A stretch of DNA of 33,567 nucleotides from a virus, in IMG/VR virus record IMGVR_UViG_3300003322_000593, positions 1 to 33,567 of that record; one strand, 5' to 3'. Each line of letters begins with the position of its first letter. Positions within the stretch are counted from its first letter, which is position 1. Position numbers and translations under genes: made by a program. Below are positions 1 through 33,567 of the stretch, piece by piece. Below the pieces are notes generated by a model that worked only from the letters and a program-made list of their open reading frames with translations, made no database searches and was not told the origin of the DNA.

Positions 1-572
1 TCCTGGTCGATCGTGAAGTTGTACGGCGCCTCGTCCGATTCCAGCCAGCCCGTCATCACGGCGACCGGCGACTTTTGCACGCGCAGCGATTCCAGCGGCA
101 GCTTGTCGACGGCCTTCAACAGCAGCTTGATGACGTCGTCGGCCTTGCTCGGGCTGGCGGCGTCGACGACGAGCCAGCCGTTGACCGGGTCGATCCACGT
201 CCACACGTTGCCGCGGATCGAGAAGGCGCGCGGCAGCAGTTCATCGGCCACACGTTCCTTCAACTCCTTCATCGCCTTCTTGCCCGGCGGGAAGCCCTGC
301 TGTTCTTCCAACTCTTCGGCCTTCGCTTTGGCGACTTGGTTGATGACCGAGTTCGGCAGCAGTTTCTTCTCGGTGCCCAGCATCATCAGCATCTGCTTGT
401 TGACGACGTGCACGAGCTTGCCGTTGCCGCGCGGCGAATCCCAGCCCTGGCGCAACAATTCGTTGCTGCTGGCGGGCGTGAACGCTTGTGGCCTCAGCGC
501 TTCTTCCATCTGTTCAGGGGAAAAATTCAAGGGCGCGGGCAAGCGATAGATCTGAAGGTTTTTGAACCACAT
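1..572 (-). CDS. rdgC: Recombination-associated protein RdgC (partial, N-terminal part)
   Basis: RdgC is a nucleoid-associated, ring-forming dsDNA-binding protein that in E. coli and Neisseria modulates RecA-dependent recombination. Reading leftward, the protein starts MWFKNLQIYRLPAP and contains TEKKLLPNSVINQ, EELEEQQGFPPGKK, DELLPRAFSIR and WIDPVNGWLVVDAA, all hallmark segments of the family. About 190 residues are present; the usual length is about 300, so the C-terminal third lies beyond the window edge. The start at 572 has an AAGGA Shine-Dalgarno five bases upstream. The sequence looks like the chromosomal housekeeping copy rather than a phage-borne one, so I take it as host DNA flanking the prophage. 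Phage-encoded RdgC homologues do exist, so this is an inference. The gene points away from the prophage, and its promoter must lie in the 573-1000 stretch next to the insertion. Confidence 0.93.
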   Translation of the reverse strand, partial: MWFKNLQIYRLPAPLNFSPEQMEEALRPQAFTPASSNELLRQGWDSPRGNGKLVHVVNKQMLMMLGTEKKLLPNSVINQVAKAKAEELEEQQGFPPGKKAMKELKERVADELLPRAFSIRGNVWTWIDPVNGWLVVDAASPSKADDVIKLLLKAVDKLPLESLRVQKSPVAVMTGWLESDEAPYNFTIDQ

Positions 573-599
573 GATGATCCTTACGTTGTTGGTGGGGGG

Positions 600-734
600 T
601 TAGGGGGTCGTGCGGTCGACCGGGTGCGACAGCGTCGCGGCTTCGACGCCTTCAGGCCAGATGTTGGCGATGATGACGGTCATGATGATCACAGTCAGCA
701 TCGCCCAGTACAGCGCGCACGTGCGTGGGCCCAT
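600..734 (-). CDS. Possible small membrane protein upstream of rdgC
   Basis: This open frame of 44 codons ends 27 bases before the rdgC start and reads in the same direction. It has one hydrophobic stretch (ALYWAMLTVIIMTVIIANIW, roughly residues 7-26) that could span the membrane, and its codons mostly end in G or C as in real genes here. The frame stays open upstream to an ATG at 914, which would give 104 residues with a second weakly hydrophobic segment (ALPFFVLTIRVAVAASLF). Neither start has a convincing Shine-Dalgarno. I do not recognise the family. It may be a short co-transcribed membrane protein or a chance frame. Confidence 0.3.
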   Translation of the reverse strand: MGPRTCALYWAMLTVIIMTVIIANIWPEGVEAATLSHPVDRTTP

Positions 735-1083
735 GGGTTCAACGCAGGCCGTGTGTCGTGGAGCATCCTGTGTTGTGGCGGATGAGTCCTCCCTCCTGGC
801 TTCGCGGCAGGAGGAGAGGGAGCGGGATTTCCTGAACAGCGAGGCGGCGACAGCCACGCGGATGGTCAGGACGAAGAAGGGGAGGGCGTCGGTAAATTTT
901 GGTGCGGTGTCCATGGCGAGGTCGGAGAATTGCGCCAGGCCGACATGGCTTGGCTCGTCTCGCCCGCACTCTTGGGGCCGTGAAAAGTGTGTCGGAGAAT
1001 GTTACGGCGGAAAATTTTGGCCGTAATCTCATGTTGCCCACAGACTACAATAACAACTGCACGAACGAAACTTGCCTACGATG

Positions 1084-1102
1084 TTACAACGATATATTGT
1101 AA
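1084..1102. promoter_or_regulatory. Operator-like palindrome, left region
   Basis: TTACAA, seven bases, TTGTAA: a perfect inverted repeat with the same 6-7-6 geometry as the two palindromes between the repressor and cro genes. The words GGTGTAAT (1129-1136) and CTAACCAA just after it also recur at 1942-1955 in the repressor-cro region (there as TTGGTTAG followed by GTGTAAT). This suggests the phage repressor or Cro binds here too and controls the short rightward gene at 1283. Function is inferred from the repeats only. Confidence 0.5.
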
Positions 1103-1230
1103 TTATACAACCTTGCTTATACGTTTTGGTGTAATTCTAACCAATGCTCACGCATTACACAGCGGAAAGTAAAGGTATTTTCATTTCCGCTTGACGGCCT
1201 AAGAATCCGTGAAGCATAGTTGGAACAACA

Positions 1231-1260
1231 ATTGATGTTTGTCAACATCAATGTTTTTTT
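1231..1260 (+). terminator. AT-rich hairpin followed by a T-run
   Basis: ATTGATGTT and AACATCAAT form a 9-bp perfect stem with a TGTC loop (1231-1252), followed by G and seven T residues. The form is that of an intrinsic terminator for rightward transcription, though the stem is AT-rich and weak. It sits directly before the gene at 1283, so it could act as an attenuator, end a transcript entering from the left, or be a protein-binding palindrome instead. Confidence 0.45.
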
Positions 1261-1282
1261 AGAAACTGCAATGGAGTCGTGT

Positions 1283-1483
1283 ATGACCGCCGACCAGGCG
1301 CGCAAAGTCCTGCTGGACACGTTTGACCAAGTTTCAATGTCGGATCGGGACTATCTGGTGGGAGTGGCGTTGAACTTGAGGCGCACCCAAGCCCTGAACG
1401 AGCCTCAGCGGCGGACCCGGGAAAATTCGGGCCCGCCACGCACACAAGGGCGGGCCAACCTGCAGCTGGTTCACCCGCGCTGA
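1283..1483 (+). CDS. Short uncharacterised protein, convergent with the repressor
   Basis: This is a 66-residue hydrophilic protein starting MTADQARKVLLDTFDQ. I chose the ATG at 1283 because GGAG sits six bases before it; the in-frame ATG at 1271 has no ribosome site. The first 35 residues look like a compact helical segment (ARKVLLDTFDQVSMSDRDYL); the rest is Arg/Pro/Gln-rich and probably disordered. I do not recognise the family. Its 3' end overlaps the 3' end of the leftward repressor gene by 13 bases, so the two transcripts are antisense at their ends. The upstream DNA carries an operator-like palindrome and a terminator-like hairpin, which suggests it is a regulated phage gene rather than host DNA. 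Confidence 0.55.
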   Translation: MTADQARKVLLDTFDQVSMSDRDYLVGVALNLRRTQALNEPQRRTRENSGPPRTQGRANLQLVHPR

Positions 1484-1881
1484 AACTTCGCCGGCAGGGC
1501 TTCGGCCGGCAATCTCTCCGCCGCGGCAGCGGCCGCCTTGAACTGACGTTTACCGTTATCGCTGAGCTCGCGATACATGCTCAGAAACTCAATTTCATCA
1601 AATTGGACGTAAACGAGCAGGAACTGCTGTGGCGGCGGAGACGGCGCGGCCTCCGGCTGGCCAAAGCGCAGCCATTCCAGCGAAACGTCTAAATAACTGG
1701 CCGATTTACGCAAAAGGTTATCGCGCGGGAACTGGACGCCCGCAGCCCATTTCGTTACCGCTTGCGGTGAACAGCCTAGCGCTCGTGCCATTTCGGACTT
1801 GTTCCCGCCGTTCTTTCTCTCTAGGGCCTCTGTGAACCTTTTGCCAAATTCGGCAACTGAATCCGGCTCGTACGTTTTCAT
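1471..1881 (-). CDS. XRE-family phage repressor, CI-like, no peptidase domain
   Basis: This 136-residue DNA-binding protein is the likely lysogeny repressor. Residues about 10-70 form an XRE-type helix-turn-helix (NKSEMARALGCSPQAVTKWA is the HTH core). A Pro-rich linker (PEAAPSPPPQQ) follows, then a short C-terminal segment with SDNGKRQFKAAAAAAERL, as seen in small repressors of beta-proteobacterial prophages. Typical CI/LexA-like repressors are about 210-240 residues with an S24 autocleavage domain; none is present, so RecA-stimulated self-cleavage is not expected. It is divergent from the cro-like gene at 1990, with palindromic operators between them. The ribosome site is weak (GGTAAG). Classification rests on the HTH and the divergent position. 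Confidence 0.82.
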   Translation of the reverse strand: MKTYEPDSVAEFGKRFTEALERKNGGNKSEMARALGCSPQAVTKWAAGVQFPRDNLLRKSASYLDVSLEWLRFGQPEAAPSPPPQQFLLVYVQFDEIEFLSMYRELSDNGKRQFKAAAAAAERLPAEALPAKFQRG

Positions 1882-1916
1882 TGCGCAGAGCTTACCGTTT
1901 TAGTTGTCCGGTTACA

Positions 1917-1935
1917 CTACAATAATTCGTTGTAG
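1917..1935. promoter_or_regulatory. Operator palindrome 1 between repressor and cro
   Basis: CTACAA, seven bases, TTGTAG: a perfect 6-7-6 inverted repeat in the 108-bp divergent intergenic region. It overlaps a plausible -35 element (TTGTAG, 1930-1935) for rightward transcription, 17 bases before AATAAT (1953-1958). Binding there would block the cro promoter. It is probably recognised by the XRE repressor and/or the Cro-like protein. Confidence 0.6.
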
Positions 1936-1958
1936 AAATATTGGTTAGGTGTAATAAT
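1930..1958 (+). promoter_or_regulatory. Candidate rightward early promoter (pR-like)
   Basis: TTGTAG (1930-1935), a 17-base spacer and AATAAT (1953-1958, five of six matches to the -10 consensus) lie upstream of the cro-like start at 1990, embedded between two palindromic operators. The -35 match is poor (three of six), so the call is tentative. Confidence 0.4.
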
Positions 1959-1960
1959 TC

Positions 1961-1979
1961 GGTTAAATGCCTCTTAACC
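1961..1979. promoter_or_regulatory. Operator palindrome 2 between repressor and cro
   Basis: GGTTAA, seven bases, TTAACC: a perfect inverted repeat with the same 6-7-6 spacing as operator 1. Its centre is 44 bp away, about four helical turns, so proteins on both sites would sit on the same DNA face. It lies just before the ribosome site of the cro-like gene. Confidence 0.55.
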
Positions 1980-1989
1980 ACGGGAAAGT

Positions 1990-2244
1990 ATGCAGGAGTC
2001 TGGAATAGCGAAAGCGGTCCGCTTGGCGGATGGGAATCAGTCGAAACTCGCGCGTACTCTCAGGTGCACGCCGCAATGCGTGCAACGCTGGGTAGAACAG
2101 GGGCGCCCATCGTTGAAAGGATGCGGGAAGATCGTCGCGGCATTTCCAGGAAAGATCACTGCGGCGGAACTGCTTCCCGAAACGTACGGACCCGTCGCTG
2201 CCGCTGCCGACGGCGCGCAGCTGCCATCCAGATCCTACAACTGA
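1990..2244 (+). CDS. Cro-like (YdaS-type) HTH regulator
   Basis: This 84-residue protein is divergent from the repressor. Residues about 5-50 form a helix-turn-helix (ADGNQSKLARTLRCTPQCVQ), followed by WVEQGRPSLKGCGKIVAAFPGKITAAELLPE, the arrangement of YdaS/Cro-like proteins that give the first lytic regulator in lambdoid elements. Start 1990 is preceded by GGGAAAG. In the lytic cycle it would compete with the repressor for the palindromes at 1917-1979 and shut off lysogeny. It is followed 25 bases later by the CII-like gene, the classical cro-cII order. Specific target sites are inferred. Confidence 0.8.
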   Translation: MQESGIAKAVRLADGNQSKLARTLRCTPQCVQRWVEQGRPSLKGCGKIVAAFPGKITAAELLPETYGPVAAAADGAQLPSRSYN

Positions 2245-2269
2245 CCCACATTCAACAAGGCCCACCGTA

Positions 2270-2584
2270 ATGACCGACGGACACGACAACGCTCCTCGCA
2301 CCGATTCCTCCCTTGAATTCAGTCGGATAGAAAATTTCCAACTCGAAACAGTATCGCCGGAGATCCTAGATCGGTCACGCAAGAATCAGTCGGTAATTTT
2401 GCGTGCAATCGAGCAAAGAAGTGCCGCCGCGATCGCCGAAACGATGGGCGTGCATGATTCCACCGTATCGCGCTTCAAGTCCCAAGGGGGACTGACCTTC
2501 GCTGCACGTCTGCTCGCCTGTGCCGGCCTGAAGGTGGTTCCCTCGGACGCCATCGTCTACCTGCAGCCGGACGAATTCAAGTGA
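2270..2584 (+). CDS. CII-like transcriptional activator
   Basis: This 104-residue protein resembles the phage CII family. Residues about 40-85 read SVILRAIEQRSAAAIAETMG then VHDSTVSRFKSQGGLTFAARLLACAGLKVV, matching the helix-turn-helix and following helix of lambda CII (AEAVGVDKSQISRWKRD). CII proteins are tetrameric activators that promote repressor and integrase synthesis on infection. It has a longer N-terminal extension (about 35 residues) than lambda CII, of unknown role. It follows the cro-like gene with a 25-base gap. The gene end overlaps a possible short GTG ORF. Confidence comes from both motif and gene order. Confidence 0.78.
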   Translation: MTDGHDNAPRTDSSLEFSRIENFQLETVSPEILDRSRKNQSVILRAIEQRSAAAIAETMGVHDSTVSRFKSQGGLTFAARLLACAGLKVVPSDAIVYLQPDEFK

Positions 2585-2682
2585 GCACGTCCGTACGCAC
2601 CGAACAGCCGGCCATGCCGGTTGGCACGCCGCCTGACACGCGGCGGGCGTCTCCGCCCGTCCAGCTGCGCCGCCTGGCGTAA
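2581..2682 (+). CDS. Possible 33-residue protein coupled to the CII-like gene
   Basis: A GTG at 2581 overlaps the TGA of the CII-like gene (GTGA), the coupling style used throughout this operon, and opens 33 codons to a TAA at 2682. The product would be Pro/Arg/Thr-rich with no visible domain. There is no Shine-Dalgarno of its own, so translation would depend on re-initiation. It could be a chance frame. Confidence 0.3.
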   Translation: MSTSVRTEQPAMPVGTPPDTRRASPPVQLRRLA

Positions 2683-2691
2683 ACGCTGGAC

Positions 2692-2720
2692 GAAAAAAAA
2701 GCCCCGGTTGCACCCGGGGC
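2692..2720 (-). terminator. Strong hairpin with U-tract for leftward transcripts
   Basis: GCCCCGG (2701-2707), a five-base loop and CCCGGGGC (2713-2720) make a very stable stem. The eight-A run lies on its left (2693-2700), so it becomes a U-tract only for leftward transcription. Rightward RNA would read the hairpin followed by CTTCCTAC, a poor terminator. There is no leftward gene to its right, so it may block antisense transcription into the immunity region or work as a leaky rightward pause site. Confidence 0.5.
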
Positions 2721-2745
2721 CTTCCTACAACTTACTTCTACTTCC

Positions 2746-3096
2746 ATGACAAACGAAACTGTATCACAGCAGGACGAGCTTTGCCGAAAACTCGTGCAGG
2801 AGGTGGTTGCGGCATGCCGCGGCGCACTGACCATCAAGGACATCTGTGAACGGGTGCACGCCCGTGACGACGTGACGGTGCGCCAAGTGCCGGCCGCGTT
2901 GATCCGCAGGACCATTATTGCCCTCGAGGCCGAGGAGGTGCTTGATACCGACCAGGTTGGCACGAGCCAGCGCGTCTATTTCACCGCTGGGCGCCGAGTT
3001 CGTACCGGCGTGCGCTGGATTTCGGCCCACGCGACTCCGCCGATGCCGGCGATGCCGGCGCGTTCGTGGTGTGCCGGGCTGGAGGCACATGTATGA
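2746..3096 (+). CDS. Uncharacterised small protein, possible winged-helix
   Basis: This 116-residue protein opens the early operon after the hairpin at 2701-2720. Residues 12-75 look like a helical winged-helix fold (LVQEVVAACRGALTIKDICE, then VRQVPAALIRRTIIALEAEE, and a possible wing TSQRVYFTAGRRV). The tail is Met/Pro/Ala-rich and overlaps the next gene, so it may be dictated by that gene's ribosome site. No Shine-Dalgarno precedes the ATG (CTACTTCC), so translation may be weak or start differently. The stop overlaps the next start by four bases. A DNA-binding role in early regulation is an inference from the fold only. Confidence 0.6.
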   Translation: MTNETVSQQDELCRKLVQEVVAACRGALTIKDICERVHARDDVTVRQVPAALIRRTIIALEAEEVLDTDQVGTSQRVYFTAGRRVRTGVRWISAHATPPMPAMPARSWCAGLEAHV

Positions 3097-5162
3097 AGCG
3101 CGACCTGTTCACCGTCCCGCTGGACCTGGGCAGCGAGCTGATTATCGATAACTTCGCTGGCGGTGGAGGCACATCCACCGGCCTCGAGGAAGCTTTCGGG
3201 CGCCCGGTCGACATCGCGATCAACCACGACCCCGAGGCCTTGGCCATGCATGCGCTGAACCACCCATACACGCGACATCTATGCGAGAGCGTTTGGGACG
3301 TCGATCCGATCGACGTCACGAACAATCGCCCAGTCGGCCTGGTGTGGTTGTCGCCGGACTGCAAGCACTTCAGCAAGGCCAAGGGCGGTAAGCCGGTCGA
3401 GAAGAAGATCCGCGGACTGGCCTGGGTGACGCTGCGCTGGGCAGCGAAGTGCAAACCTCGCGTGATCATGCTGGAGAATGTCGAGGAGTTCAAAACCTGG
3501 GGACCGCTCAAGGTCAAGATGGTCGACGGCGGCGAAGTATGGTATCCGGACCCGGCCAAGCGCGGTGTCACGTTCAAGAGCTTCGTTCGCCAGCTGGAAG
3601 GGCACGGCTACCGGGTCGAGTTCCGCGAGCTGCGCGCGAGTGACCACGACACGCCGACGATCCGAAAGCGTTTGTTCATGGTGGCTCGGCGCGACGGCCT
3701 GCCGATATGCTGGCCCGATGCTACGCACGGCGCACCGGAGTCGCCTGCCGTGCAGGCCGGCAAGCGGCTCCCGTACCGGACGGCGGCAGAGTGCATCGAC
3801 TGGTCGCTGCCGTGCCCAAGCATCTTCGGCCGCAAGCGGCCGCTGGCCGAGGCCACGATGCGTCGCATCGCGAAGGGCTTCATGCGCTACGTCGTCAATT
3901 CCACCGATCCGTTTATCGTGGGGCAGGGTGGGCCGATCTATTCCGGAAAGCCGAAATCCACGAACGAGCCATTCGGCACGCTGACGACCGAGAACCACCG
4001 CGCCGTCGTCGTGCCAAGCATCGTGCCGGTGACGCACCAAGGTGGCGACCGCAGCGAATCGGTGCACGAGCCATTCCGCACGATCACCGGCGCCCACCGT
4101 GGTGAGAAGGCACTGGCGACGGCGACTATGGTTCAGATCGGCTACGGTGAGCGCGAGGGGCAGGCACCGCGTGCGCTGGACATCGGGCGGCCGTTGGGCA
4201 CCGTCGTCGGGTCGAACAAGGCTGCGCTGGTCACGGCCTTCCTCAACGAACACGCGAACGCCAGCAACCAGCGCGTGATGCCCGTGGACGCGCCGTTGCG
4301 CACGATCTGTGCGCAGGTGAAGGGTGGGCACTTCAGCATGGTGTCGGCGACGCTCGTCAATGCTGCGCACGGTGCAGTTTCGCCATCTGGCGTGAAGCCG
4401 ATCGACGCGCCGCTGGGCACCGTGACCGCAAGCGGCGGGAAGGCGCTGGGCGTGGCGTTCCTGGCCAAGCACTATACGGACGTGGTCGGCTCGAAGCTGG
4501 ACAACCCGATCGGCACCGTCACCTGTTTCGACCACCACAGCCTAGTCACGGCGCACCTGACGAAGTTCCGCACCGGGTCCACCGGTAGCGATTTGGCCGC
4601 CCCGGTGCCGACCATCACTGCCGGGCCGAAGGAAAACCCGGCGGGCGCGCCGCACGCTCTCGGCCTCGTGGCCGGCACGCTGGTCAAACTGCGCGGCACG
4701 AGCAGCACGACGCCCGTCGACGAACCGCTGCACACGGTCAGCGCCGGCGGACAGCATCACGCGGAGGTGCGCGCCTTCCTTGTCAAGTACTACGGTGCCG
4801 ATCAGGATCCGCGCCTTGAGGAACCGCTGCACACCATCACGACGAAGGACCGCTTCGGCCTGGTCACGATCCAGGGCGTCGATTACGAGATCGTCGACAT
4901 CGGCCTGCGCATGCTGGCCCCGCACGAGCTGTACCGCGCGCAGGGTTTCCCAGCATCGTACATTATCCACGAAATTCCGGACCCGTCCCTGTTGTTCATG
5001 GACGGACAGCAGGCTGTCGCCGACCCGCGCACCCTGCCGCGCGTGAAGCTGAGCAAATCAGCCCAGGTGCGCATGTGCGGAAACAGCGTGTGCCCTCCGC
5101 TCGCCAAGGCCCTGATCGTGGCGAACTTCGGCCACGAACGCCACTTTGCGAGGGTTGCATGA
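3093..5162 (+). CDS. DNA (cytosine-5) methyltransferase with nine-repeat recognition region
   Basis: A 689-residue C5 methyltransferase that transfers methyl from SAM to cytosine in DNA. Motif I is DNFAGGGGTSTG (19-30), motif IV SPDCKHFS with catalytic Cys90 (PDC instead of the usual PPC), motif VI ENVEEF (128-133), motif VIII TIRKRLFMVARR (189-200), motif IX RMLAPHELYRAQGFP (606-620) and motif X CGNSVCPPLAKAL (662-674). Between VIII and IX, where the target-recognition domain normally sits, residues about 288-600 hold nine imperfect repeats with a core like EPLxTIT. Usual family length is 350-450. I chose the ATG at 3093 (GGAGG seven bases upstream) over the in-frame GTG at 3066. It is coupled to its neighbours by four-base overlaps, in an early cassette with an adenine methylase. 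It probably protects phage DNA from host restriction; no partner nuclease is seen. Specificity unknown. Confidence 0.92.
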   Translation: MKRDLFTVPLDLGSELIIDNFAGGGGTSTGLEEAFGRPVDIAINHDPEALAMHALNHPYTRHLCESVWDVDPIDVTNNRPVGLVWLSPDCKHFSKAKGGKPVEKKIRGLAWVTLRWAAKCKPRVIMLENVEEFKTWGPLKVKMVDGGEVWYPDPAKRGVTFKSFVRQLEGHGYRVEFRELRASDHDTPTIRKRLFMVARRDGLPICWPDATHGAPESPAVQAGKRLPYRTAAECIDWSLPCPSIFGRKRPLAEATMRRIAKGFMRYVVNSTDPFIVGQGGPIYSGKPKSTNEPFGTLTTENHRAVVVPSIVPVTHQGGDRSESVHEPFRTITGAHRGEKALATATMVQIGYGEREGQAPRALDIGRPLGTVVGSNKAALVTAFLNEHANASNQRVMPVDAPLRTICAQVKGGHFSMVSATLVNAAHGAVSPSGVKPIDAPLGTVTASGGKALGVAFLAKHYTDVVGSKLDNPIGTVTCFDHHSLVTAHLTKFRTGSTGSDLAAPVPTITAGPKENPAGAPHALGLVAGTLVKLRGTSSTTPVDEPLHTVSAGGQHHAEVRAFLVKYYGADQDPRLEEPLHTITTKDRFGLVTIQGVDYEIVDIGLRMLAPHELYRAQGFPASYIIHEIPDPSLLFMDGQQAVADPRTLPRVKLSKSAQVRMCGNSVCPPLAKALIVANFGHERHFARVA

Positions 5163-5347
5163 GCGCCGGGTTTCCATCCCGGCTCGCCTCGGACCTGTAC
5201 CGCGAGCGCACGGCGGCGAGCCCGCCGGTGTCCCTGGTGCGCAAACGCTGCGCGTGCGGCAAGGTCGTGACCGCCAAGCAACTGGTCCAGTACGGCAAAT
5301 GTGGTGCGTGCGTGCGCGCTGCGGCTCCGGTAGGGGAGGCGGCATGA
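5159..5347 (+). CDS. Small zinc-ribbon protein
   Basis: This 62-residue protein has four cysteines in a C-x-C and C-x2-C arrangement (CACGKVVTAKQLVQYGKCGAC), a probable single zinc knuckle. The start overlaps the methyltransferase stop (ATGA) and is preceded by GAGG; its own stop overlaps the next start. It is sandwiched between two DNA methyltransferases and so may assist or couple them, but that is guesswork from position. I do not recognise a named family. Confidence 0.65.
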   Translation: MSAGFPSRLASDLYRERTAASPPVSLVRKRCACGKVVTAKQLVQYGKCGACVRAAAPVGEAA

Positions 5348-6213
5348 TGGAGCTCGCCACCGAGATCACGCGGCCGGTGCTGCGCTACCACGGCGGGAAG
5401 TTCCGTCTGGCGCCGTGGGTCATCAGCCATTTTCCGGCGCACCGTTGCTATGTCGAGCCGTTCGGCGGCGCCGCCGGCGTTCTGGTGCAGAAGGAGCGCG
5501 CGTACGCCGAGGTCTACAACGACCTGGACGGCGACATCGTGAACCTGTTCCGTGTGCTGCGCGACCCGGGCCAGTGTGCGCGCCTGGTTAATCAGGTGCT
5601 GCTGACGCCTTACGCGCGCGACGAGTTCAGCGCTGCCTACGAGCCCACCGACGATCCAGTCGAGCGCGCGCGCCGTACGCTGGTCCGGGCCGAAATGGGC
5701 TTCGGATCGGCCGGCGCCACGAAGGGGCGGACCGGGTTCCGCATCGACACTCGCCGCAAACACGGCACCGCGCAGGAGCTGTGGCGTCGGTTCCCCGACG
5801 CGCTGACTCAGGTGTGCGACCGCCTGTGCGGCGTCATGATCGAGAACCGTCCGGCGCTGAGCGTCATTCACCAGCACGACGTCGAGGACACGCTGTTCTA
5901 CGTTGACCCGCCCTACGTGATGGAGACCCGCAATGTGGGGGCGCGCCGTGGCCGCTACTACAACTGCGAATTGACGGACGAGGACCATGCCGAGCTGCTG
6001 CAGCAGCTGCGCACCGTGAAGGGCATGGTCGTGCTGAGCGGCTATCCGAGCGGTTTGTACAAGGATGCGCTGCAGGACTGGGCTATGACCACGACCGAAG
6101 CGCGGATCTCGTCAGCCCGCGGCACCGCGATCCGCACGGAATGCATCTGGTTGAACCCAGCGTGCGCCGACGCGCTCGACCGACAAAATTTACAAGCAAG
6201 GTTATTTGCATGA
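5344..6213 (+). CDS. D12-class DNA adenine methyltransferase (Dam-like)
   Basis: A 289-residue SAM-dependent N6-adenine methyltransferase. The SAM-binding region shows RYHGGKF (14-20) and VEPFGGAAGVLVQK (37-50), followed by YNDLDGDIVNLFRVLR (58-73); the catalytic motif is DPPY (188-191). This is the order and length of the Dam/D12 family. ATG 5344 is preceded by GGGAGG; ATG 5347 is an equally possible start. A long upstream extension of the frame runs through the previous gene and is not used. It overlaps both neighbours by four bases. With the C5 methyltransferase it gives the phage both A and C methylation, likely against host restriction or for regulation. Target sequence cannot be told from this. 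Confidence 0.92.
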   Translation: MMELATEITRPVLRYHGGKFRLAPWVISHFPAHRCYVEPFGGAAGVLVQKERAYAEVYNDLDGDIVNLFRVLRDPGQCARLVNQVLLTPYARDEFSAAYEPTDDPVERARRTLVRAEMGFGSAGATKGRTGFRIDTRRKHGTAQELWRRFPDALTQVCDRLCGVMIENRPALSVIHQHDVEDTLFYVDPPYVMETRNVGARRGRYYNCELTDEDHAELLQQLRTVKGMVVLSGYPSGLYKDALQDWAMTTTEARISSARGTAIRTECIWLNPACADALDRQNLQARLFA

Positions 6214-7295
6214 GCATCATTCACGTAGCGTCGGTATCCAGCGGTATCGACAGCCAACTCACTCTGGAGCTGGCCGTCGAACGTTTCGGTGCGCATCGCG
6301 TCGTCGGCATTTTCTGCGACACCGACAACGAGGACCAGGCGGTCTATGACCACCTGGACTACCTAGAACGACGGATCGGCGTGCGCATCCACCGTTTGAA
6401 GGCCGACTTTACTCAGCAGATCGCCGAAAAGCGCCGGTTCGTGGCGCGGGACGCGCGCACCGGCCGCGAGTACGACACGAAGCCGGTATTCGAGGCCGAC
6501 GGGAAGACGCCGGTCTGGAGGCGCGACGGCTTCGGCAACATCGTCATGAAGAAGGGCAGGCCGGTACAGAGAACCGTCAAGGTCGGCGGCGGCCGGCGCA
6601 AGCGCTGGTCGAACAAGGCAAAGCGCCGCGCGCTCGGCGTGCTCTACCCGACCGGAAACGCGTTCCTCGACATGTGCATCTGGAAGGGACGCTTCCCATC
6701 GCGCATGGCGCAGTTCTGCACAGAACAGCTGAAGCGCAACTTGGCCGTCGAGTTCCAGCTGTCGTTGGTCGAGCAGGGCCACACTGTCGTCAGCTGGCAG
6801 GGTGTGCGCCGGGACGAATCGGACGCTCGCAAGGATGCGCTGAAATTCGAACCCCTGGGCGGCCGAATGTTCATCTACCGACCCATCGTCGACATGACCA
6901 AGGCGGAGGTATTCGCCGAGTGCGCCGCGCGTGGACGTGCGCCGAACCCACTGTACTTGGAAGGTTGCGACCGCGTCGGTTGTGCGCCGTGCATCAACGA
7001 GAGCAAGAAGGGGATCCAGCAGCACAACCTGCGCCGACATCACCACTTGCAGCGCATCAGTGAGTGGGAGCGCATCGTTTCGATGGCGAGCAAGCGCGGC
7101 TACAGCACGTTCTTCCACAAAGTCGACAACCAGAGCGGCCAACGAGAGTCCGCCATCTACGCTCGCAACGAGGTGTGGCAGGTGGTGCAGTGGGCGCAGA
7201 CGAGCCGCGGAGGCCGGCAGTATTCGCTGCTGACGGCCCTGGAAGAGCCGACGGCCTGCTCGTCGTCATATGGTCTGTGCGACAGCGCAAATTAA
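6210..7295 (+). CDS. PAPS-reductase-like PP-loop protein
   Basis: A 361-residue member of the phosphoadenosine-phosphosulfate reductase / adenine nucleotide alpha-hydrolase fold family common in phages. The N-terminus carries the PP-loop SVSSGIDSQ (8-16), a variant of SGGxDS with Ser in place of the first Gly. Later segments RFPSRMAQFCTEQLK (161-175) and GVRRDES (198-204) are characteristic of the phage branch, and C253, C258 and C261 (GCDRVGCAPC) could bind a metal or Fe-S cluster. Known relatives reduce PAPS, or as DndC take part in DNA phosphorothioation; which applies here is unknown, and no Dnd partners are visible. The start at 6210 is coupled (ATGA) to the adenine methylase, with AAGG upstream. 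A role in nucleic-acid modification is inference from the cassette. Confidence 0.82.
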   Translation: MSIIHVASVSSGIDSQLTLELAVERFGAHRVVGIFCDTDNEDQAVYDHLDYLERRIGVRIHRLKADFTQQIAEKRRFVARDARTGREYDTKPVFEADGKTPVWRRDGFGNIVMKKGRPVQRTVKVGGGRRKRWSNKAKRRALGVLYPTGNAFLDMCIWKGRFPSRMAQFCTEQLKRNLAVEFQLSLVEQGHTVVSWQGVRRDESDARKDALKFEPLGGRMFIYRPIVDMTKAEVFAECAARGRAPNPLYLEGCDRVGCAPCINESKKGIQQHNLRRHHHLQRISEWERIVSMASKRGYSTFFHKVDNQSGQRESAIYARNEVWQVVQWAQTSRGGRQYSLLTALEEPTACSSSYGLCDSAN

Positions 7296-7315
7296 CAGAA
7301 AGAACGGACCACTTT

Positions 7316-8320
7316 ATGAGCATTGCATTGATGACCGCCGCATGGAAGTCGGCTCTGCCGGCCGGGCGCAAGATGGTCTTGCTCGCGTTGTGCGACAACG
7401 CGAACGACCACGGGGAGTGCCACCCGTCCATCGGCTACTTGGCGAACAAGTGTTCGATGGGGGAGCGGACCGTGCAGCAGCACATCTCGGACATGGAGCG
7501 TGCCGGCATCGTCCAACGGCGTATGCGCTTCGGGACAACTACCATGTATTACATTTATCCGGGCCGTTTCAACGATCCCGCAGAATTCGCACCCCCCGAA
7601 GATCCGCCCCCAGGCGGGTCACAATCCGGCCCCGCGAAAACTGCGGGGGGCGAAAATCTGCACCCCACCCCCGCAGGCGTTGCGGGACTCCCCCCGCAGC
7701 CGTCGCGCCCCAGTCCCGCAAAGGCTGCACCCAGAACCCCCAGTGAACCGTCAGGTAAACCGTCATCTAACCCCGGGACGGCGCGTGGGACGCGCTTGCC
7801 GGATGACTGGACCCTGCCGGACGACTGGCGAACCTGGGCGAAACAGACGCGCCCGGCCTGGAGCGATGCCTACATCGCCGAATTGGCCGACGGTTTCCGC
7901 GACTACTGGGTGGCCAAGCCCGGGACCGCCGCGACAAAGCTGGATTGGCCGGCCACCTGGCGCACGTGGGTTCGCAACAGCCGTGGACCGGCACCAGGCC
8001 ATGGCGGCGGTGGCCTGGCCTGGTTCAGCACCGACGAGACCGTGCTGGCGAAGGGCCGCGAGCTGGGGATGATTCCGCGTCCCGGCGAGCAGATGGGGAC
8101 GTTCAAGGCCCGGGTGGGCGCCGCGATCGAGAACGGCGGGAAGGAGCCGCCGCCGGCGAACATGAGTCGCGTCGGCATGACGAGCAACCCGGTACCGGCG
8201 GGCCAGGCCGTGGCGCAGGACGCGCCGCGTGGCGAGAAACCGGCGGGGCTGCAGGCCGCCGTCGACGCCGCGCGCGGTCTGGTGGGCAAGGCCCCGCGCA
8301 AGACGGGCACCGAGGACTGA
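7316..8320 (+). CDS. O-like phage replication initiation protein
   Basis: A 334-residue protein with the architecture of lambda-O-like initiators. Residues 1-80 form a winged helix-turn-helix (MTAAWKSALPAGRKMVLLAL, then HPSIGYLANKCSMGERTVQQ and MYYIYPG). Residues about 85-155 are a Pro/Gly/Ala-rich linker. Residues about 160-225 contain LPDDWTLPDDWRTWAKQTRP and KLDWPATWRTWVRNS, a C-terminal module of phage/primosomal proteins that contact the helicase machinery. A further disordered tail follows. The DNA of the linker carries iteron-like repeats, as the lambda origin does inside gene O. No DnaB or DnaC-type gene is nearby, so it may recruit the host helicase directly. ATG 7316 lies 20 bases after the previous stop, with a weak ribosome site. 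Confidence 0.78.
   Translation: MSIALMTAAWKSALPAGRKMVLLALCDNANDHGECHPSIGYLANKCSMGERTVQQHISDMERAGIVQRRMRFGTTTMYYIYPGRFNDPAEFAPPEDPPPGGSQSGPAKTAGGENLHPTPAGVAGLPPQPSRPSPAKAAPRTPSEPSGKPSSNPGTARGTRLPDDWTLPDDWRTWAKQTRPAWSDAYIAELADGFRDYWVAKPGTAATKLDWPATWRTWVRNSRGPAPGHGGGGLAWFSTDETVLAKGRELGMIPRPGEQMGTFKARVGAAIENGGKEPPPANMSRVGMTSNPVPAGQAVAQDAPRGEKPAGLQAAVDAARGLVGKAPRKTGTED
7630..7720. other. Candidate phage replication origin: iteron-like repeats
   Basis: Inside the linker of the O-like gene lie a palindrome CCCCGC-N7-GCGGGG (7630-7648) and three direct CCCGCA repeats starting at 7670, 7693 and 7715, spaced 23 and 22 bp (about two helical turns), the first also part of CCCGCA-N5-TGCGGG (7670-7686). 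The repeats share a rough consensus CCCGCAGsCGTYGCG. Lambda-type origins sit in the same place within gene O. The repeats encode Pro/Ala-rich sequence, so coding bias could produce some of the similarity. Confidence 0.42.
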
Positions 8321-8333
8321 GCCAGAGGGCGCG

Positions 8334-8690
8334 ATGGTCTGCGAATTCTGCCTTGCCATGTCCGGACGGTTTAACGCGAACCGCGAGTGCTGTCAGGTGC
8401 GGCAGCTGGTGGGCGCGCCGGCGCATCTGCGTGCCGCGGCGTACGACCGGGTGCGGGTCGAGGGTGGAGCGGAGGCCGTCGACGCGCTCAAGCGGAAGGT
8501 GCGCGCCGAGTACCAGCGGCAGCAGGACCGGAAGCAGGCGATCGCCCGGCGGGAGCAGGAGCGGTTGACCGAAAAAGGCAGGGCCGAGGTCGGCGCGCTG
8601 CTCAAGATGATGAAGGATGAACAGATGAACGTTTCACCGCTCGATCGCGCCGTCGCGCCGGCGCCGGGCATGGAAAGGGAGAACGCCTGA
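8334..8690 (+). CDS. Small Cys-containing phage protein (DUF7696-like)
   Basis: A 118-residue protein beginning MVCEFCLAMSGRFNANRECC: two N-terminal Cys pairs (CxxC and CC) could hold zinc. Residues about 45-100 are strongly helical and charged (DALKRKVRAEYQRQQDRK, then QAIARREQERLTEKGRAEVG), suggesting a coiled coil. The N-terminal CC-VRQLVGAPAHLRAAAYDRV resembles a short family common in Burkholderiales phages next to replication genes (I recall DUF7696, from memory). ATG 8334 has AGAGGG five bases upstream; the gene starts 13 bases after the initiator stop and overlaps the next start by one base. Function unknown. Confidence 0.7.
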   Translation: MVCEFCLAMSGRFNANRECCQVRQLVGAPAHLRAAAYDRVRVEGGAEAVDALKRKVRAEYQRQQDRKQAIARREQERLTEKGRAEVGALLKMMKDEQMNVSPLDRAVAPAPGMERENA

Positions 8691-9232
8691 TGGCAAGCAA
8701 ACATGGCAGTAAGCCGAAGAGGAACAAGCAGTACCGGGGTAGCCGCCTGACCCAGCACGGGGGCCTGGGCGTCATCGCGGCGCGCCACGGCGAGAGCGCG
8801 GCCGAGTTGACGCTGCAGCATGCCGACCACGAGTTGCGGACGCAGGAAATCGACGTCGTCAACACGCAGTATTACCAGGCACTGGACGACGTGAAGTGCG
8901 GGCAGGGCACGCGGAAGGCGATGGGGCGCCTGGTTACGGCCATGAACGTGACGTGCGTTTTGTGTGAGCGTGGTTATGGCAACGAGTACATCGACGTGGT
9001 GATCAAGGCACTCGAAGCGCTGCACCGAGGCGGCCTGCGCGGCGGTGCTACCGGCGTCTATCGGTTGGACGGCGACGGCATCCGCGCAATCCAGGAATCG
9101 CTGGGGGTGCATGACGCGCAACTCGCGCACGCGACCCACCTCGATATCGAGGCGGCACGGCGTGTGATCGACGAGCGCATCGCGCAGGGACTGACCTATA
9201 CCCACCAGCCGGACAAGGCGAGGCGGCGATGA
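8690..9232 (+). CDS. Uncharacterised phage protein
   Basis: A 180-residue protein with a basic N-terminus (SKHGSKPKRNKQYRGSR) followed by a mostly helical body; DVKCGQGTRKAMGRLVTAMN and ALEALHRGGLRGGATGVYRL stand out. No catalytic motif is visible. The basic leader suggests nucleic-acid contact. Its start shares the A of the previous TGA, with AAAGGGAG-like sequence upstream, and its stop overlaps the next ATG, so it is translated as part of the early operon between the replication protein and the integrase. I do not know its function. Confidence 0.7.
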   Translation: MASKHGSKPKRNKQYRGSRLTQHGGLGVIAARHGESAAELTLQHADHELRTQEIDVVNTQYYQALDDVKCGQGTRKAMGRLVTAMNVTCVLCERGYGNEYIDVVIKALEALHRGGLRGGATGVYRLDGDGIRAIQESLGVHDAQLAHATHLDIEAARRVIDERIAQGLTYTHQPDKARRR

Positions 9233-9591
9233 TGCGATTCCCCGAGAAGAATTCTCGCGGCGAGGCGATCCTGCTCGCGTTCTTCGCCGAAGCCAGGGCG
9301 ATGACGATCTGGCAGGGGGCCGAGGTTCATGGGGAGTTCGTGACGGAGAAGAACCCCGAGGGCGTCGACCACGCGAAGATGGTCCAGCTGTATTGCGACC
9401 TGGTCGATCGGGGATGCCTGATGCAGGAGGGGATCATGTACCGTCTGTCCTTGCAGGCGAGGCACTTCATGGAGAAGCGCGACCAGGCCGACCTGCCGCC
9501 GCAAAAGGTGCCGCCCAGGTCGATCAACTACCTGGAGAAGCGGATTTTTGCCGGCTATTCGCCGCGGTCGCCGTGGCACATGGCCCTGTAA
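9229..9591 (+). CDS. Uncharacterised small phage protein
   Basis: A 120-residue protein (MMRFPEKNSRGEAILLAFFA at the start), helical and mixed-charge, with an end rich in Pro, Lys and Arg (PPQKVPPRSINYLEKR). It looks like a small winged-helix-like protein (VQLYCDLVDRGCLMQEGIMY followed by a strand), but the match is weak. The start overlaps the stop of the preceding gene (ATGATGA), making it the last gene in the tight early cluster. A 67-base gap follows. Function unknown. Confidence 0.65.
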   Translation: MMRFPEKNSRGEAILLAFFAEARAMTIWQGAEVHGEFVTEKNPEGVDHAKMVQLYCDLVDRGCLMQEGIMYRLSLQARHFMEKRDQADLPPQKVPPRSINYLEKRIFAGYSPRSPWHMAL

Positions 9592-9658
9592 ATCTAAATT
9601 CCAAGTTTTTTCCAGTACGCAATTAGACTGGCCGCGCGATAACAAGGAGCGTGGGCAG

Positions 9659-10093
9659 ATGAGAGCGAAAGATCCGGTAACACAACACTGCTGGGACTGG
9701 GTACGGTGGTGCGAGACGCGCCACCTGTACCTCACGTCGCGCACACAAGGCACGCTCGCCACACTGATACCGTCGACGTCGCGGGGCCGTGAGCCGAATG
9801 CGCGCCTGGATCCGGACATGCCGTACTTCAACATGGCCGTGCACATGCTGGCGGAGATGCGAGAGCACGCCGACGACTGGCTCGCGTTCAAGCACTACTA
9901 CCTTCTGCCCGATCGACTGGTGAAACAGACCGTGGCCGAGCTGGGCATCGGCACCCGCACCTACTACGACCGCGTGAAGCGTTTCGGCAAGCGCGCGATG
10001 GCACTCGCGCCGGTCATCAAGGGTGTGCACGAGGCGAACACCCGAGCCCTGGACGAGTCGCCGGCCGCGCAGCGCGCTTCGGACGAAGACTGA
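9659..10093 (+). CDS. Putative Q-like late transcription regulator
   Basis: A 144-residue protein. The N-terminus reads HCWDWVRWCETRHLY, and the C-terminal third has a helix-turn-helix of sigma-region-4 type (KQTVAELGIGTRTYYDRVKR, about residues 98-117). Small phage proteins of this build (DWxRW start, HTH near the C-terminus) serve as Q-type antiterminators or late activators in several lambdoid phages. The position, after replication genes at the end of the early operon, fits. It would be needed because strong terminators precede and punctuate the late block. ATG 9659 is chosen for AAGGAG nine bases upstream; the frame runs further up without a ribosome site. A different DNA-binding role is possible. 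Confidence 0.5.
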   Translation: MRAKDPVTQHCWDWVRWCETRHLYLTSRTQGTLATLIPSTSRGREPNARLDPDMPYFNMAVHMLAEMREHADDWLAFKHYYLLPDRLVKQTVAELGIGTRTYYDRVKRFGKRAMALAPVIKGVHEANTRALDESPAAQRASDED

Positions 10094-10114
10094 ACCCGCC
10101 GAAAGGGCCACGCC

Positions 10115-11158
10115 ATGCCGCCCACCGTGTTCAAGGTCGGGAAGATCTACCACTACCGCTTTCAGGTGAAGCCGTTTCCGCGCGAGCAACGAACGACCCG
10201 CGAGCGCGACAAGGCGCGCGCCCAGGCCGTGGCCGATCGCGCCTACAACGATGCGGTGCTGCGCTCCAACGGCGGCAAGCCGGTGCCGACCCTGGCCCAG
10301 TTGGCGGCACAGTGGCTGGAGGTGCGCGGCCCGGTGCTGAGCGACTCGCACCGGCGCGGCGTGCAGACCTTCATGAACCACCACATGTACGACTTGGGGC
10401 CGGTGCTGGTCTCCGACATCACGACGTTGATGGTGGAGAAGGCGCGCGGCACGCATATGGCCACGCGCCGGCCGTCGTCGGCCAACACCTGGCTGCGAAT
10501 CCTGAAGCTGCTGGTGAACTGGGCCGTGCGCTGCAAGGTGCTGCCGGGCTTGCCGTTCAACGTGCCGCTGCTGGCGGTCCAGAAGAAGCCACGCACCATC
10601 TTGCCGACCAGCCGCGCACAGGAATGGCTGAATGCCGTTGACGTCGCAGTGCGGCGCCGTCCGTCCGCCGCAGTCGGGATCCGGCTGATGTTCGGTCTCG
10701 GCATCCGCGAATCGGAGGCGGCCACGGCGCGCTGGGAGTGGATCGATTGGGAGCGCGGCACTTACACGCCCGGCGTCACGAAGGGCAAGGAGGCCGTGCC
10801 GCTGCCGATGCCGGAATGGCTGTTCGACTACCTGCTGCAGCACCGGGAGGCCGAGGGCCTGATCGCGCCCGGTGCGCGCGGCCGGCAACTGCCCAGGGGA
10901 TTCTCCCGTCGATTGATCACGATCGGTAGCAGGGCGATCGGGTTGGAAGGCCTGACGCCGCACCGCCTGCGCGGGACGCTGGCCACGCTGCTGTCGGAAG
11001 AGGGCACGCCGATCCAGACGGTGCAGGCGGTCATGCGGCATAAGGACCCGATGACGACGATGGGCTACCTGGAAGTCGACCTGAATACGGCGAAACGGGC
11101 CATGGGACGCATCGCCAAGCGCATTTCGGAGGGCGGGCGAAAAAATGGCGAGGGGTAG
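10115..11158 (+). CDS. int: Tyrosine site-specific recombinase (phage integrase)
   Basis: A 347-residue integrase that cuts and rejoins attP and attB through a 3'-phosphotyrosine link. The N-terminal part (about 1-50) is a small arm-binding-like domain, residues 57-150 a SAM-like core-binding domain (TLAQLAAQWLEVRGPVLSDS), and the catalytic domain shows R198 (FGLGIRESE), Lys at 223-225, H283-x2-R286 (PHRLRG), H309 (MRHKD) and nucleophile Y318 (MGYLE). All key residues are present, so it should be active. The start has GAAAGGG upstream. The gene points into a non-coding stretch with direct repeats that could be attP. Oddly it lies about 10 kb from the left prophage edge and is flanked by phage genes on both sides. 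Confidence 0.93.
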   Translation: MPPTVFKVGKIYHYRFQVKPFPREQRTTRERDKARAQAVADRAYNDAVLRSNGGKPVPTLAQLAAQWLEVRGPVLSDSHRRGVQTFMNHHMYDLGPVLVSDITTLMVEKARGTHMATRRPSSANTWLRILKLLVNWAVRCKVLPGLPFNVPLLAVQKKPRTILPTSRAQEWLNAVDVAVRRRPSAAVGIRLMFGLGIRESEAATARWEWIDWERGTYTPGVTKGKEAVPLPMPEWLFDYLLQHREAEGLIAPGARGRQLPRGFSRRLITIGSRAIGLEGLTPHRLRGTLATLLSEEGTPIQTVQAVMRHKDPMTTMGYLEVDLNTAKRAMGRIAKRISEGGRKNGEG

Positions 11159-11229
11159 GGTTGGAACCCGCATGGATGCTGCATGTGCGAATTATTCCTA
11201 ATCATCATCGATTCAGGAGGGGAATTCGG

Positions 11230-11266
11230 ATGCGGAGGCGGTTGCGGAGGCGGTTGCGGAGGGTGC
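11230..11266. repeat. 12-bp tandem repeat, about three copies
   Basis: GCGGAGGCGGTT occurs twice in direct succession and a third time as the variant GCGGAGGGTGCG. It lies downstream of the integrase. It could be replication slippage or a protein-binding array. Confidence 0.6.
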
Positions 11267-11285
11267 GAAAGGGCTGTCGCAACGT

Positions 11286-11309
11286 GAAACGACAACTGGA
11301 AACGACAAC
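11286..11309. repeat. Pair of 11-bp direct repeats (possible integrase arm sites)
   Basis: GAAACGACAAC at 11286-11296 and again at 11299-11309, separated by TG, about 130 bp beyond the integrase stop. Arm-type integrase sites are commonly short direct repeats of about 10 bp near attP. The function is inferred only from position and form. Confidence 0.4.
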
Positions 11310-11568
11310 CGGCGGGCATGGCGGCAAGGCGTCCAGGCCTGTGCGGGAAGCAGCGTAGAACGTAGAGGAATCAATCACTTACGGGTGAGCGCGGCGACCA
11401 AGAGCAGCGGCGGCGCGGCGGCAGGGAAGGGCAAAAAGGGCCATGTGTTGGAACGGCTCGAAAAGGTTGCAGGAATGAGGTTACAGGGGAAGTTGCACCG
11501 CGCAACCGGGTGCGCATCGGCCCCTCAAATCGTGGCGAAGTTCGCCGTAGTTGCATAAGGGAAATAAT

Positions 11569-12015
11569 ATGAGTGAGCAGATCATAACGCTCTGGAACAA
11601 GACCAGCAGCACGATGGTGGCGGACCCTAATCACTTCACGTTGCGAGCCGACCGCAAGCACGTGTGGTTGCAGAAGATTGCGCTGTGGATACTGGCGAAG
11701 CTTGACGCACGCACGGAGATCCCACAGATCGACGTCCGTCGCATTCGCATCGACGCGGCCGATTTCGTCGAGCGTCTGACGAAGTCGCGCAGCGCCGTGC
11801 TCGATGTTTGTGGTCGAGCCCCTGACCTGTTGCTGATGGGGCCAGATGACTTCGAAGAAATCATAGGGAGTCCGCACGTCATTTTGCACCCGGTGCAGTT
11901 TTACGCTCCGGTCCACGGCGGTGCTGGTGGCCGTCACACCCTGATGAACATGCGGGTCTGCATCGTACCGTGGATGCGTGGCATGCTCCCGCTGTTCAAG
12001 CGCGACCTGGTGTAG
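11569..12015 (+). CDS. Uncharacterised phage protein, start of accessory block
   Basis: A 148-residue protein, MSEQIITLWNKTSSTMVADP at the start, predicted mixed alpha/beta. It has no motif I recognise; the C-terminal half is hydrophobic in places (HVILHPVQFYAPVHG, NMRVCIVPWMRGML) and contains SPHVILHP, but no clear membrane segment. The ATG at 11569 follows AAGGGAAATAAT, an adequate ribosome site. It is the first gene after the non-coding region behind int and begins a rightward run of small genes that continues to 23735, so a promoter should lie upstream between 11360 and 11560; I cannot place one with confidence. Confidence 0.7.
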   Translation: MSEQIITLWNKTSSTMVADPNHFTLRADRKHVWLQKIALWILAKLDARTEIPQIDVRRIRIDAADFVERLTKSRSAVLDVCGRAPDLLLMGPDDFEEIIGSPHVILHPVQFYAPVHGGAGGRHTLMNMRVCIVPWMRGMLPLFKRDLV

Positions 12016-12029
12016 GGACGGAGGTAGCC

Positions 12030-12452
12030 ATGGATCATTTCGGGATCGGCCTCGCCGTACAGGCCGCCGCGAGAATCTACTTCCAGTCGGCGTGCCGGAC
12101 CGGGCGCACGACGTCGCTCGTCGAATGCCTGAAAGACGGCGATCGCGTGGTATGTGCGAATCCCCGTGCGGCAGAGGATTTGCGGCGTCGGTGCTTTATG
12201 CGCCGCCTTGAGGTCGACGTCATCGTGGTTCCGCCTGACCAAGCTTGGCGCGCCAGGGAGCGCAAAAAGTCGGTCGGGCGGACGCTGTTCGATCATTCGT
12301 GGATCGAGCAGTACTACCTTGAGTCGATGAAGAACTGCGCGGCCGCGATTCAGGAAATCGAGTTGAACCTGTCCGGAGACGGTACACCGAAGCCCGAGAC
12401 GCCGTACCTCGTCGAGCAGCGGAGGCGGTGGGGAGGCTTCGATGCCACTTGA
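12030..12452 (+). CDS. Uncharacterised phage protein, possible NTPase-like start
   Basis: A 140-residue protein. The first 75 residues read like the start of a nucleotide-binding fold (YFQSACRTGRTTSLVECLKD resembles a degenerate P-loop with GRTTS, then VVCANPRAAEDLRRR and VDVIVVPPDQAW as strands), but the canonical GxxxxGK[ST] is missing, so an ATPase role is unproven. The C-terminus is helical and charged. GGAGG lies five bases before ATG 12030, 14 bases after the preceding stop, and the gene overlaps the next by 11 bases. This small alpha/beta protein type occurs in other phage accessory regions; I cannot name the family. Confidence 0.65.
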   Translation: MDHFGIGLAVQAAARIYFQSACRTGRTTSLVECLKDGDRVVCANPRAAEDLRRRCFMRRLEVDVIVVPPDQAWRARERKKSVGRTLFDHSWIEQYYLESMKNCAAAIQEIELNLSGDGTPKPETPYLVEQRRRWGGFDAT

Positions 12453-12750
12453 TGACTTCAGCGAGCGCGAGTCGCTTGACCTGGCCGCGAAGCCGGCGGG
12501 TTACATCGTGGCCTGTAACGAGCACTGGCAGTGCTTCCAGCACCGCGCCCCGACGCCTGATCGGCATGGCCAAGTGCGTCACCATTGGGTACCGCTGGCC
12601 GACATATGTCGGGTGCAAACCCTCGCGACTGGTCGGATGGCGAGCTTGACGATGACCACTACTTCGCCACCCGCCGCGCCATCGTGCGCGCGGCCGCCGC
12701 AGTCGAGATTCATTCCGCGCGTAAGCGCACCAACCGCAGTACCAACTTAG
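12442..12750 (+). CDS. Uncharacterised small protein, overlapping a second frame
   Basis: A 102-residue frame starting MPLDDFSERESLDLAAKPAG. The first 60 residues look real (YIVACNEHWQCFQH, VRHHWVPLADIC); from about residue 63 the composition turns to Thr/Ser/Pro/Ala. Over that same stretch a second frame (12606-12764) has the more convincing composition. The natural end of this protein may therefore be short, or an ancestral frameshift may join the two frames. The start overlaps the previous gene by 11 bases. Function unknown; it is the kind of small W/H-rich phage protein that varies rapidly. Confidence 0.5.
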   Translation: MPLDDFSERESLDLAAKPAGYIVACNEHWQCFQHRAPTPDRHGQVRHHWVPLADICRVQTLATGRMASLTMTTTSPPAAPSCARPPQSRFIPRVSAPTAVPT

Positions 12751-12764
12751 GAGAACAGCAGTGA
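12606..12764 (+). CDS. Short uncharacterised protein overlapping the previous frame
   Basis: A 52-residue frame from ATG 12606 to TGA 12764, coding MSGANPRDWSDGELDDDHYF then TRRAIVRAAAAVEIHSARKR. The charge pattern and GC-ending codons are more gene-like than the overlapping frame there. Its TGA overlaps the GTG of the next gene (GTGA), a coupling typical of this operon. There is no clear Shine-Dalgarno before 12606, so it may be read by re-initiation or be the C-terminal part of the 12442 gene after a frame change. Confidence 0.5.
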   Translation: MSGANPRDWSDGELDDDHYFATRRAIVRAAAAVEIHSARKRTNRSTNLGEQQ

Positions 12765-13051
12765 GTTTTTCACAAACCATCCAGGCCGCTACCAAAGCGG
12801 CCGTCCGTGAAGCCGTGGCCGCGAAGGTCGCGGAGATCGTCGCCAGCCAGCCCGAGCACGCCAACGACCAGGCGGCTGTCCTGGCCAACGTGGATTCCGT
12901 CATGGGCTTGCTGGCTGACGACGACACGAAGGACGTGACGGTTACTTTCGCCGGCTTTGTCCAGTGGACCAAGTCGGCCGGGCCGTACCAGGCCTCGTCC
13001 AACAGCACCCTGACGATCAACTGCACGGTGGCGCACGCCGAGCGCGCGTAA
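12761..13051 (+). CDS. Uncharacterised small protein
   Basis: A 96-residue protein starting at GTG 12761 with AGGAG seven bases upstream. The N-terminal 30 residues are amphipathic helix (SFSQTIQAATKAAVREAVAA); the C-terminal part has strands (KDVTVTFAGFVQWTKSAGPY, NSTLTINCTVAHAE), giving a small alpha-plus-beta fold. No motif or family recognised. The initiation codon is unusual but the ribosome site is strong, and GTGA overlaps the preceding stop. A CTGCCCGG/CCGGGCAG hairpin follows 18 bases after the stop. Confidence 0.65.
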   Translation: MSFSQTIQAATKAAVREAVAAKVAEIVASQPEHANDQAAVLANVDSVMGLLADDDTKDVTVTFAGFVQWTKSAGPYQASSNSTLTINCTVAHAERA

Positions 13052-13069
13052 CAGCGTCATCACCAATGC

Positions 13070-13090
13070 CTGCCCGGCCAGCCCGGGCAG
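13070..13090. other. Intergenic GC hairpin without T-run
   Basis: CTGCCCGG and CCGGGCAG form a perfect 8-bp stem with a 5-base loop between the 12761 gene and the exported protein at 13116. There is no U-tract after it on either strand, so it is not a clear intrinsic terminator; it may stabilise or pause the transcript. Confidence 0.45.
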
Positions 13091-13115
13091 CAACCTTCAA
13101 CCTAGGGAGAAAACC

Positions 13116-13484
13116 ATGAAGAAGATTGTCGCAGTCCTGTTCCTGATCGCCTGCAGTAACGCCACCGCGTATGCCGGCGATTGCTATTCGGAGGGCGCGC
13201 GCGTGGGCGTCGTCCAGAAATTTTCGCAGAAGGGCGTGATCAACAAGAGCTGGGAGGGCGAGATGGTGCAGGACGGCGTGCGCGCCAAGGCCAGCGGCCA
13301 GGGCGCGGCCAGCACAAACATCTGGAAGTTCAGCGTGATGGATCCGGTCGTTGCGAAGCAGCTCGACGACGCGGTGTTCTCTGGCGACCCCGTGGCGGTG
13401 CGTTACTGCCAGCAGGGCAGCATCAAGCTGCTGGGCAAGACGGACACCGAATACCTCATCACGGCGGTCCGCGTGCGCAAGTAG
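13116..13484 (+). CDS. Small exported protein (signal peptide or lipoprotein)
   Basis: A 122-residue protein with an N-terminal signal: basic MKK, hydrophobic IVAVLFLIAC, then SNATAYAGDCYS. Two cleavage modes are visible: a lipobox-like LIAC with Cys13 (signal peptidase II) and AYA followed by Gly (signal peptidase I). The mature part is polar and beta-rich (VRYCQQGSIKLLGKTDTEYL). Two further cysteines could form a disulphide in the periplasm. GGGAG lies six bases before the ATG. Exported or lipoprotein phage products often act at the host envelope, for instance in superinfection exclusion, but nothing in the sequence proves that. I do not recognise the family. Confidence 0.68.
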   Translation: MKKIVAVLFLIACSNATAYAGDCYSEGARVGVVQKFSQKGVINKSWEGEMVQDGVRAKASGQGAASTNIWKFSVMDPVVAKQLDDAVFSGDPVAVRYCQQGSIKLLGKTDTEYLITAVRVRK

Positions 13485-13534
13485 AGCCCAATCCGAACCC
13501 TCCCGTTGCGACATCAACCTTGAAAGGACATCTC

Positions 13535-13924
13535 ATGTGGCTGTTTCCTTCCCTGCATAAGCTCTTCTCGCCGACAGTCGAGACAAAGCGTCGCGAGCAG
13601 CGACAAATCGTCAACCAGCGCGCGGCCGCTGCGGCGCCAGGTCGATCCTCCGCCAGCCGGGATGTTGGAGGCGCGTCGGCATCGAGCAGCAGCACGCCGA
13701 CGAGCGGCGGCAACGATGCCTTCAGCGTAAGCAACCCACTCAGCGTGTTCTACGCGTCGAGCTGGGCCAGCGCGTCCGAGCCGTCGAGCATCGGACAGCG
13801 TGCGGAGCCCAGCGCGCCGGATTGTGGCAGTGACCATGATCGTTGGTCGAGTGGCCATGACAGCGGGAATTCGTACAGATGCGATGGCGGATCGAGCGCA
13901 AGCCCGAGCCCGAGCGTTGAATGA
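13535..13924 (+). CDS. Ser/Gly/Asp-rich low-complexity protein
   Basis: A 129-residue protein, MWLFPSLHKLFSPTVETKRR at the start, with a basic, possibly membrane-associating N-terminus. From about residue 34 it becomes strongly Ser/Ala/Gly-rich and ends SSGHDSGNSYRCDGGSSASP, a low-complexity tail with His, Asp and Cys. Proteins with an N-terminal MWxFP-like start and a Ser/Asp-rich tail recur in prophages of this host group, but no function is known to me. AAAGGA lies six bases before ATG 13535; the stop overlaps the next start (ATGA). It is probably intrinsically disordered. Confidence 0.6.
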   Translation: MWLFPSLHKLFSPTVETKRREQRQIVNQRAAAAAPGRSSASRDVGGASASSSSTPTSGGNDAFSVSNPLSVFYASSWASASEPSSIGQRAEPSAPDCGSDHDRWSSGHDSGNSYRCDGGSSASPSPSVE

Positions 13925-14670
13925 GCAGTACGACGGCCGTTGCACGGTACTCCGCCGCCAATCCGCCAAGCGAAGAGCGGCCGGGGTCAACGTTTCCATG
14001 GGTGGCGCCGAGGCGGAGCATGCTGGGCGCTGACTGGCTGGGATATACCGCGCGCGGCCGCTACCTGATCGAGCAGAGCAAGCGGCGTTACCAGCTGCGC
14101 ACGGGGCATGCGCCGGAAGCCCTGCGTGGCGAAATCGGCTATCTGAACGGCATGCGCATCGTGAAATCGCCAAGTGTGCCGGAAGGGATGGCCGTGTTGG
14201 GCTTCGATCTGGCCGCACCAGGTGGCGACAAGACGGTCGTATGGAACGATAGCTTTGTCATGTTCATGCACCCGGACCCGGTCCCGATTCCGAATTGGGA
14301 TGCGCACTTTCGTCGCCTCGACGATCTTGTGAAAGGGCAGATGGTTAATCTGCATGCCCTTACGGTGCCCTTGCAGGAGACGCCGGTCACTACCGCAACC
14401 GAATTGACCCACAAGCGCGCGGCCATGTGGCGGTCCATGCGCGAGTGGGTCGCAACCATGGCCCCACAGCCCGCCGCGCAACACGTCGCGGAGCAGGTCG
14501 TACGCGATGGCGTGCTAACTGGGAGGGGCATCACGCGTACGTGCGTGGACCTGCAGGGCAACGTGCGTAGCCAAGCCGTTCCCGCAGCCGCGATGTTCAT
14601 CGACGAATCGCAGGACAACGAGCGCGCTCAATGTGATGCGGGCGCCGATCAACACCACAACCAGGAATGA
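13921..14670 (+). CDS. Uncharacterised phage protein
   Basis: A 249-residue protein coupled to the preceding gene by an ATGA overlap. The first 35 residues are polar and low-complexity; an alternative start is the ATG at residue 34 (MLGADWLGYTARGRYLIEQS). The middle is mixed alpha/beta (GMAVLGFDLAAPGGDKTVVW) and looks globular; the last 30 residues are acidic and Gln/His-rich. No known motif. Its next neighbour begins four bases after its stop. The codon use is that of the surrounding operon, so it is real, but I cannot assign a role. Confidence 0.65.
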   Translation: MSSTTAVARYSAANPPSEERPGSTFPWVAPRRSMLGADWLGYTARGRYLIEQSKRRYQLRTGHAPEALRGEIGYLNGMRIVKSPSVPEGMAVLGFDLAAPGGDKTVVWNDSFVMFMHPDPVPIPNWDAHFRRLDDLVKGQMVNLHALTVPLQETPVTTATELTHKRAAMWRSMREWVATMAPQPAAQHVAEQVVRDGVLTGRGITRTCVDLQGNVRSQAVPAAAMFIDESQDNERAQCDAGADQHHNQE

Positions 14671-14673
14671 CCT

Positions 14674-15549
14674 ATGCAGACCAACAAGACCAATTCCCAG
14701 GCCGCGTCGACCGCCGACATGCGCCGATCGCTTATCGGACGGCCGGACCTATTGAAGGCGTGGGCCTCCGGCGTCGTACAACGGTGTCTGCGCGGCGCGG
14801 CGGCCGTGCGCATGGAGCCCGAAGCGGTGCCGTCCTGCGCGCCGGCATTGCCGAGCACGATGCCGCTGGACGTGCTGGTGGAGTTGCTGCAGGCCGCTGA
14901 CGGGCCTGACACGCGGCTGGACCGGCTCATAGCGATCGAGGTCGGCAACCAGGCGGCGCCGACGCCGGCGTACACGTCGTCCGTCGACGCAGCGCTGACG
15001 CTGATCGAGTCCGGGCGGGACTACGAGTTGACCTGCTACGGCTCCGGCACCGACGGCAGGACGTTCGCATGCGCTGCGCTGCGCTGGTGGCCGGTGCCGG
15101 TGGTCCGTGGCGGCTGGCGGGCCGAGAGCGGGAATAAACTGTCGCCGGCTCTGGCCATGTGTATCGCGGCGATGCGGGTGCGGCTCGCCAAGATGGAAGA
15201 GCGCGTTCCGCTGGCGGAGCTGATCGAGCGCGTGAAGGCCGCCAAGGGGCCGGATCGCGACTTGGACCAGTGGATTGCGATGGAGTGCTGGTCGTCCTGG
15301 ACCTGGGCGAATCTGGCGAACTACACCGGTTCCGTTGCCGCAGCTATGACGCTGCTGGAACGCCCGGGGCCGTGCGACTTCGACCCGTACGACACCACGG
15401 CGAACATGCGGCTCGACGTCGACCGGGAAATCTGGCGCATGCGGCACGAGGCAGGCGTCACTGCCTCCCAGTTCCCGCATCCGGCGCTGGAGATCTGTGC
15501 CGGCTATCTGCTGGTGCGGCAGCGGCGGCAGCGCGCGCGGGGCATGTAA
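14674..15549 (+). CDS. Phage protein with two tandem copies of one domain
   Basis: A 291-residue protein containing the same roughly 100-residue unit twice. Copy one (about 64-165) runs from PLDVLVELLQAADGPDTRLD through AYTSSVDAALTLIESG to LSPALAMCIAAMRVR; copy two (about 179-282) from PLAELIERVKAAKGPDRDLD through YTGSVAAAMTLLER to FPHPALEICAGYLLVR. This unit (LIERLEAAxGPDRELD ... YTxSxDAAxTL ... PALALC) is common in short phage proteins of unknown function, usually as a single copy. The pair therefore suggests duplication or fusion. Start 14674 follows the previous stop by three bases, with AGGA upstream. Biological role unknown. Confidence 0.75.
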   Translation: MQTNKTNSQAASTADMRRSLIGRPDLLKAWASGVVQRCLRGAAAVRMEPEAVPSCAPALPSTMPLDVLVELLQAADGPDTRLDRLIAIEVGNQAAPTPAYTSSVDAALTLIESGRDYELTCYGSGTDGRTFACAALRWWPVPVVRGGWRAESGNKLSPALAMCIAAMRVRLAKMEERVPLAELIERVKAAKGPDRDLDQWIAMECWSSWTWANLANYTGSVAAAMTLLERPGPCDFDPYDTTANMRLDVDREIWRMRHEAGVTASQFPHPALEICAGYLLVRQRRQRARGM

Positions 15550-15589
15550 GGCGCCGATATCGCATCCGGGTCGTCGTGCGTCCGTAATT

Positions 15590-15738
15590 ACAACGAAACG
15601 TATCAGATTGGAAAATGTGGATGCGTCGGCCTTGGATTCACTACTTTGCTGATTCCAAAGGGTTTTCAGATGTTGCTTTCGGCTTGTTTAAGATGCCAAG
15701 CAGGAATAATTATGTGTGTATAGAATACGTTTCGTTGT
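15590..15738. repeat. 149-bp AT-richer segment bounded by 14-bp perfect inverted repeats
   Basis: ACAACGAAACGTAT at 15590-15603 is exactly repeated in inverse at 15725-15738 (ATACGTTTCGTTGT). The 121 bp between is clearly richer in A+T than the flanks, carries a smaller CCTTGGA/TCCAAAGG inverted pair (about 15630-15663) and no credible gene. It sits in the 227-bp gap between the 14674 and 15777 genes. It could be a promoter/operator region, a structured RNA, or a small non-autonomous mobile element; I see no target-site duplication. Confidence 0.5.
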
Positions 15739-15776
15739 GGGTGCGCGCCGCGCGCCCAACGAACGAGGACTACACC

Positions 15777-16139
15777 ATGACGACCATTCCGCGCGCCGTT
15801 GCACCGGCGCCGACCTACCTCCAACTCGAGCATTTCGCCAATGCGGCGGGCTTCTCGGCCATCAACGTCCGCGGCGGCTACAACGTCGCGACGGTGGCAT
15901 ACACGCCCAGCGCCGCAGACAACCTCTCTCCGCAGGAACTGGACGGCCTGGCCGCCCTGATGACGGCCGCGCCGCAGCTGGGCCGGGCGCTGGCCAACGT
16001 GATCGACCTGGCCGAGGAAGGCCTGCGTCAGATCGGTGTGCAGCCCCATGCGCGGCCGTCGACAGTGCAGGAGGCAGAGCTGAAGATATTCGACGCCAAG
16101 ATGCTGATGCGACGCCTTGGGATCCAGCACGCGGCGTGA
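15777..16139 (+). CDS. Uncharacterised small phage protein
   Basis: A 120-residue protein, MTTIPRAVAPAPTYLQLEHF at the start, globular alpha/beta with a central helix (GLAALMTAAPQLGRALANVI) and a helical C-terminus (ELKIFDAKMLMRRLGIQ). The start at 15777 has GAGGA seven bases upstream; the frame extends to 15615 without a ribosome site and through the inverted-repeat segment, so I reject that longer form. The stop is overlapped by the next frame. Similar short proteins with the PQLxRAL core are frequent next to ribbon-helix-helix genes in phage accessory blocks. No function assigned. Confidence 0.65.
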   Translation: MTTIPRAVAPAPTYLQLEHFANAAGFSAINVRGGYNVATVAYTPSAADNLSPQELDGLAALMTAAPQLGRALANVIDLAEEGLRQIGVQPHARPSTVQEAELKIFDAKMLMRRLGIQHAA

Positions 16140-16150
16140 GGCTGTTTTAC

Positions 16151-16345
16151 GTGACGCGAACGAAAAATACCGATACCACGACCCCACGCAAGCCGGGGCG
16201 CCCTCCCACTCTCGAGAACCCGCGCCGTGTCCAGGTGTGGTTGGACGAGCCGTCGATCGCTGAGGCGCGGCGCCGGGGAGACGGAGAGCTCAGCGCCGGG
16301 ATCCGGCGGGCATTGCAACCTAAGACGAAAGCCGAGAAGCCATGA
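16151..16345 (+). CDS. Small ribbon-helix-helix-like DNA-binding protein with AT-hook
   Basis: A 64-residue basic protein. Residues about 12-16 form an AT-hook-like RKPGRPP, and residues 20-55 (RRVQVWLDEPSIAEARRRGD then GELSAGIRRAL) fit the beta strand plus two helices of the Arc/MetJ ribbon-helix-helix fold, with VQVWLDE as the strand that reads DNA. GTG 16151 is chosen because GAGG lies nine bases before it; GTG 16136 (overlapping the previous TGA) is the alternative. It is coupled to the next gene by ATGA. The role is probably local transcription control; the target is unknown. Confidence 0.65.
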   Translation: MTRTKNTDTTTPRKPGRPPTLENPRRVQVWLDEPSIAEARRRGDGELSAGIRRALQPKTKAEKP

Positions 16346-17685
16346 ACATGAACGAATCCAACACGGCGCCCAAATGCGCGCCGCCCACCGGCGTGCTGTC
16401 GCTCAGCCGCATCGCCGAGCTGTACTGCGACCACCATTTCCCCGGCATGCCCAACAGTATGCGTCCCACACCGAAACGCCTGCCGAGCACGGTAGAGCCC
16501 TTCGTGCGTGCGATCGAGCGCGAGCTGATAGCGGCATGGATGCCGGCGCCGACGATGATGCAGGCTGTTCCCATCCTCGAGCGTCTTCTCGCCACTACTG
16601 TGGGAGAACGGGCAGAGCCCGTAGGCCCGTTAATGCGCAATCTGACTGCCGACGATGTGCAGTGGGTTGTGAACGACAACGCCGAGCTCGGCGTCAAGAT
16701 CGGCAACCAGTTTTTCTTCCTCTACAAGGGCGACAGCCTCCAATACGACACCGGCAAGCATGACGACGGCGTTCCGATGCGCTGGCGGCCGGTCGGCAAG
16801 CGCGAGTTCGGTGAGTGCTGCCACCCGGTGAAGTTCTGGAAGGACAATACGCCGCTTCCGCGCCGCTACACCGACGAGCTCGCCTACACGCCAGGCCTCA
16901 GTTTCGGCCAGCCAGGCGACTGCGATTGGCGCGACCTGCCGGCCGCTCCAGCAGCGCCGGAACAGGCGCAGGCGGCCGAGCGCGACCTATGCACTGCGCT
17001 ACTGGCGTGCCCGCACACGATGGACGAGCAGCGCGTTATCTTGTACCGGGATTCCACCAGGGCCGGCGGCGCGTATGCGCAGATCGCTGACCGGCTGGCC
17101 GAAGCATTCCGCAAACTCGCCGCTCCCAGCGCAGCACAGGTGCCGGCGGGGCCGGTCGATAACTTCGACGTGATCGCTCGCTTGCCCGACATTCACACCG
17201 CGCTGATCCAGTCATTCCGGGCTGGCGTCCTTCGCAATGAGGCCCAAGGAATCGACGCGGGCGCATATGCCGAGGCCAAACGGATCATGCTCGCGTGGGA
17301 CTTGCCGGACGCCGCTCCCATCGCAGCAGCACCCGCCGCACCCTCGTTGACCGACGAGGAAATCACTGAGCTGATGAGCGACATATACCTGTCGGACTTC
17401 TACGGCAAGGGCACGCAGGCATACGACATCGCCATCGTGCGCGCCGCGCTCGCTGCGCTGGCAAAGAAGGCTCCGGTAGCACCCGCTGCGCCCGAGCTGG
17501 ACGAGGTGCGCAATCGAGCGCTTGAGGCGGCAGCGCGTGAATGCGAGATCAGGGCAAGAAATTGGGGCAGCTTTGTGGATGAGCCTGAATATGTTGCGCG
17601 TGAAGATGCGGGGCTGACCTGCGCTGCCGCCATCCGGGGCATGAAGACCGCCACCAACGAAGGGGAGGCGCACGCTCATGAATGA
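16342..17685 (+). CDS. Large mosaic phage protein of unknown function
   Basis: A 447-residue protein that looks assembled from short modules joined by Ala/Pro linkers (LPAAPAAPEQAQAAE near 200, APIAAAPAAPSLTDEE near 330, APVAPAAPELDE near 380). Module one (about 95-195) has VQWVVNDNAELGVKIGNQFF and WRPVGKREFGECCHPVKFW; later parts are helical and contain AEAKRIMLAWDL, LTDEEITELMSDIYL and RNRALEAAARECE, each typical of phage accessory proteins that shuffle such pieces. No catalytic motif is visible. The start overlaps the previous stop (ATGA), with an alternative ATG at 16348. I cannot name a role; the layout suggests recombination between small genes. Confidence 0.6.
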   Translation: MNMNESNTAPKCAPPTGVLSLSRIAELYCDHHFPGMPNSMRPTPKRLPSTVEPFVRAIERELIAAWMPAPTMMQAVPILERLLATTVGERAEPVGPLMRNLTADDVQWVVNDNAELGVKIGNQFFFLYKGDSLQYDTGKHDDGVPMRWRPVGKREFGECCHPVKFWKDNTPLPRRYTDELAYTPGLSFGQPGDCDWRDLPAAPAAPEQAQAAERDLCTALLACPHTMDEQRVILYRDSTRAGGAYAQIADRLAEAFRKLAAPSAAQVPAGPVDNFDVIARLPDIHTALIQSFRAGVLRNEAQGIDAGAYAEAKRIMLAWDLPDAAPIAAAPAAPSLTDEEITELMSDIYLSDFYGKGTQAYDIAIVRAALAALAKKAPVAPAAPELDEVRNRALEAAARECEIRARNWGSFVDEPEYVAREDAGLTCAAAIRGMKTATNEGEAHAHE

Positions 17686-17875
17686 CTACTGCAAACTGTC
17701 GAACGCAGAGATTCGCGCGCTGCCTGAACGATTCCTTGGCTTCCTGCTGTCACCGTTTCAGTTCAATCTGCGCAATGGCATGGTGGCCGTGCCAGAAGAC
17801 ACCTTCTCCGAAATGATCGACATCATCGCCGAGTACGCCGCGCTTGTCGCCGCCAATACCCAAGGAACGAAATGA
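17678..17875 (+). CDS. Uncharacterised 65-residue protein
   Basis: A short protein, MNDYCKLSNAEIRALPERFL at the start, mostly helical, ending with a hydrophobic helix (MIDIIAEYAALVAANTQ). It overlaps the previous gene by eight bases and the next by four, with GGGGAGG nine bases before the start, so it is probably translated in the operon. No motif recognised. Confidence 0.55.
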   Translation: MNDYCKLSNAEIRALPERFLGFLLSPFQFNLRNGMVAVPEDTFSEMIDIIAEYAALVAANTQGTK

Positions 17876-19023
17876 ACCAGACCACCAACACCAACACCCC
17901 CGCCGGCATCGACCTGGACCGCGATCAGGTTCTGGAGCTGATGATCAAAAACGACATGGTCACGCAGATCGGCTATCGCGCGTTGATGGATGGCGACAGC
18001 CTCGATGCCGACCTCAATTTCTTGACGCGGCTGGTACAGTTTGCCCGCCGCTCTACCAGCGAGAGCGACGACAACGCGCCCTGGCTGCGACTGGCGCACG
18101 TCATCTGCGCCGATGCCGGCATTCCGCCGGGCCGCATCGATGACCGGCTGGGAGCGCTGCACGACAAGCTGGAAGCCGACAGGGCTGCTACCAGCGGGAG
18201 CGACGGAACAGCCGCTGCCAACGCGGGTGATCTTGACGCGCTTGTACGTGAATACGGCAACGCTCCCGTGATCGGGCCAGGGCGCACGCGGCGCGTCATC
18301 ATGCGAGAAATCTACAACTTGGCTGGTGAGATATTTGGCGACAGCCCGACCGCAACCAGCGGGCGCGAACTGGCGGACGAACGGGCGCCGTATTCGCAGG
18401 ACGAGGTGATCGAGCTTCTACGCGCAGCGGGCATCCCGGATAGCAATCTGCGCTCCCTGTATGCGGGGCACGGCTTGACCCTGTACCTTGGGCACCTGAC
18501 CACTTTCGCCAACACGATCCGCGCCGCCGTCGCCCAGCAGACCAGAGCGCCTGCCAAGTTTGTGCGTGCTGGCTGGTTCCTCTACGAGGGAATTGAATGG
18601 GTTGCTACCAGCAGCGACGATCCGCGCGCGACCATCCTGTACCGTTGCACGGACGCCGAGAACGTCGCCGCTCCTGCCCCAGCTGCGCAAGACGAGCAGG
18701 ATGCGAAGGATGCGGCGCTTCCGGTAGAGCTGATGGGCGTCCGCGAGGAAATGGCGAGCGGGAGCGGGTTCTGGTCATCGTGCAGCGGATGCTACGACAC
18801 CGAGGATGGACACCCGACTGGAAATTACTCGTACAGCAGCGTGTTCGGCTGCGCGCTGGGCAGCGGCTGCAGCGAATGCGGTGGGATCGGCGCCGTGTGG
18901 GACAACACCGATTACGAGGCAATGGCCAAGGACTGGGATAAGGACGAGGACCGCGCCGCCATGTCCCAATCCAAAACGCAAGCCGACGAAGGTGCGGCAG
19001 GTCAGGAGAACCAGAATGGCTAA
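17872..19023 (+). CDS. Mosaic phage protein with C-terminal Cys-rich module
   Basis: A 383-residue protein. The N-terminal 100 residues contain LMIKNDMVTQIGYRALMDGD and LRLAHVICADAGIPPG; a linker carries ATSGSDGTAAANAG; a second unit reads YSQDEVIELLRAAGIPDSNL; a third, WFLYEGIEWVATSSDDPR. The C-terminal module (about 305-360) has a cluster of cysteines (SSCSGCYD, FGCALGSGCSECGG) that could bind zinc. It ends with a hydrophilic tail containing SQSKTQADEGAAGQ. Start overlaps the previous stop (ATGA), with AAGGA five bases upstream. Unit boundaries marked by ATSG repeats and Ala/Pro runs again suggest shuffling of small genes. Function unknown. Confidence 0.6.
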   Translation: MNQTTNTNTPAGIDLDRDQVLELMIKNDMVTQIGYRALMDGDSLDADLNFLTRLVQFARRSTSESDDNAPWLRLAHVICADAGIPPGRIDDRLGALHDKLEADRAATSGSDGTAAANAGDLDALVREYGNAPVIGPGRTRRVIMREIYNLAGEIFGDSPTATSGRELADERAPYSQDEVIELLRAAGIPDSNLRSLYAGHGLTLYLGHLTTFANTIRAAVAQQTRAPAKFVRAGWFLYEGIEWVATSSDDPRATILYRCTDAENVAAPAPAAQDEQDAKDAALPVELMGVREEMASGSGFWSSCSGCYDTEDGHPTGNYSYSSVFGCALGSGCSECGGIGAVWDNTDYEAMAKDWDKDEDRAAMSQSKTQADEGAAGQENQNG

Positions 19024-19278
19024 CCCGGCAATCTACCTGCTGCGCAGCATGCATGAAGGCGTGGCGTATTACCTAAACAATGTTTCCCCCAATGGCTGCA
19101 CCGTCGAGTTCGACTGGCGCATAGAACACGGGCGGCGCTTCACCGAAAAGGAACGCGCCGACCTAACGCGGGATCACGGCCACATTCGCGGGCGCTGGGT
19201 TCTGCTGAACCGAGAAGAAGGGCGCAGAGAAGCCGCCCAAGGGGCAGCTATTCCCTGTGACGGCCAATCCAAGACGCA
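18966..19278. repeat. Direct repeat pair at the ends of two adjacent genes (QSKTQ)
   Basis: CCAATCCAAAACGCA (18966-18980) and CCAATCCAAGACGCA (19264-19278) differ at one base, lie in the same reading frame and encode QSKTQ just before the stop codons of two consecutive, otherwise unrelated genes. The range given spans both copies. Such end tags fit homology-driven swapping of gene cassettes. Confidence 0.5.
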
Positions 19279-19291
19279 GGGGGCAGCATGA
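19016..19291 (+). CDS. Uncharacterised small protein
   Basis: A 91-residue protein starting MANPAIYLLRSMHEGVAYYL, with ATG 19016 seven bases after AGGAG and overlapping the previous gene by eight bases. The body has GCTVEFDWRIEHGRRFTEKE, suggesting a small beta-rich fold. It ends with GQSKTQGAA, nearly identical to a segment at the end of the preceding gene (see the direct-repeat feature). The stop overlaps the next ATG. No family recognised. Confidence 0.6.
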   Translation: MANPAIYLLRSMHEGVAYYLNNVSPNGCTVEFDWRIEHGRRFTEKERADLTRDHGHIRGRWVLLNREEGRREAAQGAAIPCDGQSKTQGAA

Positions 19292-19818
19292 AGACCGAAG
19301 ACCTGACCGGCGCACTGCTAGATTACTGGGTTGCGAAGGCAAGCCCGCAATGCGCCGACATAACATTTGAACAGCGCGACGATCACATCGTTGGACTTAT
19401 AGACATCGACGGTAAAAAGGTCGTATGCCTGTTCATACACGGCGGCGACTTGTTCGCCACCATGCGCCTGCGCCGGAAGTACCAGATGGATCAGGCCATG
19501 TGCTACAGCCCGTCAAAGGACTGGTCGCAGGGCGGCCCGCTTATCGAGCACGAGAAGATCCACCTTTCGCCGCCCGACGCGCGCGTGCACCGCCATGGCG
19601 GACCGAATGCAGGATGGGGCGAATCTGGCGTCTGGACGGCAACGACATGGCACAAGGGCGCAAACGGCCGGCGCTCCGTGGCATGGGACGAGAAAAGCCC
19701 GCTCATTGCTGCCATGCGTTGCTACGTCATCAGCAAGTTCGGCGACGAAGTGCCCGAGGACGACCGCGCAGCCAAGGTGGCATCTCACGACACTGGAGGG
19801 GATGCTGCATGCGATTGA
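19288..19818 (+). CDS. NinX-like phage protein (DUF2591)
   Basis: A 176-residue protein matching NinX/DUF2591 proteins from the nin regions of lambdoid phages. The N-terminus MKTEDLTGALLDYWVAKA, the central YSPSKDWSQGGPLIEHEKIH and the C-terminal PLIAAMRCYVISKFGDEVPE are its characteristic segments. It is longer than some relatives, with an inserted stretch between GGPLIEHE and the C-terminal motif (HRHGGPNAGWGESG). The start overlaps the previous stop by four bases. Members of the family have no proven activity. Its end carries ASHDTGGDA, echoed at the end of the next gene. Confidence 0.78.
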   Translation: MKTEDLTGALLDYWVAKASPQCADITFEQRDDHIVGLIDIDGKKVVCLFIHGGDLFATMRLRRKYQMDQAMCYSPSKDWSQGGPLIEHEKIHLSPPDARVHRHGGPNAGWGESGVWTATTWHKGANGRRSVAWDEKSPLIAAMRCYVISKFGDEVPEDDRAAKVASHDTGGDAACD

Positions 19819-20204
19819 CGAAAGCACAGCGCGCGACGTTGCGCGACAAGTTCGGCAACCGCTGCGCGTATTGCGGCGCGCCACTGGGCGAGCGCTGGCA
19901 TGCCGACCACATCGAATCCGTGCAGCGAAAGCTGGAGCACGTTCGCGGCAAGGGCTTCGTCCAGACGGGCGAGATGTACCGTCCGGAGCACGATCACATC
20001 GGCAATCTGGCGCCGGCATGCGCGCCCTGCAACATCGACAAGCACGCGATGAGTCTGGAGGACTGGCGCGAGAAGTTGGCGCGCACGCTGGACGTCCTGC
20101 AGCGGAATTATCCAACGTACAGGCATGCGCTGCGCTTCGGGATGCTGGAAGAGAAGCCGGCGCCGGTCATCTTCTATTTCGAGCGCCACGGCGCATCTCA
20201 CGAC
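19788..20204. repeat. Direct repeat pair at the ends of two adjacent genes (ASHDT)
   Basis: GCATCTCACGACAC occurs near the end of the NinX-like gene (about 19788) and again near the end of the HNH gene (about 20191), encoding ASHDT in frame in both, followed by GGAG a few bases on. The range given spans both copies. Two adjacent, unrelated genes share the same end tag, as at 18966/19264. Confidence 0.5.
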
Positions 20205-20228
20205 ACGAATGGAGAAACGAATGTGTAA
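19809..20228 (+). CDS. HNH endonuclease
   Basis: A 139-residue HNH-family nuclease. Zinc-binding CxxC pairs are at RCAYCG (about 18-21) and ACAPCN (about 74-77); the catalytic part reads WHADHIESV with the conserved DH, and HDHIGNLAPACAPCNIDKHA supplies the NLxPxCxxCNxxK signature, so all HNH elements are present. It is followed by a basic helical C-terminus. The start at 19809 overlaps the end of the NinX-like gene by 10 bases. HNH proteins in phages cut DNA in packaging, recombination or homing. Being far from terminase and free-standing in a shuffled block, a homing-like or accessory role is more likely, but this is inference. Confidence 0.85.
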   Translation: MRLTKAQRATLRDKFGNRCAYCGAPLGERWHADHIESVQRKLEHVRGKGFVQTGEMYRPEHDHIGNLAPACAPCNIDKHAMSLEDWREKLARTLDVLQRNYPTYRHALRFGMLEEKPAPVIFYFERHGASHDTNGETNV

Positions 20229-20913
20229 CTACTGGCATGGCGGCACGATCGATTGCCGAGGCGACGGCTATATGTGGGATGCCGATTGCGATGGGTACGA
20301 CCCAGACGACCGCAGTTTCCCCTGCCCCGCGTGCAACACGCGCGAATACCTGCTGAGCGCGAAGGAAAGCGGCGAGAGCATTTCGCACTCGTCGGGCATG
20401 GATGGCGACTGGACCGGCGAAACCATGTGGCTCGGCGGCGTGAATGTGGCGATGCGCGCCAACCCGCAGGCCGCGCCGCGCATCCTGCGCCAGATCGGCA
20501 TCGTGCGCCCGATCATCGATCACCCGACGAACCGCGCCCGCTTCATCGAGAAGTTCTACGACCACCGCAACGAGCGGCGCCTCGTTAGCCGTAACAGGCG
20601 CGAGGGGCAAAAGGGGCGCAGTCCCACGGTCGCTGAACAAGACATCGACGCCGAGCGCGCACCGAGGGCCGAAATCAAGCCGTGCAGGCACGAGATCATC
20701 GCCTGCGACGCGAAAGCGTTACCGCGCACTTGCTCGCTTGACGGGGCGGCGGGATCCCCGACTGCAGGCGCGGCGCCAGAAGAGCGGGCGACACCGGTAT
20801 GCCGGAACTGCCTGGGCTTCGGCTGGGAGCCAAGCATTGGTGGCGAGCGCCGCGTGTGCAGATTTTGCCAACCTACCCTCGGCGCGGAAGAGACAGGAGG
20901 CATCCATGGCTGA
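20221..20913 (+). CDS. Cys-rich phage protein with zinc-binding ends
   Basis: A 230-residue protein. The N-terminal part has MCNYWHGGTIDCRGDGYMWD and FPCPACNTREYLLSAKESGE, a possible zinc ribbon; the middle contains the charged unit PRILRQIGIVRPIIDHPTNR; the C-terminus has CRNCLGFGW and a second CxxC (CRFCQ), a treble-clef-like pair. The charged linker between (EGQKGRSPTVAEQDIDAERA) looks disordered. GGAG lies eight bases before ATG 20221; the gene overlaps the HNH gene by eight bases and the next gene by eight. No known family; a nucleic-acid-binding or scaffold role is guesswork. Confidence 0.6.
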   Translation: MCNYWHGGTIDCRGDGYMWDADCDGYDPDDRSFPCPACNTREYLLSAKESGESISHSSGMDGDWTGETMWLGGVNVAMRANPQAAPRILRQIGIVRPIIDHPTNRARFIEKFYDHRNERRLVSRNRREGQKGRSPTVAEQDIDAERAPRAEIKPCRHEIIACDAKALPRTCSLDGAAGSPTAGAAPEERATPVCRNCLGFGWEPSIGGERRVCRFCQPTLGAEETGGIHG

Positions 20914-21871
20914 GAATAGCCAGATTGAATGGACCGACCACACATTCAACCCGTGGATCGGCTGCACCAAGGTAAGCCCGGGCTGTGACCACTGCTATGC
21001 GGAGCGCGACATGGACCACCGCTTCGGCCGCGTCACGTGGGGCCCGCAGGGCGCACGCGTGCGCACAAGGCCGGCCAACTGGCGCAAGCCGCTGGCTTGG
21101 AACGCGCAGCACGCCGAGTTCTACGCGAAGCACGGGCGCCGGCAGCGCGTGTTCTGCGCCAGCCTGGCCGACGTGTTCGACAATCAGGTTGAGGCATCTT
21201 GGCGCAATGCCTTTTTCGACCTGATCGAGGCCACACCGAATCTCGACTGGTTGTTGCTCACGAAGCGGATCAGCAATGTGAGGTGGTTCGCGCCGTACAG
21301 CTGGATAGAGCAGGGCAACTGGCCGGCGAACGTGTGGCTGGGCGCTACCATCGTCAACCAGGCCGAGGCCGACCGCGATATTCCGAAGCTACTTGAGGTG
21401 CCGGCGCGTGTTCGCTTCCTGTCAATGGAGCCTCTGCTCGGCCCGGTCGACCTGAGGCTGATGGCCAGGTCGTTCGGGTTCCCCAAGCACATCGCGCGTG
21501 ACGGCCGTGCCGTGGGTATGCCGCAGGGGCTGCATTGGGTGATCGTGGGTGGCGAAAGCGGCCCGCAGGCCCGGCCCATGAGCATTCAGTGGGTGCGCGA
21601 GTTGCGCCACCAGTGCTACATGGCCGGCGTGCCGTTCTTGTTCAAGCAGTGGGGCGAGTGGGCGCCGGCCGACATGGTGCCGGCTGAAACCGCCGGCCGT
21701 TATGCATTTGGTGACTACGAGCACGATCGCGCCCGGTTCGTCCAGACGAAACACTACCCGCGCGCATTCGATCGCTTCGGCGCCCGATGCGTGCTCAAGC
21801 GCGTGGGCAAGAAGGCCGCCGGGCGCCTCCTCGACGGCGTGCGGCACGACGGCTACCCGGAGGTCTCGTGA
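20906..21871 (+). CDS. Phage Gp37/Gp68-family protein (DUF5131, three-Cys motif)
   Basis: A 321-residue member of the Gp37/Gp68 family (PF07505). The hallmark IEWTDHTFNPWIGCTKVSPG followed by CDHCYAE gives the C-x6-C-x2-C motif (about residues 20-30) that names the three-Cys family, probably an Fe-S or metal site. WLLLTKR, RFLSMEPLLGPVDL and WVIVGGESGPQARPM are further family signatures, all present, so it is intact and of usual length. Members are frequent in prophages; the enzymatic activity is not established to my knowledge. AGGAGG lies five bases before ATG 20906. It forms a coupled set with the ASCH-like, Cys-rich and LigA-related genes that follow. The usual TcmP partner is not seen. 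Confidence 0.85.
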   Translation: MAENSQIEWTDHTFNPWIGCTKVSPGCDHCYAERDMDHRFGRVTWGPQGARVRTRPANWRKPLAWNAQHAEFYAKHGRRQRVFCASLADVFDNQVEASWRNAFFDLIEATPNLDWLLLTKRISNVRWFAPYSWIEQGNWPANVWLGATIVNQAEADRDIPKLLEVPARVRFLSMEPLLGPVDLRLMARSFGFPKHIARDGRAVGMPQGLHWVIVGGESGPQARPMSIQWVRELRHQCYMAGVPFLFKQWGEWAPADMVPAETAGRYAFGDYEHDRARFVQTKHYPRAFDRFGARCVLKRVGKKAAGRLLDGVRHDGYPEVS

Positions 21872-22497
21872 ACGAAACCCCTATGCTCTTCACCGCGGAC
21901 ATGATGCGCGCGCTGCTCGACGGTCGCAAGACGCAGACGCGCCGCCTCTACAAGACGCGCAAACATCCCGACGCGGGTTGCGAGATCGCCGCGCACGAGC
22001 TGGTACGCGAGCCGCAGCATGTTATTGACCGGGCATGCCCGTACGGTGGCCCGGGCGACATCATCTGGACGCGCGAGGCCGTCATCGGCCACGAGACGCC
22101 GGAAGGCCTGGACGGCGTGCAGTATGTCGCCGATGGTGCGTTCCGGCCGATCGAGAAGACCCAGGAGGCCGCCGACCAGTGGCTCAAACTGCACACCTAT
22201 CGGGGAAAGCGCGGTGCCCAGGTGCCAAACATCCACATGCCGCGCTGGGCCCGTCGCATCCTGCTGGAGATTACCGGCGTGCGGATTGAGCGGCTACAGG
22301 ACATCAGCGATGTCGACGCGATCGCGGAAGGGATCGGCCTGAACGCCTGTGCTGCCGGCGTTCCGATGACCACGCCGGCCGGCGAGACGATCCCGCGCGC
22401 AATGTACCGCTGCCTGTGGGAGAGCATCAATGGCGCCGGAAGTTGGGATGCCAACCCGTGGGTGTGGGTCATCGATTTCAAACGGAGGATGCCGTGA
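21868..22497 (+). CDS. ASCH-domain-like phage protein
   Basis: A 209-residue protein with the phage form of an ASCH-like fold: PMLFTADMMRALLDGRKTQT with the conserved GRKTQTRR, CPYGGPGDIIWTREA, then HMPRWARRILLEITGVRIER and LQDISDVDAIAEGI, ending ANPWVWVIDFKR. These are the family's segments in order. ASCH domains relate to PUA-like RNA-binding folds; some bacterial members are nucleoside amidohydrolases. GTG 21868 overlaps the previous stop (GTGA), with GGAGG just upstream; ATG 21883 is an alternative. Coupled to the DUF5131 gene before and the Cys-rich gene after, it may act on RNA or nucleosides in one pathway with them. That pathway is inference. Confidence 0.72.
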   Translation: MNETPMLFTADMMRALLDGRKTQTRRLYKTRKHPDAGCEIAAHELVREPQHVIDRACPYGGPGDIIWTREAVIGHETPEGLDGVQYVADGAFRPIEKTQEAADQWLKLHTYRGKRGAQVPNIHMPRWARRILLEITGVRIERLQDISDVDAIAEGIGLNACAAGVPMTTPAGETIPRAMYRCLWESINGAGSWDANPWVWVIDFKRRMP

Positions 22498-22940
22498 AGG
22501 AGGCGTATGACCACCACCGCGTGACGCCCGAGGGGCGCGCGTTGGGCGAGAGCATGGCGCGCCTGTACGACATCGCCGAGAAGCGCCTGGGCGACAAGGC
22601 CGACCCCGATGAGCGCTGCAAGACGTGCGCGTTCCGGGCCGGCACCGTGCCGAACGGCTGCGCGCAGACGCAGTTGGACATCAACAAGTGTGCGGCCGAT
22701 GGGATTCCGTTCTACTGCCACCAACACAAGGGCCAGCTGTGCCACGGTTGGGTAACGGTGCGCATCGGCCTGGGCGATCTGTTGCCGCCCATGGCCGGCA
22801 CCGAGCACGATTACCCACTGTCGCCGCCGGACAGCCAACGCCACATCGTGGACGCGGCCGAGGCAAAGCGCGAGCGGCGCGCGCAGAAGCGCATGGCGAT
22901 CGCGTCGCGCGCGGCCGCCAAGAAGGGAGGCCCGTTGTGA
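22494..22940 (+). CDS. Cys-rich phage protein
   Basis: A 148-residue protein. Residues about 43-83 hold the cysteines of CKTCAFRAGTVPNGC and, further on, INKCAAD, FYCHQHKGQLCHGW: at least six Cys plus His that could bind zinc or Fe-S. The C-terminus is a charged helix ending KRMAIASRAAAKKGG. GTG 22494 follows GGAGG five bases upstream and overlaps the stop of the ASCH-like gene; the stop is overlapped by the next start. Coupling on both sides suggests co-function with DUF5131 and ASCH-like proteins. No family name is known to me. Confidence 0.6.
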   Translation: MKEAYDHHRVTPEGRALGESMARLYDIAEKRLGDKADPDERCKTCAFRAGTVPNGCAQTQLDINKCAADGIPFYCHQHKGQLCHGWVTVRIGLGDLLPPMAGTEHDYPLSPPDSQRHIVDAAEAKRERRAQKRMAIASRAAAKKGGPL

Positions 22941-23293
22941 TGGATACCTCAATCGCGTCCCGCATCATCCAGCGGCGCACCCAGATGTTCATCCATTCGT
23001 ACCTGTACTACGTGCTGGACCGGCCGATCGTCGATGACCAGACCTGGCAGCGTTGGGCCGACGAGCTCACGCTCCTGCAGCGCAACCATCCCAAGCCGGT
23101 GGGCTTCTACGACGTCGACTTTGCGGACTGGGATGGTTCGACCGGCTACCACCTCCCTCAATACCCGTGGGTCGTCGATCGCGGGCATCACATGCTGCGC
23201 CTGCACGACCAGCCGGCATTACGTGCGGTGAGGCAGAGCGCGCCGGCCGTGCCCGTGCGTGCGCAGGCGCCCTTCCAGGACGCCCTGTTCTAG
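22940..23293 (+). CDS. LigA-related small protein (N-terminal ligase-like)
   Basis: A 117-residue protein resembling only the first (Ia) segment of NAD-dependent DNA ligases: FIHSYLYYVLDRPIVDDQTW then LTLLQRNHP corresponds to the YYVLDxPxxxDxxYDxLxxEL segment that binds NMN in LigA. The rest of LigA (adenylation core, KxDG lysine, OB fold, zinc finger, BRCT) is missing, so it cannot be a ligase by itself. Phage proteins of this kind are known as LigA-related. It may bind a nucleotide or host LigA. ATG 22940 overlaps the previous stop by one base; GTG 22937 is an alternative. Role uncertain. Confidence 0.6.
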   Translation: MDTSIASRIIQRRTQMFIHSYLYYVLDRPIVDDQTWQRWADELTLLQRNHPKPVGFYDVDFADWDGSTGYHLPQYPWVVDRGHHMLRLHDQPALRAVRQSAPAVPVRAQAPFQDALF

Positions 23294-23300
23294 CTCACCT

Positions 23301-23735
23301 ATGGAGACTACTACGTGCTGTAACCACAACTGCCGCCAGGGCCGCGACTGTCCGCTCGGGCGGCAACAGACACCGACGGCCGTTGCGCCGTGCGCGGCAG
23401 GCGAGCGGCCCGCCAGCAGCATCAAGGGCTGGCAGATGCGCATGCCCGAACCGCGCACTGTGTACTGCTGCGACATGAATTGCTCGCCGTGCGACCCTTC
23501 GGCGGCGTGCGGCGATTGCGTTCCCGTCAAAGTGCATGGCGATTCCATCGTGGCGCGCGACGCCGAGATTGCCGAGCTGCGCGCCGCGGTCGACCGCTTG
23601 AGCGACGAGCTCCAGGCGAATCGCCGCGGCGAAACGGTGCGCGTTGAGTACAACCTGGCGCCGGCGCAGCACGAGAGTGCCATCCGCAACAAACTGATCG
23701 AAATGGGATGGACGCCGCCGCACGTTCCCGCTTGA
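23301..23735 (+). CDS. Cys-rich protein with C-terminal coiled coil
   Basis: A 144-residue protein. The N-terminus METTTCCNHNCRQGRDCPLG is Cys-rich, as in short phage proteins of the CxxxCxxGxxCP type, and a second cluster (CCDMNCSPCDPSAACGDC) follows at about residues 57-74, giving at least eleven cysteines. Residues about 85-115 (AEIAELRAAVDRLSDELQAN) form a coiled coil. It may be a metal-binding oligomer. The start lacks a good ribosome site (CTCACCT before the ATG), so it may be read by coupling or start elsewhere. It is the last gene before the non-coding gap at 23736. Function unknown. Confidence 0.55.
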   Translation: METTTCCNHNCRQGRDCPLGRQQTPTAVAPCAAGERPASSIKGWQMRMPEPRTVYCCDMNCSPCDPSAACGDCVPVKVHGDSIVARDAEIAELRAAVDRLSDELQANRRGETVRVEYNLAPAQHESAIRNKLIEMGWTPPHVPA

Positions 23736-23954
23736 GCAGGAGCCCGCTGGCGAGCCGTTATTAACTCGGCAATGTGCGGTTTTTTCCGCACAATTTAGTA
23801 GTGGAACAGCCCGCATAAATGGCCCTAAAATTCGCGTCAATTCGATAGTCTCGAAAACTGCCCCTAGCGAAATGGCCGATAAAACCGGCCCGGCGCGTGG
23901 GGCATACCGCAGTACGGGCGCCACTTGCCAGATAGGCCTGGGCCCCCGGTGATG

Positions 23955-23974
23955 AAGCCCACTTCGGTGGGCTT
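23955..23974 (+). terminator. UUCG hairpin
   Basis: AAGCCCAC, TTCG loop, GTGGGCTT: an 8-bp perfect stem with a stabilising UUCG loop, followed by TGTCAT. The U-tract is short, so termination may be partial. It follows the accessory block by about 220 bases. Confidence 0.5.
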
Positions 23975-24000
23975 TGTCATATCCAGCTGCGCTATGAGGC

Positions 24001-24053
24001 TTGGCTCCCCACATGTCCGACGGCCTGGTCAACCGGAGGCGGTGGGGTGCCAA
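24001..24053. repeat. Large inverted repeat upstream of terminase genes
   Basis: TTGGCTCCCCAC (24001-24012) pairs with GTGGGGTGCCAA (24042-24053) over 12 bases with one T-T mismatch, enclosing 29 bases that include GGCCTGG. It lies about 430 bp before the small terminase gene and could be a structured RNA or part of a packaging recognition site. Confidence 0.45.
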
Positions 24054-24096
24054 CCCTGATAGCGCGCGACCCTCATTCACCGCCGGACTTCCGGCC

Positions 24097-24134
24097 ACGC
24101 CCCGGCGCAGCGATGCGTGCGGGGCGTTTCTTTT
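24097..24134 (+). terminator. Intrinsic terminator before the late block
   Basis: ACGCCCCG (24097-24104) and CGGGGCGT (24120-24127) form an 8-bp perfect stem around a 15-base loop with internal pairing, followed by TTCTTTT. It is a good rightward terminator located directly before the packaging genes, so late expression would need antitermination or an internal promoter. Confidence 0.65.
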
Positions 24135-24143
24135 GGCCCCGCC

Positions 24144-24476
24144 GTGAGACTGACCCGTCCTTACCGAGCCAGGCCCGACCCGGAAGCGGAAACGGCCAAG
24201 CTGACGATCTACGACCCCCGCAACCCGGCCGTGCCCTGGTTGCCGGCCGCCCAGGTGGGCGATGACTACGAGGACATCGAGTATGCACGGAGCTGGGCCC
24301 GCACCCCGGGGCCGGCCGAGACGATCGGAACGCTCCAGGCGGCTACCGCGGCGCCGGCCACCTGCGCCGCCCAGGCCTTGGCCGCGCCGCTGGAATCGCC
24401 GCTGAACCCCGCGGCCGTGAAGGCGAGCGGCAGCCGGCGCCGGGTCAAGCGTGCCCACCCTTGGAAGACGTTCTAG
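24144..24476 (+). CDS. Uncharacterised small protein before terminase
   Basis: A 110-residue frame from GTG 24144. It has the polar segment YRARPDPEAETAKLTIYDPR, followed by NPAVPWLPAAQVGDDYEDIE, a low-complexity Ala/Thr/Pro middle and a basic end (SRRRVKRAHPWKTF). Codon use is gene-like and it lies three bases before the small terminase start. There is no clear Shine-Dalgarno before the GTG, and the ATG at 24117 lies within the terminator hairpin, so the start is uncertain. Small proteins of this kind occur just before terS in related phages, but I do not know the role. Confidence 0.45.
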   Translation: MRLTRPYRARPDPEAETAKLTIYDPRNPAVPWLPAAQVGDDYEDIEYARSWARTPGPAETIGTLQAATAAPATCAAQALAAPLESPLNPAAVKASGSRRRVKRAHPWKTF

Positions 24477-24479
24477 ACC

Positions 24480-25094
24480 ATGGCAGAGAAGAAAAACGTT
24501 GACTGGGACCTAGTCGAGCGCGACTGGCGCGCCGGCATCAAGTCCAAGGCGCAGATGGCCGCCGAACACGGCGTATCGCGCCAGGCCATGGACAAGCGCT
24601 TCGCCAAGCTGGGCATTACGCGCAACCTCGCAGACAAGATCCGCGACAAGGCCGCGTCGATCGTCGAGCGGGCGATCGTCGAGGCCGAACCGCTGTCGCC
24701 GGCGACGGAGCGCGAGATCGTCGATGCCAACGCGGCGATGCAGTCGCAGATCATCCTGGCGCACCGCCAGGACATCCAGCGTACGCGCAAGATCGCCATG
24801 AAGCTGATGGACGAGCTGGAGGTCCAGACCGACAACGCCGACCTGCTGGACCAGCTGCGCGCCGCCTTGTTCGACCCGGAAGACAAGGGCATGTTGAAGC
24901 GCCTCGAGGCCTTCGACAAGCTCATGTCGTTGGGGAGCCGCGCCGGCACCATGCGCACGCTCGCCGAGACGATGCGCACGCTGATCGCGATGGAACGCCA
25001 GGCCTTCGGATTGGACGACAAGGACGAGGACAAGGGCGGCGGTGGCATCGACGACGTCATCCGTGAGGTGGAGGCTCACAGTGGCGACAGCTGA
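24480..25094 (+). CDS. terS: Terminase small subunit
   Basis: A 204-residue DNA-recognition subunit of the packaging motor. Residues about 8-45 carry a helix-turn-helix (WDLVERDWRAGIKSKAQMAA then HGVSRQAMDKRFAKLGI), followed by long helices for oligomerisation (REIVDANAAMQSQIILAHRQ) and an acidic C-terminal tail (GLDDKDEDKGGGG) that should contact the large subunit. It directly precedes and overlaps terL by 14 bases. The ribosome site is weak (GGAAG, far upstream). Assignment rests on HTH, acidic tail and position; TerS sequences diverge strongly, so family identity was not checked by search. Confidence 0.8.
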   Translation: MAEKKNVDWDLVERDWRAGIKSKAQMAAEHGVSRQAMDKRFAKLGITRNLADKIRDKAASIVERAIVEAEPLSPATEREIVDANAAMQSQIILAHRQDIQRTRKIAMKLMDELEVQTDNADLLDQLRAALFDPEDKGMLKRLEAFDKLMSLGSRAGTMRTLAETMRTLIAMERQAFGLDDKDEDKGGGGIDDVIREVEAHSGDS

Positions 25095-26613
25095 CGCCGA
25101 GAGCCGGAAGCGCGCGGTCGTCTTGAAGCTGCAGCGGGATATCAAGCTGCATGCCGAGACCTGCATGAAGGTCAAGGCCAAGAGCGGCAAGATCGTGCCA
25201 TTCCGCCTGAACCGCGCGCAGCGGTACATCCACGTCGCGATCGAAGAGCAGCGCGCCCGTACCGGCAAGGTACGCGCCATCATCCTCAAGGGACGGCAGC
25301 AGGGCGCCTCGACGTACATCGGCGCCCGCTTCTACTGCATCAGCAGCATCAACAGCGGCAGGAACGCGTTCATCGTCGCCCACGAGCAGAAGGCGACCGA
25401 TAACCTGTTCAAGATGGTGAAGCGCTACCACGCGCACAACCCGTTCGCGCCGTCGACCAGCAACACCAACGCCAAGGAGCTGGTGTTCAACCGCCTGGAC
25501 GGCGGCTACCAGCTGGCGACGGCCGGCACCAAGGACGTCGGCAGGTCGAACACGGCGCAGCTGCTGCACGCGTCCGAATTCGCGTTCTGGGACAACGCGG
25601 TGCTGCACCTGGCGGGCCTGGGCAACATCATTCCTGACGAAGCCGGGACCGAGATCATCATCGAGTCCACCGCCAACGGCATCGGCAACAAGTACCACGA
25701 GCTGTGGCAGGACGCCGAGGCCGGCAAGGGCGAATACATCGCGATCTTCGTCCCGTGGTTCTGGCAGGACGAATACCAAGCGCCGGTACCGGAAAACTTC
25801 GCGTTGTCGGCCGAGGACAGGAAGTACATGCAGGCCTACGGGCTGGACATGGAACAGATGGCGTGGCGATACAACAAGATCGTCACCTACGGCGATGGCA
25901 TGGCCTGGCTGTTCGACCAGGAATACCCGGCCACGCCGTCCCTGGCGTTCCGCTCGTCGACCGCGGACCCGTTGATCACCCCGACGCTGGTGATGGCGGC
26001 CGTGAACAGCCAGTTCCGCGAGCGCAGCGGGTCGTTCGTGATCGGCTGCGACCCGGCCGAGTATGGCGACGACCGCACGGCGATCGCTTTCCGCCACGGC
26101 CGGACCTGCTTCCGCATCGAGTACCACGAGAAGAAGGGGCCGATGGAAGTCGCCGGCATCCTGGTGCAGTACTACAAGGACCTGCGCCCGGATGCGGTTT
26201 TCATCGACAAGATCGGCATCGGCTCCGGCATCCTCGACCGGCTCAAGGAGTTGAACGTGCCGGCGATCGGCGTCAATTCCGCCTCGCGCGCCGAGGATCA
26301 CGAGCGCTACGCCAACAAGCGCGCCGAGATCTGGTACCGGATGAAGGCCTGGCTCGAGGATGGCCCGAACCGCCTGCCGAACGATGCCGCCCTGATCGCC
26401 GACCTGTCGGCGCCGGGCTACAAGACGTCGTCCAACGGCGGGCGCCTGGTCGAGTCGAAGGACGACATGAAGAAGCGGCAGATCCGCTCGCCGGACGGCG
26501 CCGACGCCCTGGCGATGACGTTTGCCGAGAACGTGCTGCCGCGCGCCATGCGCGAGCAGCAGGAACAGGATGCCCAGGGGCAGCGCCGCGCCGCCTCGAG
26601 GGCAGGCTACTAG
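25081..26613 (+). CDS. terL: Terminase large subunit (packaging ATPase-nuclease)
   Basis: A 510-residue packaging motor. ATPase: a Walker-A-like GRQQGAST (71-78), Walker B LLHASE (161-166, catalytic Glu166) and the coupling motif IIIESTANG (192-200). Nuclease: GCDPAEYGDDRTAI with D324, FIDKIGIGSG with D376, and PDGADALAMTF with D472/D475, the RNase-H-like acidic set. All are intact. The length matches P22/headful-type enzymes of related podoviruses. GTG 25081 is chosen for GGAGG six bases upstream; ATG 25042 would lengthen it into terS. A terminator lies 16 bases after the stop. It pumps DNA into proheads through the portal encoded next. Confidence 0.95.
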   Translation: MATADAESRKRAVVLKLQRDIKLHAETCMKVKAKSGKIVPFRLNRAQRYIHVAIEEQRARTGKVRAIILKGRQQGASTYIGARFYCISSINSGRNAFIVAHEQKATDNLFKMVKRYHAHNPFAPSTSNTNAKELVFNRLDGGYQLATAGTKDVGRSNTAQLLHASEFAFWDNAVLHLAGLGNIIPDEAGTEIIIESTANGIGNKYHELWQDAEAGKGEYIAIFVPWFWQDEYQAPVPENFALSAEDRKYMQAYGLDMEQMAWRYNKIVTYGDGMAWLFDQEYPATPSLAFRSSTADPLITPTLVMAAVNSQFRERSGSFVIGCDPAEYGDDRTAIAFRHGRTCFRIEYHEKKGPMEVAGILVQYYKDLRPDAVFIDKIGIGSGILDRLKELNVPAIGVNSASRAEDHERYANKRAEIWYRMKAWLEDGPNRLPNDAALIADLSAPGYKTSSNGGRLVESKDDMKKRQIRSPDGADALAMTFAENVLPRAMREQQEQDAQGQRRAASRAGY

Positions 26614-26629
26614 CGATACCGAACACCAC

Positions 26630-26656
26630 AAGCCCGCCGCATGCGGGCTTTTTTAT
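26630..26656 (+). terminator. Terminator between terL and portal gene
   Basis: AAGCCCGC (26630-26637), loop CGCAT, GCGGGCTT (26643-26650) then TTTTATT. A strong rightward intrinsic terminator only 18 bases before the portal start, so the portal gene needs read-through or a processed/antiterminated transcript. Confidence 0.8.
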
Positions 26657-26667
26657 TGGACCCGTGC

Positions 26668-28914
26668 ATGACGACGACCCAGGCAGAAGAACAGAAAGCG
26701 TACGAGCAGGCGGCCGCGGACGGCTTTGCCAGCGACAGCAACGCACCGTTTGTCAATCTGAGCGTGCTGGGCACCCACTTGCTGGGCGAATTCAAGCAGG
26801 CCGTCCAGGACCGCCAGAAAACCGAAGAGCGCTGGCTCAAGGACCTGCGCCAGTATCGCGGCATCTACGAGCCGGACGTCGAGGCGGCGCTCGACGAGAA
26901 TCGTTCGCGGGCTTTCGTGCGCGCCACCCGCGTCAAGGTCAAGACCGTCGACGCGCGCGTGGCCGACTTGCTGTTCCCGTCGACCGCGGACCGTAACTGG
27001 ACCGCCGAGCCGACGCCGGCGCCGTCGCTCGACCGCGAGACCAAGGGGCAGATTGCCATGGCCCTGCAGCAAGAGCTGGGCCGCGCACCGAATCGTCTGG
27101 AATTCGATGACGCCGTGCGCAAGTTCGTCCAGGACCGGGCCGAGCGCATGACGCGCGTGATGGATGACCAGCTGGTGGAGGCCCGCTACAAGAACACCGC
27201 GCGCCAGGTGCTGCACTCGGGCCACTTGTACGGCACTGGCATCCTCAAGGCGCCGCTGGTCGAGCGCAAGGTACGGAACAAGTTCGTCCTCGAGCGCGGC
27301 AAGTGGGTGATGAAGACGATTTCCTACGTTGTCCCGTTCGTCGCCTATGTCCCGCTGTGGCGGTGGTATCCGGACATGTCCGCTACCACGCTTGAGGAAT
27401 GCAATTACGTGTGGGAGACGCACGCGCTGACGCGCGACGGCCTGGCGCAGCTGGCCAACCGCCGTTCCTTCGACGGCCAGGCGATCCGCGACTTCATCCT
27501 GGCCAACCCGGACGGCTCGACCGAGGTGCGCGCCTACGACACCGAAATTCGCTCGATCGGCGACCGTAGGACCTCTAAGCAGGTCAAGGACGGCAAGTAC
27601 GAGATCCTCGAACGCTGGGGGTGGTTGCCCGGCGAGTTGCTGGAAGGCGCCGGCTTCGATGTGCCGGAAGATCGCAAGCACGAAACCTTCTTCGCCAACA
27701 CGTGGATGCTGCCCACCGGCGAGGTGATCAAGTGCGTCCTGCAGCCGATCAACGGCGTCACCTTCCCGTATCACCTGTATTACGCCGACAAGGACGAGAC
27801 GTCGATTTTCGGCGAAGGCTTCGCCTCGATCATGCGCGCCGACCAGGAGACCATCAACGCGGCCACGCGCATGGTCCTCGACCACGCCGCGATCACGGCC
27901 GGCCCGCAGCTGGAGGCCAATATGGCCCTGCTCGCGCCCGGCGAAAAGGCCGACGAGGTCTACCCGTTCAAGGTATGGAAGCGCAACGGCGAGCAGCCCG
28001 GCGTGCCGGCGGTCCGCGTCATCGACCTGCCCAGCTCGATCGAGCACCTGTTCCCGATCGTGCAGATGTTCCAGAACAACGCCGACGACGTGACGGCGAT
28101 CCCGCGCTACATGCAGGGCCAGAACGTCAACGCCGGCGCGGCCGGCACCGCATCGGGCATGTCGATGCTGCTGGCGAACGCCTCGATCGTGATGAAGGAC
28201 TTGCTGACCAACTACGACGCGGTGTCGGAGAGCTTCATCGGTGCCCTGTACAAGTGGAACATGCAGTTCAACCCGGACGATTCCATCAAGGGCGACTACG
28301 ACATCAAGGCCCGCGGCACTGCGTCGCTGATGGCGAAGGAAATCCGCGCCCAGCAACTGGACCAGTTCGCGACCACGATCGGGCCGGAAGACGCCCCCTA
28401 CATCAAGCGCGAGGAACTGCTGCGGCAGCGCGCTCAGGCCCACGACCTTACCAGCATCATCAAGACCGAGGCCGAGGTCAAGGCGGAACAGAACAGCGAC
28501 GCGGCCAAGCAGCAAGCCGCCCTGGCCCAGAAGATGCAGGAACTGCAATTGGCCCAGGCCGAGGCGAATGTTTCCAAGGTGCAGGGCGAGGTGCAGCGCA
28601 TGGCCGCCGAGATCGCACGGATCCACGCCGTTGCGACGAAAACCAACGTCGACTCGGCCTATGCGGCGATGCAGGCCGGCGCCGTGGCGACCGAGCGCGC
28701 GCATACCGCCGCAGCCGGCGACGCCATCCTCAAATCGGCCGGCTACCAGGACGCCACACCGGCGGAGCCCACCCCGGGCGCGGATAGCACGGTGCCGGCC
28801 GAGCCCGGGCCCGTTCCTCCCATCCAGACCGGCGACCGCGACCCGCAAGGCGCCCAGGTCGGCGCCAACGTGGGCGAGCTGGCCGGGATCCACACGAACC
28901 GGATTGAAGATTGA
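26668..28914 (+). CDS. Portal protein (P22-like)
   Basis: A 748-residue portal of the P22/short-tailed phage type, the dodecameric ring through which DNA enters and leaves the head. N-terminal LLGEFKQAVQDRQKTEERWL and VRATRVKVKTVDARVADLLF form the base; the middle has SAMT-like WRWYPDMSATTLEECNYVWE; IPRYMQGQNVNAGAAGTASG and SMLLANASIVMKDLLTNYDA are typical of the stem/crown. The C-terminal 150 residues are a long helical, Gln/Ala-rich barrel-like tail (QQAALAQKMQELQLAQAEAN). ATG 26668 is the likely start; an in-frame ATG at 26641 lies in the terminator. It is downstream of terL and upstream of scaffold and capsid genes, the normal order. Confidence 0.92.
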   Translation: MTTTQAEEQKAYEQAAADGFASDSNAPFVNLSVLGTHLLGEFKQAVQDRQKTEERWLKDLRQYRGIYEPDVEAALDENRSRAFVRATRVKVKTVDARVADLLFPSTADRNWTAEPTPAPSLDRETKGQIAMALQQELGRAPNRLEFDDAVRKFVQDRAERMTRVMDDQLVEARYKNTARQVLHSGHLYGTGILKAPLVERKVRNKFVLERGKWVMKTISYVVPFVAYVPLWRWYPDMSATTLEECNYVWETHALTRDGLAQLANRRSFDGQAIRDFILANPDGSTEVRAYDTEIRSIGDRRTSKQVKDGKYEILERWGWLPGELLEGAGFDVPEDRKHETFFANTWMLPTGEVIKCVLQPINGVTFPYHLYYADKDETSIFGEGFASIMRADQETINAATRMVLDHAAITAGPQLEANMALLAPGEKADEVYPFKVWKRNGEQPGVPAVRVIDLPSSIEHLFPIVQMFQNNADDVTAIPRYMQGQNVNAGAAGTASGMSMLLANASIVMKDLLTNYDAVSESFIGALYKWNMQFNPDDSIKGDYDIKARGTASLMAKEIRAQQLDQFATTIGPEDAPYIKREELLRQRAQAHDLTSIIKTEAEVKAEQNSDAAKQQAALAQKMQELQLAQAEANVSKVQGEVQRMAAEIARIHAVATKTNVDSAYAAMQAGAVATERAHTAAAGDAILKSAGYQDATPAEPTPGADSTVPAEPGPVPPIQTGDRDPQGAQVGANVGELAGIHTNRIED

Positions 28915-28916
28915 GC

Positions 28917-29171
28917 ATGCTGACCCTCGACGTCATCCAGCGCCGTGCGGCGATCACGCGCCAGGTGCAGGAATTCCAGTTGCACCGCTCGACCGCCTAC
29001 ACCGAGCGCCTGGTGTGGCTGTTGGACGCCGTCATCGAAGACACCCTCTTCGACCTGGCGACGGTGGAGCCCGCTCGCCTGCAGTTCAAGCAAGGCGCGC
29101 TCGCCCAGCTCAAGGCGTTGCGCGAGGTGGTCCTCAGTAACGAATCGGCCACCTCACCCAAGGCCGTTTGA
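28917..29171 (+). CDS. Small conserved late protein
   Basis: An 84-residue helical protein, MLTLDVIQRRAAITRQVQEF at the start, with LQFKQGALAQLKALREVVLS near the end. It lies directly behind the portal (2-base gap) and before a terminator, where podovirus genomes often carry a small head or scaffold helper. TTG 28911, overlapping the portal TGA, is an alternative start. No motif and no proven function; assigned to morphogenesis only by location. Confidence 0.65.
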   Translation: MLTLDVIQRRAAITRQVQEFQLHRSTAYTERLVWLLDAVIEDTLFDLATVEPARLQFKQGALAQLKALREVVLSNESATSPKAV

Positions 29172-29192
29172 GCAGCACCGATCCTGAAACAG

Positions 29193-29216
29193 AACCCGCG
29201 CGAGCGGGTTTTTTTT
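29193..29216 (+). terminator. Terminator before the scaffold gene
   Basis: AACCCGC (29193-29199), loop GCGA, GCGGGTT (29204-29210) and a run of T residues to 29216. A clean rightward intrinsic terminator 21 bases after the small late gene. Confidence 0.8.
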
Positions 29217-29247
29217 CGCCCGTTCACGCCATCCACAGGAGAAAAAC

Positions 29248-30150
29248 ATGGCAACCAAAGACCTGAACAAGAAAGACGACGCCGACTTCGCCGCCGGTTT
29301 CAACGCCGAGGACAAGGCAAACACCGGCCCGACCGACGACGAAGAATTCGGCCTGACCGACGCTGCCAACGGTGGCGATGCCGACGGCGGTACTGCTACG
29401 GGCGGTGGCGGCACCGCCGCTGATGGTGGCGGCGATGCCAGCGGCGCGGTCGCGGCTGGAGGCACCGAAACTGGCGCCGCCGGGCCTGACCCGAAGGAAC
29501 TGGAAGCCGAAGCGGCCCGCCTGCGCGACCTGGATGCCGCCCTGAAGGCTAAGGCCGAGGAACTGGCCGCGAAGGAAGCCGCGATGTCGACCTCGAACAC
29601 CAACGAGCAGCAGACCAGCTCCGGTGGCGGAGACGGCGACGACAAGGCCGCTGGCGGCGGCGACGGTGGCGATGGCGGCGAGGACGACGACCCGGAAAAG
29701 GCCCTGGAAGAAGACTTTGGCCCGGAATTCGTCAGCCTGCTCAAGCGCCTGTTCAAGAAATGGGCCGGCAAGGAATTCGCGGACGGCCTGGGCCCGCTCG
29801 AAACCAAGATCAACGACGTGATCGAACACCTGCAGTCCGAGCGCACCGCCAGCCACTTCAAGGCGATCGCCGCGGCGCACGCGGACTACGAGGAAATCGT
29901 CAGCTCGCCGGAATTCGGCACATGGAAGGCGCAGCAAAGCCCGGACGAGCAAAAGCGCCTCGAGCGCGTGATCCAGTCCGGCACGTCCGACGAAATCATC
30001 GCAATGCTGACCTCCTTCAAGGACTCGCGCCAGAGCAGCGTCGACGAGGACGCGATCGACCAGGCCGAGGGCGTGCGCAGCTCGGGGCTCAGCCTGCCCA
30101 AGGCGCCGCCGGCCTCCGACGACTTCGTCGCGGCCTGGAATTCCCACTGA
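29248..30150 (+). CDS. Scaffolding-like protein
   Basis: A 300-residue, strongly acidic protein placed between portal and capsid, the scaffold position. The N-terminal half is Asp/Gly-rich and disordered (GDADGGTATGGGGTAADGGG), then a coiled-coil stretch (ELEAEAARLRDLDAALKAKA), a second Gly/Asp-rich linker, and a helical C-terminus (HLQSERTASHFKAIAAAHAD; KRLERVIQSGTSDEIIAMLT) that would bind capsid subunits. This build is typical of phage scaffolds, which guide prohead assembly and are then removed. No protease domain is visible. AGGAG lies before ATG 29248. Confidence 0.8.
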   Translation: MATKDLNKKDDADFAAGFNAEDKANTGPTDDEEFGLTDAANGGDADGGTATGGGGTAADGGGDASGAVAAGGTETGAAGPDPKELEAEAARLRDLDAALKAKAEELAAKEAAMSTSNTNEQQTSSGGGDGDDKAAGGGDGGDGGEDDDPEKALEEDFGPEFVSLLKRLFKKWAGKEFADGLGPLETKINDVIEHLQSERTASHFKAIAAAHADYEEIVSSPEFGTWKAQQSPDEQKRLERVIQSGTSDEIIAMLTSFKDSRQSSVDEDAIDQAEGVRSSGLSLPKAPPASDDFVAAWNSH

Positions 30151-30178
30151 CCCGCCCATTCCCTTTTCGCTGTTCCGT

Positions 30179-30198
30179 GCCAGTGCGGCCTCACTGGC
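30179..30198. other. Intergenic hairpin between scaffold and capsid genes
   Basis: GCCAGTG, six bases, CACTGGC: a 7-bp perfect stem without a T-run, in the 100-bp gap before the capsid gene. It is followed by GCGGCCG/CGGCCG repeats. It could be a weak terminator, RNA processing or stability element; capsid genes often have such upstream structures to raise expression. Confidence 0.4.
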
Positions 30199-30250
30199 GA
30201 CCCACGCGGCCGCTCGGCCGATTCCCAGTCTATTTATATAGGAAAACAAG

Positions 30251-31246
30251 ATGACGATTTATGGCGATATCACGCCGCGCACCGCCGCGTACGCATGCAA
30301 GCAGCTGCTCAAGCGCGCGATTCCGTTCCTGATCCTGGAACTGTTCGGCCAATCGAAGCCGCTGCCGGCGAATAACTCGAAGAGCATGGTGTTTCGCCGC
30401 TATTCGGCGCTGGACCCGACCCCGACCGCGCTGGTGGAAGGCGTGACCCCGGGCGCCCTGAGCCTGCAGACCACCGACATCACCTGCAATCTGGTGCAGT
30501 ACGGCTCGCGCATCATGATCACCGACGTCATCCTCGACACCCACGAGGATCCGGTGCTGAACGAGTCGATCGACCTGCTGGGCGAACAGGCCGCGCAGAT
30601 GATCGAGCGCATGCGTTACGGCATCCTGCGCGCGGGTACCAACGTCGTGTACGGCAACGGCGCCACCCGCAACGCCGTCAACACCCCGATCAACCTGACC
30701 GCGCAGCGCCGCATTGTGCGTGCCCTGAAGCGTCAGAACGCCGAGCCGATCACGAAGATCGTGCGTTCGACCCCGGCCTATGGCACCGAGCCGGTCAACA
30801 AGGCTTACATCGCCCTGATCCACCCGGACATGGAAGCCGACGTGCGCAACATGGTCGACGCCAACGGCAAGTCGGTGTTCGTGCCGGTGGAAAAATACGG
30901 CCAGCTGTCGCCGTACCCGGGCGAAATCGGCAAGGTGGAAGACGTGCGCTACCTGTCGTCGACCATCTTCACCCCGTGGCTCGCCGCCGGCGGCGCCAAG
31001 GGCGCGATGCTCTCGAGCGACAACACCAACGCGGACGTGTACCCAGCGTTGTACATCGCGGCCAACTCGTACGGCCTGGTCGCCCTGAAGAACATGTTCG
31101 CCGTCGTCCCGATGGTGGTCAATCCGAAGCCGAGCGACAGCGACCCGATGGCCCAGCGCGGCCACGTGGCCTGGAAGTCGATGCAGGGCGCGGTCATCCT
31201 CAACGACCAGTGGCTCGTGCGCGGCGAATTCGGCGTCACGGCGTAA
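30251..31246 (+). CDS. Major capsid protein (N4-gp56 family)
   Basis: A 331-residue major head protein in the N4-gp56 family. Recognisable segments are GDITPRTAAYACKQLLKRAI, the loop SKSMVFRRYSALDPTPTALV, GVTPGALSLQTTDITCNLVQ, YGSRIMITDVILDTHEDPVL and the C-terminal GHVAWKSMQGAVILNDQWLV. These fit the HK97-fold chain of this family, usual length about 330-400. AGGA precedes ATG 30251 after a 100-bp gap with a hairpin, and a strong terminator follows, so it may form its own expression unit. It would assemble with the scaffold and portal upstream into the prohead. Confidence 0.93.
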   Translation: MTIYGDITPRTAAYACKQLLKRAIPFLILELFGQSKPLPANNSKSMVFRRYSALDPTPTALVEGVTPGALSLQTTDITCNLVQYGSRIMITDVILDTHEDPVLNESIDLLGEQAAQMIERMRYGILRAGTNVVYGNGATRNAVNTPINLTAQRRIVRALKRQNAEPITKIVRSTPAYGTEPVNKAYIALIHPDMEADVRNMVDANGKSVFVPVEKYGQLSPYPGEIGKVEDVRYLSSTIFTPWLAAGGAKGAMLSSDNTNADVYPALYIAANSYGLVALKNMFAVVPMVVNPKPSDSDPMAQRGHVAWKSMQGAVILNDQWLVRGEFGVTA

Positions 31247-31262
31247 TCCCCTCAACCCTGGC

Positions 31263-31290
31263 AAACGCCCGCTCAAGCGGGCGTTTTTAT
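31263..31290 (+). terminator. Terminator after the capsid gene
   Basis: AAACGCCCGC (31263-31272), loop TCAA, GCGGGCGTTT (31277-31286) followed by TTAT. A strong 10-bp stem ending the capsid transcript, 16 bases after the stop. Confidence 0.85.
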
Positions 31291-31314
31291 TTGCCCCCGT
31301 TTCTGGAGTCCAAC

Positions 31315-31671
31315 ATGGCACGCAATACCAACGCAACCGCAACCGATATCGACGACGTTCAACCCGAAGTACAAGCCGCCGCCGCGCCCGCGGCGAAAAT
31401 CTCGCTGCCGGATATCGGCGCCGAGCTGTCCGGCCAGATGATGGAAGTCACCATCCAGCCTGGCCTGGACGAAGCCGGCAAGCAGGCCGCATTCCTGGGC
31501 ATCAACGGCCACGGCCTGCTGGTTCCGCGCGGCATTCCCGTGCGCCTCCCGGTCGAGGTGGTCGAGATCTTGAAGAACGCCACCATGGAAATCTACGAGC
31601 GCGAGGGCGACCGCATGGTGCCGCGCGAAGTCCAGCGTTACAGCTTCATGGCAATGCCGGTGAACGACTAA
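31315..31671 (+). CDS. Uncharacterised late (head-associated) protein
   Basis: A 118-residue protein placed between capsid and adaptor genes. A disordered start (NATATDIDDVQPEVQAAAAP) is followed by a compact beta/alpha body (MEVTIQPGLDEAGKQAAFLG; GIPVRLPVEVVEILKNATME). It is part of the conserved head module of N4-gp56-type phages, where a small protein of this size follows the capsid gene; a structural role such as a head decoration or completion factor is inferred from location only. GGAG lies six bases before ATG 31315. Confidence 0.7.
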   Translation: MARNTNATATDIDDVQPEVQAAAAPAAKISLPDIGAELSGQMMEVTIQPGLDEAGKQAAFLGINGHGLLVPRGIPVRLPVEVVEILKNATMEIYEREGDRMVPREVQRYSFMAMPVND

Positions 31672-31677
31672 GCGGCC

Positions 31678-32310
31678 ATGGCGACCCTGTCCGACTTCCT
31701 CCCGCACGTGCTGCCCTACGTGCCCGGGTGCTCCCGTCCGCTGGCGGAGCTGCACATCCGTAACGTGCTGATGGACTTCTGCACGTGGGCGCCGGTCGTG
31801 CAGCAGACCCTGGACCCGCTTACCGTCGTACAGGATGTACGCGACTACGATTTCGAGACCGACGTTGGCACCGTCGTGACGCATGTGCTCGAGGTGAAGT
31901 ACCGCGGACGGGACATCGACATCTATAAGGCGGGCGATCCGCGGATCGACCGTACTGGTCAGCGGGTGGAGCCGCCGAGCGGAATCATCCTGAACGCGAA
32001 CAACGCATTCAGCCTGAACGCGACCCCTGACACAACCGTTATCGGTGCCCTGCAGTTGCTGGTCGCGACCAAGCCCGGGCCGCGGGCGCAGCAGGTCGCC
32101 GACCTGCTACTGAACGACTACGGTTACGAAATCGGACAGGGCGCAGTGGCACGCCTGATGAAGGTCCCGGGTCAGACGTTCAGCGCACCCGGTGCCGCCT
32201 ACGCCTACGAGGCGCCCTACCTGAAAGCACGCACCGACGCACGGATCCGCGCCGAGGCGTCGTTCGGTGGCGCACAAACCCGGGTGCGATCACGCCGCTT
32301 CGGTACTTAA
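31678..32310 (+). CDS. Head-tail connector/adaptor protein
   Basis: A 210-residue protein starting MATLSDFLPHVLPYVPGCSR, with the segment PLAELHIRNVLMDFCTWAPV and YDFETDVGTVVTHVLEVKYR. This arrangement resembles adaptor proteins that extend the portal in podoviruses (Gp4/Gp10-type). The C-terminus contains YLKARTDARIRAEASFGGAQ and basic residues. It follows the previous gene by six bases and precedes another adaptor-like protein, so both probably form the ring stack between portal and tail. The ribosome site is weak. Identity is by position and general resemblance. Confidence 0.68.
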   Translation: MATLSDFLPHVLPYVPGCSRPLAELHIRNVLMDFCTWAPVVQQTLDPLTVVQDVRDYDFETDVGTVVTHVLEVKYRGRDIDIYKAGDPRIDRTGQRVEPPSGIILNANNAFSLNATPDTTVIGALQLLVATKPGPRAQQVADLLLNDYGYEIGQGAVARLMKVPGQTFSAPGAAYAYEAPYLKARTDARIRAEASFGGAQTRVRSRRFGT

Positions 32311-32341
32311 CTCCGCCATCTGGCTACTTAAAGGAATCAAT

Positions 32342-33007
32342 ATGCCGACAATAACCGTCGACTCGACGATCGCGCGCGCATCCGTTCTGCTGCAGGACCC
32401 GACGAACATCCGCTGGCCCAAGACCGAACTGCTGGACTGGCTGAACGACGGCCAGCGCGAGGTCGTTCTGCGCAAGCCGAACGCCTCGGTGAAGAACGCA
32501 GCGATCAACCTGATAGCCGGCACCAAGCAATTCATCCCGAGCGATGGTGTCCAACTGCTGGACGTGGTGCGCAACATGGTCAGCGGGCAGGCGATCCGCA
32601 TCGTCGACCGTGAAATCCTGGATGCCCAGCTTCCCGGCTGGCATGGCGCCACCCAGACCAAGGACGTCCAGCACTACTGCTATAACGATCTGGACCTGAA
32701 GAACTTCTACGTCTACCCGCCGAACAACGGCACTGGCGCCGTCGAGCTGATCTACAGTTCGTCACCGACCGCTGCGACCCTCGGTGGCGTGATCTCGATC
32801 GACGATATCTACCAGTCGGCCCTGGTCGACTACATCATGTACCGGGCCTACAGCAAGGATTCGGAATATGCGGCCGATCCGGCACGAGTGTCGTCCTATT
32901 ACACGTCGTTCGCTAACAGCCTGGGCGGCAAGCTGCAGATGGAAGTCGGCGCCAATCCGAACATGCGCGATGTCGTCAACCCCAACCTGCCTGGTCGGAA
33001 AGGTTGA
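32342..33007 (+). CDS. Phage adaptor protein (DUF6682-like)
   Basis: A 221-residue protein. The N-terminus has TIARASVLLQDPTNIRWPKT then ELLDWLNDGQREVVLRKPNA, a signature of a short-tail phage adaptor family (DUF6682 from memory). Later YVYPPNNGTGAVELIYSSSP and DDIYQSALVDYIMYRAYSKD are typical of head-completion adaptors that bind beneath the portal. AAAGGA precedes ATG 32342; a longer frame from 32267 overlaps the previous gene and lacks a site. It directly precedes the tail-fibre gene with a two-base gap. Confidence 0.8.
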   Translation: MPTITVDSTIARASVLLQDPTNIRWPKTELLDWLNDGQREVVLRKPNASVKNAAINLIAGTKQFIPSDGVQLLDVVRNMVSGQAIRIVDREILDAQLPGWHGATQTKDVQHYCYNDLDLKNFYVYPPNNGTGAVELIYSSSPTAATLGGVISIDDIYQSALVDYIMYRAYSKDSEYAADPARVSSYYTSFANSLGGKLQMEVGANPNMRDVVNPNLPGRKG

Positions 33008-33009
33008 CC

Positions 33010-33567
33010 ATGTCGGTGAAAACGGTCCCTGTATCGATCGCCGTCAATGATGCCAGCGGCGTGCCAGTGGTCGGCGCCGCCATTGTTGCCAAGTTATCGC
33101 AGCCCGAGATTTACCAGGGCTATGTCGTGCCGGTCGAGATATCGACCACGGCCGACAGCAGCGGAAACGCGGTCCTGAACCTCTGGCCGAATGAACTGGG
33201 CGCGACTCAGAGCTACTACGCGGTCAAGATCACCGATCCGCGCAGCCAAAAGACGTTGAAGCTCAACGCGACCATTCCTGACCGCGCATGCGCGCTGTAC
33301 GAAGTGGCCGAGGTGCCGCCGTATCCCGGAAAGACGGACGGGCAACTGGTAGTCGAACACGGCATCGAGACGATCGTGGCTCTGGTAGACACTGCAAACG
33401 GTTACGCCAGCACGGCGACAGCCAAGGCGGCGATTGCCGTCCAGGCGGCGACCGACGCGGCCAAGAACTCCGACACAGCCGCGCAGGCGGCGAACAGCGC
33501 GTTGACCAGCGCGGACACCGCGACCACCAAGGCGGGCCTCGTATCGGGATCCGCTGACGCCGCCGCA
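33010..33567 (+). CDS. Tail-fibre-like protein, N-terminal part (truncated by window)
   Basis: The first 186 residues of a longer protein running off the window. Residues 1-100 form a beta-rich domain (VSIAVNDASGVPVVGAAIVA; SYYAVKITDPRSQKTLKLNA), suited to attaching to the tail hub. From about 125 it turns into Ala/Thr/Asp heptad-like repeats (ATAKAAIAVQAATDAAKNSD), a coiled-coil-type stalk as in tail fibres, where the distal end would bind the host. AAAGG precedes ATG 33010. The receptor-binding C-terminus lies to the right of the window and was not seen. Confidence 0.75.
   Translation, partial: MSVKTVPVSIAVNDASGVPVVGAAIVAKLSQPEIYQGYVVPVEISTTADSSGNAVLNLWPNELGATQSYYAVKITDPRSQKTLKLNATIPDRACALYEVAEVPPYPGKTDGQLVVEHGIETIVALVDTANGYASTATAKAAIAVQAATDAAKNSDTAAQAANSALTSADTATTKAGLVSGSADAAA

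What the first reader, a model, noticed from the sequence alone, without database searches (positions are those of the whole stretch)
3957..4892. Nine tandem repeats replace the target-recognition domain of a phage C5 methyltransferase
Seen: between motif VIII (residues 189-200) and motif IX (606-620), nine imperfect units of about 32-40 residues each start with a core like [DE]-x-P-[LFIV]-x-T-[IVL] (NEPFGTLTT, HEPFRTITG, GRPLGTVVG, DAPLRTICA, DAPLGTVTA, DNPIGTVTC, AAPVPTITA, DEPLHTVSA, EEPLHTITT), often followed by LVTAFL-like strands. Known: in C5 methyltransferases this interval is the target-recognition domain. Inference: the array may be a modular DNA reader whose copy number or order sets specificity, allowing evolution by unit gain, loss or shuffling.
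Basis: partly seen in the sequence, partly recalled or inferred. Interest (0 to 1): 0.62.

Follow-up and report, generated by a model that had tools for sequence, protein, structure and literature searches.

The report
Phage methyltransferase with nine swappable DNA-readers
A phage enzyme that puts methyl marks on DNA carries nine different small DNA-recognition blocks in a row instead of one; related phages mix, gain and lose these blocks, which probably lets a single enzyme hide the phage genome from many bacterial restriction enzymes at once.

Summary
The gene at 3093-5162 (+, 689 aa) is a C5-cytosine methyltransferase. Nine units of 32-41 residues fill the target-recognition interval between motifs VIII and IX. 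Each unit carries the published "TL" motif of C5 enzymes (P-x-x-T-[ILV]), which normally occurs once.

Relatives carry 3 to 11 units. Catalytic domains up to 99% identical hold different arrays. Single whole units are lost or gained cleanly, and breakpoints lie in the strand between units. The exchanged block is loop A - TL core - loop B, the layout of a known TRD.

Unit types recur across unrelated phages, yet no array was found to hold the same type twice (0 of 69 arrays; 38 expected from free shuffling, 15-20 in position-constrained tests on 44 of them). That fits a set of different specificities, not copy number.

Tested homologues (Aeromonas phages ARM81; Paracoccus prophages) methylate many sequences, described only as "relaxed specificity".

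The best explanation is a multispecific methyltransferase with up to nine TRDs. Tandem TRDs are known from Bacillus phages, so this is a larger, combinatorial variant of a known kind. AlphaFold did not resolve the array, and no unit has an assigned target.

The parts
3093..5162 (+). C5-cytosine DNA methyltransferase gene, 689 aa
   Evidence: Pfam DNA_methylase E=3.5e-23; phrog_116 E=2.4e-96; ATG at 3093 with GGAGG upstream
3141..3194 (+). motif I, SAM binding (IIDNFAGGGGTSTGLEEA, residues 17-34)
   Evidence: near-invariant columns
3339..3395 (+). motif IV with catalytic Cys90 in the form SPDC (residues 83-101)
   Evidence: P88, D89 and C90 invariant in 72 relatives
3459..3491 (+). motif VI (LENVEEF, residues 123-133)
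   Evidence: E128, N129 and V130 invariant
3648..3698 (+). motif VIII (DTPTIRKRLFMVARRDG, residues 186-202)
   Evidence: P188-R193 near-invariant
3831..3896 (+). conserved helix just before the array (RKRPLAEATMRRIAKGFMRYVV, residues 247-268)
   Evidence: helix 253-268 in model; conserved
3906..4022 (+). unit 1 (residues 272-310), core EPFGTLTT
   Evidence: unit HMM 33.8 bits; N-terminal boundary approximate
4023..4130 (+). unit 2 (311-346), core EPFRTITG
   Evidence: 39.0 bits; same type in 22 other proteins
4131..4244 (+). unit 3 (347-384), core RPLGTVVG
   Evidence: 31.7 bits; same type in 45 other proteins at positions 1-4
4245..4355 (+). unit 4 (385-421), core APLRTICA
   Evidence: 35.4 bits; same type in 37 other proteins at positions 1-7
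4356..4463 (+). unit 5 (422-457), core APLGTVTA
   Evidence: 37.2 bits; same type in 6 other proteins
4464..4559 (+). unit 6 (458-489), core NPIGTVTC
   Evidence: 45.3 bits; same type in 31 other proteins at positions 2-6
4560..4682 (+). unit 7 (490-530), core APVPTITA
   Evidence: 25.0 bits; same type in 23 other proteins at positions 1-8
4683..4781 (+). unit 8 (531-563), core EPLHTVSA; type found only next to last
   Evidence: 50.0 bits; same type in 45 other proteins
4782..4877 (+). unit 9 (564-595), core EPLHTITT; near-universal last unit, 28 residues before motif IX
   Evidence: 17.6 bits; core-to-IX spacing 28 residues in 63 of 81 proteins; overlaps Pfam DNA_methylase positions 259-297
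4908..4952 (+). motif IX (RMLAPHELYRAQGFP, residues 606-620)
   Evidence: invariant residues
5070..5129 (+). motif X (RMCGNSVCPPLAKALIVANF, residues 660-679)

Best explanation
A multispecific C5-cytosine methyltransferase. One shared catalytic domain (motifs I-VIII, IX-X) is served by nine tandem target-recognition modules of 32-41 residues, each made of loop A, a P-x-x-T-[ILV] (TL) core, loop B and a connecting strand. Each module is proposed to position a different short cytosine-containing site for the same active site, so the phage methylates many sites and escapes many restriction enzymes. Phages gain, lose and swap whole modules by recombination in the strands between them, drawing on a shared pool of at least 50 types. 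Shown here: the units, their TL motif, the exchange boundaries, the recombination and the non-repetition of types. Known for tested homologues: broad multi-site methylation. Inferred: one module = one target, and protection as the benefit.
For: C5 motifs and fold: Pfam/PHROG matches; a model of a short relative matches M.HaeIII, M.HhaI and DNMT1 at Z about 20, with the array lying inside the aligned span. TL motif per unit: 9 of 9 units have P..T[ILV], 8 of 9 the stricter P..T[ILV][TASV]. The TL motif is the DNA-contacting TRD core 10-50 residues before motif IX, flanked by base-reading N-TL and C-TL trimers (PMC2413257). These trimers fall within loops A and B. Exchange unit: with loop B conserved, the loop A across its own core is conserved but the next loop is not in 2463 pairs of units, the reverse in 523. 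Gain, loss, swap: 3-11 units. L048/L060 differ by one clean 32-residue unit. L018/L027 (catalytic parts 99.2% identical) have 10 and 7 units. Set-like arrays: no repeated type in 69 distinct arrays, 37.8 expected; 0 against 15-20 with position kept, 44 clusters; 0 of 1122 pairs in an independent set. [quoted passage not shown] A ~69% relative of those, Pyei1_p05 (PMC6536676), has 8 units and is 39% identical to this protein. ARM81mr_p29 and ARM81ld_p31, called relaxed-specificity (PMC5537653), have about 6 units each. Precedent: tandem TRDs in Bacillus phage enzymes (PMC8936443); SPR, with triple specificity, has three TL-like cores.
Against: AlphaFold2 gave pLDDT under 50 across most of the array in both jobs, so neither a TRD fold nor a DNA-facing surface is shown. 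The unit profile finds no significant match in SPbeta/SPR enzymes, so homology to those TRDs is not shown by sequence, and hhalign aligned only the catalytic part. No unit has an assigned target. Protection reported for homologues was often partial, which a low-specificity enzyme could also give. One homologue (Phi2LM21_p23) was inactive in E. coli (PMC5537653). The sequence of JCM7686_0772 itself was not examined here.
Confidence: 0.78

Rival explanations
1. The array is one extended DNA-binding surface that makes the enzyme broadly non-specific: units add affinity or processivity, and methylation is set by a very short common motif such as CC.
For: A later paper says the Paracoccus homologues modify at least one C in the CC motif (PMC5537653); protection was partial for many sites (PMC3925955).
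Against: Affinity units should tolerate duplicates, but no type is repeated in any array. Loops A and B co-vary as blocks around a TL core. Arrays of 3 units persist beside arrays of 11.
Confidence: 0.12
2. Only the last one or two units work as the TRD; the upstream units are decorations for protein contacts, oligomerisation or decoy functions.
For: The last unit and a next-to-last type are nearly universal with fixed spacing to motif IX.
Against: Upstream units keep the TL core and its Thr as strictly as the last ones and are exchanged as intact blocks among distant phages. Tested multi-unit homologues act on many sites.
Confidence: 0.08
3. A degenerate or inactive array: repeats accumulated neutrally and specificity is vestigial.
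For: One family member was inactive when tested (PMC5537653).
Against: Open frames in 81 proteins, strict core conservation, best matches of units at a median 92% identity in other proteins, and active homologues.
Confidence: 0.02

Closest known systems
Multispecific C5 methyltransferases of Bacillus phages SPbeta, phi3T, SPR, rho11, H2 (tandem TRDs; Trautner and colleagues) and B. cereus prophage BCE_0393
   Same: Orphan phage C5 enzymes; several TL-bearing recognition modules of about 40 residues in tandem between motifs VIII and IX; modules gained or lost between relatives. BCE_0393 is reported to methylate seven targets (PMC3459991).
   Different: Here the modules are mutually recognisable repeats (one profile finds all), reach 9-11, share a strand-to-strand block structure, and come from a pool shared across many phage lineages; no significant sequence match of the unit profile to SPbeta/SPR.
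Large (about 560-700 aa) phage m5C methyltransferases with relaxed specificity: ARM81mr_p29, ARM81ld_p31, Pyei1_p05, Paracoccus JCM7686_0772/_2655
   Same: Same protein family as the window gene (39-44% identity for the three sequences compared here) with 6-8 of the same kind of unit.
   Different: In the texts read here their broad specificity is reported without tying it to tandem recognition modules.
Monospecific C5 methyltransferases M.HhaI, M.HaeIII
   Same: Catalytic fold and TL-type TRD core before motif IX.
   Different: One TL motif and one target, against nine TL cores here.

Membership tests
C5-cytosine DNA methyltransferase (PF00145) | Conserved motifs I, IV (catalytic Cys), VI, VIII, IX, X in order | tested here: met
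   Motifs located, invariant in 72 relatives, Pfam E=3.5e-23. Motif IV reads SPDC instead of the usual PPC.
C5-cytosine DNA methyltransferase (PF00145) | Canonical catalytic fold | tested here: met
   Model of 3-unit relative L099: Z 18-21 to M.HaeIII, M.HhaI and DNMT1 over about 255 residues. Window model catalytic parts mostly pLDDT above 80.
C5-cytosine DNA methyltransferase (PF00145) | TL motif in the TRD 10-50 residues before motif IX | tested here: met
   Last core 28 residues before motif IX in 63 of 81 proteins; definition from PMC2413257.
Multispecific C5 methyltransferase with tandem TRDs | Several TL-bearing modules of about 40 residues between motifs VIII and IX | tested here: met
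   Nine units of 32-41 residues.
Multispecific C5 methyltransferase with tandem TRDs | Modules behave as separable, exchangeable blocks | tested here: met
   Linkage and clean indels.
Multispecific C5 methyltransferase with tandem TRDs | Enzyme methylates several distinct sequences, one per module | not testable with these tools
   Only homologues tested, in the literature: relaxed multi-site specificity; no module-to-target map.
Multispecific C5 methyltransferase with tandem TRDs | Sequence homology of modules to the Bacillus phage TRDs | tested here: inconclusive
   Unit profile on SPbeta/SPR/SPbetaL3 enzymes: no significant match; hhalign aligned only catalytic columns. Blastp aligns the last unit with the SPbeta TL region, E=0.004 in a three-sequence search.
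Multispecific C5 methyltransferase with tandem TRDs | Orphan enzyme without a cognate restriction endonuclease | not tested
   The adjacent genes examined are a D12 adenine methyltransferase and a PAPS-reductase-like gene, but no systematic nuclease search was made.

The most novel reading that the evidence does not exclude
A phage-wide combinatorial lexicon of DNA-recognition modules. Some 50 or more interchangeable TRD blocks, each reading its own short cytosine site, are assembled into non-redundant sets of 3 to 11 on one catalytic domain and reshuffled fast enough that near-identical phages differ. Each set would reflect the restriction enzymes of the hosts, and module identity alone would predict the methylome.
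Probability: 0.5. Interest if true: 0.68.

Novelty: new variant of a known kind. Interest (0 to 1): 0.55.

Why it matters
It offers a ready explanation for the "relaxed specificity" of a widespread family of large phage m5C methyltransferases: many discrete specificities rather than sloppiness. Because the same unit types recur in many arrays, methylomes of a few dozen members could assign a target to each unit by presence and absence. That would turn protein-DNA recognition by C5 methyltransferases, where no general code is known, into a decodable problem, and it supplies natural parts for methyltransferases with chosen sets of targets. It also shows an anti-restriction gene evolving by module exchange while its catalytic core stays fixed.

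Tried and rejected
Full-length AlphaFold2 model with 72 relatives: catalytic domain good, array pLDDT mostly under 50, not interpreted. A 3-unit relative (L099) with 35 relatives: same result, so the TRD fold of a unit remains untested.
Profile-profile comparison with SPbeta/SPR enzymes: aligned only the catalytic region.
Local tandem duplication at DNA level as the origin of the array: rejected; no DNA tandem repeat in the array, and units match other phages far better (median 92%) than their own array (38%).
Within-species variation in E. coli prophages: 13 of 5426 genomes matched, 12 over most of the gene, one near-identical version at 98-99%, uninformative.
Solved structures by sequence: only weak hits to the catalytic part.
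Dziewit & Radlinska 2016 (the ARM81 study), Wilke 1988 and Sethmann 1999 are not held; what they show is taken from papers citing them.
The genome scan did not return P. aminophilus JCM7686 itself, so its unit count rests on its ~69% relative Pyei1_p05.
Regex unit counts undercount weak units.
Assigning targets from N-TL/C-TL trimers was considered and left out as too speculative.

Full report
What is there. The window is a 33,567-base virus record of IMG/VR with phage integrase, terminase, portal and major head genes. The gene at 3093-5162 (+) encodes 689 residues, a C5-cytosine methyltransferase by Pfam (E=3.5e-23) and PHROG (phrog_116). Motifs I, IV, VI, VIII, IX and X are in order and near-invariant in 72 relatives. 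The interval between motif VIII (186-202) and motif IX (606-620) is about 400 residues. It contains a conserved helix (247-268), then nine units whose cores start at residues 293, 327, 367, 401, 440, 472, 504, 545 and 578.

Is it more than chance. A profile built from units of the family and applied to the array gives 303.5 bits, against at most 9.6 for 500 shuffles; the core pattern occurs nine times against a shuffle mean of 0.22. The units come from the family that includes this protein, so that profile is not independent. The regex counts, and the published TL sub-pattern P..T[ILV][TASV] (8 in the array, shuffle mean 0.18, none outside the array in 81 proteins), are independent of it. At DNA level the array is not a tandem repeat.

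What each unit is. In C5 methyltransferases the TRD carries a TL motif, consensus ...P(STCA)PT(ILV)(TASV)..., 10-50 residues before motif IX, in contact with DNA and flanked by base-reading trimers on both sides (PMC2413257). All nine units have P-x-x-T-[ILV]; eight match the stricter form. The last core sits 28 residues before motif IX in 63 of 81 proteins, and its region overlaps Pfam DNA_methylase positions 259-297. Each unit therefore looks like one more copy of the TRD core, rather than a replacement of the TRD.

How the array varies. Eighty viral relatives have 5-11 profile-detected units. Shorter relatives and isolate phages go down to 3. The family is widespread, with 357 phage records matched by protein. 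Among pairs with catalytic parts at least 90% identical, only 18 of 71 share exactly the same set of scored unit types. L018 and L027, 99.2% identical in the catalytic parts, have 10 and 7 units. L048 and L060 differ by one clean 32-residue unit.

Where the blocks break. Each unit was split into loop A (before the core) and loop B (after it). Among pairs of units from different proteins that share loop B, 2463 also share the loop A of the same core but not the loop across the following strand; 523 show the opposite. For example, loop A type VKLRGTSTAAG occurs 34 times, always with its own loop B type, but after nine different preceding units. The exchanged block is therefore loop A - TL core - loop B, with breakpoints in the LVTAFL-like strand. 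This is the arrangement expected of an N-TL - TL - C-TL reader.

Sets, not copies. With blocks clustered at 55% identity there are 50 types. Every scored unit of the window except unit 5 has a match above 80% identity elsewhere, while the best match inside its own array is 31-42% (the first and last units were not scored). No array repeats a type: 0 of 69 distinct arrays against 37.8 expected, and 0 of 44 catalytic clusters against 15-20 expected when position is kept (none of 2000 permutations as low). With a fixed-window comparison, 0 of 1122 pairs within arrays of an independent set, and 1 of 2394 in the first set, reach 55%, against about 4-5% of pairs between arrays. Relatedness among arrays is only partly controlled by this. 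The pattern fits different specificities on one enzyme and fits neither copy-number dosage nor a repeated affinity element.

Function. The protein itself has not been tested. Homologues have. Paracoccus aminophilus prophage enzymes JCM7686_0772 and _2655, expressed in E. [quoted passage not shown] Their ~69% relative Pyei1_p05 (PMC6536676) has eight units and is 39% identical to this protein along its length. ARM81mr_p29 and ARM81ld_p31 of Aeromonas phages, described as m5C methyltransferases with relaxed specificity (PMC5537653), have about six units each, including types present in the window. Tandem TRDs giving several targets are established for Bacillus phage enzymes (PMC8936443). There, SPbeta has two and SPR, whose enzyme has triple specificity, three TL-like cores, and BCE_0393 of a B. 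cereus prophage methylates seven sequences (PMC3459991). In none of the passages read is the relaxed specificity of the large proteobacterial family tied to its tandem units; that link is the inference made here. The benefit, protection from host restriction, is inferred from the known role of phage orphan methyltransferases.

What was not shown. AlphaFold2 did not fold the array. The catalytic domain of a short relative matches M.HaeIII, M.HhaI and DNMT1 at Z about 20. Sequence homology of the units to Bacillus TRDs could not be shown. No unit has a target, and no DNA contact is demonstrated.

Verdict. A real and orderly feature: a multispecific methyltransferase of an unusually modular kind, known in principle, new in scale and in the combinatorial, non-repeating use of a shared unit pool.

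Noticed in passing
L018 and L027, MTase array (loop A of the GYGER...GQAPRAL unit): A zinc-ribbon-like insert (ALYHCKACGDNF...CPRCGEE) sits inside loop A of one unit type in some relatives. The window copy of this unit lacks it. It might alter that unit's target.
   Followed up: no
L094 (Pseudomonas phage Lana), 304-3447: The homologue is 1047 aa because an intein-like element appears to be inserted at the catalytic cysteine of motif IV (SPDC); inferred from the sequence by eye.
   Followed up: no
5159-7295: The MTase is followed by overlapping genes: a 62-aa CxC..CxxC protein (5159-5347), a D12-class adenine methyltransferase (5344-6213) and a PAPS-reductase-like protein (6210-7295). In E. 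coli phage Eeyore (L083) a PAPS-reductase gene also adjoins the MTase, so the link may be functional.
   Followed up: partly
21603-21667: A 65-bp stretch is 86-92% identical to Gordonia phage genomes although the surrounding region is not; the matching gene is annotated DUF5131 in one of them.
   Followed up: no
3037-3060: A short DNA tandem repeat (9-bp unit CCGGCGATG, 2.7 copies) lies about 30 bases upstream of the MTase start.
   Followed up: no
25057-26631 and 26653-28893, minus strand: Very long antisense open frames (524 and 746 aa) mirror the terminase and portal genes; probably a side effect of 64% G+C.
   Followed up: no
L086 13716-15047 (SPbeta mtbP): SPbeta MtbP carries a CxxC...CxxC insert near motif IV that SPR lacks.
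   Followed up: no
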